Assembly: GCF_000691505.1 (NCBI RefSeq)
Contig: NZ_JMIP02000014.1
Coordinates: forward strand, 51,943 to 115,942
Length of the DNA stretch: 64,000 nucleotides
Source of the DNA: Halostagnicola sp. A56
GTDB lineage: Archaea; Halobacteriota; Halobacteria; Halobacteriales; Natrialbaceae
Direction: 5' to 3'
Part shown: positions 1 through 64,000 of the stretch, piece after piece
Layout: each line of letters opens with the position of its first letter
Numbering within the stretch: the first letter of the stretch is position 1
Program-made: the position numbers and the translations under genes
Notes under the pieces: model-generated
The model's database searches: none
What the model saw: the letters and a program-made list of their open reading frames with translations, nothing else
Told to the model about the DNA's origin: nothing

Positions 1-120
1 AGTCGCTCGAGAGTCAGAGAAACGGCGGTATCCGGAAGATCGAGATCGCGACCGCTGGCGGTGACCGTCGCGGACGCATTTCGACAACAGTTTTAGTCCG
101 AACCTGCTTGGTGCGAGTAG

Positions 121-2300
121 ATGGGTAACTGTATCATCTGCGGCAAGCCCGTCGACGGCTTGGTCTGTGAGGTCCACGAGGAGGATGTCGCCTTCGAGTT
201 CGAAGGCACCGCCGCCTCACAGCTCTCGCCCGGTCGGTTCTACCGGGGTACCGTCGACGGCTACGCCGACTTCGGCGTCTTCGTCGACGTCGGCGACCAC
301 GTCACCGGACTGTTGCACAGAAGCGAACTGGACCAGCGACTCGAGAGTCTCGACTGGGAACCGGGAGATAGCGTTTACGTCCAGGTTCTCGACGTCAGAG
401 ACAACGGAAACATCGACCTCGGCTGGTCGATCAGACAGGACGACCGCGACTTCCGCGGCCAACTGATCGAAACCGCCGACGACGAACTCCGTCCCGAGGA
501 GTTCGAGGACGATGCGGACGAGTCTGCTGACGGTACGGACGAGTCGACCGATCAGACCGAATCCGCGGCGTCGACAGCCGACTCGAGCGCCGAAGTCGCC
601 GCCAACGGTAGCGGATCGACGGCGACCGACTCGGTCGGTACGGACTCGAGTTCGACGGAGACGGCCAGTTCGACCGAAACGACCGACACACCGGAAACGA
701 CCGAAGCCGCCGGGACAGCCGAGCAAGCCGCTGCGGCGACCGAGGCCGAGGCTGGCGAAGACACCGACTTCGAGTTCGGAACCGAACCGTCACTGAACCG
801 AACGACGGTCAACGACATCGACTCGCAGGTCGGGAGCATCGTTCGCCTCGAAGGCGAGATCACCGGCATTCGACAGACGTCCGGTCCGACCGTCTTCGAA
901 CTCAGCGACGAGACGGGCACCGTCGAATGTGCCGCCTTCGAAGAGGCTGGTGTGCGAGCCTACCCCGACGTGGAGATTGACGACGCCGTCGCGCTCGAAG
1001 GCGAAGTCGAGCGCCACCACGGCGACCTCCAGGTCGAGACCGAAGCGCTCGAGGTCCTGACCGACGACGAGCGCGCGACTATCCTCGAGCGACTCGAGGA
1101 AGCGATCGAACAGGAAGCGCGCCCGTCGGTCCTCGAACTCATCGACGATCACGACGCGGTGTCAGCTGTCGAGGACGAACTGTTCGACGCCGCGACGCAG
1201 ATTCGTCGCGCGGTGATGGAGTCGCGTCCAATCGTCGTTCGCCACCAGGCGACCGCCGACGGCTACATCGCCGGCGCGGCGATCGAGCGCGCCGTCCTGC
1301 CGCTGATCCGTGAGAAACACACCCGCGACGACGCCGTCTATCACTACTTCGAGCGACGGCCGCTCGAGGGTCGCGTCTACGACATGGACGCTGCGACCGA
1401 CGACGTCACCTCGATGCTCGAGGCCCGCGAGCGCCACGGCGAACAACTGCCGCTCGTGATCCTCGTCGACGCCGGGGCGACCGCCGAGTCCGCGGACGGC
1501 TACGACCTCCTCTCGCTGTACGACACCGAGTCGATCGTCATCGATGACACGCGCGCCGACGAGGAGATCACCGACGCGTCTCGCTCGCGGTAGCGCCGTC
1601 GCTCGCCGGAGCCGACGTCTCCAGTTTGACGTCGACGGCGCTTGGGGCGAACGTCGCCGCCGCCGTCAACGACGACGTTCGCGGCGACCTAGAGCACCTC
1701 CCGGCGGTGAGCTACTGGGAGGACGTTCCCGAGTCCTACCTCACGCTCGCGACCGATGCGGGCTACGACGAGGAGACCCTCGCCGAGCGCCGCGAAGCCG
1801 TCGCGCTCGAGGCGTTCTATCAGTCCTACAAGGACAAACGCGAACTCGTCACCGACCTGCTGTTCGACGACGACGGCGATCTCGCGGCCCACGTTTCCGA
1901 ACAGTTCCGCGACAAACTCGAGACCGAACTCGAGGCCGCCTCGGAGAACTGCGCCGCCCGTGGCGTCAACGGCGTGACGGTGTCGGTGCTCGACACCGGT
2001 TCGTTCACGCACCGGTATAACTTCCCGACGACGACGCTTCTACTCGACGCGCTTCACCGTCGCGAACGAACGCGAACTGAGCCGCCGTTCGTCACGCTCG
2101 GCGTCGGCGACGCCGAACTGCACGTCCGCGCGACCGAAGAACTCGACGTCCGCGATCTCGCGGCTGGAATCGCAGAGCGCGTTCCCGACGCCGGCGTCTC
2201 GGCCGTCGGCGGCCGCGACGGCCACATCGAGTACCTCGTCGGCGAACGCGACGCCGTCGAGGAGGCCGCACTCGAGACGCTCGGCGAGACGCTCGCCTAA
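121..2300 (+). pseudogene. S1/OB-fold/DHH-type nucleic acid-binding protein, split by a one-base frameshift
   Basis: Two adjacent reading frames make one haloarchaeal protein of about 725 residues. The first (121-1593) begins with a CxxC/CxxH zinc-knuckle-like motif, then an S1 RNA-binding domain (about residues 35-105), a low-complexity Asp/Glu/Ser/Thr linker (about 120-215), an OB-fold (about 235-315) and the start of a DHH-type phosphoesterase region with RHQATADGY. That frame stops at 1593, while the same protein continues in another frame from about 1580 to 2300. Restoring one C at about 1576-1579 (GACGC-GTC to GACGCCGTC) rejoins the frames. Family members are thought to act on nucleic acids, but the exact substrate is unknown. 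The break is more likely a sequence error than decay, because both halves are well preserved. Confidence 0.75.
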
Positions 2301-2375
2301 CTCGGATCGCTCGTCCTGCCGTTCGCTCTCAAATCGGTAGAAACATCTTTCATCGTCGCCCATGAGGTGTCATCT

Positions 2376-2879
2376 ATGAGTGAGGATCCGGCGACGCGAG
2401 TCCGTGAGAACATCACGGAGATCACGACGATGGTCGTTACCGGATTATGGCTCGCGCTCATGTTCCTGGGAGTCGATAGTGGCCTCTGGCTCGCGGTCCT
2501 CCTCGTGGGATACGTCGTCGTTATCCCGATCGTCGCGCTGGTGTTCGGCGACGAAACGGACCGAGAAGAGTGGTGGGGAGACGGGTCCTGGGAGGAGTCG
2601 GACACGAGTACGGACACGGAAACCGAATCGGACAGCCGCTCCGACCCAACGACGACTCCGGAGTCCAACAACCGCGAGGCCCTCGAGATGCTCCGGTCCC
2701 GCTACGCCGCCGGCGAGTTGACCGACGAGCAGTTCGAGCGCAAGCTCGAGCGACTGCTCGAGACGGAAACGATAGAGGACATAGAGCAGCGCCGCGGTTC
2801 GGAAGGCGACCGTGGACGTGCGGACCGCCAGACGAACGGTCCAGCAGTGGACCGCGATGTCGAGTACGAGACGGAGTAG
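2376..2879 (+). CDS. SHOCT-domain membrane protein
   Basis: Small protein of 167 residues. Two hydrophobic segments near the N-terminus (about residues 17-55) are followed by a Ser/Thr/Asp/Glu-rich linker. A SHOCT-type short C-terminal motif follows (about residues 97-130, with the pattern LRxRYAxGELTDEQFERKLxxLLE). SHOCT motifs are often attached to small membrane or secreted proteins and are presumed to mediate oligomerisation; no enzymatic role is known. I chose the ATG at 2376; an in-frame GTG at 2367 is the alternative. It is followed closely by the reductase-like gene at 2927 on the same strand. Confidence 0.75.
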   Translation: MSEDPATRVRENITEITTMVVTGLWLALMFLGVDSGLWLAVLLVGYVVVIPIVALVFGDETDREEWWGDGSWEESDTSTDTETESDSRSDPTTTPESNNREALEMLRSRYAAGELTDEQFERKLERLLETETIEDIEQRRGSEGDRGRADRQTNGPAVDRDVEYETE

Positions 2880-2926
2880 CACGCGTCTGCCGTAGCTTTA
2901 CACGACTCGACCTCGATGCGAACCGC

Positions 2927-4020
2927 ATGGAGCGGCTTCTCGTCTACGGCTCGTACGGCTACACCGGTCGGCTGATCGTCCGCGAAGCCGTCGCGCGCGG
3001 CGGTTCCCCGACGGTCGCCGGACGGGACGACGGGCGCGTCACCGCGCAGGCTCGCGAGCACGGCCTCGAGTCCCGCACGTTCTCCCTCGAGGACGATGTT
3101 ACATCCCTTCTCGCCGAGTTCGACGCAGTCCTGAACTGCGCGGGCCCGTTCGTCGAGACCGCAGAGCCGCTGGTCGAGGCGTGTCTCGAAACCGGAACCG
3201 ACTACCTCGACATCACCGGCGAGTTCCGCGTGTTCGAGCGGATTCGACGCCGGGACGACCGCGCTCGAGACGCCGGCGTGACGCTGCTTCCGGGCGTCGG
3301 GTTCGACGTCGTCCCGACCGACTGTCTGGCGGTGTTTCTGGCCGAACGGCTCCCGAGCGCGACCGACCTCGCACTCGGCGTTCAGGGAATGGATTCGCGG
3401 CGGGGTATCCCCGCGCCGTCGGGCGTCTCGAGAGGGACGGCGAAGACGCTCGTCAATCAGGCCGGAACGACCGCCGTCGCTCGCAAGAACGGGACGCTCG
3501 TCCGACTGCCCGGTCTTCGACGCCGGCGGATCGACTTCGGCGACGGCCCCCAACACGCCGTCGCGGTCCCGCTCGGCGACGTCGTCACCGCGGCGCAGAC
3601 GACCGGCATCGAGAACGTCGCGGTGTACGCCGCGATGCCATCGTGGGCCGGCTCCGCAATGGCCGCCATCGAGTCGATCGGCTGGCTACTCGAGAGCCGT
3701 CCGGTCCAAAAACTGGCGCAGCAGCGATCGACGCCCTGATCGACGGGCCCAGCGAGTCGACCCTCGAGACGGGCGAAACCGTCGTCTGGGGTGAAGTCAG
3801 CGACGGCGAGGAAACCGTTCGAGGCCGGATTCGAACGCCGAATCCCTACGCGCTGACCGCCGAATCGGCCGTCGAGGCCGCAACGCGGGTGCTCGAGGGC
3901 GACGTTCCAGCGGGGGCACAGACGCCGGCGACGGCCTTCGGCGCCGAGTTCGTCCTCGAGTGTTCCGACAGCGAACGGGAGCTGCTCGAGACGAACGCAG
4001 CCGCCGATTTCGAAACGTAG
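2927..4020 (+). pseudogene. Saccharopine dehydrogenase-like / trans-acting enoyl reductase family protein, frameshifted
   Basis: The N-terminal part (2927-3739) has a Rossmann start with GSYGYTG around residues 7-13 and continues as a typical saccharopine dehydrogenase-like NAD(P)-binding protein. These haloarchaeal proteins resemble trans-acting enoyl reductases, with unknown substrate. The frame ends early at 3739. The missing C-terminal part, starting at AAAIDALIDGP and ending at 4020, reads in another frame. Adding one G before GGCGCAGCAGCG at about 3712 rejoins them, giving about 364 residues, a normal family length. No gene truncation is otherwise visible, so an error in a GG/GGG run is the simplest explanation. 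Confidence 0.75.
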
Positions 4021-4093
4021 TCGTTCGGGCGCGGGAGCTCGAATCGAAGCTGTACGGGCGATCGACGTGTGGAGTCGGACGAACCCCCGACCG

Positions 4094-5047
4094 TCAGTAA
4101 CACCGTTCCTCGACGCGCTCGTCGTACATCCTCGAGAGCGCCTCGAAAATCCGATCGTCGCCCACCGGGCCGTTCTCGCCCACCGAATTGTCGCCCTCGA
4201 GTGCGACGCCGTCTATCGAGGCGACGGGTCGCAGCTCCCACGTCGTGTTCGTCAGGAAAACCGAATCCGCGTTCCGGAGTCGTTCGGGCCGATATCGGCC
4301 CTCTTCGACGGGAATGTCGGCATCCCTGGCGCACTCGAGGACGACCCGACGGGTGATTCCGGGGAGAACGGGACCGTCGGTCGTCGGCGTGTACAGCGCG
4401 CCGTCCTCGACGAAGAAGACGTTGCTCGTCGCCCCTTCGGCGGCGTACCCCCCACCGTCGCGGAGGAGCGCCTCGTCGCCACTCTCGAGTTCCTGGCGCG
4501 CCAGAATCCCGTTGAGGTAGTTGTGGGTCTTCGCCGCGGCGGGCACGGCGTCGTTCGGGACTCGGCGCGTTTCGACCGTCTCGAGCGCCGCCGGGCCGTG
4601 CCAGACGGGGTCGCCCTCGAGGCCGCCCCGCGGCAGCGACCCGACGTAGACGACGACCGTCGGATCGACGTGAGGGTCGGGTGTGAGTTTGCCCGGCTGG
4701 ACGCCGCGGGTGATCGACAGCCTGACGTAGGCGTCCTCGAGGTCGTTCGCTGAAAGCGTCTCGTCGATCCGCGAGAGCAGATCCGCCCGCGAGAGCCCGT
4801 GAGTTAGCTCGAGCGCGTCGCAGGTCGCCTCGAGGCGAGCCGCGTGGGCGTCCCACTCGAAGAGAGTCCCGCCGTAGGCTCGCAGCGTCTCGAAGGCGGC
4901 GTCGCCGTAGCGAAAGCCGCGATCGTCCACGCGGACGGTCGCGCGAGACGCGGGGACGAGTTCGCCGTCGACGTGGTAGGTCGGTTCGCCGGACGGGCCA
5001 GCGCCGTCGGCGTCGTCTCGAGCGTCGCCCGCTGTGTGTTCGGACAT
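4094..5047 (-). CDS. pabC: Class IV PLP aminotransferase, probable aminodeoxychorismate lyase
   Basis: A 317-residue fold-type IV pyridoxal-phosphate enzyme. Family signs are VDDRGFRYGDAAFETLRAYGG near residue 40, the probable PLP lysine in AAAKTHNYLNG and the cofactor-binding EGATSNVFF. Fold-type IV includes aminodeoxychorismate lyase, branched-chain aminotransferase and D-amino acid aminotransferase. I favour aminodeoxychorismate lyase because the DNA immediately upstream (5056-5315) carries the tail of a PabA-type glutaminase and the head of a PabB-type synthase, the usual haloarchaeal pabB-pabA-pabC order. The remnant stops only 8 bases before this start codon. The first 20 or so residues are a disordered acidic leader. 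Confidence 0.7.
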   Translation of the reverse strand: MSEHTAGDARDDADGAGPSGEPTYHVDGELVPASRATVRVDDRGFRYGDAAFETLRAYGGTLFEWDAHAARLEATCDALELTHGLSRADLLSRIDETLSANDLEDAYVRLSITRGVQPGKLTPDPHVDPTVVVYVGSLPRGGLEGDPVWHGPAALETVETRRVPNDAVPAAAKTHNYLNGILARQELESGDEALLRDGGGYAAEGATSNVFFVEDGALYTPTTDGPVLPGITRRVVLECARDADIPVEEGRYRPERLRNADSVFLTNTTWELRPVASIDGVALEGDNSVGENGPVGDDRIFEALSRMYDERVEERCY

Positions 5048-5055
5048 GCGTTCTG

Positions 5056-5315
5056 TTACCTCGAGTCGTACTCGGCCGCCAGTTCACAGAAGTTTCGGAT
5101 CAGGCGTTTGCCGACCGAAAGCGAGATGGAGTCGCCTCGCGCGTTTCGGTGGTTCGAATCGGTTCGCTCGCCCGCCGTCTCGGAGGCGGGCGCTCGAGTG
5201 AGGATGCTCTCGGGGCGTGCCCGGAGCCGTTTGGACTGTCCTCGAAGCGTGTTTCCGCGGCCCTGACGGCGTCTTGAACGGACTCGAGGGAGGTCACGAC
5301 CCGCGGTTCGGTCAT
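5056..5315 (-). pseudogene. Deletion scar: start of pabB joined to the end of pabA
   Basis: On the minus strand the sequence opens with ATG at 5315 and a PabB-like N-terminus (MTEPRVVTSLESVQDAV). After about 35 codons it changes frame and content to the C-terminal end of a class I glutamine amidotransferase: PESILT, a spacer, then GKRLIRNFCELA, stopping at 5056. PabA/TrpG proteins end with HPESILT...G..L..NF, and this end lies directly before pabC. I infer that one deletion removed nearly all of pabB and pabA (about 2 kb by family length). The junction is near 5215-5225. Assembly collapse is the alternative, as this contig has several other defects. Confidence 0.55.
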
Positions 5316-5530
5316 GAAAGTGAGAAGGAGCCACCCAGCTAATCATTTTGCGGTTTCGAACCGACGACGGTCGGAAAGAACGCGGGACAGCAACGTTTCG
5401 AGTCGGCGCGCGATAGCAAGAGCCGACACTGCGAAGCAATCGGTGCGGGAAGAGGCGGGCGGCTAAGCAGGTAGCCACGTTCCGCGACGGTGGGGCTGGT
5501 TCGACTCGTCACCGAACTGCCGCTCGGGAA

Positions 5531-6424
5531 CTATCGGACTTCGGCTCTGTCGATCCAGCCCTGCAACCGCGTCTCCGAGATGTCCGTCTCGGCAGCCAGT
5601 TCGCCCGCGTCGGCGGCCGCGAGGTCGTCGACGGTCTCGACGCCCGCCTCGCGAAGTCGATCCGCGTAGGCCGGCCCGATCCCCTTGATCGAGTCGGTCG
5701 GCTCGCCGTCGACTTCCGGCTCGGTCGCCGTCTCCTCGTCGACTCCCGGTTCGGCGTCGTCAGCCGGCTCGCCGTCCGACGGCGTCTTTTCGGTCGTCGG
5801 TTTCGCGTCCGCACCGGTTGGGCCGGTCGCTTCGGCCGGTTCGGCCGCTTCGTCGGCCGACTCCGGTGACTGGGTCAGCGAACCGGTCGAACTCGAGGCC
5901 GTCGTGTCTGCCGCCGCGGCTTCGTCGCCGGTTCCGTCGTCTCCGGCGGTCGAATCGCTCTCCGCGTCGCCATCGTCCTCGACCGCCTCGTTGCCGTCGT
6001 CCTCGTTGCTGTCGTCCACGGCCGCCGAATCGCCATCCTCAGCGGTAGCGTCCTCGCCGTCGTCCGCGGCGACATCTTCGGCGTCGTCCGTGACAGCATC
6101 CTCGCTCTCTTCGTCGGCGTCGGCGGGAGGCGACGGTGCCCGGTCGCCCTGTTCGGGTGTCTTTTCGGTCGTCGGCGTCGCGTCCTCGTCGGTCGGGCCG
6201 GTCGCTTCGGCCGGTTCGGCCGCTTCGTCGGCCGACTCCGGTGACTGGGTCATCGAACCGGTCGAACTCGAGGCCGTCGTGTCCGCCGCCGCGGCCTCCT
6301 CGGGGCTCTCGTCCGTCTGGGTTCGGTCACGTTCGATCGTGACGCCAACGTCTCGAGAGCGTGACCGTTCGGATCCCGAGTCACCGAGACCGAGCACCGA
6401 CTTCAGCTTCTGCAGGAGTCCCAT
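5531..6424 (-). CDS. Helix-hairpin-helix domain protein with acidic, internally repeated linker
   Basis: A 297-residue protein starting MGLLQKLKSVLGLG (a short amphipathic helix), then a very long Asp/Glu/Ala/Thr-rich disordered region and a C-terminal helix-hairpin-helix domain (about residues 240-297: SIKGIGPAYADRLREAGVE, then DLAAAD). Such HhH domains, as in the RNA polymerase alpha C-terminus and topoisomerases, bind DNA non-specifically or mediate protein contacts. The linker contains the same block of about 47 residues twice, 125 codons apart. The start at 6424 was chosen because MGLLQKLKSVLGL is typical of this family; upstream in-frame codons are low quality. Confidence 0.75.
   Translation of the reverse strand: MGLLQKLKSVLGLGDSGSERSRSRDVGVTIERDRTQTDESPEEAAAADTTASSSTGSMTQSPESADEAAEPAEATGPTDEDATPTTEKTPEQGDRAPSPPADADEESEDAVTDDAEDVAADDGEDATAEDGDSAAVDDSNEDDGNEAVEDDGDAESDSTAGDDGTGDEAAAADTTASSSTGSLTQSPESADEAAEPAEATGPTGADAKPTTEKTPSDGEPADDAEPGVDEETATEPEVDGEPTDSIKGIGPAYADRLREAGVETVDDLAAADAGELAAETDISETRLQGWIDRAEVR
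5786..5926. repeat. Internal repeat copy B in the HhH-protein gene
   Basis: About 141 bases nearly identical to 6161-6301, offset by exactly 375 bases (125 codons). It encodes a block containing TASSSTGSLTQSPESADE and AAEPAEATGPT. The high base-level identity suggests a recent internal duplication or gene conversion inside the disordered linker. Confidence 0.8.
6161..6301. repeat. Internal repeat copy A in the HhH-protein gene
   Basis: Partner of 5786-5926. Encodes the same block with a few substitutions (M for L after STGS, DED for GAD). Both copies keep the reading frame. Confidence 0.8.
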
Positions 6425-6465
6425 TGTGCGATCATTGTTGACTCGCTCACTTAAACCCGTTCGAT

Positions 6466-7284
6466 CTAGGGAGTGAAATCTACCGACAGGCAGCGACGGA
6501 GCGCCTCGTTCATCGCCGTGACGGGGGCGTCTTCGCCGGTCCAGATCTCGAGCGCTTCGACGCCCTGGTAGAGCAGCATCCACCCGCCGTCTACCGTCGT
6601 CGCGCCGACGGCTTTCGCATCCCGGAGGAGCCTCGTCTCGAGCGGCCGGTAGACGGCGTCCATGACCGCCAACTCGCCGTGGAGCGCGTCGGCCGGTACC
6701 GGCGACTCGTCGGACTCCATCCCGACGCTCGTGGCGTTGATCAGGACGTCGGCGTCCGAAAGCAGATCGCCGAGCGCGTCGAGTCCGTGACCGGTGGCCC
6801 CCGAAACCGACTCGGCCAGCTCGCGGGCGGTCGACTCCGTGCGATTCGCGATATCGACGGTCGCGCCGGCGTCGGCCAGCCCGAACGCGATCGCGCGTCC
6901 CGCGCCGCCGGCGCCGACGACCACCGCTCGAGCGCCCTCGAGGGCGACGTCGTGGTCTCGAAGCGCCCTGATCGCGCCGACGGCGTCCGTGTTGTGGCCC
7001 GTCGGCGCCGCTCCGGAGAAGTCGATCGTGTTGACGGCCCCGATGCGACTCGCGAGGTCGTCTGGTTCGACGAGTTCGAGGACGTCCCGCTTGAACGGGA
7101 TCGTCACGTTCAGCCCGCGAACGCCGAGCGCGTTCGCACCCTCGATCGCGGTTTGGAGTTCGTTCGGATCGGGTTCGAAGGTGACGTACCGCCCCTCGAG
7201 GCCGAGGTCGTCGTAGGCCGCCTCGTGCATGGGCGGCGAAAGCGAGTGGCCGACCGGATTGCCGATGAGACCGAAGACGTGCAT
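6466..7284 (-). CDS. aroE: Shikimate dehydrogenase
   Basis: A 272-residue enzyme of the shikimate pathway that reduces 3-dehydroshikimate to shikimate with NADPH, toward aromatic amino acids and folate. The substrate domain is seen in [16 protein letters not shown] (residues 8-23) and NVTIPFK with the catalytic lysine. NTDAVG follows, then the nucleotide-binding loop [16 protein letters not shown], the phosphate-binding NRT, and ATSVGM. Length is normal. It is transcribed in the same direction as the HhH gene, and the aromatic-pathway genes pabC (4.1 kb) and tyrA (21.8 kb) are also in the window but not in one operon with it. Confidence 0.95.
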
Positions 7285-7464
7285 ACCAACGCTCGTGACG
7301 GCGGGGATATAACGAGTGTGACTTCGACGCGTTCGTCGTCGGATAGCCGCTAATGGGACTGTCCCGATCGAAGAGCCACCTTATCGCTGGGCTAGTCGCG
7401 TTTCTGGCGGCCGGACCAGTCGCGTTTCGGACGGCTTATACGCGATTCTCGAGAAGCCGGAGGT

Positions 7465-8415
7465 ATGCCCGCCGGTTCGGAGCTTCTCGTCCCGATCGCC
7501 CTGCTCGTCGTCGGTATCGTCGCCCTCTACGCCGGTGCTGAACTACTGGTCGCCGGCGCGGGTCGGCTCGCGCTCGGAGTCGGACTCCGGGCCGCGACGG
7601 TCGGCGTGACCGTCATCGCGTTCGCGACCACCGCCCCCGAACTCTTCGTTGCGATCACCGGCGTGTTCGACGTCTCGACCGATATCGGGCTCGGGACCGT
7701 CCTCGGGTCGAACGTCGCGAACATCGGCCTGGTCCTTGGCGTCTCCGCCTTGATCAAGCCGCTCTCGGTCAGCGAGGTCGCGATGAAGCGACATGTCCCG
7801 TTCATGGTCCTGGCCGCCGTTTTGCTCGTCGGCGTCGGGGTGGACGGGGTCATCGGCCGACTCGAGGGGACGCTCCTGATCGCGGTTCTCGCTGGCTTCA
7901 CCGTCTATCTTGTCTATTCGACGAACGCCGATCAGACGCCAGCGGTCGACGAGCCCGGTTCGGGCGACGGAATCGCGCTCAAAGACGTTGCGTTCGTCCT
8001 CGCCGGACTGATCGCGCTCGTCGTCGGTTCGCAGTGGCTCATCGAGGGCGGGACGGGGCTCCTGGAGGCGTTCGGGTTTTCGGAGCTGTTCATCGGGTTG
8101 ACGGTGCTCGCCATCGGGACCTCCCTGCCCGAACTGGCGGCCTCGGCGATCGGCGCGGCTCGAGGCGAGACCGAGTTCGCGATCGGCAATGTCGTCGGAT
8201 CGAACATCTACAACGTCTTGGCCGTCCTCGGCATCGTCGCGCTCATCACCCCGATCCAGATCGCGACGAGTACGATCCAGTTCGAGTTTCCCGCGCTCAT
8301 CGTCTTCACCCTCGTATTGGTCGCGATGATGAGCTACGGGCGAACGCTCACGCGACTCGACGGACTCGTGCTCGTCGCCGGATACGGTGGGTTCATCTAC
8401 TTCTTGCCGCAGTGA
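7465..8415 (+). CDS. Calcium/sodium antiporter (YrbG-type CaCA exchanger)
   Basis: A 316-residue membrane protein with about ten hydrophobic segments in two inverted halves. Each half has the CaCA alpha-repeat signature: FATTAPELFVAITG with GSNVANIGLVLG in the first, and IGTSLPELAASAIGA with GNVVGSNIYNVLAVLG in the second. The acidic residue in each PEL motif coordinates the cation. The family exchanges sodium for calcium across the cytoplasmic membrane. It stands alone between divergent aroE and a convergent lipoprotein gene. Confidence 0.9.
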   Translation: MPAGSELLVPIALLVVGIVALYAGAELLVAGAGRLALGVGLRAATVGVTVIAFATTAPELFVAITGVFDVSTDIGLGTVLGSNVANIGLVLGVSALIKPLSVSEVAMKRHVPFMVLAAVLLVGVGVDGVIGRLEGTLLIAVLAGFTVYLVYSTNADQTPAVDEPGSGDGIALKDVAFVLAGLIALVVGSQWLIEGGTGLLEAFGFSELFIGLTVLAIGTSLPELAASAIGAARGETEFAIGNVVGSNIYNVLAVLGIVALITPIQIATSTIQFEFPALIVFTLVLVAMMSYGRTLTRLDGLVLVAGYGGFIYFLPQ

Positions 8416-8422
8416 GTTCGTC

Positions 8423-8683
8423 CTATTCTCCTGCAGTAACCCGTTCTGGTTCAGCGCAGAACACCGATTGGAAACCGATGAACCAGCAGTAGCTCGCGAT
8501 CAGATAGTGGAACTCGCCGCTGTCGACGTCGATCCTGGCGGTTGCGTTGCTCTCTCTGAGATCGTCGTAGTCCCCTTCGCGATCGAGTTCTTCGTCGGAT
8601 ATTCCCCCGTTAAACGCCGAACAGCCCGCGAGAGTCGCGAGTAACGCCACGACAATAATTCCAAAAGCGAGGCGTCGGTTCAT
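8423..8683 (-). CDS. Small lipoprotein, possibly truncated
   Basis: An 86-residue product with a hydrophobic N-terminal segment and a lipobox LAGC near residues 18-21, so it is probably exported and lipid-anchored. After an acidic part (SDEELDREGDYDDLRES) it ends in an unusual hydrophobic/aromatic stretch (YLIASYCWFIGFQSVF). The haloarchaeal lipoproteins I recall with this N-terminus are longer, and the tail does not look like theirs. The gene may therefore have been cut short where it meets the convergent antiporter at 8415. Function unknown. Confidence 0.5.
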   Translation of the reverse strand: MNRRLAFGIIVVALLATLAGCSAFNGGISDEELDREGDYDDLRESNATARIDVDSGEFHYLIASYCWFIGFQSVFCAEPERVTAGE

Positions 8684-8689
8684 GGCTGG

Positions 8690-9379
8690 TTACGGGACGA
8701 CACACCGAAGCTCTGCGGGCAGGTACTCGCCGACGCTCGAGAGCAGTCCCGGCGGATCGGTGTCTTCCGGGCAGATCACGCTCTGCTCGAGTAATCCGAG
8801 CCGTTCGACGGTGATGTAATCCTGCGCGTGGCCGGCGCGGTTGAGCGTCGCCCGAACTTCGCCGCGGGTCGCGCTGTTGACGTTCAGTCGACCGTCGCCG
8901 CGGGTCCACTCGTAAAGGCGGTCGCGTTCGTCCTCGGAAAGACGCGACGGGGTCGAGTCTTCGCCGTCACCATCGTCGCCGTAGACGAACTCCAACGGCA
9001 TATGCTGGACGAGTCCGTACCGTTCGCGGACCTGCGTCGGGGAGCCGGGACCCAGTCCCATTTCCTCGGCCGGGATCCGAACCGGCTGTCCCGCGTCGAG
9101 GACGAACCCGTCGTCGTCCCACGAGTCGAGCGTTCCAACGTACGTTTCGCCGGCCTCGAGGTCGGGGACGATCTCGCCGAACTCCTCGCGGAGGACGTTT
9201 CGAGCGACGACGGCGTCCTCGCCCTCGATCGTCACTGAGGGGAAATCGTCGTGGCGCACGCCGACCTCGAACTCGACTGAGAGGTCGCCGATCTCGTTTT
9301 CTACCAGCGAACGAAGCGAATCCGTCGCTCGCTCGCGTGCATCACCGCTTACGTAGAGTTTCGTTGCGAGTACTACCAT
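8690..9379 (-). CDS. DUF2110 family protein
   Basis: A 229-residue conserved archaeal protein (DUF2110). It starts MVVLATKLYVSGDARERA and overlaps the stop of tfe by one base (TGATG), a classic translational coupling. This tfe-DUF2110 pairing is common in haloarchaea and suggests a role linked to transcription or RNA, but no activity is established. The middle contains a short beta-barrel-like stretch (AGETYVGTLDSWDDDGFVL) that resembles an S1/OB-like element; that reading is my inference. Confidence 0.85.
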   Translation of the reverse strand: MVVLATKLYVSGDARERATDSLRSLVENEIGDLSVEFEVGVRHDDFPSVTIEGEDAVVARNVLREEFGEIVPDLEAGETYVGTLDSWDDDGFVLDAGQPVRIPAEEMGLGPGSPTQVRERYGLVQHMPLEFVYGDDGDGEDSTPSRLSEDERDRLYEWTRGDGRLNVNSATRGEVRATLNRAGHAQDYITVERLGLLEQSVICPEDTDPPGLLSSVGEYLPAELRCVVP

Positions 9380-9897
9380 CAGGCGTCGATATTGAGTTCG
9401 TCCTCGAGGGCGGCGAGTCGGTCGTCCATCGCGTGTACGAGGCGGTCGTTGTCCATCGATTCGACAGGTGATCCGCACTCTGGGCACTCGAAGCCGAAGT
9501 CCATCGCCTCGCCGAACTCGAAGCGAATCGAACAGATCTCACAGAGGTAGAACTCGTGATTCCGTTCGTACTCCTGGCGGTCCTCGAGCGCCTCGTGCAG
9601 CCGGTGCATCTCCTCTTCTAGGTTCTCCGGAATGTTGTCGTACTCGAACGTCCAGAGGTAGGTGAGCCACCCCGAGTCCTCGTCGCGGAGGCGGCGGTAC
9701 GTAGCCAGGTCGTTCTCGTACAGGATAAACAGCGCCCGACGAACGTCGTTTAACTCGAGATCGAGCTCCTCGGCGAGCTCCTCGTCGGTCACTTCCCCGT
9801 CCGGCGGCGCCGCCGCGACGGGCATCCCCGTTGGACCGACCAGCTCGTGTAAGTACTTCTGGATGACTGGATCCTCGAGCAGGTCCTCAAAAGCCAT
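9379..9897 (-). CDS. tfe: Transcription factor E, alpha subunit
   Basis: A 172-residue homologue of eukaryotic TFIIE-alpha, which helps RNA polymerase open promoters. The N-terminal half is a winged helix (about residues 1-85). The C-terminal half is a zinc ribbon with four cysteines, C119-E-I-C122 and C138-P-E-C141. Length and layout match archaeal TFE. It is the first gene of a two-gene unit with the DUF2110 gene, overlapping by one base. Confidence 0.95.
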   Translation of the reverse strand: MAFEDLLEDPVIQKYLHELVGPTGMPVAAAPPDGEVTDEELAEELDLELNDVRRALFILYENDLATYRRLRDEDSGWLTYLWTFEYDNIPENLEEEMHRLHEALEDRQEYERNHEFYLCEICSIRFEFGEAMDFGFECPECGSPVESMDNDRLVHAMDDRLAALEDELNIDA

Positions 9898-10021
9898 TAG
9901 CTACTCCTAATAGTATGCGACCATTAAGTCTTTTGAGCGACGACGGAGCCGGGCGATTTCGCCACCGCGTGGAGGCCGGCCGTTCGTTCGAACTCGAGTG
10001 GCCAATCGACCCGTTCGCGAC

Positions 10022-10567
10022 TCACTCGTCGACTGATTCGACGCGTTTGCCGGTCGCTTTGGGAACGACGCGTCGGTCCGCGTTTTCCCACTCTCTGTCG
10101 AACTCGCGGCCCTCGTAGAGTCGGTCGAGAAAGACCGCCAGCCCGGCGACCTCCGAGTGGGGCTGGTTGGTGACACCGACGTTCCAGTCGGCCGCTTCGT
10201 AGACGTCGAAGGAGACCTTCTCGGAGCCGACGACGAGCAACAGCGGGCGGTCGTCCGTGAAATGTGCGCGTCGGATCCCCTCCTCGACGGTCTCGATTCG
10301 CTCGCCGTACATCGTCAGGTGGGCGACTTCTCCCTCCCAGTTTCGGATGATCGCGTTCGGCGACTCAGTCAGTTCGACGTCGAACGGGCCGCCGAAGCGG
10401 TCGGTGATGTCCGCGACCGTCTCGAGCGATTGGCCGGCATTATCGGGAAAGATCACCCGATCGGCGCCGAGCGCCCGCGCGGTCAGGCCGACGTGTGTCG
10501 TCATCCGCTCGTCGCGTCCGGGCCGGTGACCGAGCCGGAGGACGGCGACCTCGCTGTCGTCGTGCAT
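10022..10567 (-). CDS. tRNA (cytidine(56)-2'-O)-methyltransferase, Trm56 type
   Basis: A 181-residue SPOUT-class methyltransferase of the archaeal Trm56 family, which methylates the 2'-OH of C56 in the T-loop of tRNA using S-adenosylmethionine. Family features seen are the start VAVLRLGHRPGRDERMTTHV, then LTARALGADRV, and the knot region LLLVVGSEKV followed by NVGVTNQPHSEVAGLAVFLDRL. Length is normal for the family. It stands alone on the minus strand. Confidence 0.9.
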   Translation of the reverse strand: MHDDSEVAVLRLGHRPGRDERMTTHVGLTARALGADRVIFPDNAGQSLETVADITDRFGGPFDVELTESPNAIIRNWEGEVAHLTMYGERIETVEEGIRRAHFTDDRPLLLVVGSEKVSFDVYEAADWNVGVTNQPHSEVAGLAVFLDRLYEGREFDREWENADRRVVPKATGKRVESVDE

Positions 10568-10786
10568 GCGCGTAGCTACATTCGGATGCGGTTAGGCGGT
10601 TTCGTTTTCGACCGTTGGTCGCTACCGAATACTGGATCGCGCGGTACTCGCTCGAGAGGCTACGACGGTCTCGCAGACGAGTCGAGTGCGGTGAAGCGTA
10701 GACGCCGTCGTGGGTCGATAGCCTTTTTTCGTGATACTGCGAACGAATCACGCGATGTACGGATTCGACCGTCGGGTGAGCGGCCG

Positions 10787-11008
10787 ATGACCGGGGCCGG
10801 CGAGTGGCTGCGAACTGCGCGCGAACAGCGGTGGGGAATCCTGACCGACCTCGCGTTCGCGGTCGTCTGGGTGACGCTGGTCGAAGTCGTCGCCTACTTC
10901 CTCGAGCCGCCGACGTGGGTGTACTACATGCTCATGCTCGCGGGGATCGTCGCCTACTTCGGCTTCGTGTGGAACGTCGAGCTGGCGATCCGCCAGCAGG
11001 ATCGGTAG
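10787..11008 (+). CDS. Small two-helix membrane protein, hypothetical
   Basis: A 73-residue product beginning MTGAGEWLRTAREQRWGIL. Two membrane helices follow (about residues 20-40 and 45-65) and then a short basic/polar end. The start at 10787 is the first ATG that gives a sensible N-terminus. Related short proteins occur in haloarchaea but I do not recognise a named function. It is convergent with the UspA gene at 11120. Confidence 0.6.
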   Translation: MTGAGEWLRTAREQRWGILTDLAFAVVWVTLVEVVAYFLEPPTWVYYMLMLAGIVAYFGFVWNVELAIRQQDR

Positions 11009-11119
11009 TCACGCGAGTGGCATCGGAAATCACCGTCCGTCGCTGTTGTCGATGCGAACGACGACGGTCGCCACTGTCGCCCTCGATACTCGGTGCCGCT
11101 AAAAAAGGCTCGAGCCGCG

Positions 11120-11578
11120 TTATTCCTCGTCGCTGTCGATGACCAGTACCGGAGCGCGAGTCGACCGCAGGGTCCGCTCGGTGACGCTACCGAGCAGCGC
11201 CCGACGGACGCCGGTGCGTCCGTGCGATCCCATGACGACGAGATCGATATCGTTGCTCGTGACGTAGTTGGCGATCATGTCGTGGGGTCGTCCCGCCGAG
11301 ACGTGCTCGACGACGTCGATCCCCAGTTCGGCGGCGCGATCGGCCACGTAGCCCGTGGCCGTCTCGGCGCGCTCACGGACTTCGTCCATCTCGCCGTAGT
11401 TGCCCTGCTCGATTCGGTCGAGCTGTTCGCCGCCGAGGCTGAGACTCATCGCGTTGGTGTCGACCACGTACAGGGCGTGAACTTCGGCCCCGTACTTGTC
11501 GGCGAGATCGAGCGCGTGCTCGACCGCCTCTTCGGCCGTGTCGCTACCGTCGGTCGGAACGAGTATTCTATCGTACAT
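11120..11578 (-). CDS. Universal stress protein (UspA family)
   Basis: A 152-residue single-domain UspA protein. It starts MYDRILVPTDGS and has the ATP-binding signature GSHGRTGVRRALLGSVTE near the C-terminus (G-2x-G-9x-G-S/T), so it probably binds ATP. It lies 4 bases beyond the end of the symporter gene (stop at 11583), on the same strand, which suggests co-transcription with the solute:sodium symporter pair. Confidence 0.9.
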   Translation of the reverse strand: MYDRILVPTDGSDTAEEAVEHALDLADKYGAEVHALYVVDTNAMSLSLGGEQLDRIEQGNYGEMDEVRERAETATGYVADRAAELGIDVVEHVSAGRPHDMIANYVTSNDIDLVVMGSHGRTGVRRALLGSVTERTLRSTRAPVLVIDSDEE

Positions 11579-11582
11579 GGGT

Positions 11583-13274
11583 CTAGTCGTCCGCGGGGGT
11601 CTCGCCCCCGTCGGTTACGACGTCTTCTGCGGTCTGTTGCTGGCGCATCGGCTCGGGGCTGTGACACTGCCGGACGATCCGCTTGGTCTCCATGTCCGGC
11701 TCCTCGGTCACCAGCGAGACGACGATGGTGACGGCGAAGACGATCGGCAGGGTGATCAGCGCCGAGCCGATCGCGGGCATCAACTGTGCCAGACCCGTCG
11801 ACAGCGGGGCCTCGAGGCCGCCCACGTAGTTCGGGACGATCTCGTTTATCATCGGGATCGACCAGCCGACCAGTCCGGTGATCATGCCGGCGAGCGCGCC
11901 CTGGCGGTTTGCGTTCTCCCACCACATTCCGAGGAAGAACATCGGGAACAGCACGGAGCCGGCCAGCGCGAACGCGTAGCCGACGAGCGCGGCGATCGAC
12001 GACGCCGGGTCGAGCGCGGCGAGCGTCGTCAGCACGCCGAGCGCGACGATCGAGAGGCGACCGACGAGGATCTGCTCGCGCTGGGTCGCGTCCTCGTTGA
12101 TGATGTTCGTGTAGATGTCGTGGCTAATCGCCGAGGAACCGGCGATGAACAGCCCGGCGACGGTCGCGATGGCCGCCGCGATACCGCCGGCTGCGACGAT
12201 GCCGACGAACCACTGGGGCAGGTTCGACAGCTGGGCCGCTAGCACGACGATGACTTCACTGGCCGCACTGGTCATCCCCGGATCGCCGTAGGTCGGGCCG
12301 ACGTTCTGACTGTAGAGGTCGGTCCCGAACGCCGCGAACGCGGGGGCGCTCCAGTAGAGGATGCAGATGAAGAACAGTCCCCAGACGGTCGACCAGCGAG
12401 CCGTCCGCTCGCTCTCGACCGTGTAGAACCGCACCAGCACGTGGGGTAGTCCGCAGGTCCCGACGATCAGCGAGAACGTCGTCGCGATCCAGAGGTAGTA
12501 ACCCGAGGTCGCGAACGGTTCGCTGAACTCGCTCCCGAGGTCGTTTATCAACATTCCGTACTCGAGCTGTGGCAGCACCGTCGAGTAGCCGTTCGTGTAG
12601 CCGACGACGAACAGGCCGACGACGAACGCCAGAATGAGGATAATGTACTGGACGGCCTGGTTCTTCGTCGCCCCCATCATACCCGACAGGGTGAGGTAGC
12701 CGACGGTGATGACCATCATGGCGACGACCATCACCTGGTAGCCGTCGAGGCCGGGAATGAGGCCGCCGTAGTCGCCGAAGATGTACAGGCCGACCAGGGC
12801 CATCCCCTTCGCCTGCCCGATGGCGTAGACGAAGCCGATGAGGAACGTCGTCACGGCCGCGATGGCGCGCGCGCTGTCGGAGTTGAAGCGGTCGCCGACG
12901 AAGTCCGGCGCGGTGTACTTGCCGAACCGGCGCAGTTGCGCGGCCATGAAGATGAGCAGGATGAAGTACCCCGTCGTCCAGCCGACGACGTACACGAGCC
13001 CGTAAAAGCCCGCCAGTGCGATCGAGGCCGCCATCCCGAGGTAGGACGCCGCCGACATCCAGTTCGCACCGATCGCCATCCCGTTCTCTAAGTTCCCGAT
13101 CGAACGGCCGGCGACCCACATGTCTTCGGTGTCGGCCACACGGAAGACGAAGCCGATAGCGAGGAACAGTCCGAGCATCCCGAGGACGAGCAGGGCCGGG
13201 AGGAGCTTGAACGAGATGTTGAGCGACTCCGGAAGGAGACTCTCCTGAAGCGGCACGAACGAGACGCCCGTCAT
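11583..13274 (-). CDS. Solute:sodium symporter, probable acetate/carboxylate type
   Basis: A 563-residue SSS-family transporter with about 13 membrane segments. Family signs include GRSIGNLENGMAIGANWMSAASYLG and, later, GGIAAAIATVAGLFIAGSSAISHDIY. This resembles ActP-type cation/acetate symporters. It overlaps the end of the DUF4212 gene by 4 bases and is followed by a UspA gene, while an acetyl-CoA synthetase lies just upstream. That context supports uptake of acetate or another short carboxylate; the substrate itself is inferred. Confidence 0.85.
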   Translation of the reverse strand: MTGVSFVPLQESLLPESLNISFKLLPALLVLGMLGLFLAIGFVFRVADTEDMWVAGRSIGNLENGMAIGANWMSAASYLGMAASIALAGFYGLVYVVGWTTGYFILLIFMAAQLRRFGKYTAPDFVGDRFNSDSARAIAAVTTFLIGFVYAIGQAKGMALVGLYIFGDYGGLIPGLDGYQVMVVAMMVITVGYLTLSGMMGATKNQAVQYIILILAFVVGLFVVGYTNGYSTVLPQLEYGMLINDLGSEFSEPFATSGYYLWIATTFSLIVGTCGLPHVLVRFYTVESERTARWSTVWGLFFICILYWSAPAFAAFGTDLYSQNVGPTYGDPGMTSAASEVIVVLAAQLSNLPQWFVGIVAAGGIAAAIATVAGLFIAGSSAISHDIYTNIINEDATQREQILVGRLSIVALGVLTTLAALDPASSIAALVGYAFALAGSVLFPMFFLGMWWENANRQGALAGMITGLVGWSIPMINEIVPNYVGGLEAPLSTGLAQLMPAIGSALITLPIVFAVTIVVSLVTEEPDMETKRIVRQCHSPEPMRQQQTAEDVVTDGGETPADD

Positions 13275-13717
13275 TCGTTGACACCCCCGTCGGCGGCCGC
13301 CGCATCGGCGCTCCCGTGGTCAGTGCCCTCAACGGTTGCGTGATCGATGCCGTACTTCTCGTCTAACGCGTCTCGCTTGCGTGAGTACCAGAACGAGAGG
13401 ATCAACGCGCTCGTCGGCGCACCGAACGCGACGAGGAAGTAATGAAGCGGGAAGCCGAGCACCGGCATCTGGACCGTCATCGCGTCGGTGGCGACGTATG
13501 TCGCCGTCACCGGGCCGAACACGGCGAGTACCCAGATGACGAATCCCGTCCAGACGATGCGAAGGTGATCGCGCATGAACGGCGTGCTCGGGTTCAATAG
13601 ATTGACTTCCGAACTGAGGTAGTCCGTATTTCGATGGGATTGGCCAGCCTGTCCGGCGACCCCCCCGTCCGTTGCAGCCTGTTTGTCAGTCGTATCGTGA
13701 GTGTTATTATCTGGCAT
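13271..13717 (-). CDS. DUF4212 protein, small subunit of solute:sodium symporter
   Basis: A 148-residue protein with two membrane helices (about residues 55-80 and 90-112) flanked by charged tails. It belongs to the DUF4212 family, found beside SSS symporters and regarded as an accessory subunit. The typical FPLHYFLVAFGAPTSALIL followed by a FWYSRKRDALDEKYG end is present. It overlaps the symporter start by 4 bases, so the two are translationally coupled. Confidence 0.85.
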   Translation of the reverse strand: MPDNNTHDTTDKQAATDGGVAGQAGQSHRNTDYLSSEVNLLNPSTPFMRDHLRIVWTGFVIWVLAVFGPVTATYVATDAMTVQMPVLGFPLHYFLVAFGAPTSALILSFWYSRKRDALDEKYGIDHATVEGTDHGSADAAAADGGVNE

Positions 13718-13775
13718 ATGTCTGTGAATTGTAGTTCCCCCTCGAGTGGTATTTTCGAAAATCGAGCGGGTTGTC

Positions 13776-15752
13776 TTAGTCGCTATCGACCTGTGCAGCG
13801 ATGTCGTCGACGATCTCGGGATTTCGCAATGTCGAGGTGTTCCCGAGTTCGTTGCCGCTCGCGATGTCTTCTAACAGTCGTCGCATGATTTTGCCCGAGC
13901 GCGTTTTCGGTAATTCCGGCGTGAAGATGACCTCCTCCGGTTTCGCGATCGGGCCGATCGACTCGAGGACCCCCTCGACGACGCGCTCCTCGAGTTCGTC
14001 GCCCTCTTCGTAGCCGTCTTCGGTGATGGCGTAGACGTAGACGGCCTCGCCTTTGACCTCGTGGTCGCCGCCGACGACGGCGGCTTCGGCGACGCCTTCG
14101 ACGCCGACGATTGCGCTTTCGATCTCCATCGTCCCGAGCCGGTGGCCCGAGACGTTGATTACGTCGTCGACCCGGCCGAGGACGGTGATGTAGCCGTCAT
14201 CGTCGATCTTCGCGCCGTCCTCGGGGAAGTAGACCCACTCGTCGGAATCGGGATCGGAGTACTCGGACCAGTACTCCTCGATAAAGCGGTCGTCGTTCTG
14301 ATAGAGTGTGCGAAGCATTCCGGGCCACGGCTGATCGACCGTCAGATAGCCCGCGTTACCGGGCTCGACCCGGTTTCCGTCGACGTCGACGATCCGTCCG
14401 TCGATCCCCGGCAGCGGTGGTCCGGCCGATCCAGGCTTCATCGTGCCGACTCCTGGCAGCGTCGTGATCATCATGCCGCCGGTTTCAGTCTGCCACCAGG
14501 TATCAACGATCGGACACTCCTCATTGCCGATGTGTTTGTAGTACCATTTCCAGGCGCGCGGATTGATCGGTTCGCCGACCGTCCCAAGCAGTCGAAGCGA
14601 GGAGAGGTCGTATCCCTGTGGGTACTCGGCGCCCCACTTCATGAACGCGCGGATCGCCGTCGGCGCGGTGTAGAAGATGTCGACATCGTTCTTCTCGACG
14701 ATCTCCCACATGCGGTCTTTCTCCGGGTAATCCGGCGTTCCCTCGTACATCACCGAGGTCGTCCCGAGCGCGAGCGGGCCGTAGACGATGTAGGAGTGGC
14801 CGGTGATCCAGCCGATGTCGGCCGAACACCAGTAGGTGTCGTCGGCCTCGATGTCGAGGACGGCGTGGCTCGTCCAAGCGGCGTAGGAAAGGTACCCCCC
14901 GGTCGTGTGTTTCACGCCCTTCGGTTTCCCGGTCGTTCCCGACGTATACATCAGGAACAGCATGTCCTCGGCGTCGCGCGAAACCGGTTCGACCGACGCG
15001 CCCGCGTACTCCGCGACGAGTTCGTCGTAATCGTGCTGGTTGTCGGAAAGCGAGTGCTCGAGTTCGTCGCCCAGTCGGTCGACGACGACGACATCGGAAA
15101 CCTCGTGGTCGACGCCTGCGAGACCCTCGTTTGCCTTCTCGATGTGATCGAGCGCGTCCCCGCGGCGATAGTACCCATCACAGGTGACGAGATACTCGCT
15201 GTCGGCCGAGTTCATTCGGGTGGCCAACGCGTCGGCCGAGAAGCCGGCGAAGACGACCGAGTGCGGCGCACCCAGTCGGGCACACGCGAGCATCGCGATC
15301 GGCAGCTCCGGAATCATCGGCATGTACAGCGTGACGACATCGTCTTCCTCGACGCCGAGATCGCGAAGCGTCGCGGCGAACTCCTCAACCTCCTCGAGGA
15401 GGTCATCGTACGTGTACGTACGCGTCTCACCAAGTTCTCCCTCCCACTCGATCGCGACGCTGTCGCCGCGACCGGCTTCGACGTGTCGGTCCAGACAGTT
15501 TGCCGACGCGTTCAGTCGTCCACCGGTGAACCACTCGTAGAAGGGTGCATCGTCGTCTACGAGTACGTCGTCGTACTCCTCGTCCCATTCGAGCATGTCG
15601 GCTGCTCGTTCCCAACACTCCGGCCAGTTCTCCTCGAACTCCTCGTATATCCCCTCGTCCGAGACATTCGCCTGCTCGACGAACGACTCCGGTGGCTCGA
15701 AGGCCTCCTGTTCTTCGAGGCGCACCTCGAGATCGACGTTCTCGTCTGTCAT
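13776..15752 (-). CDS. acs: Acetyl-CoA synthetase (first paralogue)
   Basis: A 658-residue AMP-forming acetyl-CoA synthetase that makes acetyl-CoA from acetate, ATP and CoA. The adenylate-forming motif MYTSGTTGKPKGVKHTTGGY, the DTWWQTETGG motif and the C-terminal TRSGKIMRRLL catalytic-lysine motif are all present. I start at ATG 15752 (MTDENVDLEV). The DUF4212/symporter/UspA genes follow on the same strand with a 58-base gap. A second copy lies at 18522-20495, with a regulator in between. Confidence 0.95.
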   Translation of the reverse strand: MTDENVDLEVRLEEQEAFEPPESFVEQANVSDEGIYEEFEENWPECWERAADMLEWDEEYDDVLVDDDAPFYEWFTGGRLNASANCLDRHVEAGRGDSVAIEWEGELGETRTYTYDDLLEEVEEFAATLRDLGVEEDDVVTLYMPMIPELPIAMLACARLGAPHSVVFAGFSADALATRMNSADSEYLVTCDGYYRRGDALDHIEKANEGLAGVDHEVSDVVVVDRLGDELEHSLSDNQHDYDELVAEYAGASVEPVSRDAEDMLFLMYTSGTTGKPKGVKHTTGGYLSYAAWTSHAVLDIEADDTYWCSADIGWITGHSYIVYGPLALGTTSVMYEGTPDYPEKDRMWEIVEKNDVDIFYTAPTAIRAFMKWGAEYPQGYDLSSLRLLGTVGEPINPRAWKWYYKHIGNEECPIVDTWWQTETGGMMITTLPGVGTMKPGSAGPPLPGIDGRIVDVDGNRVEPGNAGYLTVDQPWPGMLRTLYQNDDRFIEEYWSEYSDPDSDEWVYFPEDGAKIDDDGYITVLGRVDDVINVSGHRLGTMEIESAIVGVEGVAEAAVVGGDHEVKGEAVYVYAITEDGYEEGDELEERVVEGVLESIGPIAKPEEVIFTPELPKTRSGKIMRRLLEDIASGNELGNTSTLRNPEIVDDIAAQVDSD

Positions 15753-15784
15753 GGTACACCCAATCAATGACGAACCAGGGTACT

Positions 15785-15850
15785 AAACGGAGTATCTAGC
15801 TGTGTAAAACCACAACGCAATAACATAACTATATATCATTAATTTCTTAG
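15785..15850 (-). promoter_or_regulatory. AT-rich promoter region of the first acs
   Basis: A stretch of clearly lower GC than the surroundings, with ATATATCATTAATTTCTTAG on the plus strand around 15831-15850. It is the only AT-rich block between acs and the regulator gene and is the likely site of TATA/BRE elements for acs. The exact TATA box was not fixed. Confidence 0.4.
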
Positions 15851-16028
15851 CTGTCGGAGCACAATTATCGGAATCCGATGTTTCGACGCCGTCGACAGCC
15901 GAGACGCACGATCGTGAGTGGACGGCATACGGTATGCTATCAGCAATCACGGCGGATACTCGGTCTCGAGTCTAGATACGTAAGGGGTAAACTCCGCTCG
16001 CGAGACGACCATCGTACCCGACGGACCG

Positions 16029-18362
16029 CTACTCGCTGGCGGCGTCGAAAAACGTCCGGAGGAGTTCGTGCTGTCCCTTCCGCAAGTGGTTGTGCAGCGT
16101 CGGCGAGGAAACGCCCATCGCGTCCGCGACCTCCTCGGCGGTGCTCTCTCGGGGCCAGTCGTAGTACCCGCCGAAGTACGCCGCCCGCAGAGCCGATTCC
16201 TGCCGGTCCGTGAGTCGATCCGCGAGCCCGTTACGGAACTCGGCGGCCGTCTGGACGGTCCGTTCGACCTCGCGTTTGCCGGCGAGTTCGGAGTCCGGAA
16301 AGACCGAGCGCAACCCGTCGACGATCGTCCGGAGATCGGTACCGCCCGCACACTCGGCGGCGATGGTCGCCTCCCCGTTCTCGACGACGGCCTCGAGAAC
16401 GGTCACGCCGTACTCGGTGAGTGTCAGCGTCGGACACGACCCCTCGACGATGAACTCGACGCGCCAGCCGTCCTCGTAGGTTTCGATCAACCGACAGTCG
16501 CCGATCCCCGGATCGGATTCGGCCAGTTCGAACACCGTGGCTGGAGAGCCGTCCTGCAGCGTCACGTAGTAGAGCTGCGTCGACTCGGAGACGGGGACGA
16601 ACGAGTCGATTTCGAACCGGCAATCGAGCTGGGCGGACGCGTCGACGAAGAACGACTGCTCGTCTCGGCAGACGAACTCGAGTTCGACGACCGTATCCGA
16701 CAGCAGGAGGTTGCGCCGGCGAACGGCCGCGATGGCGTACCCGACCTGCCGACCGATCGTCTCGAGCCAGTCGAGTTCGTCCCGGTCGAAGGCGTCATCG
16801 CGCTCTGTGACGACCGAGAGCGTCCCGTAGACGGTATCGCCGTACGAGACGCAAACGCGGGCGAGGGTTCCCTCGACGTACTCTTCGTCGACCCGTCCAG
16901 CGACGTCCGCGACGACCGTCCGTTCGGCTGGCGGCTCGCCTTCCGACCCGGCCGCCGGCGTCTCACTGGAACCGCTCGCGTCGTCAGTCTCACCGTCGAA
17001 ACGGACGGATCGACCGCTCGAGTGCGAGGCCGACTCGCCGTCGAGTCCGCCGGTGTCCGATCCGCGATGGACGTCGGCCGTCGCGGCTCCGTCGCTCCAC
17101 GTATCGGGCCGCAACCGATCGGCCTCCCCGGGACTAATGGCGCTCGAGGTGCGCCAGTTCGTCCGTGTACCCGTTCGAGCCGTCCGATCGATCCAGGCGT
17201 ATCGATAGGCGGGCCCGTCGACGAAAGCGCGACAGCACTCGGTCTCGACCTCGTCGTGGGTCGAGGCCGACAGGAGTCCCCGGGCTACGGCCCGGAACCG
17301 GCGGGCGACCGCGTCGAATCCCTCGAGTCGATCGTTCCTCGAGCGTTCTGACTCGAGTTTTTCGTGATACGTGGAAACGTCGTGGACGAACAGGCCGTAG
17401 CCCTCGTGCCCACCCGCTCGGTCGGCTGTGGGGACGACGAGTTCGGTCGCTCGAAACCTACTTCCGTCCCGACAGACGAACCCGGTATCGTCCTCGTGGG
17501 GGGACTCCGGCGTTGCGTCCGCGAGCTTCCGCGCGATGGCATCGCCGCTCGCGTCCTCCTCGGCGTAGAAGATAGAAGCGTGCGTGCCGACGATTTCGCT
17601 GGCGTCGTATCCGAACGTCGAGGCGGCGCTTCGGTTCCACCGCTCGACGTAGCCCGCCTCGTCCAGCCGAACGAGCGCGTACCGATCGGTTTCGGCAAGC
17701 ATCGACCTGACGAGCGCGTCGTCTCCCAGCGTCGTCGAATCCTGTGTCGACTCCGATCGATCCTCGACGATTTCGAACGCCTCGACGATCGCCTCGTCCG
17801 TGGGCTCGGAGAGGTACGACTCGAGGGCCTCGAAGCTCTGCCATCCCCCGGCCATCTTTACCACCCGCGGATCGATCTCGTGATCGACCAGCGACGACCG
17901 CGCGAAGTATCGCCGGAGGTCGCTCGAGGAGACGGACGAAAGCGATTCGTCGTTTGCGCGTTCGCCCGCCCGGTCGGCGACGTCGGCGACGAGCATCTGG
18001 AGGCGACGCGGCGTCACCGGAAAAATCCGCTCCGCGTCCCCGATACCGTTGCTCCGGACGTAGCGCTCGAGTTCGCGCTGAATTTCGGTCGGAAGGTAGG
18101 CGGTCCGAGTTTGGCCGGGGTGGGCCTCGCAATCTGCGGACGACTCGCTCTCTTCGGCCGGAATCCTGAGCAAGTATCGCGGCGGATCGGTCCCGACTCG
18201 ATCGATGTCGTCGCTCGAGAGTCGAGCGAGTTCGGCGGGACGAACGCCGACTTCCCCACAGAGCCTGACGACGAGCGCTTCTCGATACGTCTCCGCGGCC
18301 TCGAGAAGCCGATCGTATTGGTTGACCGTCAGCGTCGGCGAATCGGGCTCCGCGACCGTCAT
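16029..18362 (-). CDS. Recombinase-fold / PAS / GAF / Bat-HTH regulator
   Basis: A 777-residue multidomain protein. Residues about 10-200 look like a tyrosine-recombinase catalytic fold: an arginine in GEVGVRPAELARLSSDDI, a DLRRYFARSSL block where active recombinases have HxxR, and GGWQSFEALESYL with a tyrosine. A PAS domain follows (about 225-340), then a GAF domain (about 355-540, interrupted by an acidic linker), a bacterio-opsin-activator type sensor, and a C-terminal HTH (TDRQESALRAAYFGGYYDWPRESTAEEVADAMGVS, split here across the motif). It probably regulates transcription in response to a small-molecule or redox signal. Its position between two acs genes suggests acetate metabolism as target, which is inference. 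Confidence 0.8.
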   Translation of the reverse strand: MTVAEPDSPTLTVNQYDRLLEAAETYREALVVRLCGEVGVRPAELARLSSDDIDRVGTDPPRYLLRIPAEESESSADCEAHPGQTRTAYLPTEIQRELERYVRSNGIGDAERIFPVTPRRLQMLVADVADRAGERANDESLSSVSSSDLRRYFARSSLVDHEIDPRVVKMAGGWQSFEALESYLSEPTDEAIVEAFEIVEDRSESTQDSTTLGDDALVRSMLAETDRYALVRLDEAGYVERWNRSAASTFGYDASEIVGTHASIFYAEEDASGDAIARKLADATPESPHEDDTGFVCRDGSRFRATELVVPTADRAGGHEGYGLFVHDVSTYHEKLESERSRNDRLEGFDAVARRFRAVARGLLSASTHDEVETECCRAFVDGPAYRYAWIDRTARTGTRTNWRTSSAISPGEADRLRPDTWSDGAATADVHRGSDTGGLDGESASHSSGRSVRFDGETDDASGSSETPAAGSEGEPPAERTVVADVAGRVDEEYVEGTLARVCVSYGDTVYGTLSVVTERDDAFDRDELDWLETIGRQVGYAIAAVRRRNLLLSDTVVELEFVCRDEQSFFVDASAQLDCRFEIDSFVPVSESTQLYYVTLQDGSPATVFELAESDPGIGDCRLIETYEDGWRVEFIVEGSCPTLTLTEYGVTVLEAVVENGEATIAAECAGGTDLRTIVDGLRSVFPDSELAGKREVERTVQTAAEFRNGLADRLTDRQESALRAAYFGGYYDWPRESTAEEVADAMGVSSPTLHNHLRKGQHELLRTFFDAASE

Positions 18363-18521
18363 ACTTCGCGCTTTCTACGACGACGAACATAGTAGTATCG
18401 GCTCGTTCGCCAGAATCGTCCCCTTCTCACTCGCTCGCTCGACGGAAGCGAATCAGTTCTCGAGTTTCGTTTCGCGGATTCTAGAGAGACGAAACGACCC
18501 ACACGTCCGGTTTCGGTTCCG

Positions 18522-20495
<1,974 letters not shown>

Positions 20496-20623
20496 ATCTT
20501 GTTCCAATCGACGGACGAGAGACGAATAAACGTTCTGTCGACCGGCGCGTTTCTTGCCGGTTTCGTCGCTCCGCCGGCGAACGTCCTGGGCCGTCGCGCT
20601 CGCCGACCGACCGCCGATCCGAC

Positions 20624-21070
20624 TCAGTCCGTGTGCCGAACGACGTACACGTCGTAGCGCTGGTCGTTTGCGACGGGGCTGCCGACGCTCGAGAGCGGCG
20701 CGATGACCGAGCCGGCGTTCTCCGAGCCGATGAAGACCACGGAGGCCTCGAGCTCCCCGGCGACGAGTCGAATCGCGCGGACGACGTCCGTGGTCGCCGT
20801 CGCGGTCGGCTCGTCCGAGTCGACTCGCTCGGTTCGGAACGTCGCCGACGGCGCGACCGACAGCGCACGGTCGCGGATACCGTCGGCGATGGCGCCGGCG
20901 TCGAACGGCTCGCCTCGAGTGATCCAGCCGCGTTCCTGAGCGTACTCCGCGTCGTCAGGAATCACCGTCAAGACGACGAGTTCCTCGTCAAGCATGTCGC
21001 TGAACTCGGTCGCCTTCTCGAGCGCGCTGGTCGCAAGCTCCGACCCGTCGTAGGGGGCGAGTAGTGTCAT
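20624..21070 (-). CDS. Universal stress protein (UspA family), divergent
   Basis: A 148-residue UspA-fold protein beginning MTLLAPYDGSELATSALEKA and ending SPVANDQRYDVYVVRHTD. It lacks the clear glycine-rich ATP loop of the other UspA proteins here (in its place VFIGSENAGSVIAPLSSVGSP), so it may not bind ATP in the same way. The start at 21070 was chosen because MTLLAPYDGS is the typical first beta strand. It lies between the second acs and another UspA gene, all on the minus strand. Confidence 0.8.
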   Translation of the reverse strand: MTLLAPYDGSELATSALEKATEFSDMLDEELVVLTVIPDDAEYAQERGWITRGEPFDAGAIADGIRDRALSVAPSATFRTERVDSDEPTATATTDVVRAIRLVAGELEASVVFIGSENAGSVIAPLSSVGSPVANDQRYDVYVVRHTD

Positions 21071-21146
21071 AGTGTGGTAATTCACGACGACGACAGTAAA
21101 CCTTCGCCCCGACCGAACCGCCCCCGTGACGCCTCGGGAGCGGCCA

Positions 21147-21599
21147 TTAGCTCGAGTTGCCCGCAGCGTCGTCCTCGTCGTCAACGACGAGCACAGGTCG
21201 CTCGGAGAGCCGAAGGATCGCATCGACCGTGCTCCCGAGCAGCGCCCGTCGAAACGACGACCGGCCGTGCGAGCCCACGACGACTAGGCCGACGTCGCGT
21301 TCGTCGGCGTACGCAAGGATCTCCTCGTGCGGCGGCCCGCTCCGCACCGACGTGGTGACCGACACGCCCGCGTCGGACGCCGTCCGCTCGAGCGACTCGA
21401 GGGAATCCCGTGCCCGAGCCCGAAGCCGTTCTTCGGCCTCCTCGGGATCGACGAGGCCGGTATCGTAGGCCGTCCGGGTTTCGACGACGGCGACGCCGTA
21501 CAGCGGGACCTCGAGCGCTCGAGCCAGCGACACGGCGTCTCGCACGGCGGCCGAGGCGTCGTCGCTCCCGTCGGTCGCCACGAGAATCGAGTCGTACAT
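21147..21599 (-). CDS. Universal stress protein (UspA family)
   Basis: A 150-residue UspA protein starting MYDSILVATDGSDDASAAV with the ATP-binding loop GSHGRSSFRRALLGSTVD near the C-terminus. It is more like the UspA at 11120 than the neighbour at 20624. The start at 21599 fits the family. Together with that neighbour it forms a UspA pair next to the acs2 gene. Confidence 0.9.
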   Translation of the reverse strand: MYDSILVATDGSDDASAAVRDAVSLARALEVPLYGVAVVETRTAYDTGLVDPEEAEERLRARARDSLESLERTASDAGVSVTTSVRSGPPHEEILAYADERDVGLVVVGSHGRSSFRRALLGSTVDAILRLSERPVLVVDDEDDAAGNSS

Positions 21600-21786
21600 A
21601 CCCCCAGGGATGGGTGCCACGGTGAAAGAACCATTCCTCGGTTCGGTCCGTCGATCGGTGAACGCCGCCTTCCGACTGGCGAGTGCCAAGGATTTGTCGA
21701 CGACTCGACCGCCCTCGTACGCTTTCGAACGCCCGACACGGCGTCGATCGAACCGTTTTTGCAACGTCGGCGGGTAGTGGGTTCCG

Positions 21787-22605
21787 ATGGACGTACTGAT
21801 CGTCGGCGGGGGATCGATGGGGACCTGGTTCGGCAGCGCCGTCGACGCCTCGGTCGCGTACACCGATATCGATCCCGACGCTGCGGCGGACGCCGCGGCG
21901 GCGACGAACGGACGCGTCGCAGATCTCGAGAACGAAGGGAGGTACGACGCCGTCTGTCTCGCCGTCCCGATGGCCCACGTCGGCGAGGCCGTCGCCGAGT
22001 ACGCGCCGATCGCAGAGCGGGTGATCATCGACGTGTCGGGCGTGATGGCGGCCCCGGTCGAGGCGATGAACGCCCACGCGAGCGAAATCGAGCGCGCCAG
22101 TCTCCACCCGCTTTTCGCCCCCCAGCGAGCGCCGGGGACGGTCGCGGTCGTCCGCGAATCGAGCGGGCGGACGACCGAGCGGTTGCTCGAGGACCTCACA
22201 AATGCCGGAAACGACCTGCTCGAGACGACGGTCGCAGAACACGACGAGGCCATGGAGACGATTCAGGCCCGGACCCACGCGGCGGTCCTCGCGTTCGCAC
22301 TCGCCGCTCGGGAGGTTCCCGACGGGTTCGAAACGCCGGTCTACGACGGCCTCGAGGATCTCGCGAAGACGGTGACGGGCGGAACGCCCCACGTCTACGG
22401 GGAGATTCAGCGGACCTTCGCCGGCGCGGACGCCGTCGCCGATGCCGCGGCACAGATTGCCGAGGCGGACGGCGAGGAGTTCGAACGGCTGTACGAATCG
22501 ATCGCCGAGCGGTGGCACGGGGATACGACGCCGGGGTCGGTTGCGGACGGGGATTGGATCGCCGACGCCGCCGACGCGAACCAGGAGGGAGGCGATCCAG
22601 AATGA
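21787..22605 (+). CDS. tyrA: Prephenate dehydrogenase
   Basis: A 272-residue NAD(P)-dependent dehydrogenase of the TyrA family that makes 4-hydroxyphenylpyruvate from prephenate in tyrosine synthesis. It opens with the Rossmann motif LIVGGGSMGTWFG, then YTDIDPDAA, and the substrate region SGVMAAPVEAMNAHA followed by SLHPLFAP. Archaeal family members have this short form. The last four bases overlap the next gene (ATGA), so the pair is translationally coupled to an Rsm22-type methyltransferase. Confidence 0.88.
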   Translation: MDVLIVGGGSMGTWFGSAVDASVAYTDIDPDAAADAAAATNGRVADLENEGRYDAVCLAVPMAHVGEAVAEYAPIAERVIIDVSGVMAAPVEAMNAHASEIERASLHPLFAPQRAPGTVAVVRESSGRTTERLLEDLTNAGNDLLETTVAEHDEAMETIQARTHAAVLAFALAAREVPDGFETPVYDGLEDLAKTVTGGTPHVYGEIQRTFAGADAVADAAAQIAEADGEEFERLYESIAERWHGDTTPGSVADGDWIADAADANQEGGDPE

Positions 22606-24137
22606 ACGTGAGCGAGCGACGCGAGGCCGTCCGGTCGAACGCGAAGTACCTCCGCAACGTCAGACCGATCGATCCGGAAGAGATCTGCGAGTACGTCGAG
22701 GACACGCCCCACCCCGCCGTCGTCCGGCAGGATCTGCGCGAACAGGCGGCCGATCTGGAGTTGTTAGAGCGCGAGGACGGCACCTTCGTCCCCGCGGGTG
22801 ACGAGCCGATTTCGCCCCGTCGGGGACCCGTCGAGCGGTTTCCGCCGGCGTACGAAAAGCGGGTGGAATCGCTTCTGGCGGACCGGTACGGGCCGAACTG
22901 GGCCGAGGGCGCGGCGGGCGATCTCCTCCGCTCGACGATCCGCCGGTTCAAAGCACAGTACCTCGAGGGCGCGCCCGTCGAGTACGACGAAGACGTCGCG
23001 GCCGGGTACGCGATCTACCACCTGCCGGGCTACTACGCCGCCGCGCAGTACGCCCTCGATTCGCTGGCGACGCGTGGCTTGCTCGAACGAAACCTCCGGG
23101 TGCTCGATATCGGCGCCGGCGTCGGCGGCCCCGCACTCGGACTGGCGGAGTACCTACCCGACGACTCGCTGCTCGAGTACCACGCGGTCGAGCCGAGCGC
23201 CGCCGCGGCCGACGTGCTCGAGGAACTCCTCGAGGAGACGGGCCGAAACGTCCACACGACGGTGCATCGGACGACCGTCGAGACGTTCGATCCGGCGGCC
23301 GCAAGCAGCGAGGCGTTCGATCCGACGCGAGCGGACGACGGCTTCGACCTCGTCGTGATCGGGAACGTCCTGAGCGAACTCGAGGAGCCGGAGATCGTCC
23401 TCAGATCCGCGATGGAGGTGCTCGCGCCCGACGGGGCGGTGGTCGCGATCGCCCCGGCGGACAAGCAGACGAGCATCCAGCTTCGCCGACTCGAGCGGCG
23501 GGTCGAAGACGACGCGGTCGGGGCCGGAGAGACGCTCGAGTGGCTACGGGCGGACCCGTCGAACGGTGACGGCGAATCGATCACCGTCTTCGGGCCCGCC
23601 GTTCGACTCTGGCCGGGCGAGCGGCCGTCCGATCGCGGCTGGTCGTTCGACGTTCGACCCGACCTCGCGGTCCCAACGTTTCAACGACGGCTCGAGGACG
23701 CCGCCAACGAAACCGACGAGGCGTACGCGCCCGGCGAGTTCGTCAACGTCGACGTCCAGTTTTCCGCTTCGATTCTGCGACGCGACGGGAAGCGCGAAAT
23801 CGATCTGTCGCTCGAGTCGGGGTCGTGGGCCAAGATGGCCGAGATGGACCGCCACGTGCCGAACCGAATCGACCTCGTCGCCGCGAAACTGAGCCACTCG
23901 CTGAGCGACGACGAGGGGCGGGGTTCGGCCAATCCCGTTTTCAAGATCAGCGACGGCAGCGAGGACGTCGAACACTACGCGGTCCTCACGAACGAGACGG
24001 CGATGAACCGCGCGCTGATCGAAGCCGACTACGGGGAGATCTGTTCGTTCGACGGCACGCTCGCGCTCTGGAACGACGACGAAGGCGCGTACAACCTCGT
24101 CGTGGACGAAGAGACCGTCGTCGACCGCCTCGTCTGA
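22602..24137 (+). CDS. Rsm22-family small ribosomal subunit methyltransferase-like protein
   Basis: A 511-residue protein of the Rsm22 family. An N-terminal part with YEKRVESLLADRYGPNW precedes an S-adenosylmethionine-binding fold with VLDIGAGVGGPALGLAEYL (about residues 166-184) and DLVVIGNVLSELEEPE. Rsm22 proteins associate with the small ribosomal subunit and are presumed rRNA methyltransferases. The start ATG at 22602 overlaps tyrA by 4 bases. The C-terminal third carries a beta-rich region (VNVDVQFSASILRRDGKREI) as in other haloarchaeal members. Confidence 0.85.
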   Translation: MNVSERREAVRSNAKYLRNVRPIDPEEICEYVEDTPHPAVVRQDLREQAADLELLEREDGTFVPAGDEPISPRRGPVERFPPAYEKRVESLLADRYGPNWAEGAAGDLLRSTIRRFKAQYLEGAPVEYDEDVAAGYAIYHLPGYYAAAQYALDSLATRGLLERNLRVLDIGAGVGGPALGLAEYLPDDSLLEYHAVEPSAAAADVLEELLEETGRNVHTTVHRTTVETFDPAAASSEAFDPTRADDGFDLVVIGNVLSELEEPEIVLRSAMEVLAPDGAVVAIAPADKQTSIQLRRLERRVEDDAVGAGETLEWLRADPSNGDGESITVFGPAVRLWPGERPSDRGWSFDVRPDLAVPTFQRRLEDAANETDEAYAPGEFVNVDVQFSASILRRDGKREIDLSLESGSWAKMAEMDRHVPNRIDLVAAKLSHSLSDDEGRGSANPVFKISDGSEDVEHYAVLTNETAMNRALIEADYGEICSFDGTLALWNDDEGAYNLVVDEETVVDRLV

Positions 24138-24188
24138 GCCACGCTCCCAAACGGTGGGCTTTTCCTGATTCCCTTCGAGCGAACCGAC

Positions 24189-24980
24189 ATGGCCCTCGAG
24201 ATCCTGCTGACGAACGACGACGGGATCGACAGCCCCGGCATTCGGGCGCTCTACGACGCGCTATCTGCGGTCGCGAACGTCACCGTCGTCGCGCCCCGTT
24301 CCGATCAGAGCGCGGTCGGCCGATCGATCTCCCACGAGGCGGACGTGTTCGATCACGAACTCGGCTACGCGCTCGAGGGGACGCCATCTGACTGCGTCGT
24401 CGCGGGGCTGGCCGAACTCGGTCCGGAACCCGATCTCGTGGTCTCGGGCTGTAACGGCGGTGCGAACCTCGGTGAGTACGTACTCGGCCGATCTGGAACG
24501 ATCAGCGCCGCCGTCGAGGCAGCCTTCTTCGACGTGCCCGCGATCGCGACCTCGCTGTACGTCCCCGCGACCGGCGACCGCTCGTTCGACGAGATCGTCC
24601 TCGAGTCCGAGTCGTTCGCGGAGGCGACCCGGATCACGTCCTTTCTCGCCGAGCACGCCCTCGAGACGGCGATATTCGAGCACGCGGCGTATCTCAACGT
24701 GAACGTGCCGATGCCTGACGGGGCGCCGGCGGATGTCGAGATCACCCGTCCGTCGAAACGCTACGAGATGGACGCCACGATGAACGACGGCTCGATTCGA
24801 CTCCGGGACCGCGTCTGGGAGGAGATGGATCCCGGATCGATCTCCGACCCGCCAGGGACCGACCGCCACGCCGTCGTCAACGGACGCATCAGCATCTCGC
24901 CGTTGACCGCGCCGCACACGACGAACCACCACGAAACGCTCGAGCACCTCGTCGAGCGCTACCGAAGCCGTCGTCGGTGA
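24189..24980 (+). CDS. surE: 5'/3'-nucleotidase SurE
   Basis: A 263-residue SurE phosphatase, which removes phosphate from nucleoside monophosphates. The metal-binding LLTNDDGIDSPGI at the N-terminus, TVVAPRSDQSAVGRSIS, and VSGCNGGANLGEYVLGRSGT are all family hallmarks. Length is typical. It follows the Rsm22 gene by about 50 bases on the same strand. Confidence 0.93.
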   Translation: MALEILLTNDDGIDSPGIRALYDALSAVANVTVVAPRSDQSAVGRSISHEADVFDHELGYALEGTPSDCVVAGLAELGPEPDLVVSGCNGGANLGEYVLGRSGTISAAVEAAFFDVPAIATSLYVPATGDRSFDEIVLESESFAEATRITSFLAEHALETAIFEHAAYLNVNVPMPDGAPADVEITRPSKRYEMDATMNDGSIRLRDRVWEEMDPGSISDPPGTDRHAVVNGRISISPLTAPHTTNHHETLEHLVERYRSRRR

Positions 24981-25050
24981 GCCGCGACTCGCAGTCACCC
25001 GATGGCACGAGACCCGGCATGATTTGTAGCAGGGTCGAGAACGGACGCCC

Positions 25051-25281
25051 ATGGCAACGGTCGAAATCGAATACTGTGTCCCGTGCGGGTTCCTCTCGCG
25101 GGCGATCGACGTCCAGCGTGCGCTCTTGACGTCGTTCGGTCGGCAACTGGAGTCGGTCACGCTCGAGACGGGTGCCGACGGCGTGTTCGTCGTCCGATGC
25201 GACGGCGACGTCGTGTTCGACAAATCGACCGACGGCTACGATGTCGACGGTATCGTGCGAGAGGTTCGCACACGTTTGTGA
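25051..25281 (+). CDS. Rdx (SelT/SelW/SelH-like) thioredoxin-fold protein
   Basis: A 76-residue Rdx-family protein. It begins MATVEIEYCVPCGFLSRA with a CxxC redox pair near residues 9-12, where selenoprotein W relatives have CxxC or CxxU. The family is thought to be a small thiol oxidoreductase of unknown partner. It follows surE by 70 bases on the same strand. Confidence 0.85.
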   Translation: MATVEIEYCVPCGFLSRAIDVQRALLTSFGRQLESVTLETGADGVFVVRCDGDVVFDKSTDGYDVDGIVREVRTRL

Positions 25282-25472
25282 CCGCTGACCTGTCGAAACC
25301 CACGACCACGTAGTCACCTTGCACGTCGCAAGGCTGTCGGCTTTCGCCGTCCTGGGCGTCACCGTAGACGAGACCGATTACAGCGACGAGGACCACATAT
25401 GAAACGCGAAAAACACAAGACGACGGGAGAAGTACGCCTGACCAACGAGTATCTCTGTGGAGGGTAATACAG

Positions 25473-25868
25473 ATGCCATTTGACGCGATATGGACCCGGC
25501 TGTCGTCGCTCTGGAAGAGCGACGAATCCGACGCAAGCACGTCCGAGGGGTCGTCTGCGGACGAGACCGACCGCTCGGCGACCGACGCGGACGAAACGTT
25601 GAGCTACGCCGAACAGGTGGAGTACGGCGTCGACGAACGGGAACTACCTGACGAAGACAAGGTTCTCAGAATGCTCGTCAAGCGTGGCGGCCGCGTCGAC
25701 GAGAACACCGTCCTCGAGGAAACCGGCTGGACTCAAGAACACCTGATGGACGTCATCGACGACATGGAAAACGACGACGAAGTGAGCGCCGTAAGCGTCG
25801 GACGCAAGCGCGTCATCTGTCGGCGCGGGTTTGAGCCGAAAGGGTATCGATCGCATTTGAACGAGTGA
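25473..25868 (+). CDS. Winged-helix domain protein, putative regulator
   Basis: A 131-residue protein with an acidic Ser-rich N-terminal half and a C-terminal winged-helix-like domain (about residues 65-120: DKVLRMLVKRGGRVDENTV, then ETGWTQEHLMDVIDDME, then a basic KRVICRRGFEPKGY end). This looks like a small DNA-binding regulator of the helix-turn-helix type common in haloarchaea. Target genes are not known. It stands alone, with an AT-richer leader upstream. Confidence 0.7.
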   Translation: MPFDAIWTRLSSLWKSDESDASTSEGSSADETDRSATDADETLSYAEQVEYGVDERELPDEDKVLRMLVKRGGRVDENTVLEETGWTQEHLMDVIDDMENDDEVSAVSVGRKRVICRRGFEPKGYRSHLNE

Positions 25869-26086
25869 ATCGGCTCGAAACGTCGTTCGAACGGTGTCAG
25901 GTCGGTCCGACCAGACCGATAGGCGTGTTTCGGCCGTACTAGCCGTCGGACCGGATCTTACTGCGTTACTTGCAACTCGAGCAATTGAGGTGATAGTTCC
26001 GTTAAAGTGAATTTCGCTCGAGCAACACTATCGATCGATTGCAACAATCGGACCGTTACATTACCCCGCGCTCGAGTCGTTGGTGT

Positions 26087-26245
26087 ATGTCACGACAGCC
26101 ATCGGTAACGAAGACACTCGGCGTCTGTACCGCGTGTGGCGCCTACCACGCCGTACGCAAGCTCGAGGACGGGTCCGTGTACGCGATCGGCTCACCACAG
26201 GGCTGTCACTGCGGTGCGAGCGAGTTTACGATCCCCGACGCGTGA
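26087..26245 (+). CDS. Small zinc-finger-like microprotein
   Basis: A 52-residue protein beginning MSRQPSVTKTLGVCTACGAYH. A CxxC pair and a CHC pair (GCHCGASEF) could hold one zinc ion. Small acidic CxxC proteins of this type are widespread in haloarchaea and are called zinc-finger microproteins; this one has no assigned role. Start ATG 26087 is preferred over the upstream in-frame codon. Confidence 0.65.
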   Translation: MSRQPSVTKTLGVCTACGAYHAVRKLEDGSVYAIGSPQGCHCGASEFTIPDA

Positions 26246-26280
26246 CCGGTACTCCCGGACCCCGGGAATAACTGAACACC

Positions 26281-26288
26281 CTTATACA
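26281..26288 (+). promoter_or_regulatory. Probable TATA box for the gene at 26311
   Basis: CTTATACA lies 23 bases before the ATG at 26311, the distance expected for a leaderless haloarchaeal promoter. Confidence 0.45.
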
Positions 26289-26310
26289 GCGGAGTTCTCT
26301 CGGTACACCT

Positions 26311-27204
26311 ATGAGCGACCGAACCGCGCGTCTCGAGTACACTCGGTCGACACTCGAGGAAGCGCCGGCGAGCAAGACGAGTCAGTACGACGCCGCTGAC
26401 CCCGATGCTGTCCACCGGTCGATCGAGGACCATCTCGAGTCCCGACTCGAGACGGACCGACTCGACTCGAGGGCATCCAGCGACGCGGGCCCGGCAGGTA
26501 TCCGTTCCGAACGCTCGCGTTCCGCCGGAACGGGGGACGATACCGACGGGGGAGAGAGCGGTACCGACAGGCGGATTTCCGCGGTCCTCGAGAGCGACTC
26601 GATCGGCTCACGTTCGTTCGAGTACAAACCCCGCGGTCCACACGGCGCGATGATCATCATGATCGGCCTGTTGGCGGCGTTTCCGACGATCTTCACGTCG
26701 CTGTTGCTCTCGGCGTTCGGCTACTATCTCTACCGGACCGAGCGCGGGGGCGAAATCCCGCTTCGACGCTGGGAGACGGTTGACACCCTCGTGGCAGACG
26801 CTGCGGGCGACCGGGACCACGAATCCGGCAACTCGGGTTCGTCGACGGTCGAGGCGATCGCCGCGGCCGAGTCGTTCGTCGGCGTCGACACCGACCGGCT
26901 CGTCGACCTGCCGTGGGCACACCGAAAGGCGATCGTGATGCAAGTCGAACAATGGGCCACGGAGGCGACCAAGGACGTCGCACCCAGAAACGACGACGAC
27001 GTCTTCTTCGAGTACCTGAAAATGTGGATCAACCGCAGCGCGAGCGCGGACCGCGAAAAAGTCGACTCCCTTCAGGCCGAGATCGTTCGCGATCCGGCCG
27101 CCCGACGTCGTTTCACAGATCGCCTGCTCGAGGACTCGCCCGATCTCGAGGCCGACCCGAACGATCACGCGGAGTTGCTAACTGTACTCGACGTCGACGA
27201 CTAA
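26311..27204 (+). CDS. Membrane-anchored hypothetical protein
   Basis: A 297-residue protein of unknown function. It has a disordered Ser/Asp/Glu/Arg-rich N-terminal part (about residues 1-105), then one or two hydrophobic helices (about 112-140, GAMIIMIGLLAAFPTIFTSL), then a soluble acidic C-terminal part containing an alpha-helical region with WAHRKAIVMQVEQWATEA. I do not recognise a named family. It has its own TATA-like promoter and no clear operon partner. Confidence 0.65.
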   Translation: MSDRTARLEYTRSTLEEAPASKTSQYDAADPDAVHRSIEDHLESRLETDRLDSRASSDAGPAGIRSERSRSAGTGDDTDGGESGTDRRISAVLESDSIGSRSFEYKPRGPHGAMIIMIGLLAAFPTIFTSLLLSAFGYYLYRTERGGEIPLRRWETVDTLVADAAGDRDHESGNSGSSTVEAIAAAESFVGVDTDRLVDLPWAHRKAIVMQVEQWATEATKDVAPRNDDDVFFEYLKMWINRSASADREKVDSLQAEIVRDPAARRRFTDRLLEDSPDLEADPNDHAELLTVLDVDD

Positions 27205-27417
27205 TCTCGAGGAACCCAGTCTTCGAGCGCTTTTCGGTACCAGCCACGCTCGAGAGTGGTCTCGAAAACTCGGCCGGTAGGTGGTCCTGTGACTCGAGTC
27301 ACAACACGGGACTCGAGCCGAACTCCGGGACCTCGCTCGCCCGCACAAGCGCGACCAACTTCGAATCGTGTGTCTGTCGTACGACGAACGGAGATACAGC
27401 GTAGACTGGTACGTGAG

Positions 27418-27466
27418 TTTGAACGACGCGAACGGTTCGCTCCGCTCGCCGTCATCGTGTTCGAAT
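27418..27466. repeat. Imperfect palindromic repeat, copy 1
   Basis: About 49 bases resembling 27524-27573: both contain GAACGACGCGAACGG, a CGCTCGCCGT core and end in TTCGAAT. Each can fold into a hairpin. Such CGAACGG...TTCGCTCGC palindromes are scattered through haloarchaeal intergenic regions. Confidence 0.65.
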
Positions 27467-27510
27467 GTCGAGGTGTCGTTTTCACTCCTCGCAGTTACTT
27501 ACAGCAAAGT

Positions 27511-27530
27511 GGGTGCGGCCGGGATTCGAA
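27511..27530. repeat. tRNA 3'-end-like fragment
   Basis: On the minus strand this reads TTCGAATCCCGGCCGCACCC, which resembles the T-arm plus acceptor 3' strand of a tRNA. It is a near copy of the end of the tRNA-Arg gene about 90 bases away. Confidence 0.5.
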
Positions 27531-27573
27531 CGACGCGAACGGCTCGCTTCGCTCGCCGTTCTCTTATTCGAAT
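27524..27573. repeat. Imperfect palindromic repeat, copy 2
   Basis: Second copy of the 27418-27466 palindrome, with core CGAACGGCTCGCTTCGCTCG. It is flanked on both sides by sequence copied from a tRNA 3' end. Confidence 0.65.
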
Positions 27574-27584
27574 CCCGCCACGCC
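27567..27584. repeat. Inverted copy of the tRNA-Arg 3' end
   Basis: TTCGAATCCCGCCACGCC is the exact reverse complement of 27617-27634, the last 18 bases of the adjacent tRNA-Arg gene. Together they could form a long hairpin just past the tRNA. Confidence 0.8.
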
Positions 27585-27615
27585 GGTTCGCTCGCCACTT
27601 CGTGGCTCGCTGCAC

Positions 27616-27687
27616 GGGCGTGGCGGGATTCGAACCCACGATCAGAAGGTTAGGAACCTCCTGCCCTCTCCGCTAGGCCACACGCCC
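27616..27687 (-). tRNA. tRNA-Arg (anticodon CCT)
   Basis: The reverse complement folds as a tRNA of 72 nt. The acceptor is GGGCGTG paired to CACGCCC, the D stem GCCT/GGGC with a GG in the loop, the anticodon stem GGAGG/CCTTC with loop TTCCTAA, and the T arm GTGGG-TTCGAAT-CCCGC. Anticodon CCT reads AGG (Arg). There is no encoded CCA and no intron. Confidence 0.93.
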
Positions 27688-27702
27688 TGCTCGAGAAACA
27701 GG

Positions 27703-28023
27703 TCAGTTCGACTGCGTTTCCGTCTCCGTGTTGGTGTCCGAATCGGTCTCGTCGTCGGAAGTCACGGGCTCCGTATCGACGAAGTCGGATTCCTCGTCCT
27801 CCTCGTCGTCTACGTCGTCGTAGGTACCGGTTTCTCGCATCTCCTCGAGTTCAGTTTCAACCTTTTCACGGCCCTTCTGGAATTCGCCCATCGCCTCTCC
27901 CGTCGACCGAGCGAGTTTTGGGATCTTGTTCGCTCCGAAGAGCAAAATCGCGATGAAAAGGATGACTAATAGTTCCGTCCCCCCTGGAATGGGAGCAAAC
28001 AGCGGTGCAGTTTCGAGTGCCAT
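27703..28023 (-). CDS. tatA: TatA/E-type twin-arginine translocase subunit
   Basis: A 106-residue TatA-type protein. A short N-terminal membrane helix (about residues 17-34: LLVILFIAILLFGANKIPKLAR) ends in the invariant FG, followed by an amphipathic helix (ARSTGEAMGEFQKGREK) and a long acidic, haloarchaeal-type tail. TatA forms the pore-like element of the Tat system, which in haloarchaea exports most secreted proteins. The start at 28023 gives the usual N-terminus. Confidence 0.9.
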   Translation of the reverse strand: MALETAPLFAPIPGGTELLVILFIAILLFGANKIPKLARSTGEAMGEFQKGREKVETELEEMRETGTYDDVDDEEDEESDFVDTEPVTSDDETDSDTNTETETQSN

Positions 28024-28474
28024 CTCTATGCGTGGCTTATCCGCTGGCAATTATAACCTTTTTGGACCACATAGCTAGGCAACGAGTGCCTGAATGCCCG
28101 CGTGAGGGGACTGTACCGCCTGGGGGCATCTTCGATCACTCGACGGCGGACCGTCGATGGTACGGTACTGCAATTCGAGCGCGCTCGTGTCGAGTCCGAT
28201 CGAGCCGCTGGGTCGCTACCCGGACCCGTGAACACCGACTCGGACGAACGCGTCACGGGAGAGCGTGGACGTTGGTGCGAGACCGAGAGTGTGGATGGCG
28301 AGTCAGGCACCAGAATTCGGTCCCCGACTGGAGCGTAGGGCGTGACTATCGGGCCCGGACGAACAGTATCCGTTGCGAACGCGAATCGTACTCAGTTACA
28401 CAGCGAGATCGAACGCACGGAGAGACTGTCTCGCGAACGAAACTGTCTTTTCGCTCAACGTACAACCTCGAGTG
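28024..28474. other. Gene-free interval between tatA and the peroxiredoxin gene
   Basis: About 450 bases between divergent genes. I see no ORF with convincing haloarchaeal protein features, no tRNA and no repeat. It probably holds the two promoters. Confidence 0.6.
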
Positions 28475-28954
28475 ATGCCAGAAACCGGCGACGTTGCACC
28501 AGATTTCACGGCACCGCTCGCAAACGGCGATATTGACTCCTTTACGCTCTCGGATCGGCTCGCGGACGAGGGCCCGATCGTCCTCGCGTTCTTCCCCGGC
28601 GCGTTCACGGGCGTCTGCACGACCGAGATGTGTACGTTTCAGGACCGCCTCTCGGCGTTCAACGACCTCGACGCGACGGTGTACGGCGTGAGCGTCGACT
28701 CCCCGTTCTCGCTCAACGAGTTCCGCGACCAGAACGACCTCGAGTTCGGCCTGCTCAGCGACTTCGAAAAGGAAACCATCGACGACTACGACATCCGCAT
28801 GGACTTCGACGACCTCGGCGTTCACGGCGTCGCCAAGCGCTCCGTGTTCGTCGTCGACAGCGACGGCGAAGTCGCCTACTCGTGGGTGACGGACGATCCG
28901 GGCGTCGAACCGGAGTACGCCGAAGTCGAGGACGCGGTCGCCGACGCGTCCTGA
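28475..28954 (+). CDS. Peroxiredoxin (AhpC/Prx-like)
   Basis: A 159-residue thiol peroxidase of the AhpE/Prx5-like type. It carries the peroxidatic-cysteine motif FFPGAFTGVCTTEMCTFQD near residues 39-57, where the conserved pattern is PxxxTxxC. It reduces hydrogen peroxide and organic peroxides. Length and ending are normal. The start at 28475 (MPETGDVAPDF) is supported by the usual VAPDF N-terminus. Confidence 0.9.
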   Translation: MPETGDVAPDFTAPLANGDIDSFTLSDRLADEGPIVLAFFPGAFTGVCTTEMCTFQDRLSAFNDLDATVYGVSVDSPFSLNEFRDQNDLEFGLLSDFEKETIDDYDIRMDFDDLGVHGVAKRSVFVVDSDGEVAYSWVTDDPGVEPEYAEVEDAVADAS

Positions 28955-29039
28955 TCGACGACCTTCGAATCCGATCGGCCGCCAGTCGAACGATTTCGAT
29001 TGGCGGAGGGCTTTTTTACTCCGCCGGCGACCACCGCAT

Positions 29040-29855
29040 ATGAGCGACGCTTCAGTGACCGAGGACACGCGCCGCGTCTACGTTCCCGACGACGAACATC
29101 ACTTTCCCGACGACAAGTGCAACGAGGTGCTCGAGTTCGTCACGACCGACGAGGAGATCCAGACCTACCTCGAGGCCCAGAACGTCAACGCGGTCGATCG
29201 AAAACGGTACAACGACCACGGTCCGAAACACATCGAGATCGTTCGCAACCGCGCGCTCTGTCTGTACGACCTGCTCAAAGCGGGCAACGTCGAGTTCAAC
29301 GGCGCGAGCCAGCAGGGCCTCGCCGAAGCCGACGAGTCGGTCATCATCGTCCTCGCGGCGACGTTACACGACGTCGGTCACGTCGTCCACCGCGACCAGC
29401 ATGCCTACTACTCGATCCCGCTCGCGGCCGACATCCTCGACCGGGTGTTACCGGAGTTCTACGACCTCGCGGACTGCGTTCGAATGAAAGGCGAGATTCT
29501 CCACGCGATCATCTGTCATCACACCGCCGAGACGCCGCTGACGACCGAAGGCGGCATTATTCGCGTCGCGGACGCACTGGATATGGAACGCGGGCGCTCG
29601 CGGATCCCTTACGAGCAGGGTGGGCGCGGAATCAACACACTCTCGAGCCAGGCGATCAACCGCGTGTCGTTACACGAGGGCGAAGGGCGACCAGTCATGG
29701 TCGAGATCGAGATGACGAACGCGGCCGGCGTCTACCAGGTCGACAATCTCCTGAAAGCCAAACTGCGCGGATCGGGTCTCGAGGACGAGATCCGTATCGT
29801 CGCCGTCAACACGAACGAGAATCGCGATCAGCTCGTCGAACGAATCGAACTGTAA
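29040..29855 (+). CDS. HD-domain phosphohydrolase family protein
   Basis: A 271-residue HD-domain protein. The metal-binding residues are visible as YNDHGPKHIEIVRNRA (about residues 57-72), the central HD in LAATLHDVGHVVHRDQH (about 105-121), then HAIICHHT and VADALDMERGRSRI. The HD superfamily hydrolyses phosphoesters, often nucleotides; the substrate here is not known. The ATG at 29040 follows a CCGCAT stretch; no operon partner. Confidence 0.85.
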   Translation: MSDASVTEDTRRVYVPDDEHHFPDDKCNEVLEFVTTDEEIQTYLEAQNVNAVDRKRYNDHGPKHIEIVRNRALCLYDLLKAGNVEFNGASQQGLAEADESVIIVLAATLHDVGHVVHRDQHAYYSIPLAADILDRVLPEFYDLADCVRMKGEILHAIICHHTAETPLTTEGGIIRVADALDMERGRSRIPYEQGGRGINTLSSQAINRVSLHEGEGRPVMVEIEMTNAAGVYQVDNLLKAKLRGSGLEDEIRIVAVNTNENRDQLVERIEL

Positions 29856-29910
29856 TCAACGAACGCCACGAGCTGGGCGCGCCCTTTCTCTCGAGGCGCT
29901 GTCGAAACAC

Positions 29911-30135
29911 CTACGCGAGTTCGTACCGGCCGTCCCGTCGCTCGAGATAGCCGCGCTCTCGAAGGGTTCCCGCAATCGAGAGGACGGTCCCCTTCGTGAC
30001 TTCGAGATCGTCACAGAGGTCGTCAGCGGTCGCGCCGCCGGTCGCGGCGAGATAGAGGTAGACGAGTTTGGCCCGCGCGGAGTCGAGATCGGTCGGAACC
30101 GACGCGTCGAGAGTCGTCGTCGCTGAGCGTGTCAT
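29911..30135 (-). CDS. Small winged-helix (TrmB/MarR-like) regulator
   Basis: A 74-residue helix-turn-helix protein: ARAKLVYLYLAATGG, TADDLCDDLEVTKGTV as the HTH, then LRERGYLERRDGRYELA as the wing. It resembles the DNA-binding part of TrmB-type regulators without an effector domain. The start at 30135 is supported by a TATA box 23-32 bases upstream (30158-30167). Confidence 0.75.
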   Translation of the reverse strand: MTRSATTTLDASVPTDLDSARAKLVYLYLAATGGATADDLCDDLEVTKGTVLSIAGTLRERGYLERRDGRYELA

Positions 30136-30157
30136 ACTCGATGCTGTCTGTTTCGAC

Positions 30158-30167
30158 GATAATAAAT
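30158..30167 (-). promoter_or_regulatory. TATA box for the small HTH gene
   Basis: ATTTATTATC on the minus strand, 23-32 bases upstream of ATG 30135, the spacing of a leaderless haloarchaeal promoter. Confidence 0.5.
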
Positions 30168-30394
30168 CCATACTACAACGATCGTCGAAAACGGACTGGG
30201 GAAAGGGGTGACTGCGGCGTGTCGAAGCGGAGTTCGTCGGTCGTCGATATCGGTCACGTCGGCGGACGCCCGCCTGCGTGGTCGATTTCGGGAATCGTCG
30301 AACCATTGTTCACTGGTATCGGGTATCAGGGCTTCGACGGCCGGGAAGGTCAGACGGAGCAATTTTTGTCCACTGATTTGCGAGTAAGAGGTGA

Positions 30395-30571
30395 ATGTCG
30401 ACCCAACTTACCGTCATCGCACTCCTGGTCGGGGTGGCGACCGGCGCACTGTTCCGATTTCTCAACGTCCCGATTCCGGCTCCGCCGGAGCTCCCCGGAA
30501 TCATGGGTATCATCGGGATCTACGTCGGATACAAGGTCATCGAACATCTCGCGTCGGCGTGGACATGGTAG
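30395..30571 (+). CDS. XapX-domain membrane microprotein
   Basis: A 58-residue protein matching the XapX family: a membrane helix (QLTVIALLVGVATGALFRFL), the hallmark VPIPAPPELPGIMGIIGIYVGYKVI, and a short end. XapX proteins are short, two-helix membrane proteins of unknown function. It lies between the small HTH gene and the 3' end of the sdh operon. Confidence 0.8.
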   Translation: MSTQLTVIALLVGVATGALFRFLNVPIPAPPELPGIMGIIGIYVGYKVIEHLASAWTW

Positions 30572-30688
30572 AGGCCATCGGCTGGTAGAAGCGACCGGAC
30601 AAGCCCACCTCGAGACAGAACGCCGGCTTCCAAAGACGTGAGCAACCGCCTGTGCGATGGGCCCAGTTCGCGAAAACGAGTTCGAGAT

Positions 30689-32533
30689 TCAGTAGCTGCG
30701 CTCTTTCGGCTCGTAGGTTTTGTCCTCGCCCTCGAGGAGGACCGGCCGGTACCAGATCGACGGCTTGCCGCCGTTCCAGGAGACCAGCGTGTGTTTGAGC
30801 CAGTTCTCGTCGTCGCGGATCTGGTTTTCCTGTCGCCAGTGGGCACCGCGGAACTCGTTGCGGACGAGCGCGCCGAGTGCGATCGTCTCGGCCACGTCGA
30901 TCAGGTTCCGGGTCTCGTATGTCATCTGGAGGTCGGTATTGAACGTCGTCGAGGGGTCTGCGACGTAGACATCGCGGTACTCCTCACGGCACTCGCGGAT
31001 GACCTCGAGGGCCTGCTTGATGCCCTCTTCGGTCCGGAAGACGTTGACGTAGTCGGTCATCGCCTTCTGGAGCTTCGACCGGATTTCGGCGTGCTGGACG
31101 CCGTCGTCTTTGTTCATCAGCCGATCGATGCGTTCGGATTCGGTTTCGACGGCTCGCTCGAGCACGCCGTTTGCGTCGGCGACTTGTCCGGAACCGTCGG
31201 CCGCAACGTCGTCGCCCGTCGGCTCGAGGCCGGCCGAACCCGGCTGGACGGGGAACTCGGTGTCGTCTTCGTCCTCGACGGAATCGGTGTAACCGGTATC
31301 GATCTCGGCCTCGCCGAGATCGCCGCCAGCGGCGTGATAGCCCGCCCGCTTGCCGAAGACGATGAGTTCGGGGAGCGCGTTTCCGCCGAGACGGTTCGCG
31401 CCGTGGACGGACACGCAGGCACACTCGCCGGCCGCGTAGAGTCCGTCGACGCAGGTCGCGCCGTTTTCGTCGGTTTCGATGCCGCCCATCGCGTAGTGCT
31501 GGCCGGGTTTGACCGGCATCGGCTCGACCAGTCCGTCGGCACCCTCGAAGTCCTCCGCCAGGTGGAGAATGTTCTCCAGACGGTCGATGATTCGCTCCTC
31601 GCCGAGGTGGCGCATGTCGAGGTGGACGTACTCGTCTTCGACGCCACGTCCCTCGCTGACTTCCGTCAGCTCGGCCCGCGCGACGACGTCTCGAGAGGCG
31701 AGTTCGCCGTCGTTGTTCGCGTAACCGTACTCGAACATGAACCGCTCGCCCTCGTCGTTGTAGAGAATGCCGCCCTCACCGCGAACACCTTCCGAGAGGA
31801 GCACGCCGGTCGAGGGGAGCGTCGTCGGGTGGAACTGGATGAACTCCATGTCCTCGAGCGGTACGCCCGCACGGTATGCCATCGCGTGACCGTCGCCCGT
31901 ACAGGAGACGGCGTTGGTCGTGTGATCGAACGCCTGTCCGGGACCGCCGGTCGCGAGGATCACGCCGTCGTTCGCTTTGAATCCCTCGACGGTGCCCGAC
32001 TGGACGTCGTAGGCGACGACGCCGTGGCAGGTCCGATCGTTCGGATCGGGTTCGTCGGAGGTCGCGAGGTTCATCACGTACCACTCGTCGTAGACCTGAA
32101 TGCCCCGTTTGACGACCTGCTCGTACATCGTATGCAGCAGGTGATGGCCGGTCTCCGCGCCCGCGTAGGTCGTCCGCGGGAAAGAGAGACCGCCGAACGG
32201 TCGCTGTGAGACGCGGCCGTCGTCCTCTCGAGAGAAGGGCATCCCCCAGTGCTCTAAGGAAATCGTCTCCTCAGGGGCGTCCTGGGCCAGCGTTTCGACC
32301 GCCGGCGCGTCGCCGAGGTAGTCAGAGCCCTTCATCGTGTCGTAGGCGTGGAGTTCCCAGTCGTCGCCCTCACGAAGCGCGGCGTTGATACCACCCTCCG
32401 CCGCGCCGGTGTGGCTTCGAACCGGGTGTAGCTTCGTGACCATCGCCACGTCCGCTCCCGCCTCGTGCGCCGCGACCGCTGCTCTGAGGCCGGCACCGCC
32501 CGCGCCGACCACGATTACGTCGTGTTCGTACAT
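30689..32533 (-). CDS. sdhA: Succinate dehydrogenase flavoprotein subunit
   Basis: A 614-residue FAD subunit of respiratory complex II that oxidises succinate to fumarate. The dinucleotide fold [19 protein letters not shown] opens it. The FAD-attachment region RSHTGAAEGGINA, the active site GPGQAFDHTTNA, HPTTLPSTGVLLSEGVRGEGG, and YAAGECACVSVHGANRLGGN are all present. It is the last gene of sdhCDBA, 3 bases after sdhB. Confidence 0.95.
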   Translation of the reverse strand: MYEHDVIVVGAGGAGLRAAVAAHEAGADVAMVTKLHPVRSHTGAAEGGINAALREGDDWELHAYDTMKGSDYLGDAPAVETLAQDAPEETISLEHWGMPFSREDDGRVSQRPFGGLSFPRTTYAGAETGHHLLHTMYEQVVKRGIQVYDEWYVMNLATSDEPDPNDRTCHGVVAYDVQSGTVEGFKANDGVILATGGPGQAFDHTTNAVSCTGDGHAMAYRAGVPLEDMEFIQFHPTTLPSTGVLLSEGVRGEGGILYNDEGERFMFEYGYANNDGELASRDVVARAELTEVSEGRGVEDEYVHLDMRHLGEERIIDRLENILHLAEDFEGADGLVEPMPVKPGQHYAMGGIETDENGATCVDGLYAAGECACVSVHGANRLGGNALPELIVFGKRAGYHAAGGDLGEAEIDTGYTDSVEDEDDTEFPVQPGSAGLEPTGDDVAADGSGQVADANGVLERAVETESERIDRLMNKDDGVQHAEIRSKLQKAMTDYVNVFRTEEGIKQALEVIRECREEYRDVYVADPSTTFNTDLQMTYETRNLIDVAETIALGALVRNEFRGAHWRQENQIRDDENWLKHTLVSWNGGKPSIWYRPVLLEGEDKTYEPKERSY

Positions 32534-32536
32534 GGT

Positions 32537-33415
32537 TTACCAGAATTTCAGGTTCTTCTTGACTGCCTCACGTTTGAGCTCCTGAATGTGCTCCGTGAGG
32601 GGGATGTCTTTCGGACAGACCTCCGTACAGGAAAACTGGGTCTGACAGCGCCAGACGCCGTGTTCCTGCTCTAAGATCCGAAGTCGGTGCTCTTTGATCT
32701 CCTCGTCCTCGCGTTCGTCCATCGCGAACTTGTACGCTTTGTTGATCGCCGCCGGACCGAGGTACTGGTTGTCGCCGGCCGCGATGTTACACGAGGACAT
32801 ACACGCGCCACACCAGATACAGCGCGTGGACATCTTGACCTTCTCGCGGTTCTCTCGGTCCTGTCGTTGCTCCTCGAGTTCACCCTCGGGGAGGTCTTCC
32901 TGCTGGAAGTAGGGCTCGACGGCGTGCATCTGGTCGTAGAAATGATCCATGTCGACGACCAGGTCCTTGACGACCTCTTGGTGAGGAAGCGGTTCGACGC
33001 GAATCGGCTGTTGAAGGGCCGAAATCTGGGTTTTACAGCCCAGTCGCTGCGAGCCGTTGATGAAGAAGGCGTCCGATCCGCAGATCGCCTGCCGACAGGA
33101 GTGTCGGAAGGTAAGCGACGAGTCGAACTCGTCGCGCGCGAAGATCAGCGCGTCGAGAACGGTCATCCCCTTCTCGAAGGGGACATGGAATTCGTCGAAT
33201 CGCGGCTCCTGTTTGCCGCTCACTTCGGGGTCGTACCGGAACACCTTCAGGTGAACCGACTCGCCCTCGACGTCGGATTCGTCGACCGATTCGGCTTCGG
33301 CCAGTCCCTGTTCTTTCTTCTCGAGTCGCTCCTGCTGGGGCGACTCGGCCCCTTTCATCTCGGGGTCGGCCGGTGCTTCCTGCGTGTCGGGTTGTTCTTG
33401 CTGTTGTGTGCTCAT
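32537..33415 (-). CDS. sdhB: Succinate dehydrogenase iron-sulfur subunit
   Basis: A 292-residue subunit that passes electrons from FAD to the membrane. The N-terminal ferredoxin domain lacks part of the usual [2Fe-2S] Cys pattern (FRHSCRQAICGSDAFFINGSQRLGC), and the C-terminal domain has RCIWCGACMSSCN plus CSxxCP-type CTEVCPKDIPL. An acidic, Gln-rich leader of about 65 residues precedes the conserved part, as in other haloarchaea. It overlaps sdhD by 4 bases. Confidence 0.93.
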   Translation of the reverse strand: MSTQQQEQPDTQEAPADPEMKGAESPQQERLEKKEQGLAEAESVDESDVEGESVHLKVFRYDPEVSGKQEPRFDEFHVPFEKGMTVLDALIFARDEFDSSLTFRHSCRQAICGSDAFFINGSQRLGCKTQISALQQPIRVEPLPHQEVVKDLVVDMDHFYDQMHAVEPYFQQEDLPEGELEEQRQDRENREKVKMSTRCIWCGACMSSCNIAAGDNQYLGPAAINKAYKFAMDEREDEEIKEHRLRILEQEHGVWRCQTQFSCTEVCPKDIPLTEHIQELKREAVKKNLKFW

Positions 33416-33783
33416 GAAATGCTCCCTCCCGCCATGACGATCGCGACGTAGATACCCTGTGCGACGAGTGCGAGCCCCGAGAGTGTGAGAATAGCCAAGA
33501 CGACTTTCTTCGGGGTTCCGGAGAGTCCCTGGTTGACGAGCGCGTTGTAGATGCCGTTAACGCCGTGGAACGCGGCCGTAATCAGGAACAGCACCATCGC
33601 GAGGAAGTACCCTGGATTTTCCATTCGCGCCTGAGTCCCCGCGAAGGTGACCTCGGCGGCGTGAGTCACGAAGTGCAACTGGAAGAAGTGAAACGCCAGG
33701 ACGACGACCAGAAATGCGGCGGTGATCCGCTGGAGGAGCCAACCGGTTCCGCCGGGCGTGAACGAGGAGTAACGCTCCGCCAT
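33412..33783 (-). CDS. sdhD: Succinate dehydrogenase membrane anchor subunit D
   Basis: A 123-residue membrane protein with three helices, starting [21 protein letters not shown]. The position between sdhC and sdhB, the ITAAFHGVNGIYNAL histidine-containing helix and the length identify a complex II anchor, which holds heme b or quinone. It overlaps both neighbours by 1 to 4 bases. Confidence 0.88.
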   Translation of the reverse strand: MAERYSSFTPGGTGWLLQRITAAFLVVVLAFHFFQLHFVTHAAEVTFAGTQARMENPGYFLAMVLFLITAAFHGVNGIYNALVNQGLSGTPKKVVLAILTLSGLALVAQGIYVAIVMAGGSIS

Positions 33784-34214
33784 CAGAAGCCCACCCCCGA
33801 GAGGAACGTCGGAACGCTCGCGACGGTGATCGCACCCGTCAAGATCAGCGACGCGTAGAAACTCTTGTCCTGAGACTCGAGACCGATCCCGAGATCGACC
33901 ATCAGCAGTCGCACGCCATTGAGGATGTGAAAGACTGCGACCGCGAGGAGTCCGACCTCGAGAACGCGAACGATAAAGAGCCCCTCGAGGCCCTGGATCG
34001 TGCCCGTAAAGACGTTCACCTCTTCACCGCCGACCATCATCATCTGTCCGTTCGCCGCACCGATTGCTGTGCTCAACACGGCGATGTGGGTAAACAGGTA
34101 GCCGATCAGCATCCACCCGGTGAATTTGTGGAAAATCCACGCCCACATCCCAGCCGAGAACTCCTTCCACCGGCCGAAGTCCTCGATGAGACCGCGATTG
34201 TAAGACTGACTCAT
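33783..34214 (-). CDS. sdhC: Succinate dehydrogenase cytochrome b-556 subunit C
   Basis: A 143-residue membrane anchor, first gene of the operon. Three helices are visible, with [24 protein letters not shown] and [17 protein letters not shown] carrying histidines that can ligate heme b. The start at 34214 ([16 protein letters not shown]) fits the family; upstream in-frame codons are not protein-like. A TATA-like CTTCTATACC block sits roughly 30 bases upstream. Confidence 0.9.
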
Positions 34215-34656
34215 ACACTCATATGGTGGGTTAGCCCGCGGGGGTATAGAAGTTACTTCTTGGATTCGAAGTTGGGCGACGAAACCGGAAAAATACAACT
34301 CACAGGGGAGTGAATCGGGGATGAGCCGATCGACGATTCCGAAGCTGTCACGGTACTAACCCCAGAGCTGGAAGGTGTTCTGTTCTATTGAGAGAGCGCG
34401 TTCGCAGTAGCGAGAGACACCCGCGATCAGACACCATGTCGTAGAAAAGGCCGGGGGAGGCCTTTTCGACATATATCAGTTCGGGGTATGGGAACGTCGG
34501 TATCGAATACCGTTCGGCAAAGGTGCCTATATCTCCCTGCCCCATTTCGTTGTTTAGAGAAGAACTATTTTAAAGTTCTTGCCAATTGTCGGTTAGTTCA
34601 GCCGAAACGAGATATCGCGACGGGCCGAACCGGTAGGGAGATACGCGTCCCGTCGC
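34215..34656. other. Gene-free interval rich in small hairpins
   Basis: About 440 bases with no gene that I can support. It contains the sdhC promoter, a strong hairpin at 34441-34470, a CGGTATCGAATACCG palindrome near 34499 and a GAACT...AGTTC inverted repeat near 34562-34580. Confidence 0.6.
34441..34470. repeat. Hairpin with a 12-bp stem
   Basis: Inverted repeat with arms AAAAGGCC and GGCCTTTT around a G-rich loop, plus flanking pairs with one mismatch. It could serve as a terminator for the zinc-finger gene at 34657-34830, which is transcribed toward it, but it lies about 190 bases beyond that stop. Confidence 0.6.
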
Positions 34657-34830
34657 TCAATACGGCGTGTCGACCTTGCAAGCGAATTTTTCGCCGCATT
34701 CGGTACACACCGCGGATTTCGAGAAGTCGCTAGTGACCGTCGGGGGCTTCTTTCTCGTTCGAAGGATGGTCCAGTCGATGTTAACCATCACATCTTCCGA
34801 GCAGTGCGGGCAGTTCGCTTCCTGAGCCAT
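34657..34830 (-). CDS. Small zinc-finger protein
   Basis: A 57-residue protein beginning MAQEANCPHCSEDVMVNIDW. Two CxxC pairs (CPHC near residue 7 and CTEC near residue 44) probably bind one zinc ion as a zinc ribbon, and a basic RTRKK segment lies between them. The start at 34830 follows a purine-rich stretch. No family name is recognised; such microproteins are common in haloarchaea. Confidence 0.65.
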   Translation of the reverse strand: MAQEANCPHCSEDVMVNIDWTILRTRKKPPTVTSDFSKSAVCTECGEKFACKVDTPY

Positions 34831-34885
34831 ACCGCCGAGTCACGTTCCACTGTTTTTCATGTTTTGGCCGACGTGTCAGCCGGTC

Positions 34886-35104
34886 TTAGTCTCGATTCTC
34901 GTCGATCCGTTTGGTTTCGATCCACGCACCGACCCCGACTAACAAGAACACGGCGATTACGGCGGCGTATAGAATGACCTCGACGCGGCCGGCGAGGTCC
35001 CGCTGGAGCGCCTCAACGATAGCCAGTTCCCAGCCGACGAGCAGTACGAGCAGTCCGGTCGCCGCGATCAAGAGAATCAGGAACCGGTCGCTTCGTTCGC
35101 TCAT
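34886..35104 (-). CDS. Small two-helix membrane protein
   Basis: A 72-residue product beginning MSERSDRFLILLIAATGLLVLLVGWELAI. Two hydrophobic helices (about residues 7-27 and 41-61) flank a short charged loop. Function unknown. It is in the same direction as the aspartoacylase gene but separated from it by about 145 bases. Confidence 0.6.
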   Translation of the reverse strand: MSERSDRFLILLIAATGLLVLLVGWELAIVEALQRDLAGRVEVILYAAVIAVFLLVGVGAWIETKRIDENRD

Positions 35105-35248
35105 GCCTGTGGCGTCGTGATCGCCGTCGATAAACGACCGACCTGCATACTCCGAGACGGTCGTCAGTTCCGAACGCGCTAGTTAGCAGTTTCGAGCACC
35201 GTCGGAATCGACGGTCGAGAACGATAGTGGTCGAACCCCCGCCGCGGA

Positions 35249-36337
35249 TCACTCGAGATAGCGCAACAGCGGATCCACGTCCGTCCGCTCGCGCTCGAGG
35301 GCGGTCCGGGTCTCGGGCTCGAGTCCGACGAGGTGACAGAGCGGGTTGCCGGGATAGACGACGGGGTTCTCGAGAACGCCGACGATCAGGCCGGTAAACG
35401 GCGCTTCGACCGAAACGATGTCCTCCTCTTCTTTGAACGGATCGGTGATCGTACAGATCACGTCGCCTTCCTCGACGAGTTCGCCGCGGCCGTGTTTCAT
35501 ATCGACCATCCCACCGGCGTCGGCGCGCAGCCACGTCTTCTCGTCGGTGTCGTCGATCAGGATACGCCAGCCCGGCCAGTGGACGGCGGAGTCCCGGTGG
35601 AGGCCGAATTCCGCGCAGACGCTCGCGACGCCGGTCAGGGCGCGATCGATGAGCGAGCGCTGGAAGCGGTGGGCCTCGCCCATCTCGATCGTGATCGTCG
35701 GGACGCCGGTGTCGGTCGCCTCGCGACGGAGGGTTCCCGACGGCCCCTGTCCGTCGATGATAACGTTCGAACTGAACGCGTTCGCCAGCCGGACGATGTC
35801 GGTGTGGTCCATATCGGCCCGGACGTGAAGCATGTTCGTCCGCCCGCGCGTCGAGGTGTGAAAGTCCAGCCCGAGGTCGCAGGGTTCGATGAAGTTCGTG
35901 AAGATTCGGTGGGCCATCCGGCGCGCGCTCGTCGATCCCTCTCTGCCCGGAAACGATCGGTTGAGGTCGCGGTCGTAAATTGGCAGGTACCGCTCTTGAG
36001 CGAGGAATCCGGGAACGTTCATCACGGGCAAACAGACCAGCGCCCCGTGTAACTCCGCGTGGTCCCAGTCGTGTGCGACCTCACGGACGACCTCGATCCC
36101 GTTGAGTTCGTCGCCGTGGGCCGCGGCCGAGAGAAAGACCGTCGGTCCCGGGTACTGACCGTTGACGACCGTTACGGGGATCCGAACGGGATCGCCCAGA
36201 TACGTTTCACTAATGCCGTATCTGATGTTGACGGATTCCCCGGGATCGACGCGACCGCCGTTGTACGTGAAGACGTCGTTGTCGGTCGAATCGTTCGACT
36301 CGATATCGGGTGGATCGTCGGGACGAGTATCGGTCAT
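35249..36337 (-). CDS. Succinylglutamate desuccinylase/aspartoacylase-family hydrolase
   Basis: A 362-residue zinc carboxypeptidase-like hydrolase (AstE/AspA family). The zinc site is seen as SAAAHGDELNGIEVV (H and E), then DRDLNRSFPG, and LDFHTSTRGRTNMLHV carries the second His. A beta-rich C-terminal part follows (SVEAPFTGLIVGVLENPVVYPGNPLCHLV). The family removes acyl or amide groups from amino acids. In haloarchaea it commonly occurs near RimK-type ligases, and one lies at 39139. The substrate is unknown. I start at 36337 because the upstream in-frame part is not protein-like. Confidence 0.85.
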   Translation of the reverse strand: MTDTRPDDPPDIESNDSTDNDVFTYNGGRVDPGESVNIRYGISETYLGDPVRIPVTVVNGQYPGPTVFLSAAAHGDELNGIEVVREVAHDWDHAELHGALVCLPVMNVPGFLAQERYLPIYDRDLNRSFPGREGSTSARRMAHRIFTNFIEPCDLGLDFHTSTRGRTNMLHVRADMDHTDIVRLANAFSSNVIIDGQGPSGTLRREATDTGVPTITIEMGEAHRFQRSLIDRALTGVASVCAEFGLHRDSAVHWPGWRILIDDTDEKTWLRADAGGMVDMKHGRGELVEEGDVICTITDPFKEEEDIVSVEAPFTGLIVGVLENPVVYPGNPLCHLVGLEPETRTALERERTDVDPLLRYLE

Positions 36338-36444
36338 GTTCTCCCTGTCGGGTCCAGATATAAAACGTATTCTGCCGACGGAACCAACCGGCGAACGTTC
36401 CCCCGATGGCATATGTTTTGTACGATGCCATGCTAGTATGAGGC

Positions 36445-37198
36445 ATGGACTTTCGTGAAGCAACCGAGGAAGACGTCGACGAGATTCGCCGAGTCGCACG
36501 AGACTCGCTCGAGTCGCTGTACACGGACTTTCTGTCGGAGGAAACGGTCGCCGGCGCTCTCGAGCAGTGGTACGGCGACTCCTTCGCCGAGGACGTTCGC
36601 GACGACCACACGCTGTTTCTCGTCGTCGAACGCGACGGCGAGATCGCGGGATTCTCCCAGAGCGTGCTCGTAGGACAGCGATACGGAACCGGACAGCTCC
36701 TCTGGTTGCACGTCCACCCCGATCACCGATCGAGCGGAATGGGCGTCCGATTGTTGGTCCGCACGCGGGAGCGTCTGCTCGAGGAAGGCGCGGATCAGGT
36801 CCGGTGTTTCGTCCTCGCGGACAACGAGGGCGGCAACCGCTTCTACGAAGATCACGGCTTCGAACGGGCGGGACAGCGCGAGGTCGACATCGGCGACGAA
36901 ACCTTTGCCGAGAACATCTACGTCGAATCCGACACCGAAGCCGACGAGGACTGGAAGGCGGTCGACCAACGCGAAATCGACGGCGAGAACGTGTACGTGA
37001 GCTACGGCGAAGCCGCTCGCGGCTCGGAATCGCCGTTTTACCCCCGCCTACGGCACCGACGAACTCGAGGACCGCTACGGCTGGCTCTGTGGGAACTGTG
37101 ACTCGATCGACAACGCGATGGACACCATGGGTCGGATCGAGTGCAACAGTTGTGGCAACCGGCGGAAGGCGACCCGCTGGGACGCGTCGTATCTATAA
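36445..37198 (+). pseudogene. GNAT N-acetyltransferase with C-terminal zinc ribbon, frameshifted
   Basis: The first 200 codons encode a GNAT acetyltransferase: the acetyl-CoA loop is LHVHPDHRSSGMGVRLLVR, followed by CFVLADNEGGNRFYEDHGF. The frame then runs off into low-quality sequence and stops at 37101. In another frame the real ending is present: YGWLCGNCDSIDNAMD, then IECNSCGNRRKATRWDASYL, a CxxC/CxxC zinc ribbon ending at 37198. One extra C in the run at 37041-37045 explains the shift. The intact length would be about 250 residues, which fits haloarchaeal relatives. Confidence 0.75.
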
Positions 37199-37258
37199 CG
37201 CGTTCGATATCTCGAGCGAGTGCAATTGCGGAACTCGAACGGGGTCGCCATTTCTAAC

Positions 37259-37313
37259 GCGTTCGATCACCGTAGTGCGTTCGATCACCGAACGGTAGCA
37301 CGTTCGACCACCG
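37259..37313. repeat. Short direct repeats GCGTTCGAYCACCG, three copies
   Basis: Three copies of a 14-base unit at 37259, 37277 and 37300, the last two with spacing of 18 and 23 bases and one or two changes. They sit in the roughly 300-base interval between the GNAT gene and the flippase, where I see no gene. Confidence 0.6.
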
Positions 37314-37496
37314 AAGTGGTTAGTTCGAGACGACAGTGTGGCCGCGGGGACGTTTCGGAGCGAGGAGTGGTCAGTGTAGCATGAAGTTTCCGGCTGTTGT
37401 TCGTCCATTACAATCCCCAGAAAGGCCGTTCGTGACGATATCGAGCAGCTACGGGCTGGGCGGCCAGTCCGTTATCTCGCTCGGAGCAGTTCGCAC

Positions 37497-38966
37497 ATGG
37501 ATAGACAAGCGCACATCGTCCGCGGGTTCAAAGCGACGCTCGTCGCTCGTGGCGTCTACATGGTCTCGAGTTCGCTGTTGATGCTCGTCCTCGCCAGGTA
37601 CTTACTCGATCCGGCGGGCTACGGCGAACTGTACTGGGCGATCGGGATACTGGCGGTGGTACAGCTGTTCGCCGATGTCGGCCTTGGCAAGTCGGCCGCG
37701 CGGTACGTCGCCGAGTATCGGGAAGACGACCCCGGTCAGATTCCACACCTCCTGCGGAGCACCGTCACGGCGAAGCTGATCGTGATCGGGATCGTCGCGT
37801 ACACGCTGTTGCTCTTTCACGAGCACATCGCGAGTCTGCTGGGCGACCCCGGAGCCGCGCCGTTTCTGGCCGCCGGCGTGGTCTATATCACGGTCAACTC
37901 GTTCAACGTCTTCGCGCAGATCGTCTTCCAGGGGTACAACGAACTCGTCTACAGCGCCGCGATTCAGGCGATCAGCGGGGCGGCTCGACTCGTGTTCGCC
38001 GTTCTGTTCGTTCTGGCAGGGCTGGGCGCTCTCGGCGCGTTCTTCGGCTACATCGTCGGCTACGCGATCGCCGCGGCCGTCGGCCTCGTCTGGCTTTATC
38101 GGACCGTCTACCGGAAATACGAAGGGGTAGCGGAGTTCGAAGACGGGCTCTCTCGGCGCGTACTCGAGTACAGCGTCCCGCTGACGGCGACACGAAGCGC
38201 GAACGTCGTCGACAAACAGATCGACATCGTTCTCGTCGGGTTCTTTCTCAATCCGGTCGCCGTCGCGTTCTACACGCTCGCGAAACAGCTTTCCGACTTC
38301 CTCCTCGCTCCCGCGGAGTCACTCGGGTTCACGATCTCGCCCAACTTCGGCGAGCAGAAGGTCGCGGGACAACTCGAGGAGGCGAGACGAATCTACGAGA
38401 CGGCGTTGACGAACGCGATGTTGCTCTACGTCCCGGCGGCAGTGGGGCTCGCGCTGGTCGCCGAACCGCTCATGACGATGGTGTTCGGAGCCGAGTACGC
38501 TGGCGCTGTCCCGATCGTGCAGGTGTTCTCGCTGTTTATCGTGCTCCAGACGATTACGAATCTCACGAGCGATAGCCTCGATTATCTCGGTCGCGCCCGC
38601 TCCCGCGCGATCGCGAAGGGCGCAACGTCGGCCGCGAACCTCCTGCTCAATATCGCGTTGATCCCGACGATCGGCGTCGTCGGCGCGGCGATCGCGACCG
38701 TCGCGACCCACACGGTGTACGTGCTGGTGAACCTGTATATCGTCCACAGCGAACTGACCCTGCACCTCGAGTCGCTCGCGCGCTCGTTCGGTCGCATCTG
38801 CGGGATCACCGGGGTGATGGCCGTCGCCGTGTTGTTGGTCACGCCGCTGATCTCGAGTCTCGTCATGCTGGTCGGCGCGATCGCGGTGGGGGTCGTCACG
38901 TGGGGGGCGCTCGCGGTCGCGAGTGGGTTGCTCGACCTCCAGCAGATTCAGTCGGTCGTCACGTGA
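37497..38966 (+). CDS. Lipid-linked oligosaccharide flippase family protein (MATE/MOP superfamily)
   Basis: A 489-residue membrane protein with about 14 helices, of the Wzx/RfbX type in the MOP superfamily. Signs include SSSLLMLVLARYLLDPAGYGELYWA, an early FADVGLGKSAARYVAEY and PLTATRSANVVDKQIDIVLVG. The family moves lipid-linked sugars or other hydrophobic substrates to the outer membrane face. Its neighbours are amide ligase and hydrolase genes rather than glycosyltransferases, so the cargo is uncertain. The start is ATG 37497. Confidence 0.85.
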   Translation: MDRQAHIVRGFKATLVARGVYMVSSSLLMLVLARYLLDPAGYGELYWAIGILAVVQLFADVGLGKSAARYVAEYREDDPGQIPHLLRSTVTAKLIVIGIVAYTLLLFHEHIASLLGDPGAAPFLAAGVVYITVNSFNVFAQIVFQGYNELVYSAAIQAISGAARLVFAVLFVLAGLGALGAFFGYIVGYAIAAAVGLVWLYRTVYRKYEGVAEFEDGLSRRVLEYSVPLTATRSANVVDKQIDIVLVGFFLNPVAVAFYTLAKQLSDFLLAPAESLGFTISPNFGEQKVAGQLEEARRIYETALTNAMLLYVPAAVGLALVAEPLMTMVFGAEYAGAVPIVQVFSLFIVLQTITNLTSDSLDYLGRARSRAIAKGATSAANLLLNIALIPTIGVVGAAIATVATHTVYVLVNLYIVHSELTLHLESLARSFGRICGITGVMAVAVLLVTPLISSLVMLVGAIAVGVVTWGALAVASGLLDLQQIQSVVT

Positions 38967-39098
38967 ACGCGGATCTCGACTGACTGCGGTTGACCCGAAC
39001 GAAAATATCAGATCAACGCGGAAGACGTAATCGCCGATACGGGACCGCTTGGATGGCAACGATGAATGGACTCGTTCACACATACCATTGGCCGATAA

Positions 39099-39107
39099 TT
39101 TTATAAA
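39099..39107 (+). promoter_or_regulatory. TATA box of the RimK-type gene
   Basis: TTTTATAAA about 32 bases before ATG 39139, in an otherwise GC-rich region, matching a haloarchaeal TATA element. Confidence 0.55.
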
Positions 39108-39138
39108 CGCTTTTGCGGGTAGTCGGTGTTTGTCGAGT

Positions 39139-40481
39139 ATGACTACGGCAGATTCCGTAACGGTCGGTGTTCTCAGTCTTCACACGAGCAAAGAGACGAA
39201 GGCGATCCTCAACGCGGTCGAGGCGCTGGGCCACGACACCGAGTGGCTCCGTGAGGAGAACACGAGCGTACGCGTGGCCGACGGATCGGTCGTCCTCGAG
39301 CCCGACGTCGATATCATCGCGAACCGGATGCTTCTCTCGAATACGGAACAGCCTTGCGAAGAACTCGGTCTGATCAACACGTTCTCGCCGCTCGTCCCGA
39401 TGCTCAACAGTCCCGAATCGGTGCTGACCGCGATTCACAAACTCTCGACGGCGGGGACGCTTGCGGCAAACGGCGTTCGCGTTCCGAACGTGTTGCTCGC
39501 GCTGAGTAGCGACCGACTCAACGCCGCCCGACACGAGTACGGCGAGCAGGCCGTCTACAAGACCGCGATCGGAACCCACGGCGGCGGCACGTGGAAGGTC
39601 GGCCCCGACGACATGGTCAACGCGAAGGTCGGCGACCGATACGCGTTCTTACAGGAACTCATCGGCGAAGGCGACGGACCGGACCGCGACCTGCGCGTCT
39701 ACGTCGTCGACGGCGAAATCGTCGGCGCGATGTACCGGTACGCGCCGGACAACGACTGGCGAACGAACGTCGCACTCGGCGGAGCGGTCGAAGACGCGAC
39801 GGACGACCTCCCCGACGTCGCGGCGGAGATGGCTCGAGACTCTGCAGACGCCATCGGACTCGATTACGCGGGCGTCGACCTCGTCGAAGGCGATGAGGCT
39901 GGTACGTCCTCGAGGTGAACCCCACGGCCGGGTTCAAGGGACTGTACGAGGCGACGGGGGTCAGCCCGGCTCCGCACATCGCGAAACTCGCTATCGAACG
40001 GGCAGGCGGCACAGTCGACGACGACCGCGTCGAGGAACTCGGCCGAACGCTCGACGATACGGAGCCTTCGGCGCGGCCGCCGGAGCCCGCGACGACCAAC
40101 GACGAACCGGCGACGATCGGCTATACCGAGGAAGTCGTCCTCTCGGGGACGAGCGGGTCGAAATCGGTGCTGGCAAAATCCGACACCGGAGCCACGCGAA
40201 CGAGCATCGACACCAGCCTCGCCGCCGACATCGGTGCCGGGCCGATCAAATCGGTCACTCGAGTCAAGTCGGGAAGCTCGAAGACCTCCAAGAGCCGGCC
40301 GGTGGTCGACATCGTCGTCGGCGTCGGCGGCAACCGCCACACGGTCACCGCCAGCGTCGAAGACCGAGGCCACATGGACTACCCCGTTCTCCTCGGCCGG
40401 GACATCCTCGGGAACTACCGCGTCGACGTGAGCAAGCGCATCGACCGAGACGCGCCAGACACGCCCGAAGAAGAGGAGTAG
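39139..40481 (+). pseudogene. RimK-type ATP-grasp ligase fused to ATP-dependent zinc protease domain, frameshifted
   Basis: The N-terminal part (39139-39918) is an ATP-grasp ligase of the RimK type, which adds amino acids through amide bonds: GVLSLHTSKETKAIL at the start, TAIGTHGGGTWKVGP as the nucleotide loop, and YVVDGEIVGAMYRYA. The frame then breaks; VLEVNPTAGFKGLYEATG, the end of the ATP-grasp site, continues in another frame to 40481. One missing base at about 39895 (GATGA-GGC) restores one protein of about 448 residues. The C-terminal domain (DTGATRTSIDTSLAAD, then YPVLLGRDILG) is the RimK/LysX-associated retropepsin-like domain. Confidence 0.75.
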
Positions 40482-40542
40482 TCGGCATCACCGCGATCGA
40501 ACACCGGCAGTATTTGTAGCTCGCCAACCCAACGAACACCGT

Positions 40543-43158
40543 GTGAGCGACCCTCGAGCGGACCGCGAGCGCTGTCGCTTCTGCGGAGCGACGCTGGCGG
40601 AGTCCACAGTCGGATCGGTCGACGGATCGGCCACCGACTCCCGCCCCGACGGGTTCTGTTCGTCGGGGTGTCGCGGCGCGTACGACGAACTCGGCGCGCC
40701 CGGTGGTCCCTTCGAGTCGAGCGAACCATCCGAGTCGACCGCTAGCTCTGAGTCAAGCGATCGACCCGAGTCGATCGACGGGGCCGATTCGGCGGTTCCC
40801 GGCGAACGATCGACGGGCGAATTCGTTCGAACGTTCTACCGCGTCGACGGCATGCACTCGGCCTCGTGCGAATCGTTCCTCGAGGCCGTTGCCGCCGCGC
40901 AGGCGGGCGTCGAGGACGTCGCGGCGAGTTACGTGACCGAGACGGTGCGGGTCGATCACGATCCCGAGGCGATTTCGGAGACCGCCCTTCGAGACGCGCT
41001 GAGCGGAGTCGGATACACGGCGTACCGCCGCTCGGATGCGACCGCCGAATCTGAAACGGGCGCATCCGGTACCGGAACGACCCGTCGGTCGCGCGAGATG
41101 ACCGGGATCAGAAAGCGCAGAAGCGAGGACATGCTCGAGGTCCGGTACGTCGTCGGCATCGTCTTCGGAACCTTCCTGTTGGTTCCGTTCGTCGCGGTGT
41201 TGTACCCGGTCTATCTCTCCTCGATCAGCGACTGGTGGCTGCTGTCGCTGTACGCGGGAGCGTTCGACACGTTCGATAGCATGCTCTTCGTGCGCCTCTT
41301 TACCGTACTGACCGGCGTCGTCCTCTACCTGACCGGGATGCCCCTCCTGCGCGGTGCGTACGTCAGCCTGAAACTACGCGAACCGAACACGCACGTACTC
41401 GCCGCGTTGACGATCATAAGCGCCTACGTCTACGGCACGGCCTCCGTGCTACTGGGCGGGAACGACGTCTACTACGACCTTACCATCGTCGTCGCGGCGA
41501 CGGTGATGGCCGCCGTGTACTACGAGTCGACGGTCAAGCGCCGCGCGATGAACCGACTCACCGAACTGACGATCTCGCAGGTCGACCGGGCCCGGCGTCT
41601 CGAGGACGACGGGCCGGACGACGTCCCCGTCGACGCGCTCGAGGCTGGCGACCGAGTGCTGGTTCGCCAGGGGGAGCGAATCCCGGTCGACGGCGTGTTA
41701 GTCGAGAGCGCGTGTACGGTCGACGAATCGGTCGTCACCGGCGAATCGCTCCCGGTGTCGAAAGCGCCGGGCGACGCCGTGATCGGGGGGTCGGTCGTCA
41801 CGAGCGACGCCGCGGTCGTGCGAGTGGGCGACGAAACCACAAGCAGCATCGACCGACTCACGCAGGCGGTTTGGAACGTCCAGAGCGCCGCCCACGGCGT
41901 CCAGCGTCGGGCCGACGACCTCGCCGAGACGTTCGTCCCGCTGGTCGTCGCGGTCACCGTTCTCGTCGGTGCGGTGCGTTTCGTCCTCGGCGACGGGCCG
42001 ACAGGGGTCGTCATGGGTTCGCTCCTCGCCATCATCGTCGCGAGCCCGTGGGCGATTGCGCTCGCGACGCCGCTTTCGGTCGCCTCGAGCATCGCCGACG
42101 CGATGGAACGCGGGATCGTCGTCTTCGACGAGACCGTCCTCGAGCGGCTTCGCGCCGTGGACGTCGTCGTCTTCGACAAGACCGGGACGCTCACGACCGG
42201 CGATATGACCGTCCTCGAGGCGGACGCGCCTGACGGCGTGCTGGCGGCCGCCGGACTGATCGAACGGCGCGCCTCCCATCCGGCGGCGACGGCGCTCGCG
42301 TCGGTGTTCGCCGCCGAGGACGAGTATTCGGGGGCGTTCGCCGACGAGGAGGACGGTTCGACGGCGGCGCTCGACCGACCGGACGGCGGCGACGACCTCG
42401 ATTCGGCGTCCAACGATCGACGGGTCCAAGAGTTCCAGACCCACGACGCGGGCGTCGAGGGGGTCGTCGACGGTCGACGGATACTCGTCGGCCACCCCGA
42501 TCTGTTCGGCGAGCGGGGCTGGGAACTCGCGGATGCGATCGAGTCTCGAGTTGCGGACGCCCGCGGGTTCGGCCGGCTCCCCGTCGTCGTCGGCGTCGAC
42601 GGACACGCGGCGGGCGTCGTTATCGTCGGCGACGAACTGCGAGCGGAGTGGGACGAGACGGTCACGAAATTGCGCGACGACGGGATCGACGTGGTCGTAC
42701 TGACCGGCGACGACGAACGCGCGACCGACTTCTTCGACCGGCATCCGGGCGTCGATCGGGTGCTCGCGGACGTGCCGCCGACCGGAAAGACCGCGGCCAT
42801 CCGTCGACTCCAGGAAGACGGTCGCGTGGCGATGGTCGGCGACGGGACGAACGACGCGCCGGCGCTGGCCCGGTCCGACCTCGGCATCTCGATGGGGAGC
42901 GGCACGGCGCTCGCCTCCGACGCCTCCGATCTGGCGATCGTCGACGACGACCTCGCGTCGGTCGAACAGGCGTTCGCGCTCTCGAGGGCCGCCCGACGAC
43001 GAGTCAGGCAAAACCTCGGGCTGGCGTTCGTCTACAACGCGCTCGTGATCCCGCTCGCTCTCGTCGGCGCGCTGAACCCGTTCTTCGCGACCGCAGCCGT
43101 GGCGACGACGAGCCTGCTCATCCTGGCGAACTCCTCGCGGTCGCTGCTCGAGGGGTGA
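40543..43158 (+). CDS. Heavy-metal P1B-type ATPase with substituted metal-binding residues
   Basis: An 871-residue P-type ATPase. The N-terminus has a zinc-binding domain with CRFC and a later CSSGC, then an HMA-like domain in which the usual CxxC reads M104-H-S-A-S-C109, so only one Cys remains. Eight membrane helices follow. The transmembrane CPC site reads S501-P-W503. The catalytic DKTGT (D545), H579-P580 and GDGTNDAPAL are present, so it should still be an ion pump. The start is GTG at 40543; the nearest ATG would delete the N-terminal domains. Metal specificity is uncertain because both metal sites are altered. Confidence 0.85.
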   Translation: MSDPRADRERCRFCGATLAESTVGSVDGSATDSRPDGFCSSGCRGAYDELGAPGGPFESSEPSESTASSESSDRPESIDGADSAVPGERSTGEFVRTFYRVDGMHSASCESFLEAVAAAQAGVEDVAASYVTETVRVDHDPEAISETALRDALSGVGYTAYRRSDATAESETGASGTGTTRRSREMTGIRKRRSEDMLEVRYVVGIVFGTFLLVPFVAVLYPVYLSSISDWWLLSLYAGAFDTFDSMLFVRLFTVLTGVVLYLTGMPLLRGAYVSLKLREPNTHVLAALTIISAYVYGTASVLLGGNDVYYDLTIVVAATVMAAVYYESTVKRRAMNRLTELTISQVDRARRLEDDGPDDVPVDALEAGDRVLVRQGERIPVDGVLVESACTVDESVVTGESLPVSKAPGDAVIGGSVVTSDAAVVRVGDETTSSIDRLTQAVWNVQSAAHGVQRRADDLAETFVPLVVAVTVLVGAVRFVLGDGPTGVVMGSLLAIIVASPWAIALATPLSVASSIADAMERGIVVFDETVLERLRAVDVVVFDKTGTLTTGDMTVLEADAPDGVLAAAGLIERRASHPAATALASVFAAEDEYSGAFADEEDGSTAALDRPDGGDDLDSASNDRRVQEFQTHDAGVEGVVDGRRILVGHPDLFGERGWELADAIESRVADARGFGRLPVVVGVDGHAAGVVIVGDELRAEWDETVTKLRDDGIDVVVLTGDDERATDFFDRHPGVDRVLADVPPTGKTAAIRRLQEDGRVAMVGDGTNDAPALARSDLGISMGSGTALASDASDLAIVDDDLASVEQAFALSRAARRRVRQNLGLAFVYNALVIPLALVGALNPFFATAAVATTSLLILANSSRSLLEG

Positions 43159-43295
43159 GAGGACGCGCGACGGACGACGCTCTATTTGCGGTATAACGGT
43201 ACGCATGCGGACGGTGCTCTTTATCTGCCGTGTAACGGTTTTCGCGCTAGACGGCGCTTTATCGCGCGAGAAACGACGCCACAGCTCCCGGATTT

Positions 43296-43889
43296 TCAGT
43301 CGTCGGATTCGTACTCGGCCCAAATATACCGCGTCGCGGCCGACCGGTACGGACGCCAGCGCTCCGCGATCTCGCGCATCTCATCACGCGAGAGCTCCTC
43401 GCCGTCGCCGTAGAGCTGTTCGATCCCCCGACGAACGGCGAGGTCTCCCAGCGGAAGGATATCAGGCCGCTCGAGCACGAACAGCAGGAACATCCTCGCG
43501 GTCCACTCGCCGACTCCTTTGATCTCGGTGAGCCGGTTGCGTACCTCCTCGGCGGAGTGGTCTTCGAGCCCCGATCGCGTGTAGTCGTTCTCCCGAAACG
43601 CTCGAGCGGCGTTTTTCAGATACTCGACTTTCATCGTCGAGAGCCCCGCCTCTCGAAGCGGGGGTTCCTCGGCCTCGAGCACCCGAGATGGCGTCAGTTC
43701 GCCGTCGAAGTGCTCGAAGACCCGCTCTCGGACCGCGGCAGCGCTCGCGGTCGACAGCTGCTGGTTGATAATGGAGATACACAGCCGTTCGAAGGCCGTC
43801 CAGTCCGGTTCGACGTACGGGTCGTACCGGTCGACGAGCTCCGCCATCACGGGGTCCCGACGCAGCACTCGTTCCGCTTGCTCCATCAT
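43296..43889 (-). CDS. DNA-3-methyladenine glycosylase (AlkA/HhH-GPD type)
   Basis: A 197-residue HhH-GPD base-excision-repair glycosylase. The helix-hairpin-helix is seen as LTEIKGVGEWTARMFLLFVLER, with the catalytic aspartate in LPLGDLAVRRGIEQLYG. It removes alkylated bases such as 3-methyladenine from DNA. It starts at MMEQAERVLRRDP; the in-frame ATG 11 codons upstream is a less likely alternative. It runs toward the P-type ATPase gene. Confidence 0.88.
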   Translation of the reverse strand: MMEQAERVLRRDPVMAELVDRYDPYVEPDWTAFERLCISIINQQLSTASAAAVRERVFEHFDGELTPSRVLEAEEPPLREAGLSTMKVEYLKNAARAFRENDYTRSGLEDHSAEEVRNRLTEIKGVGEWTARMFLLFVLERPDILPLGDLAVRRGIEQLYGDGEELSRDEMREIAERWRPYRSAATRYIWAEYESDD

Positions 43890-44021
43890 AGCTGGTGGCG
43901 AAATCGGAGGGTGCGAGCTCACAAATATGTCGCGGTGTCCAAGACCCGCGGACCTGCCGGCCGCTCGCCGGCGAGCGGCCGAATCGAACCTCTTACCCCG
44001 AACGGGTGGCTATCGCCACGC

Positions 44022-45089
44022 ATGACTGCCGTAGTCGAGGCCTCGAGTCTCAGGAAGACGTACGGCGAGACCGTCGCCCTCGAGGACGTCTCGCTCTCGG
44101 TCGCGGACGGCGAGATATTCGCCCTCATCGGGCCCAACGGGGCCGGCAAGACGACGCTCGTTCGCTCGCTGACCGGCACGACGGTCCCGGACGCTGGATC
44201 GGCGCGGCTGTGGGAGCGCGAACCGACGGCCGTCGACGAGAGCCGGCTCGGCGTCCTCCCGCAGGAGTTCTCCCCGCCGGATCGACTCAGCGCGCGCGAA
44301 CTGCTCGAGTACTACGCCGGGCTCTACGACGCCGCGCGCGACCCCGAGGCCGTCCTCGCCGATGTCGGGCTCGCGGACGCGGGCGAGACGTGGTACGAGA
44401 ACCTGTCGGGCGGCCAGAAACGGCGCGTCTGCGTCGGCAGCGCGCTGGTCAACGACCCCGATGTGCTCTTTCTCGACGAACCGACGACGGGTATCGACCC
44501 CGCTGGCAGGCGAACCGTCTGGCGACTGATCGAAGGCCTCGCGGCGGAGGGAACGACGGTCGTGCTCACCACCCACGACATGGCCGAGGCCGAGCGGTTG
44601 GCCGACCGGGTCGGGCTGCTCGCCGACGGCTCGCTTGTCGCGTCCGGGCCGCCGGCGACGCTGGTCGAGAAGTACGGCGGCGCGAGTCGGCTCACGATAG
44701 AAACGGCGGAACGGGTCTCGACCGATCTCTTCGACGGGCTCGAGGGTCGTCAGGCCGAGACCGATGCGGCTGAAATCGGTGCCGCCGAGACCGATGTGGC
44801 CGAGATCAATGCTACCGAGATCGACGCTCGAGACGGCGCGCTCGTCTTCGAAGCCATTTCGCCGACCGCCATCGGGACCGTCGTCGACGTGCTCGAGGCC
44901 GAGGAGATCGAGTACACCAGTCTCACCTGGTCGGAACCGGACCTCGAGCGCGCGTACCTCGAACTCGCCGACGACGCGGAAGCCGCTCGAACGGGCCACT
45001 CGGGATCGCTCGAGGGGGAACTCGAAGGACAGGTGGCCAACGCCGAACTCGAGGGCGCTCGGGACCGATCCGCGGAGGGGAGCCGATGA
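44022..45089 (+). CDS. ABC transporter ATP-binding protein
   Basis: A 355-residue ATPase of an ABC exporter. Walker A is GPNGAGKTTL, the signature is NLSGGQKRRV, Walker B is VLFLDEPTTGID, and the H-loop is LTTHDMAEAE. The C-terminal extension after residue 230 has an unusual acidic repeat of ETD/AEI (AETDAAEIGAAETDVAEI). The stop overlaps the permease start by 4 bases, so the two form one exporter. The neighbouring DUF420 gene suggests an involvement with cytochrome oxidase or heme, which is only inference. Confidence 0.9.
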   Translation: MTAVVEASSLRKTYGETVALEDVSLSVADGEIFALIGPNGAGKTTLVRSLTGTTVPDAGSARLWEREPTAVDESRLGVLPQEFSPPDRLSARELLEYYAGLYDAARDPEAVLADVGLADAGETWYENLSGGQKRRVCVGSALVNDPDVLFLDEPTTGIDPAGRRTVWRLIEGLAAEGTTVVLTTHDMAEAERLADRVGLLADGSLVASGPPATLVEKYGGASRLTIETAERVSTDLFDGLEGRQAETDAAEIGAAETDVAEINATEIDARDGALVFEAISPTAIGTVVDVLEAEEIEYTSLTWSEPDLERAYLELADDAEAARTGHSGSLEGELEGQVANAELEGARDRSAEGSR

Positions 45090-45859
45090 GTCGGCTCGGA
45101 CGCGTTCGCGCCCAGACCAGCGCCGGGTGGCGGGCGTTCGTCAGACGGCGCACGGCGGTCTTTTTCACCTTCTTCTTCCCGGTGATCCTGATCGTCATCT
45201 TCGGCGCGCTGATCCAGACCGATCCGACCGGCGGCGGGCTGTTCGCGGAGCCGGCGGCGTACTACGTCCCCGGCTACCTCGCCGTCGTCGTCCTCTTCAC
45301 GCCGTTTTCGCGCCTCGGCAGCGAAGTCGCTCGCCACCGCGAGGGCAACCGCTTCGAAAAGCTCGCGACGACGCCGGTGACGCGCTCGGAGTGGCTGCTC
45401 GGCCAGACGCTCGTCAACGCCGCGATCATCGCGCTCGCGAGTCTGTTGATTCTCGTGCTCGTCGTGGTTCTGACGGGGGCACAAATCGCGTTCTCCCCGC
45501 TCGTCGTCGCGTACATTCTCGTCGGCGTCGTCTGCTTCTGCGGGATCGGCTCCATGCTCGGCAGCTACACCGACTCACAGGACGGCGCGGTCGCGGCGAG
45601 CAACGCCATCGGCCTCCCGCTGCTCTTTCTCTCGGAGACGTTCATCCCGCTCGAGCAGCTTCCCGGCTGGTTCGGGCCGCTGGTCAACCTCTCGCCGCTG
45701 ACGTACTTCTCCCGCGGGGTACGAGCCGCGACGTATCCCGACGGGGGGACCGCATCGGTGTTCGGGCTCGAGCCTGCACTCGCGAATCTCGGTATCCTCG
45801 CGGTGCTCGCGGTCGTCGCCTTCGGGTTCGGTGCGTACTCGATCCCGCGTACGGACTGA
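45086..45859 (+). CDS. ABC-2 type transporter permease
   Basis: A 257-residue membrane subunit with six helices of the ABC-2 family. The N-terminal KTR-type amphipathic part precedes FFTFFFPVILIVIFGALI, and YVPGYLAVVVLFTPFS plus PLLFLSETFIPLEQLPGWF are typical. It is coupled to the ATPase (4-base overlap). The pair probably exports an unknown substrate. Confidence 0.88.
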   Translation: MSRLGRVRAQTSAGWRAFVRRRTAVFFTFFFPVILIVIFGALIQTDPTGGGLFAEPAAYYVPGYLAVVVLFTPFSRLGSEVARHREGNRFEKLATTPVTRSEWLLGQTLVNAAIIALASLLILVLVVVLTGAQIAFSPLVVAYILVGVVCFCGIGSMLGSYTDSQDGAVAASNAIGLPLLFLSETFIPLEQLPGWFGPLVNLSPLTYFSRGVRAATYPDGGTASVFGLEPALANLGILAVLAVVAFGFGAYSIPRTD

Positions 45860-45916
45860 CCGTTTAGCCTGCCGGCTGGTAAGCGGTTGACCAGAACCGA
45901 AAGGAGAGACGCTCGT

Positions 45917-46525
45917 TCAGAACCCGATCGGAACGATCATCGCCGCGAGTTCGTAATCGTAGACGTGGTTGAGCAAGACGTAGGTGACGACCCCCAGCAC
46001 GAGACTCAAGATCCAGGCGCTGGCAGCGATCCGACCGACGCGAGCGTGGGCGGTCTCTCGGAGTTCCGCGGGCGTGTGAGTGAGTCCGAGAACCAACGCG
46101 TACAGAACGACGGGGACGGCGACGATCGAGAGGATGATGTGGATCGCGAGCATGATCAGGTAGGCGTACGTGACGAGGTCCGGTCCGACGAACGACTTCT
46201 CGCCGCTGCCGCCGCCGACGCGAAGGAGGTAAACCACAAGAAACAGCATGATCGAGACGAACGCGCTCCCCATCGCCGCGCGGTGTTTCTCGATCTCGCC
46301 GACTTTGATCCAGTACCAGCCGAACACGAGCAACACCGTCGTCACCGCGTTGATGATCGCGGTCAGGTGCGAGAGCGTGTTCACCTGCGAGAGGGTCAGA
46401 TCGGGGTAGATGGGCAGATCGAGGACGAACGTCCCGATCACCAGCGCGTAGCCGATAATCGAGAGGAGCACCGTCGTCTCGAGAGGACGTTCCCGGAGCC
46501 GTCGTCGCGCAGCCGCGATAGCCAT
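45917..46525 (-). CDS. DUF420 family membrane protein
   Basis: A 202-residue protein with five or six membrane helices and the DUF420 hallmarks LSQVNTLSHLTAIINAVTT (a His-containing helix), VGEIEKHRAAMGSAF and YLIMLAIHIILSIVAVPVV. DUF420 proteins (CtaM-like) are linked to cytochrome oxidase assembly in bacteria, but the archaeal role is not shown. It is convergent with the ABC exporter pair. Confidence 0.85.
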   Translation of the reverse strand: MAIAAARRRLRERPLETTVLLSIIGYALVIGTFVLDLPIYPDLTLSQVNTLSHLTAIINAVTTVLLVFGWYWIKVGEIEKHRAAMGSAFVSIMLFLVVYLLRVGGGSGEKSFVGPDLVTYAYLIMLAIHIILSIVAVPVVLYALVLGLTHTPAELRETAHARVGRIAASAWILSLVLGVVTYVLLNHVYDYELAAMIVPIGF

Positions 46526-46660
46526 GGCTGTGTCTTGGGATAGATCGCGTATTTGTCTTGCTTTTCCAGACGAGACTCGACCTCGAGGACTCTTTCGTCG
46601 GGTTCGGTCGAAACGGATCGATCGACCGATCGGCGCAAACAGCCCACAGAGAATTACGGG

Positions 46661-46933
46661 TTACTCGAGCCGAACGGTTCCGTCGGTTTCGACCGTGACG
46701 TCGTATCCACAGTACGTAAACGTCACAGTCCCACCGGGTCGGGGTCCGCCGTGGCTCCGAGGTGCAAAGAGTGCGTCGAGCGCTTCCGGATCGATCACGT
46801 CGTGTAACGGCTCGTACTCCGGCGGACACAACTCCGCTGGCGGAATCCCTTCCGCAGTCGCGACCGCTTCCACGACTGCCTGACTCGTTGCCGTCCGAAT
46901 CGAGGTGTCGGCCGTATCTCCGCCGTTTGCCAT
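46661..46933 (-). CDS. HalOD1 output-domain protein
   Basis: A 90-residue haloarchaeal HalOD1 protein: TATSQAVVEAVATAEGIPPAEL, then YEPLHDVIDPEALDALFAPR and TFTYCGYDVTVETDG. HalOD1 is a stand-alone output domain found in many haloarchaea with no known activity; it is predicted to act in signalling with partners encoded elsewhere. Confidence 0.85.
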   Translation of the reverse strand: MANGGDTADTSIRTATSQAVVEAVATAEGIPPAELCPPEYEPLHDVIDPEALDALFAPRSHGGPRPGGTVTFTYCGYDVTVETDGTVRLE

Positions 46934-47143
46934 CCTGTCAGATAGTTACTATCCGATGAGATAAAACTGTCCTTCTATCGAACATATTCTCGAGATTTGA
47001 TCTGTTTACCGGGAGAGACACCGAACGAACGCCAAAATAGCGTTCCGCTATCGGTATCGAATCCCACGATCCGACAAACTCAACTACAGATTGATATGAA
47101 GCAGTCGTCAACGACTCCAGTTCCCGCTATGGCGGTCGTGAAT

Positions 47144-49855
47144 TCATCGAATATCGATCGCCGGTTTGCCCGGCTTCGCCTTCGCCGCGAGTTCGCTCGC
47201 TTCCGTCGCCTGCCGGACTGTCACGGCCGCGTCGAACTCGTCCTCGAGCAACCACCGCGAGCGCTCGAGTACCTCGCGTTCGCGGTCCGCGTCGGTCAGC
47301 GGATCGAGCTCGCCGTGGCGCTGGTTCCGATCGTCGACGAACGCGTCGATAGCCGTCCGGCCGGCGTCGACGGCGTCGTCGGTCGCAAAGCGGTCGACTA
47401 GCTCCGAGGTGTCCGCTGGTTCGGCCGCCGCGAGACGATCGGCGAGGCGGTACTTCCAGTCCTCCGCGACGACGAGTTCGATCCGTTCGGCCGCCTCTAT
47501 CTCGGCCACGTCAACGATGTCTCGAACGTCCTCGAGCGTCGTCTCGACGAGTCGGCGCTCCACGTGCGCGTCGTCGGTGTCGCGGTCGGGGTCGGGCCAG
47601 TCGGCTTCGACGACGAGTCCGTCGCCGCGAAGTTTGTTCCAGAGTTCCTCCGCGAGGTGGGGGGCCATGGGCGCGATCAACGCCGCGAGGGTCAACAGCC
47701 CCCGCCGGTAGACCTCCTCCTGTGGCCGCTCGTAGCCGCGATACCGCCGCAACAGTCGAGCCAATCCCTGGATCTCCGAGACCGCCCGGTGGAAACGAAA
47801 CCGCTCGTACTCGTCGGTCACCGTCGCGATCGTTCGGTCGATTTCCCGGTCGACGTACTCGTCGTGCTCGCGTCGCTCGAGTCGCGTGTCGGTCTCGTCG
47901 ATGAACGCCGTCGCCATCCCGTACAGCGATTGCTGGAGGTCGTAGACCCCGCGAACGTCGTTCGCCGTCCACTCGAAGTCCTGCTCTGGGTGGGCCGCGG
48001 CGAGGACGAACAGCCGCGTCGTCTCCGCGCCGTACTCCTGGGGTGCGACGGTGTTGCCCTTCGAGGCGGACATCTTCTCGCCGTCGTAGAGCACTGTTCC
48101 CTGGCTAATGAGCCGCTCGACCGGTTCGCGGATCTCGAGCAGCCCCAGATCGGCGAGCGCGCGCGTGAAAAATCGGATGTACAGCAGGTGCAGTATGGCG
48201 TGTTCGTCGCCGCCGACGTAGACGTCGATCGGCATCCACTCGTCGGCCAGTTCGGCGTCGAACGGCGCGTCGTCGATATCGGGCGAGAGAAAGCGCAGGA
48301 AGTACCACGAGGAGTCGACGAATGTGTCCATCGTATCCGTCTCACGCCGGGCGGGGCCGCCACAATCAGGACACGTCGTCTCGACGAACGACTCCTGTGC
48401 CTCGAGTGGGTTCCCCGTCGTCCGGACGAACTCGGGCAGTTCGACCGGCAGCTCCTCGTCGGGAACCAGCACGTGGCCGCAGTCTTCACAGTGGACGACC
48501 GGAATCGGCGTTCCCCAGTAGCGCTGGCGGGAGATCAGCCAGTCCCGGAGCCGGTAGGTCACGTCCGCCTCGAACGCCTCGTGCTCGGCCGGAATCCGTT
48601 CGGCGGCAGTCGACGACGACAGCCCGTCGTACTCGCCGCTGCCCGTGAGGAGTCCGTCGCCGAGATGGGGTTCGGATTCGGCGTCGACCGACTCGCCGTC
48701 CGGGACGACGACGCGCTCGATCGGAAGGTCGTGTGCTCGAGCGAACTCGTGATCCCGTTCGTTGTGCGCCGGCACGCCCATGACGGCTCCCGTTCCCACG
48801 TCTTTCAGGACGTATCCGGCGACGTAGACCGGGAGCTCCGCTCCCGTGAGCGGGTGCACCGCGGTCAGATCCGTTCGAACGCCGTCGTAGCCGACCGACT
48901 CGGGCTCTCGCTCGCGGACATCGGCGACGTAGGCCGCGACCGTTTCGTCGGTGTCGGCGACCGCTCGAGCGAGTTCGTGACCCGGCGAGAGCGCGAGATA
49001 CGTCGCGCCGTAGACGGTCTCCGGGCGCGTGCTGAACACGTCGACGGACTCGAAGTCGGTAGCCGCGTCATCGTCGGGAGCCGTCACCTCGAACGAAATG
49101 CGGTGGCCCTCTTGTCTCCCGATCCAGTTACGCTGGATCTGCCTGACGCCGTCTGGCCAGCCCTCGAGTTCGTCGAGTCCGTCGTGTAACTCCTCCGCGT
49201 AGTCAGTGATCGTAAAGAACCACTGATCGAGTTCGCGGCGACCGACTGGGGTTTCACACCGCCAGCAGACCCTGGTCTGTGCGTCTCGGTTCTCGCGGTC
49301 GCCGGCTCCGTCGACTTCGTCGCTCGTCTCGTGAGACCGCACCTCGACCTGTGCGTCGGCGAGTACCGTCTCGCAATCGGGACACCAGTTGACCGAGGCC
49401 GCCTCGTACTCGACGAGGCCCTCCTCGTACAGTCGCTTGAACAGCCACTGGTTCCACCGGTAGTACTCGGGTTCGCAGGTCGTTATCTCCCGAGACCAGT
49501 CGTAGCCAAAGCCCATGGTCTCGAGTTCCTCGCGCATCCGTCGAATACAGGCCTGCGTCCACGATTCCGGGTCGCTCGCGCGTTCGTGGGCGGCGTTTTC
49601 TGCCGGCAGTCCGAAGGCGTCCCACCCCATCGGGTGGAGCACGTCGTCACCGTTCATCCGCCGGTAGCGGGCGTAGGCGTCCGTAATCGCGTAGTTGCGG
49701 ACGTGGCCCATGTGAAGCGTCCCGGACGTGTACGGAAACATGCCGAGCACGTAGGTCGGATCGACGGCATCCGGAGAAAGCTCGTACACGTCGTCGCGCT
49801 CCCAGATATACTGCCAAAACTCCTGTACCTGCGCGTGATCGTAGTGGCTGGTCAT
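47144..49855 (-). CDS. leuS: Leucyl-tRNA synthetase
   Basis: A 903-residue class I aminoacyl-tRNA synthetase charging tRNA-Leu. HMGH is at residues 48-51 in SGTLHMGHVRNYAITD. The editing domain (about 220-430) includes TRPETVYGATYLALSPGHEL, and the KMSKS motif reads KMSASKGNTV near residue 593. A C-terminal anticodon-binding domain ends it. Length is normal for the archaeal enzyme. It stands alone. Confidence 0.95.
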   Translation of the reverse strand: MTSHYDHAQVQEFWQYIWERDDVYELSPDAVDPTYVLGMFPYTSGTLHMGHVRNYAITDAYARYRRMNGDDVLHPMGWDAFGLPAENAAHERASDPESWTQACIRRMREELETMGFGYDWSREITTCEPEYYRWNQWLFKRLYEEGLVEYEAASVNWCPDCETVLADAQVEVRSHETSDEVDGAGDRENRDAQTRVCWRCETPVGRRELDQWFFTITDYAEELHDGLDELEGWPDGVRQIQRNWIGRQEGHRISFEVTAPDDDAATDFESVDVFSTRPETVYGATYLALSPGHELARAVADTDETVAAYVADVREREPESVGYDGVRTDLTAVHPLTGAELPVYVAGYVLKDVGTGAVMGVPAHNERDHEFARAHDLPIERVVVPDGESVDAESEPHLGDGLLTGSGEYDGLSSSTAAERIPAEHEAFEADVTYRLRDWLISRQRYWGTPIPVVHCEDCGHVLVPDEELPVELPEFVRTTGNPLEAQESFVETTCPDCGGPARRETDTMDTFVDSSWYFLRFLSPDIDDAPFDAELADEWMPIDVYVGGDEHAILHLLYIRFFTRALADLGLLEIREPVERLISQGTVLYDGEKMSASKGNTVAPQEYGAETTRLFVLAAAHPEQDFEWTANDVRGVYDLQQSLYGMATAFIDETDTRLERREHDEYVDREIDRTIATVTDEYERFRFHRAVSEIQGLARLLRRYRGYERPQEEVYRRGLLTLAALIAPMAPHLAEELWNKLRGDGLVVEADWPDPDRDTDDAHVERRLVETTLEDVRDIVDVAEIEAAERIELVVAEDWKYRLADRLAAAEPADTSELVDRFATDDAVDAGRTAIDAFVDDRNQRHGELDPLTDADREREVLERSRWLLEDEFDAAVTVRQATEASELAAKAKPGKPAIDIR

Positions 49856-49962
49856 TATCGAAGGGTCCGTGTCTCCACGTGGGCGTGCCGGCTATATCAT
49901 TGTTCGCCACCGCGTCTCGGAACTTCGCAACTGCATCTCCGAACGGCAGGCACCGACCCGAG

Positions 49963-50382
49963 TCACCGAACCACCGTCACCGGAACGGGCGACCGTCGGA
50001 CGATCTTCTCGGCGACGTTCCCGACGAACAGCCGTTCCGAGAGCGTCCCGCTGTGCGCGCCGATGATGACCGTATCGAAGTCGTCGGCTCGCTCGAGGAT
50101 CGCCCGAACCGGATGGCCGAGTTCGATGTCGGTCGCGAGTTCCGCGTCGTACGTCGCCGCGGTTTCGCGCGCGTCCTCGAGGACGACCTTCGCGTGGTCT
50201 TTCGCCGCCTCCTCTATGTCGTCCGAGAGGGCGATGCCGGACGCCTCGCCCCACATCGCCGAGGGAACGCCGACCACGTGCAACGCGGTAATCTCAGCGT
50301 CGGGATACGCCTCGAGAGCGTACTCGAGGGCATAGGTCGCCATTTCGGAATCGTCGATCGGAACGAGAACGCGAGAGATCAT
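49963..50382 (-). CDS. Universal stress protein (UspA family)
   Basis: A 139-residue UspA protein: MISRVLVPIDDSEMATYAL at the start and GAHSGTLSERLFVGNVAEK as the nucleotide loop. It is the fourth UspA in this window. It lies downstream of the stomatin-like gene on the same strand, about 150 bases apart. Confidence 0.88.
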   Translation of the reverse strand: MISRVLVPIDDSEMATYALEYALEAYPDAEITALHVVGVPSAMWGEASGIALSDDIEEAAKDHAKVVLEDARETAATYDAELATDIELGHPVRAILERADDFDTVIIGAHSGTLSERLFVGNVAEKIVRRSPVPVTVVR

Positions 50383-50529
50383 ACGAATCGCCCGGAACTA
50401 CGTTCCGAGCGAAGAAAAATCATCAGTGAGATCGGTCGCGGCGGCGGTCCGCTACGCGATCGGCGAAGGTCCTCCTCGCGAGCGGTTGAGGTCCTCTCCA
50501 CGACCGGCGGTAGTCCCCCTCGTGAGCGG

Positions 50530-51681
50530 CTAATCGTCCGTATCGCTATCGGCACCGGCCGTTTCGGGTTCGGCGTTCGGTCCCCCCACCGAGCCCTTCC
50601 CTTCCTTGATCGCCCGGGCTTGCTGTTCCATCGCTTCGACGTCCATCTCGGCTTGCTCGTCGATCTCGCCGATGATCTCGGCGATGTCGTCGAGGCCGAT
50701 CAGTTCGCGGGTCTCTTCGTCGAACTCGAGGCTGTCGAGTTCGGTGCCGTCGGACTCGACGTCGCTGCCGGTGAGGTGTTTGCCGTACCGACCCACCATC
50801 GAGGTGAGTTCCTGGGGCAACACGAACGTCGTGGAGTCGCTCTGGCCGATCTCGGTCAGAGTGTCCATCCCCTTGTCGATAACCGCTCGCTCGCCCATCG
50901 ATTCAGCCGACCGGGCGCGAAGGACCGTCGAAATCGAGTCACCCTGGGCCTCGAGGATCTGACTCTGTTTTTCACCCTGCGCGCGGATGATTTGGCTCTG
51001 TTTGTCACCTTCCGCTTTCTCGACGGCGCTGCGACGTTCACCCTGGGCCTCGAGGATCATGGCGCGGCGTTTGCGCTCGGCGGAGGTCTGCTGTTCCATC
51101 GCACCCTGGACCTCTCGAGACGGCGTCACCTCGCGGACTTCGACGCTCTCGACGCGAATCCCCCACTCGTCGGTCGGCTCGTCGAGTTCGGTCCGAATCC
51201 GCTCGTTGATGCGCTCTCGCCGACTGAGGGTATCGTCGAGTTCCATGTCGCCCAAAACGGCACGGAGGGTGGTCTGGGCGAGGTTCGAGACGGCTCGCTT
51301 GTAGTCGTCGACCTCGAGGAACGCGCGCTTTGCGTCCATCACGCGGATATAGACGACGGCGTCGGCGGTCACCGGCGAGTTGTCCCGCGTGATCGCCTCC
51401 TGGGTCGGCACGTCGAGCGTCTGGGTCCGCATATCGAACGAATACACTCGAGAGACGAACGGCGGAACGATGTTCAGACCCGGCTCGAGGAGCTTTCGGT
51501 ACTCGCCGAAGACCGTCAGCGCACCTCTGTCGTAGGCGTCGACGATTTCGACCATCTGCCAGACGGTGACGATCGCCAGCATGAGGACGAGTCCGCCGGC
51601 GAGGGCGACCCCCGAAACGTCCTCGAGTTGGAGCGGAACGGATCGAACGGTAATGAACGGTATGAGTTCGGGAGCGTACAT
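50530..51681 (-). CDS. SPFH/band 7 (stomatin-like) membrane protein
   Basis: A 383-residue protein with an N-terminal membrane helix (VALAGGLVLMLAIVTVWQ). A band 7/SPFH domain follows (GLNIVPPFVSRVYSFDMRTQTLDVPTQEAITRD split across its first half), and then a long coiled-coil with EGDKQSQIIRAQGEKQSQILEAQG. Family members form oligomeric membrane microdomains and often pair with proteases. The C-terminus is acidic. Length is normal. Confidence 0.9.
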   Translation of the reverse strand: MYAPELIPFITVRSVPLQLEDVSGVALAGGLVLMLAIVTVWQMVEIVDAYDRGALTVFGEYRKLLEPGLNIVPPFVSRVYSFDMRTQTLDVPTQEAITRDNSPVTADAVVYIRVMDAKRAFLEVDDYKRAVSNLAQTTLRAVLGDMELDDTLSRRERINERIRTELDEPTDEWGIRVESVEVREVTPSREVQGAMEQQTSAERKRRAMILEAQGERRSAVEKAEGDKQSQIIRAQGEKQSQILEAQGDSISTVLRARSAESMGERAVIDKGMDTLTEIGQSDSTTFVLPQELTSMVGRYGKHLTGSDVESDGTELDSLEFDEETRELIGLDDIAEIIGEIDEQAEMDVEAMEQQARAIKEGKGSVGGPNAEPETAGADSDTDD

Positions 51682-51837
51682 ATCCTAGGACAGGAGGGGC
51701 GCACGAATAACCCTTGGCCTGATATCACATCCCAACCCTTCGCAAACGGGAACTCGAACCCCAATCGGACGAAGAATAACAATTTCCGACAGTATCCGAG
51801 GACGTGTTTGCCGAACCAATGCAATCGCTCGAACGTC

Positions 51838-53337
51838 TCAAGACGAGTACCACGCTTGGGTCTCCCCCTCGACATCGACCCGCGTCCCGACGTCGTCGAA
51901 CGCGATGCCGCCGTAGGCCACGCTGCTGTCGGGGCCGACGTAGATGCCGACGGTCCCGCAGTCCGCCGCTCGAGCGGCCGTAAGCGTCGCGTCGACGTTC
52001 TCTCGGAACCGAAACGCCTGATGGTCCGCCCCCGTCGCGGTCACGGTGCTCATCTTCAGGTCGTCCATGTCGTCGAAGATGATCGCGTTCGTAAACGGTC
52101 CGTCGACGGTGACGTTCGAGATCGCAGCGCCGTCGAACCCGGCGGCGTACAGCCCCGATCCGGCGGCTCGATCGCCGTCGTCGGTTTTGATCGTCGTGTT
52201 ACTGATCGTCAGCGCACGTCGGCCGCTCTCGAGTTGGCCCAGCGTGATCCCTCTCGCGTTGTCGATACACGACACGCCGTCGATTTTCAGGTCCGAAACG
52301 ACCTCGCCGGAGTCTGCTCTGATCGCCGTATACTGACAGCCGGTGATGTAGCCGTCCGCGATCGTGATCGACTCGTTGGTCCCGTGGTGGAGCTGGACGC
52401 CGTACTCGGGGCTGTTTTCCGGTTCGATCGCGAAGTTCGTGAGGGTGCAGTTCCTCGTCGGCGTGTCGTCGTCTTCGGCGAGACTGTACTCGCTGCCGTC
52501 CCACACGCCGTTCCAGGACGCCCCCGAGTACTGCGCGTCGAACTGCACCGGCGCGTCCGAACCGCTCTCCCCGCCTCGAGTCGCCCAGTAGCCGTCGACG
52601 ACGACGTTTTTCGACGAGACGACGTCGATGTGGTGGTTGTAGGTGTAATCACCGTAGATGTTCTCCAGTCGGACGTTTTTCGCGTGTGCGGGCATGATTC
52701 CGGTCGTCTCCGGGGTGTCGATCCGAACGTTGCAGATTCCCCAGTTCGACGCGCCGTCGTACCCGCCCGCGTCGTATCCCCGATTGGAGATGAGCGCTCT
52801 CCCTTCCTCCCCGTCGGGTCGTACTCCCTCGAGGGCCGTCGAGCGACCGGCGCCCACGACGATCGTGTCGTCGCCCACCAGCGGCGTCCGCTCGAGGAGG
52901 TATCTGCCGGGCGGGAAGTAGACGATCCCGCCGCCGGCCTTGGCGACCGCCTTGAAGAGTTCGTGGACCGCTTGTCCGACCTCGGTCGTCCCGTTGCCCT
53001 CGATGCCGTGGGCCTCGACGTTCCAGACGGGGGTCTCCGCGGTGCGCCCGTGGACCGCGTCGACCGTCTCGAAGTGACTCGTTCCCGGGACCGGCTGGTC
53101 GGCGCTCCCGCGGCCGCCGAAGTGGATCCAGTCGCCGCTCGAGGCGTCCCAGCGCCAGGTGATCCGTTGGTCGGTCGCATGGTAGAGTTCGTCGTCGTAC
53201 TCGCCTTCCGCGGGGCGCTCGACGATCGGACCGTGGACGATCGTCCGTCGATCGACCGCTTCGACCGTATCGGTGTGGTCCCAGTCGTCGCCCTGCTCGA
53301 ACGTGCCCAGTCCGAGACGAGGTGTCTGATCCGCCAC
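51838..53337 (-). CDS. Right-handed beta-helix (GH28/pectate-lyase-like) protein, N-terminal signal out of frame
   Basis: A 499-residue beta-helix protein starting at GTG 53337. After an N-terminal linker it shows the GH28-related start TTEVGQAVHELFKAVAKAGGGIVYFPPGRYLL and many short beta-strand repeats. The Tat lipoprotein signal that should precede it lies in another frame at 53340-53468. A one-base loss (GG to G at about 53341-53345) would explain this, so the native start is probably ATG 53468 and the protein exported as a lipoprotein. Relatives degrade or bind polysaccharides. No carbohydrate gene lies nearby. Confidence 0.7.
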   Translation of the reverse strand: MADQTPRLGLGTFEQGDDWDHTDTVEAVDRRTIVHGPIVERPAEGEYDDELYHATDQRITWRWDASSGDWIHFGGRGSADQPVPGTSHFETVDAVHGRTAETPVWNVEAHGIEGNGTTEVGQAVHELFKAVAKAGGGIVYFPPGRYLLERTPLVGDDTIVVGAGRSTALEGVRPDGEEGRALISNRGYDAGGYDGASNWGICNVRIDTPETTGIMPAHAKNVRLENIYGDYTYNHHIDVVSSKNVVVDGYWATRGGESGSDAPVQFDAQYSGASWNGVWDGSEYSLAEDDDTPTRNCTLTNFAIEPENSPEYGVQLHHGTNESITIADGYITGCQYTAIRADSGEVVSDLKIDGVSCIDNARGITLGQLESGRRALTISNTTIKTDDGDRAAGSGLYAAGFDGAAISNVTVDGPFTNAIIFDDMDDLKMSTVTATGADHQAFRFRENVDATLTAARAADCGTVGIYVGPDSSVAYGGIAFDDVGTRVDVEGETQAWYSS

Positions 53338-53339
53338 GG

Positions 53340-53468
53340 TTACTCCGCTCCGTACCTCCGACCGTACGCAGTGCCGTAGCCAGATCGGCTTGTACACCCT
53401 GCGAGAGCGACGTAACTGCCCGATACTGTCGCGAGGACCTCCCGCCGCCGCAACGCAGAACCATTCAT
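53340..53468 (-). pseudogene. Detached Tat lipoprotein signal peptide of the beta-helix gene
   Basis: This 42-codon frame reads MNGSALRRREVLATVSGSYV, then ALAGC and a short tail before the stop at 53340. It has the twin-arginine motif RRREVL, a hydrophobic core and the lipobox LAGC. It precedes the body of the beta-helix protein, one base out of frame. This is what an intact N-terminus should look like. Confidence 0.7.
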
Positions 53469-53707
53469 AATTCAGTCCAGTCAGGTTCTTTATAAGAAGG
53501 TTGTGGAACTGCCTACCCGTCGGTTCCGCCGTCGCTACGCAGGGTATCTGGGAGACGGGCCTCGAGCGGGTGTCCTCGCGAACTATCTCTTGAAAACGGC
53601 TCTGTGTGGCGAGTCGCGTGTATACTGTAACGACGCAAACGGATCGGTACAGCGAGTAACGCGTCAAACGGACGATCCGACTCGGGGATTCGAACTTCCG
53701 AGTTGAT

Positions 53708-53779
53708 AGTCCCGGGCAGATTCGAACTGCCGTCCTGAGCTCCAAAGGCTCAGATGATTGGCCACTACACCACGGGACT
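53708..53779 (-). tRNA. tRNA-Gln (anticodon TTG)
   Basis: The reverse complement folds as a tRNA: acceptor AGTCCCG paired to CGGGACT, D arm with GG in the loop, anticodon stem TGAGC/GCTCA with loop CTTTGGA, and T arm GGCAG-TTCGAAT-CTGCC. Anticodon TTG reads CAA/CAG (Gln). No encoded CCA and no intron. Confidence 0.93.
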
Positions 53780-54219
53780 TCGCTCGCAACTCTCGGTTAG
53801 CAACAGAACGGCTTATGAGTTATGTTTGTCCGTCACCGAACGGCGAAGACACTGGGAAGACGACAACAGCGAGTCCCTCCGGACAGCGCGGTTCGCACTC
53901 TCGCGGTAGGGGGCTCGTTCGGACGATTCTCGAGAATGTCCACTCGCTCATCGACGGCGTCGAACCGGACGCGAACGATGCTCGACTCGGTATCGTGTCC
54001 CAACTCGGTGCTGTTCCTCAACTCGGTGCCGTTCCCAACTCTGTATCGTCCACCGGAAGGCAAGCCGATCTGGCGATGACGGCCCGCCGGTCGACGATCG
54101 GTACACCGCTGACGACGCGGCGTCACCCCTCCCTGAAACGAGTTCGGTATCGGTCGCGATGTATCATCGGCACGAAGGCCCCTTTCAGAGTCGCTACGGT
54201 CGAGCAACGGACTCGTCGA
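53780..54219. other. Gene-free interval upstream of the redox locus
   Basis: About 440 bases without a gene I can support. The only structure noted is a set of imperfect 18-base direct repeats (AACTCGGTGCTGTTCC and variants) at about 54002-54040. Confidence 0.55.
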
Positions 54220-54236
54220 TTCGCTGAGTCAGCAAA
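54220..54236. promoter_or_regulatory. Operator-like palindrome A
   Basis: TTCGCTGAGTCAGCAAA, a dyad with arms TTCGCTGA/TCAGCAAA and a one-base centre. It begins 60 bases before the ATG at 54280. Near-identical sites occur at 55183 and 55915, each before a transcription unit of the same locus. Confidence 0.7.
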
Positions 54237-54279
54237 TCGGAGGTGGTGACTTCAGAGAGTCGTCCCTCGGTTCAGTTAG

Positions 54280-54510
54280 ATGACCGAGAAAAGCTATCCG
54301 ACTCGAGGCTATCCGGTCGAACTTGGCGCAGCGATCTCGTCTCCGTTCGAAACGCCGCGGGTTGCGATGGGCTTCGTTTACGCGAGTGTCGCGTTACTCT
54401 CGTCCGACGATACCGTGGTTCGTGGCACCGGAGTTGTGGTATTGTTGTTTTCTCTCAACTGGGTGAATCGTCTCGACCGGCGTACAATCGGAACGGGGGC
54501 GTCGAAATGA
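54280..54510 (+). CDS. Small two-helix membrane protein
   Basis: A 76-residue protein starting MTEKSYPTRGYPVELGAAIS with two hydrophobic segments (about residues 28-42 and 50-64). It overlaps the next gene by 4 bases (ATGA), so it is coupled to the CPVC membrane protein. No family is recognised. The operator-like palindrome A lies just upstream, putting it in the redox regulon. Confidence 0.6.
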   Translation: MTEKSYPTRGYPVELGAAISSPFETPRVAMGFVYASVALLSSDDTVVRGTGVVVLLFSLNWVNRLDRRTIGTGASK

Positions 54511-55001
54511 TAGCCGGTAGCTTGCTCCGATCGATCCGATCGGACCGACGAGCGATGGGATGGGGTGTAGCCGCTGGAGTCGGCGTATTCGCGCTATTCG
54601 GTCTCGTCACCGGACTTATTCCGAACCCGCTGTACGTGCGAATGGTCCCGCGGACGCCGACCGACTACCTGTTTCTGATTCTGACCGCGGCACTGGCGGG
54701 CGTCTACACCGCACAGCGGGTCGTGACTCCGGGACCGGAATCCGATCTCGAGGAGACCGCCGGGGGAGAACCCGACGAGTTAGCGAACGAAGACCGCTGG
54801 GTTTTCGGCGGTCTCGTCGGCGGATTCCTCGCGGTCGGCTGTCCGGTCTGTAACGTCGCCCTGCTCGCGCTGTTCAGTTCGTCGGCGCTCATGACGTACT
54901 TCGATCCGCTCCGACCGGTGCTCGGAGTGCTTTCCGTTTCGGTGTTGATCGGACTCATCTATTCTCGCCACAAACGGTCGTGTCAGCGCTGTACACCCTG
55001 A
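54507..55001 (+). CDS. Membrane protein with CPVC and CQRC cysteine pairs
   Basis: A 164-residue membrane protein with four to five helices. A cysteine pair, G-C112-P-V-C115, sits inside the third or fourth helix, and a second pair, C159-Q-R-C162, sits three residues from the C-terminus. This layout suggests a thiol- or copper-carrying membrane protein, but I do not recognise a named family. The stop codon lies inside the first copy of a 23-base tandem repeat. It probably works with the CcdA, TlpA and SCO1 genes downstream, which is inference. Confidence 0.65.
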   Translation: MIAGSLLRSIRSDRRAMGWGVAAGVGVFALFGLVTGLIPNPLYVRMVPRTPTDYLFLILTAALAGVYTAQRVVTPGPESDLEETAGGEPDELANEDRWVFGGLVGGFLAVGCPVCNVALLALFSSSALMTYFDPLRPVLGVLSVSVLIGLIYSRHKRSCQRCTP

Positions 55002-55104
55002 CGCGGTCGTATTGTACACCCTGACGCGGTCGTATTGTACACCCCAACGCGGTCGTATTGTACACCCCAACGCGGTCGTATTGTACACCCCGACGCGGTC
55101 GTAT
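54990..55104. repeat. Five tandem 23-bp repeats
   Basis: Five head-to-tail copies starting at 54990, 55013, 55036, 55059 and 55082. Each begins TGTACACCC and ends GCGGTCGTAT, differing only at one or two positions (CTG, CAA or CGA in the middle). The first copy includes the stop codon of the gene before it. No spacers exist, so this is not a CRISPR array. Confidence 0.9.
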
Positions 55105-55161
55105 TCCTCTAGGGATCGTTTCGGTACAACTCCGGTGGCCGCGATCTGAGCCTCGAAACCG

Positions 55162-55170
55162 CATATAAGA
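55162..55170 (+). promoter_or_regulatory. TATA box of the wHTH regulator gene
   Basis: CATATAAGA lies 13 bases before operator palindrome B (55183-55199). A leaderless start would fall at about 55190-55200, inside or just after the palindrome. Confidence 0.5.
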
Positions 55171-55182
55171 CGATATTGGTGT

Positions 55183-55199
55183 TTTGCTGAACCAGCAAA
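55183..55199. promoter_or_regulatory. Operator-like palindrome B
   Basis: TTTGCTGAACCAGCAAA, arms TTTGCTGA/CCAGCAAA. It sits between the TATA box and the regulator gene, over the likely transcription start, the place for an autorepressor. Confidence 0.7.
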
Positions 55200-55237
55200 T
55201 CGTGGCCTATTTGGCGTTCAAAGACGGGATTTATCGT

Positions 55238-55600
55238 GTGCAACACGGAGGTCCCTCGAATTCGGCGGAGATATTCCAGATCCTCGCAGACGAGTACGCG
55301 CGGGAGATCCTCCTCACGGCTGATCGAGATGGACCGATGACCGCGAAGGCGCTCAGCAAGGAGTGTGACGCCTCGCTCGCGACCGTCTATCGCCGGGTCT
55401 CGAAACTACAAGACCACGGCCTCATCGAGGAACGACGAACGGTCGACTCGGATGGATCACACCGTAGCGAGTTCGAAACGGCGCTCGAGGAACTCCACAT
55501 GGAAATCGCCGACGGAGAACTATCGCTGGCGATCGAAACGAGAGACGAACTTGCCGACAACTTCACGTCGCTGTGGAGCGGTATCCGGGGTGACGAGTGA
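55238..55600 (+). CDS. Winged-helix transcriptional regulator (ArsR/TrmB-like)
   Basis: A 120-residue winged-helix protein starting at GTG 55238: AEIFQILADEYAREILLTA, DGPMTAKALSKECDASLATVYRRVSKL as the HTH, and HGLIEERRTV as the wing. An in-frame GTG at 55202 and a TTG at 55184 are other possible starts, but the relatives start near QHGG. It lies downstream of palindrome B and overlaps the next gene by one base, so I infer that it binds the three shared palindromes. Confidence 0.75.
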   Translation: MQHGGPSNSAEIFQILADEYAREILLTADRDGPMTAKALSKECDASLATVYRRVSKLQDHGLIEERRTVDSDGSHRSEFETALEELHMEIADGELSLAIETRDELADNFTSLWSGIRGDE

Positions 55601-55863
55601 TGGAACCGTCGTTTCTACTCGCCAAACTGTTCACACTCGTTCTCAGCCTGTTCGTCGCGTATCTGGCGTATCACGGCTATCGGAGAAACGATCAAACGCC
55701 GATGCTATACGTTTCCGGCGGGTTCGTCTTCATCGGTGCCGGTGCGATCTGCGAGGGACTCATCTACCACGTATTCGGGACGACAATTGCATCTGCTGCC
55801 CTCGTTCAGGCAGTTATCGTCTCGAGCGGTATGGTGCTTATTCTGCTGTCGCTGACGAAGTAA
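55600..55863 (+). CDS. DUF7521-like small membrane protein
   Basis: An 87-residue membrane protein with three helices (SFLLAKLFTLVLSLFVAYLA, then YVSGGFVFIGAGAICEGLIYHVF, then VQAVIVSSGMVLILLSL). Its length and pattern match the small haloarchaeal membrane proteins often paired with a winged-helix gene (DUF7521 type). It starts at 55600 with a one-base overlap (TGATG) with the regulator. Whether it senses or inhibits the regulator is not known. Confidence 0.65.
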   Translation: MEPSFLLAKLFTLVLSLFVAYLAYHGYRRNDQTPMLYVSGGFVFIGAGAICEGLIYHVFGTTIASAALVQAVIVSSGMVLILLSLTK

Positions 55864-55914
55864 TCCCAACCGTTGCTCGTTCGCCACTCTCGAGCGACGA
55901 TTGTCGCTTGCGGT

Positions 55915-55931
55915 TTCGCTGACCCAGCGAA
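55915..55931. promoter_or_regulatory. Operator-like palindrome C
   Basis: TTCGCTGACCCAGCGAA, arms TTCGCTGA/CCAGCGAA. It lies 42 bases before ATG 55973 of the SCO1-like gene, next to the AT-rich TTTGAATTTACG. Confidence 0.7.
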
Positions 55932-55972
55932 TCGCCGGTTTGAATTTACGACATCCACCGCAACGTCAACCT

Positions 55973-56698
55973 ATGAATCGGCGTCGGTATCTCCAATCGA
56001 TCGGTGTCTCGAGCATCGCCGCCGCTGCGGGGTGTCTCGACTCGCTTCCGGACAGTGACGGCGCTCGTGCGGGAACCAGTGAAAATAGCGATCGAAAACG
56101 ACCCGACGGAGTGGTTCTCGGACCGCCAGAGCAGGACCTGAGCGAGGCGTCACACCCGAGTTACGGTGACGACGTTCCATCGGTTTCGGTTCCCGATCCG
56201 CTTTCCGACCAGACCGTTTCGACCGATCAGTTCGAAGGTGATCGATCCATTCTGCTGACGTTCTTTTACACGTCGTGTCCCGACGGCGTTTGTCCGGCGT
56301 TGCTACTGCGGTTACGACGGGCACAGGAAGCAGCGGCCGAACGGGGCTACGGCGATTCGATCGCTTTCCTCGCGATGACGTTCGATCCCGAACGGGACAC
56401 CGAGAGCGTGTTGGAAACGTACGCTGACGAACAGGGAATCGATGACGACGCCGAGAACTGGCACTTCCTCCGGCCGGAACGATACGACGACGGCGAGGAG
56501 ATCGTGACCGAACAGTTTGGATTACCGCTCGAGAAGCGGGATGCCGACGAGTACGAGAATCTCGACTACATGTTCCCTCACTTTGCCTATATTTTTCTCG
56601 TTAACGAGCGGGGACTCGTCGAACGTGTCTATCCGGACGGCGCGACCGTTCCGCCATCGGAGGTAGTGGACGACCTTGAAACGGTGGTGAACGGATAG
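55973..56698 (+). CDS. SCO1/SenC-family lipoprotein
   Basis: A 241-residue exported SCO protein. The start MNRRRYLQSIGVSS shows a twin-arginine-like signal and the lipobox AAGC has C21 as the lipid site. The thioredoxin fold carries C102-P-D-G-V-C107 and the copper-ligand-type H204 in YMFPHFAYIF. SCO proteins deliver copper to the CuA site of cytochrome oxidase or act as thiol reductases. Four residues separate the cysteines instead of the usual three, a small deviation. It ends exactly where the TlpA gene starts. Confidence 0.88.
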   Translation: MNRRRYLQSIGVSSIAAAAGCLDSLPDSDGARAGTSENSDRKRPDGVVLGPPEQDLSEASHPSYGDDVPSVSVPDPLSDQTVSTDQFEGDRSILLTFFYTSCPDGVCPALLLRLRRAQEAAAERGYGDSIAFLAMTFDPERDTESVLETYADEQGIDDDAENWHFLRPERYDDGEEIVTEQFGLPLEKRDADEYENLDYMFPHFAYIFLVNERGLVERVYPDGATVPPSEVVDDLETVVNG

Positions 56699-57271
56699 AT
56701 GCGACGACGAGACGTGCTTACCGGTGTGGGAAGTCTGGGTATCGTCGGCGGAGCCGGGGTATTGGCAGTTCGTGGCCTACCGTCGTTCGACGGAATCGAC
56801 GGCTCGGAAGACTCGGACGGCGGCGAAGCGACGACTGCTGACCCGATGACGATCGAGACGGTCGACGCACCGGGCAGCCAGGCCGGTGAAGTTCGCGTTC
56901 CGGCGACCGATCGAGCGACGTTCATCGATTTCTTCGGAACGTGGTGTCCGCCGTGTATTGAGCAGATGCCCGCGCTCGCTGCGGTCAACGAGCGCCTCGG
57001 TGACGATGTGCTGTTCATATCGGTCACGAACGAGGCGATCGGCTCGTCCGTCACCGAAGAAGAACTCGTCGATTGGTGGACGAAACACGACGGAAACTGG
57101 CTCCTCGGACTCGACCCGACCGCGGAACTGACAGCGCAGTATCTCTCCGGGGGGTATCCGTCCGCCGTCGCGATCGATTCGTCCGGGCGGGTTCAGTGGT
57201 CGGATGCGGGCGTCAAGACCGCCGACGAACTCGTGGCGGGAATCGAACTGGCGCTCGAGGCGGAGAGATGA
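56699..57271 (+). CDS. TlpA-like thioredoxin
   Basis: A 190-residue exported thiol:disulfide protein. It opens MRRRDVLTGVGSLGIVGGAG, a Tat-type signal, and the thioredoxin active site is W-C83-P-P-C86 in FFGTWCPPCIEQM. The cis-proline is in GGYPSAVAI. TlpA-type proteins keep extracytoplasmic thiols reduced, for example SCO1 or apocytochrome c. It starts at the base after the SCO1 stop and overlaps CcdA by 4 bases, so all three form an operon. Confidence 0.9.
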   Translation: MRRRDVLTGVGSLGIVGGAGVLAVRGLPSFDGIDGSEDSDGGEATTADPMTIETVDAPGSQAGEVRVPATDRATFIDFFGTWCPPCIEQMPALAAVNERLGDDVLFISVTNEAIGSSVTEEELVDWWTKHDGNWLLGLDPTAELTAQYLSGGYPSAVAIDSSGRVQWSDAGVKTADELVAGIELALEAER

Positions 57272-57933
57272 TCGACGCCTCACTGCTGTCGACGGTCGCT
57301 TTCGCGCTCACCGCTGGCCTTGCGACCTTCTTCAGCCCCTGTGCGTATCCCCTGTTGCCCGGATACGTCGGATTTTACGCCAGCCGGACTGACGGGGAGA
57401 ACGCGTCGATCGTCGGGGCGACCGTTCGAGGCGTCGTCGCGGGTATCGGTGTCTTGGGCACGTTCGCTGTCCTCATCGGTGGGACGTTCTGGCTGGGTCA
57501 ATCGATAATCTCGCGGCTGACGATCTTCGAGTCACTCGTCGGCGGGCTGTTAGTGGTCTTCGGTGTACTCGTTCTGGTTGGTCGCGCGCCCTCGCTGTCG
57601 GTTCCACTGCCGGAACGGCGCTCGAGCGCCGTCGGGTTCGGGGTTTTCGGCGCGGGGTACGCGCTTGCGGGAGCCGGGTGCGTCGCCCCCGTCTTTCTCG
57701 CAGTCGTTGCTCGGTCGGTGTCGCTACCGACGGAGACGGCGGCTCTCGTCCTGATAACCTACGTCGGCACCGTCGTCACCTTGATGGTCGCGGTGACGGT
57801 CGCGACCGGGATGGGCCTCGTGGCGAGTGCGAGTCGGTTCGCCGCCTATTCGGGTCACTTGAAACGGCTGGCGGGCGGAATGATGATCGCCGCTGGGTTC
57901 GGGCAACTCTATCTGGCACTGATCGTCTACTGA
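57268..57933 (+). CDS. ccdA: CcdA-type cytochrome c biogenesis membrane protein
   Basis: A 221-residue membrane protein with six helices, the CcdA/DsbD-like electron carrier. Key cysteines are C25 in FFSPCAYPLLPGY and C138 in LAGAGCVAPVF. It moves electrons from cytoplasmic thioredoxin to extracytoplasmic TlpA. It overlaps the TlpA gene by 4 bases. The three gene products form one chain: CcdA to TlpA to SCO1. Confidence 0.9.
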   Translation: MIDASLLSTVAFALTAGLATFFSPCAYPLLPGYVGFYASRTDGENASIVGATVRGVVAGIGVLGTFAVLIGGTFWLGQSIISRLTIFESLVGGLLVVFGVLVLVGRAPSLSVPLPERRSSAVGFGVFGAGYALAGAGCVAPVFLAVVARSVSLPTETAALVLITYVGTVVTLMVAVTVATGMGLVASASRFAAYSGHLKRLAGGMMIAAGFGQLYLALIVY

Positions 57934-58247
57934 GCTAATCACCGGTCGGGAGGAACTGGGGGCGACTTACGTGGCGTCCGGTTCGAGTTTGGCCTCAGCC
58001 CGCGCGTGAACGGGTTTCGATCGTACCCGGCTAATACTGTAGGACTATTCACTCGTTCACGCGAGCAAGACGCTTCCCTCGGAGCATACAACGGGTAGCA
58101 ACCAACGACTCGCTGACCCACGTCCGAGGCGGATTTGGGTTTCTGGCCACCCTCGCCGGGAACTTCACGCCTATCCCTCGCGACTGAAAACGTTCCTGTG
58201 AGCACCCCGCTAAATCGGGCCCGGGCGGGTCCCGTGGAGAGTATTCG
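57934..58247. other. Gene-free interval
   Basis: About 310 bases between ccdA and the PLP enzyme. I see no supported gene. TCGCTGACCCA at 58110-58120 resembles one arm and the centre of the operator palindrome but its other arm is missing. Confidence 0.5.
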
Positions 58248-59144
58248 ATGACACGACACAACAACCAATCCGACGGGAATCGATTCGCAACCATCGCAGT
58301 CGGCGCAGCCGAAACCCATCCTCACAGAGGTGGAACGAACGATGTCATCCCGCCGATCCACCTCTCGAGTACGTTCGAGTGGACCAGCGGACAGGACGCC
58401 AATGAACACGACTATTCGCGCGAGAGCAACCCGACGCGGGCAGCCCTCGAGGAGCAGTTAGCCCGCCTCGAAGGCGGCGAGCACGGATTGGCGTTCGCCT
58501 CCGGAATGGCCGCCACAGCGACGACGATGCTGTCGCTGGTCCCTCCGGGAGGCCACGTCGTCTCCTCGGACTCCATCTATAGCGGAACTGAAAAACTGCT
58601 CACGGAACACGTGGCTGGACATCTCGGCGTTGTCATCGACTTCGTCGACGCGCGTGACCCCGATAACGTCGCCGATGCGGTCAGCGCGGACACCGACTTG
58701 ATCTGGGCAGAAACACCGTCGAACCCCTTGATCAGGGTGTGCGATATCCAAGCGATAGCCGACATCGCCGATGATCACGATATTCTGTTCGGCGTCGACA
58801 GCACCTTTGCGAGTCCGTACTACCAGGCCCCGCTCGAACTGGGTGCTGACCTCGTCGTTCACAGCACCACCAAGTATCTCAACGGACACTCCGACTCGAT
58901 CGGCGGCGCCGTTGTCACCGACGATAGCGCGGTTTTCGAGCAATTGGCGTTCGCACAGCGGGTCGGGCTCGGGAATATGCTGTCGCCGTTCGACTGCTAC
59001 CTCGTTTCTCGAGGCATCAAGACGCTGCCCGCACGGATGGAACACCACGAGCGGAACGCGATGGCAGTTGCCCGGTTCCTCGAAAGCCATGGCCGGGTCG
59101 CACGTGTCTCCTATCCGGGTCTTGAAAGCCACCCGACGAGATAA
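58248..59144 (+). pseudogene. Trans-sulfuration PLP enzyme (cystathionine gamma-synthase/methionine gamma-lyase type), truncated
   Basis: A fragment of 298 codons of a Cys/Met metabolism PLP enzyme. The N-terminal YSRESNPTRAALEEQLARLEGG, the middle SAGxA-type FASGMAATATTMLSL, VDSTFASPYYQAPLELGADLVVHSTTKYLNGHSD with the PLP lysine, and VSYPGLESHP are all intact. The frame then ends in TR-stop at 59144, about 90-100 residues short of the family. The C-terminal domain is gone, not in another frame. Other scar-like sequences follow directly, so this break looks genuine. Confidence 0.75.
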
Positions 59145-59319
59145 AGAACTCGTTCCAATCGGCTCTTGTTTTCTCGCTTCCGACGGGTTTGGCTGTGCGC
59201 GAACTCCGGTTGAGAGATTCGTACGACGGGTCGAACCAACAATGCGGAAGAGATTAGAATCTGGCAATAATTAGTGTATTGTCCACGCTAATGTCCCTGC
59301 ATCATTATGTTTTGCTCCT

Positions 59320-59508
59320 CTATCTTGGATAATTATCTGGATCGATCACAGATACTTCCCATGTCCCTTCATTCGTCCGCGTTACCCGTACAGGCTGGTC
59401 TTTCACGCGGCCCTCTTCACCGACCAATCCAAGCGCCCGAAGTTCGCTCTTCGGGAGCACAACACCGCCCGACGTTCTACCAACTTGAACCAACTGATGG
59501 ATCGGCAT
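59320..59508 (-). CDS. AbrB/SpoVT-fold antitoxin-like protein
   Basis: A 62-residue protein of the swapped-hairpin AbrB type: VQVGRTSGGVVLPKSELRAL, GLVGEEGRVKDQPVRVTR and WEVSVI are its beta strands. Such proteins are DNA-binding regulators or antitoxins. There is no toxin next to it. It lies in the scar between a truncated gene and a virus-like fragment. Confidence 0.65.
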   Translation of the reverse strand: MPIHQLVQVGRTSGGVVLPKSELRALGLVGEEGRVKDQPVRVTRTNEGTWEVSVIDPDNYPR

Positions 59509-59611
59509 GTCTACATTCCTAACAGGCACTGAATCTGTTTAAACATTAGTCTCACCAGTACGAGACTATGATATTCCTGATTGCTATCTCCTTTCTCGAG
59601 TCCTATCGAGT

Positions 59612-59851
59612 ATGGGTTCTGAAGACCCTCCACCCGACGAGAAGCGTATCGACGAAGTCTATCACGATCGCAATCTGCTCGTGATCGGCTTCGCGAGGCT
59701 GGCCGCAATCGGGTGGCCGGGTTCCGCAGGCTGGTATCTACACGAAGGCTGGCCAGTGATCTGGATCGAAACACCCGCTGGACAGACTTCGTGGCACATC
59801 ACTCCGGACCTGACGGATGTCCTCGAGCGGTCCTCACTGCTCGAGCATGTC
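59612..59851 (+). pseudogene. Fragment of a haloarchaeal virus/plasmid-type protein
   Basis: A stretch of about 80 codons reads like genes typical of haloarchaeal viruses and plasmids: WPVIWIETPAGQTSWHITPD is the recurring motif, preceded by a charged N-terminus (MGSEDPPPDEKRIDEVYHDR). After residue 80 the frame continues through aspC antisense and is not protein-like. I treat the real gene as broken at about 59851. Its function is unknown. Confidence 0.45.
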
Positions 59852-59965
59852 TTAATAACGATTATGACCGGCTCCCGGACATCGGTTCTCACCGGTCAGG
59901 AGAGGCCTATCCGTGACATGCGTGTACTTTCGAACACTGTGCCGGTCGAATACCCTCGTTCGCCG

Positions 59966-61113
59966 TTACAGGTAGCCTTCCTCGACCAACCGGCCGATCC
60001 CTTCGCGAAGCCGTTCCTCGCTCGCGGCGTAGGAGATACGGGCGTAACCCGGCGTGCCGAACGCGCTGCCGGGAACCGTCGCGACGTGGGCGTCTTCGAT
60101 CGCGCCCTCACACCACGCCTGATCGTCTTCGTCGACCGGGAGCATCATATAAAACGCGCCTTCGGGAACCGCCACGTCGACGCCTTCGTCCTCGAGCAGT
60201 TCCACGACGAGGTCTCGGCGGTGCTCGAACGCCTCGGTCATCTCGACGACCGCCTCGTCGGTGTTCGCGAGCGCCTCGAGACCCGCGTGCTGGACGAAGT
60301 TGACGGCCGAGGAGACCGAGTGGCTGTGGAGTTTGCCCGCCTGATCGACCAGTTCCTCGGGACCGGCGAAGTAACCCAGTCGCCAGCCGGTCATCGAGTA
60401 GGCCTTCGAGAAGCCGTTGACGGTGATCGTCCGGTCGGCCATCCCCTCGAGGGTGCCCAGGCTCGTCGCTCGACGCCGTAGGTGATCTCCTTGTAGATCT
60501 CGTCGGAGATGACGGTGATGTCGTGTTCGACGGCCAGATCGCGGACGCCCTCGAGCGCCGCGTCGGAGTAGACCGCGCCGGTCGGGTTTGACGGCGAGTT
60601 GACGATCAGCAGTTCGGTGTCGTCCGAGACGGCATCGCCGAGGTCCTCGAGCGCCGGTTCGAGTTGGAAGTCGTGTGCGGAGAGGTCGACCCGAGTGAGG
60701 TCGCCGCCGGCCATCTTGACCATCGCCTCGTAGGAGACCCAGGCGGGGTCGAGCAGTGCGACTTCGTCTCCATCCTCGATCAGTGCCTGCACGATCTCGT
60801 ACAGCGCCTGCTTCGCGCCGGGGGTGACGATGACGTTCTCGGGCCCGTGATCGAGGCCGTCGTCGGCCAGTTTGTCGGCGATCGCCTCTCGGAGCTCGAG
60901 GATGCCCGCGGAGGTCGTGTAGCCGGTGTGGCCGGCGTCCATCGCGTCCTGTCCGGCCTCGATGACGTTCTCTGGCGTCGGGAAGTCGGGTTCGCCGACG
61001 GAGAGGTCGACGACGTCTTTGCCTTCGGCCTCGAGTTCGGTCGCGAGCGCGGAAATCGCGAGCGTTGCTGACGGTTCGACTCGGGTTACGCGGTCGGTGA
61101 ATTCCAGGGTCAT
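59966..61113 (-). pseudogene. Aspartate aminotransferase-family PLP enzyme, frameshifted
   Basis: The first 225 codons (from 61113) are a class I/II aminotransferase: SVGEPDFPTPENVIEA, SPSNPTGAVYSDAALEGV and ISDEIYKEITYGVE. The frame then breaks. The rest reads on from MADRTITVNGFSKAYSMTGW with the PLP lysine, to 59966. One missing G at about 60465-60470 (GAG-CGACG to GAGGCGACG) rejoins them to about 382 residues, a normal length. It transaminates aspartate or related amino acids. It overlaps ribH by 4 bases. Confidence 0.8.
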
Positions 61114-61592
61114 TGGTGATCTCCGTTTGAATCGGTGTCTACGTCTGAATCGGTGTTCCGATCGGGACCGTCGGTGTTCGGGTCCGAATCGGGAAGTTCC
61201 TCGACGAGGTCGAGCGCGCTGTCGACTGCTTTCGCGGCGTTCTCGACCCGTTCGCGCGCTTCTGCGGCGGACATACCGGGACCCGTTACGCCGAGTGTAA
61301 CGGGCGTGTCGCGCTCGAGGCTGACGTCGGAGAGTTGCTGGGCCGTCGCGTCGGTGATCACCTGATCATGATCGGTATCGCCGGTGATCACCGCGCCGAC
61401 GACGACCACGGCGTCGATCGCCTCACGGCGGGCGAGCCGGTCGGCCGCCAGCGGCGCGTCGTACACGCCGGGGACCTGAACGGTTCGGTCGACCGTCGCG
61501 CCCGCCGCGCGTGCGGCTTCCAGCGCCTCTCGTTCCATCTGCTCGGTGATCGGGCGGTTGAACTCCGCGACCACCACTCCGAGCGCGGTCAT
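61110..61592 (-). CDS. ribH: 6,7-dimethyl-8-ribityllumazine synthase
   Basis: A 160-residue enzyme of riboflavin synthesis that joins 5-amino-6-ribitylaminouracil and dihydroxybutanone phosphate. Family signs are VVAEFNRPIT, VPGVYDAPLAADRLA, VVVVGAVITGDTDHDQVI and VTLGVTGPGMSAAEARER. The acidic tail after residue 130 is longer than in bacteria, as in haloarchaea. It starts at 61592 and overlaps the aminotransferase start by 4 bases. Confidence 0.92.
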   Translation of the reverse strand: MTALGVVVAEFNRPITEQMEREALEAARAAGATVDRTVQVPGVYDAPLAADRLARREAIDAVVVVGAVITGDTDHDQVITDATAQQLSDVSLERDTPVTLGVTGPGMSAAEARERVENAAKAVDSALDLVEELPDSDPNTDGPDRNTDSDVDTDSNGDHQ

Positions 61593-61746
61593 ACGCCAGC
61601 GGTAGTGAGGGCGGGTAAAAGAGGTACCGTTCTCGCGCGACTTCGAGGCGGTTCGAACCGAGGTCGATCCGTGTCTACTGACCGGGCGTCGATTGACCCT
61701 GGCCGATTGCCAATCCTTAAGCGGAGTCGCGGACAACCGCCGCTCG

Positions 61747-62985
61747 ATGACGACGTTACAGTCGCCAGGACCGACGCTCGGGGTCGTCGGCGGCGGCCAA
61801 CTCGGACGGATGCTCGCCGAGGCGGCCGGCCCGCTCGGCGTCGACGTGATCGTACTCGATCCGACGCCGGATTGTCCCGCGGCATCGCTCGCTCGAGACC
61901 AGATCGTCGCCGACTTCGACGACGAAGCAGCGATTGCCGAACTCGCAGACGGGGCCGACGTACTGACCTTCGAGATCGAACTCGCCGATCAGGACGTCTT
62001 AGAGCGCGTGAGCGAGGATACCGGAACGCCGGTTCACCCGAAACCGTCGACGCTCGAGACGATCCACGATAAGCTCGTCCAGAAGCGCGAACTCGCCGAC
62101 GCCGGGATCCCGGTCCCGCCGTTTCGCGCCGTCGAGGACGCGGCCGACGTTCGGGCAGCCATCGACGACTACGGCGCGCCGGTGATGCTCAAGGCCCGAA
62201 CCGGCGGGTACGACGGGCGTGGCAACGTCCCCGTCGACTCGAAAGCTGATGCGGAGACGGCCCTCGAGTCGGTCGCCGGACCGGCGATGGTCGAGTCGTT
62301 CGTGAACTTCACCCGCGAGGTGTCGGTCATCGCCGTCAAGGGCGACGGCGAGACGGCGACGTTCCCCGTCGGCGAGAACGTCCACGAGGAGGAGATCCTC
62401 CGCGAGACGCTGGTTCCCGCCCGTTCGGACCCCGAAGTCCGAGCGCGAGCGACGGAACTCGCGACGAACGTACTCGAGGTGATGGACGGCCGCGGCGTCT
62501 ACGGGATCGAACTGTTCGAGACCCGCGGCGGCGACCTATTGCTCAACGAAATCGCGCCCCGCCCGCACAACTCCGGGCACTGGTCGATCGAGGGCGCACA
62601 GAGCTCGCAGTTCGAGCAACACGTTCGCGCCGTGTTGGGCTGGCCGCTCGGTTCGACGGCCCTTCGCTCTCCGACAGTCTCGACGAACCTGCTCGGCGAT
62701 GTCGACGAGAACCAGGAGGCGACCCTGCACGATGTCGACCGAATCCTCGAGACGCCGGCGGCTCATCTCCACTGGTACGGGAAAGCGCAGGCCCGACCGC
62801 TCCGGAAGATGGGCCACGTGACGGTCAGTTCGGGCGACGCCATCGACTTCGAGTCGTCGACGACGGACCGGTCGACGACCGGGGGCGACGATTCTGCGCG
62901 CGAAAGAACGGACGACGACCTCCTCGAGTCCCACCTCGAGACCGCTCGATCCCTGCGAGATGCGGTGACGTTTCGGACGGACTAA
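61747..62985 (+). CDS. purK: N5-carboxyaminoimidazole ribonucleotide synthase
   Basis: A 412-residue ATP-grasp enzyme of purine synthesis that carboxylates AIR to N5-CAIR. It opens with LGVVGGGQLGRMLAEAAGPLG, has KARTGGYDGRGN in the ATP-grasp region, and LLLNEIAPRPHNSGHWSIEGA near its active site. The C-terminus has an acidic extra stretch. It is followed by purE 26 bases later. Confidence 0.93.
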   Translation: MTTLQSPGPTLGVVGGGQLGRMLAEAAGPLGVDVIVLDPTPDCPAASLARDQIVADFDDEAAIAELADGADVLTFEIELADQDVLERVSEDTGTPVHPKPSTLETIHDKLVQKRELADAGIPVPPFRAVEDAADVRAAIDDYGAPVMLKARTGGYDGRGNVPVDSKADAETALESVAGPAMVESFVNFTREVSVIAVKGDGETATFPVGENVHEEEILRETLVPARSDPEVRARATELATNVLEVMDGRGVYGIELFETRGGDLLLNEIAPRPHNSGHWSIEGAQSSQFEQHVRAVLGWPLGSTALRSPTVSTNLLGDVDENQEATLHDVDRILETPAAHLHWYGKAQARPLRKMGHVTVSSGDAIDFESSTTDRSTTGGDDSARERTDDDLLESHLETARSLRDAVTFRTD

Positions 62986-63011
62986 CTACCTCGAACGCGG
63001 TAGCCTCGGTA

Positions 63012-63650
63012 ATGGCAAAATCCGTGACAGCCCTCATCGACCGGCTTCGAGAGGAAGCGACACAGGACCGCCCGGCCGAAGAGACTCCGGACATCGGCGT
63101 CGTCATGGGGAGCGATTCGGATCTCGAGGTGATGATGACCGGCGGTCGCCGCCCCGGCGCGTACGACGCCCTGGTCGAAGAACTCGATTTCGCCGAACAG
63201 ACCGACTACGAGAGCGCTCCGGAGGAGCGGTTCACCTTCGAGACGTACGTGACCTCCGCGCATCGAACGCCGGATCTGATGGCGGCCTACGCGGAGACGG
63301 CGGAGGCACGCGGGATCGAAGTTATCATCGCGGGCGCGGGCGGGAAGTCGGCCGACCTCCCGAACATGACGGCGTCGATCGCGTACCCGCTCCCCGTCAT
63401 CGGCGTGCCGGTTCAGGAGAAGTCCGTCGACAGCGTGATCGGGATGCCGACGGGTGCGCCGCTCGTCGCGGTTGACGCGGGAAAGTCGTTCAACGCCGCC
63501 TTATCGGCCGCCCAGATCCTCGCACGGCAACACGAGGACATCCGAGACCGACTCGTCGCCTACCACGAGTCGCTCCAATCGGAGGTTGGAACGGTGTCTC
63601 GAGCCCTCCACGACGACGGTGTCGCGGCGTATCGGTCCACTACTCAGTAA
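63012..63650 (+). CDS. purE: N5-carboxyaminoimidazole ribonucleotide mutase
   Basis: A 212-residue PurE that converts N5-CAIR into CAIR, the step after PurK. The site is seen as VVMGSDSDLEVM near residue 31, TSAHRTPDLMAAYAETA, and AGGKSADLPNMTAS. It is longer than bacterial PurE because of an insert after residue 45, typical of haloarchaea. It is in an operon with purK. Confidence 0.93.
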   Translation: MAKSVTALIDRLREEATQDRPAEETPDIGVVMGSDSDLEVMMTGGRRPGAYDALVEELDFAEQTDYESAPEERFTFETYVTSAHRTPDLMAAYAETAEARGIEVIIAGAGGKSADLPNMTASIAYPLPVIGVPVQEKSVDSVIGMPTGAPLVAVDAGKSFNAALSAAQILARQHEDIRDRLVAYHESLQSEVGTVSRALHDDGVAAYRSTTQ

Positions 63651-63795
63651 AGATCCGGTCGAGCCGAGTCGGGCGGCCAACGACTCATTACCATTGGGTC
63701 TCGGTCAGGAGCTATTTGTGGACGATTGTTCGTCGCTGAAACCCATCCGTACGGCCGTCTCCGTGCAAATCAACCGGAAAGCGCAAGAATCAACC

Positions 63796-63803
63796 CTTAT
63801 ATG
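63796..63803 (+). promoter_or_regulatory. TATA box of nuoA
   Basis: CTTATATG lies 32 bases before the ATG at 63835, a typical leaderless promoter spacing. Confidence 0.5.
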
Positions 63804-63834
63804 CGTGCGGTTTGAACCTGCGAACGTTACGGAG

Positions 63835-64000
63835 ATGAATGAATGGATCGCTGTGGGGATGCTAGCGCTCGTGGGATTACTGATTCCGCTCGCGATGATG
63901 GCGGTGTCGTATCTCATTCGGCCAAGCGTTCCCGAAACGAGCAAACGCGCCACCTACGAGAGTGGCGAGGTCCCGACCGGTGGGACACGCATTCGGTTTA
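63835..64000 (+). CDS. nuoA: NADH-quinone oxidoreductase subunit A (partial)
   Basis: The first 55 codons of NuoA/NdhC, cut by the window end. The start MNEWIAVGMLALVGLLIPLA is a membrane helix and RATYESGEVPTGGTRIRF matches the conserved subunit A loop (YESGxxPxGxxR). It is presumably the first gene of the respiratory complex I operon, with nuoBCD outside the window. Confidence 0.88.
   Translation, partial: MNEWIAVGMLALVGLLIPLAMMAVSYLIRPSVPETSKRATYESGEVPTGGTRIRF

Follow-up and report, generated by a model that had tools for sequence, protein, structure and literature searches.

A 17-bp dyad of the type TTTGCTG-N3-CAGCAAA, present in three copies at one locus of Halostagnicola sp. A56, very probably serves as operator for a wHTH-DUF7521 pair whose genes lie between the sites, and a dedicated operator and regulon of this pair are well supported by comparison of related sequences. 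The wHTH protein is the best candidate for the binder: in two clades of the regulator, the position of the site in the regulator promoter is constant. Here, the window means the whole stretch of DNA analysed (64,000 nucleotides), and the draft genome searched for the motif comprises 3.18 Mb in 26 contigs and is 83.7% complete.

Three exact dyads at the locus

The first-pass annotation of the window had placed a shared dyad before a membrane-protein pair, the wHTH regulator and an SCO1-TlpA-CcdA operon. All three dyads (54220-54236, 55183-55199 and 55915-55931) were recovered as exact sequence matches at the coordinates it gave, and they precede the three units by 43, 38 and 41 bp, respectively. 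The features of the locus, with the dyads named as putative operators, are as follows.

54220..54236, no strand assigned: Operator 1, TTCGCTGAGTCAGCAAA, 43 bp upstream of the short memA ORF (ATG 54280)
54247..54254, + strand: putative weak TATA-like stretch, 11-18 bp downstream of Operator 1, proposed by analogy with the promoters of relatives
54280..54510, + strand: orfA, a shortened memA of 76 aa (cluster representative of relatives, 182 aa)
54507..55001, + strand: memB, membrane protein of 164 aa
55164..55171, no strand assigned: TATAAGAC, ahead of Operator 2; an alternative TATA of the regulator, or else a relict or divergent TATA (GTCTTATA read outward)
55183..55199, no strand assigned: Operator 2, TTTGCTGAACCAGCAAA, 38 bp upstream of the regulator GTG 55238
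55207..55213, + strand: CTATTTG, putative conserved TATA-like element of the regulator promoter
55238..55600, + strand: wHTH regulator, 120 aa from a conserved GTG, PF12840 HTH_20
55600..55863, + strand: DUF7521 small membrane protein, 87 aa, PF24365, start overlapping the regulator stop
55915..55931, no strand assigned: Operator 3, TTCGCTGACCCAGCGAA, 41 bp upstream of the SCO1 ATG 55973
55942..55949, + strand: GAATTTAC, putative TATA-like element downstream of Operator 3
55973..56698, + strand: SCO1/SenC protein, 241 aa, PF02630
56699..57271, + strand: TlpA/ResA-like thioredoxin-fold protein, PF08534 Redoxin, CPPC motif
57268..57933, + strand: polytopic membrane protein, CcdA/DsbD-like by appearance only, no Pfam match

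The small membrane proteins encoded by orfA and memB matched no Pfam family above cut-off, and the memA cluster representative of relatives gave no Pfam match either. The first membrane protein is ~182 aa long in relatives and much shorter in the draft genome, and apparently also in one relative (G018). In memB, a C-P-x-C-N motif and a C-terminal Cys pair were invariant among 27 aligned relatives, and the search against solved structures returned a single match (E = 0.16). The SCO1/SenC protein scored 61.4 bits against PF02630 (cut-off 22.8). For the third protein of the operon, CcdA proved to be a label by appearance: when positions 57268-57930 of the window were compared with Pfam, 0 families were found up to E = 1, and the only NCBIfam match was below cut-off (E = 0.15). 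The CcdA/DsbD-like look of this protein presumably reflects its SPCAYPLLPGY motif. A mechanical ORF start at TTG 55184, inside Operator 2, was rejected as the regulator start on account of an in-frame TAG in relatives, found between the site and the conserved GTG in three loci (L091, L092 and L098).

When up to 3 mismatches to TTYGCTGANYCAGCRAA were allowed, the window held 7 strand matches against 1.96 ± 1.85 in shuffles, a weak test in which 2 of 100 shuffles reached 7; six of the seven matches were the two strands of the three dyads. Exact TTYGCTGANNCAGCRAA occurs at 4 places in the draft genome, three inside 1.7 kb at the locus and one at C18:160252, and the reversed-pattern control had no exact match there, indicating that the exact motif is not randomly scattered in its own genome. 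At up to 2 mismatches, the draft genome gave 35 strand matches against 25 for the reversed-pattern control, which leaves weight only for sites that are exact or almost so. The exact control matched once each in two of 125 family genomes (G086 and G107). A near-site with 1 mismatch, C6:138273, is located inside a predicted coding frame or at its end and was taken as chance. The fourth site, C18:160252 on the reverse strand, resembles the carbamoyltransferase promoters of relatives (TCGTCACTACCGTTTTGC), and was rejected as such a promoter because no carbamoyltransferase gene lies downstream. A motif scan of viral contigs listed at least 120 stretches.

Co-occurrence of the site and the regulator

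In the sample of 125 family genomes, the exact site was found in 52 and a close orthologue of the regulator (≥115 bits) in 60. Both were present in 49 genomes, the site only in 3, the regulator only in 11 and neither in 62 (Fisher p = 3.6e-20, uncorrected for kinship). The motif had been expected near orthologous loci as the mark of a small regulon dedicated to the local wHTH protein, and its non-random distribution, with the exact site in 49 of the 60 regulator-bearing family genomes, bears this out. The site-only genomes were G038, G069 and G082, and G069 has a clade-2 regulator at its site (L125). Six of the 11 regulator-only genomes carried a site with up to 2 mismatches (G007, G030, G032, G064, G071 and G117); no site was seen in the fetched locus of four others (G094, G111, G112 and G114), and the locus of G092 was outside the fetched set.

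In an order-wide draw of 391 genomes, exact TTTGCTGANNCAGCAAA was present in 52, 15 of these being among the 285 genomes outside the family, and the control matched in G189 and G307. A wHTH-DUF7521 pair stood at the locus in 13 of the 15, with 3 pairs belonging to the clade of the window and 10 to a second clade, whose regulators are 38-45% identical to that of the window. The two exceptions were G259, with a chance-like site and no regulator, and G371, with carbamoyltransferase fragments and no regulator within the 15 kb fetched.

Putative target genes of the sites

Site placement was analysed in the window and 80 fetched loci, taking as sites all sequences with up to 2 mismatches to TTTGCTGANNCAGCAAA and gene starts from tblastn. 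Note that these loci were picked for holding sites or regulators, so that the counts describe site placement and are no unbiased census. Among 148 near-exact sites, 136 lay 33-153 bp upstream of the start of a tested family and 12 did not. Since a single site may count for two divergent genes, sites were assigned to genes for DsbA-like proteins (46), memA (43), the regulator (35), carbamoyltransferase (28), lipoprotein (19), cupredoxin (12), the clade-2 regulator (12) and SCO1 (3), and to orfA, DUF2243 and memB (1 each). Compared with that of the window, the regulon of relatives is thus larger, with DsbA-like protein, carbamoyltransferase, lipoprotein and cupredoxin in addition. The draft genome has a carbamoyltransferase homologue (C16, 72%), whose fetched locus held no site within 5 mismatches, and a lipoprotein homologue (52%) likewise without a site in the fetched locus; its best match to the DsbA-like protein was a 28% protein.

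The site stood exactly 38 bp before the start in 33 of the 35 site-assigned regulator promoters, 40 bp before it in all 12 clade-2 regulators, and 43 bp in 34 of the 43 memA sites. By gene-strand reading, 33 of 59 clade-1 regulators had their own site at 36-40 bp (35 by locus-strand reading). Of the 26 clade-1 regulators without one, 19 come after a same-strand memB no more than 900 bp away; the other 7 do not meet this description (L085, L131-L134, L136 and L140). The site was also kept at targets unlinked to the regulator: in G048 the SCO1 operon (L127) is on a different contig from its regulator, and in G087 the lipoprotein gene (L126), removed from the regulator, and memA (L100) lie on different contigs.

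In the second regulator clade, the operator is common to the regulator and a divergent copper protein (PF00127), multicopper oxidases are near, and a neighbour at L109 was recognised by eye as what we take to be a CopA-like ATPase. As for the unassigned sites, second clade-2 sites in four loci (L111, L112, L116 and L119) lie among SHOCT, DUF302, thioredoxin and cupredoxin genes; single sites were seen in front of the short memA of G018 (L074 7600), 44 bp upstream of a memA called by the gene finder (L100 7071), upstream of a membrane gene-regulator-DUF7521 operon (L077), and beside lipoprotein and carbamoyltransferase fragments (L113 6851); those of L080, L082, L123 and L124 were chance-like.

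Promoter geometry and the proposed mode of action

Downstream of the site, at 9-19 bp, every main class has an AT-rich element. It was found at +13 to +16 for the DsbA-like, memA, carbamoyltransferase and lipoprotein genes, at +14 to +17 for SCO1 (3 cases), at +13 to +19 for cupredoxin and at +9 to +13 for the regulator. In the clade-2 regulator promoters, a textbook box, TTTATATA, lies at +11 to +18 from the site, and the starts (GTG) are ~26 bp past its middle, as with leaderless transcripts; clade 1 has the conserved CTATTTG at the matching place. With the TATA-like box coming after it, the operator most likely borders on BRE/TATA from the upstream side, and in many cases it sits between divergent promoters. 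It had been annotated earlier that the middle dyad overlaps the transcription start of the regulator gene and that the regulator represses itself. The first of these claims is not supported, with clade-2 TTTATATA and clade-1 CTATTTG both being downstream of the site, and autorepression, although possible, is not indicated.

In the mechanism that we propose, a dimer of the small wHTH protein would bind the dyad directly upstream of the BRE/TATA of the target and from there govern how the basal factors are recruited, with one site often serving two divergent promoters. The presumed targets would be the regulator gene itself and genes for extracytoplasmic thiol-disulfide and copper handling, namely those for SCO1, TlpA-like and DsbA-like proteins, Cys-motif membrane proteins and the clade-2 cupredoxin, plus those for a carbamoyltransferase and a lipoprotein. 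The co-encoded DUF7521 membrane protein would be a sensor or partner of the regulator. We lean slightly towards activation or dual action over plain repression. The signal may be copper or the redox state of the envelope, a suggestion that we put at somewhat under even chances and that draws on the SCO1, TlpA-like, DsbA-like and Cys-motif membrane proteins among the targets and, in clade 2, on the PF00127 copper protein with multicopper oxidases and the CopA-like ATPase nearby.

Among the alternatives, the one that survives best, and that we consider a real if lesser possibility, is that the wHTH protein binds the site and represses all targets by blocking access of TFB to the BRE. The end of the site is ~8-13 bp before the TATA-like box, so a bound dimer could clash with TFB, and the clade-2 regulator promoter has a strong TATA box; furthermore, CsmR of Haloferax volcanii is similarly placed, and its deletion raises target transcripts (PMC13286277, partial text). 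On the other hand, OxsR activates from a position 5' of BRE/TATA (PMC9426492, partial text), and CopR can activate from directly upstream of the BRE, yet represses its own gene (PMC7830388, partial text). A single site between two divergent promoters would suit shared control; none of these points is decisive. The best A/T count in equal 24-base stretches was 5.64 of 8 for 122 site promoters against 5.32 for 794 other genes of the same loci, so the boxes are no weaker than usual, a result that does not separate activation from repression.

It is rather unlikely that the wHTH protein simply represses its own gene from a site lying over the transcription start. This explanation draws on TATAAGAC, which is 12-19 bases upstream of Operator 2 and has TATA-like versions in many relatives, the regulator promoters being 94-100% A/T at four positions of this region; if used, it would place Operator 2 over the start. 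However, read outward, the element coincides in position with the divergent carbamoyltransferase promoter element, and TATAAGAC may be an outward divergent promoter element that need not be the regulator's own. In addition, the clade-2 TTTATATA is downstream of the site, with the start ~26 bp further on, and CTATTTG is conserved downstream of it in clade 1.

Binding by another regulator of the neighbourhood, such as a TrmB-family protein, with the wHTH gene merely one of its targets, is improbable. A gene for a PF01978 protein (cluster 10), which we take to be OxsR-like, does occur in 16 of 41 loci, but in 0 of these 16 is a site upstream of it, and the dyad goes with the wHTH-DUF7521 pair in both clades, a variant of it being seen with pairs of other clades. 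The published OxsR motif, moreover, is CGGnCGnGCG (PMC9426492, partial text), which does not fit the common element of the window, TTTGCTG-N3-CAGCAAA. An RNA hairpin in the transcripts, which the inverted repeat of the dyad would allow, hardly merits consideration, given that the dyad precedes the TATA-like box in every main class and that a single copy serves divergent genes.

The regulator, DUF7521 and variant dyads

The regulator scored 40.9 bits against HTH_20 (PF12840; gathering cut-off 27), and the membrane protein downstream 65.9 bits against DUF7521 (PF24365; cut-off 27). The regulator did not reach the scores for an ArsR/SmtB metalloregulator (NF033788; 28.2 bits against the curated NCBIfam score of 55) or for the TrmB family (PF01978; 21.5 bits against the cut-off of 25.6), and there was no TRASH or YHS family among its 23 Pfam matches. 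PH1932 (1uly) and an ArsR-family regulator (7r22) were the top-scoring solved structures by profile (E = 2.9e-6 and 1e-4, respectively), the matches covering mainly the wHTH part. Cys43 and His75 were invariant in 47 aligned members of the regulator family, and may have a structural role since they are invariant also in the included paralogues of other context.

Regulator homologues (E ≤ 1e-12) were found in 123 of the 125 family genomes, with 1 to 9 in each. A DUF7521-like frame directly follows the regulator at each of the 22 unnamed paralogue loci examined and at 79 of the 80 named ones (exception, L204), and this constant pairing makes DUF7521 a likely sensor or partner of the wHTH protein. 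One clade-2 DUF7521 protein has a weak HisKA_7TM match (E = 0.0025, 18.2 bits against a cut-off of 28.2), which would fit the sensor role.

Some of the more distant paralogues have a variant dyad (TTTTCTG) at the same place. Among 65 non-redundant promoters without the motif (more than 3 mismatches), a 7-3-7 dyad, defined by at least 6 of 7 pairs, was present at 40-49 bp in 15 and in the other 10-bp bins in 1-4 each. The 6-3-6 and 6-5-6 shapes showed a slight excess at 40-49 bp (3 and 4 promoters), and the 6-4-6 shape none.

Helix residue 48 varied together with the fourth arm pair. This analysis started from 174 regulators, of which 64 were dropped for want of a dyad and 1 for want of the helix pattern, leaving 47 non-redundant promoters; the dyad search required TT or AA at an end, and some pairs were the same species fetched twice. 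Within this set, all 22 promoters of Pro48 regulators had T/A at the fourth arm pair; of the 25 promoters belonging to regulators with Ala, Ser or Thr, 21 had G/C, 1 had T/A and 3 had mixed pairs. On a tree of 68 regulators, the helix state changes twice and the operator state three times, leaving only 2 independent pairs (sign test p = 0.5). The covariation, striking by counts, is suggestive rather than conclusive for the wHTH protein as the binder.

Comparison with known systems and meaning

Among the systems compared, CopR of Pyrococcus furiosus seems nearest in mode of action, the likeness being one of site position. CopR binds a semi-palindrome directly upstream of the BRE at divergent copper-related promoters, where one bound complex can act on both, either activating the two or repressing copR according to the spacing of the two starts (PMC7830388, partial text). 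By position, the present sites share this placement upstream of BRE/TATA and at divergent promoters, with the TATA-like boxes being putative. In contrast to the 120-aa wHTH protein of the window with its DUF7521 membrane partner, CopR forms an Lrp-like octamer, carries a TRASH metal domain and has the motif TTNNCAWWWTGNNAA (PMC7830388, partial text). OxsR of Haloferax volcanii is like the regulator of the window in being a single wHTH protein with thiol-related genes and a site 5' of BRE/TATA; it differs in belonging to the TrmB family with Cys24 at the modelled dimer interface, whereas the present HTH_20 protein has Cys43 a few residues before residue 48 (PMC9426492, partial text). The semi-palindromic site of CsmR likewise adjoins BRE/TATA, but its motif is TATCA(N4)TGATA and it governs motility and cell shape (PMC13286277, partial text).

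No paper on DUF7521 was found in a search of the open-access literature, and no description of the regulon (searched by motif string, HVO_A0261 and gene set) was found in titles and the beginnings of abstracts from what is mostly open-access literature. While a winged-helix regulator with a palindromic operator is a known arrangement, the family, the operator and the membrane pairing appear to be undescribed.

More broadly, and only tentatively, wHTH-DUF7521 pairs may form a large haloarchaeal family of membrane-coupled switches, in which an envelope signal would pass via DUF7521, each regulator would have a cognate 7-3-7 dyad, and residue 48 would set the fourth base of the arm. In such a family, arms of TTTGCTG or TTTTCTG would lie upstream of BRE/TATA, and the signal of the present clade would be copper or thiol-redox.

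The precise operator, target list and placement rule make wHTH-DUF7521 pairs directly testable, and the operator variants with their matching helix residue provide a compact, clearly delimited example of how specificity changes among archaeal regulators. The wHTH-DUF7521 pair may show how transcription in archaea is tied to copper delivery and disulfide exchange on the outer side of the membrane.

Architecture and neighbours of the locus

The interval between memB, the second gene of the membrane-protein pair, and the regulator gene contains a 23-bp unit, TGTACACCCCGACGCGGTCGTAT, in five head-to-tail copies (window 54990-55105), and in genome G018 (locus L074) the interval from memB to the operator is approximately 90 bp shorter. 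The first gene of the pair, memA, encodes 76 aa in the source genome (window 54280-54510), where the Cys-motif half has been lost. G018 memA (L074 7711-7884) also looks short and seems to lack that half, and memA of G021, which belongs to the same genus, is predicted at 192 aa (L075 9817-10395). The following feature lies just upstream of the locus:

53707-53779, minus strand, tRNA-Gln (anticodon ttg)

Close to the locus in 16 of 41 loci (L068-L107 and the window), a TrmB-family (PF01978) protein, cluster 10, is encoded without this operator; we take it to resemble OxsR.

Further operators and variant dyads

The fourth operator of the source genome (L006 3753-3769; G000:C18:160252) stands in a promoter of the carbamoyltransferase type, and no carbamoyltransferase gene follows it in L006. 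Close by, frames recognised by eye as NuoI-like and TBP-like continue into transducer-like sequence, and this merging may reflect an assembly chimera.

Four genomes of the second regulator clade (clade 2) carry an additional site at a distance of 8-18 kb from the first one, flanked by SHOCT small membrane genes on one side and a DUF302/thioredoxin/cupredoxin set on the other:

L111 8246
L112 2396
L116 6975
L119 6456

Another variant dyad, of the TTTGGTGTGRCCAAA type, was observed upstream of the regulator in L201-L207, being less perfect in L203 and L207; the regulators behind it are 56-59% identical to that of the window.

Possible mobility of the regulator genes

Several regulator copies, at L170, L173, L188 and other named loci, are borne on plasmids (Natrinema zhouii, N. 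gelatinilyticum), suggesting transfer of the regulator genes.
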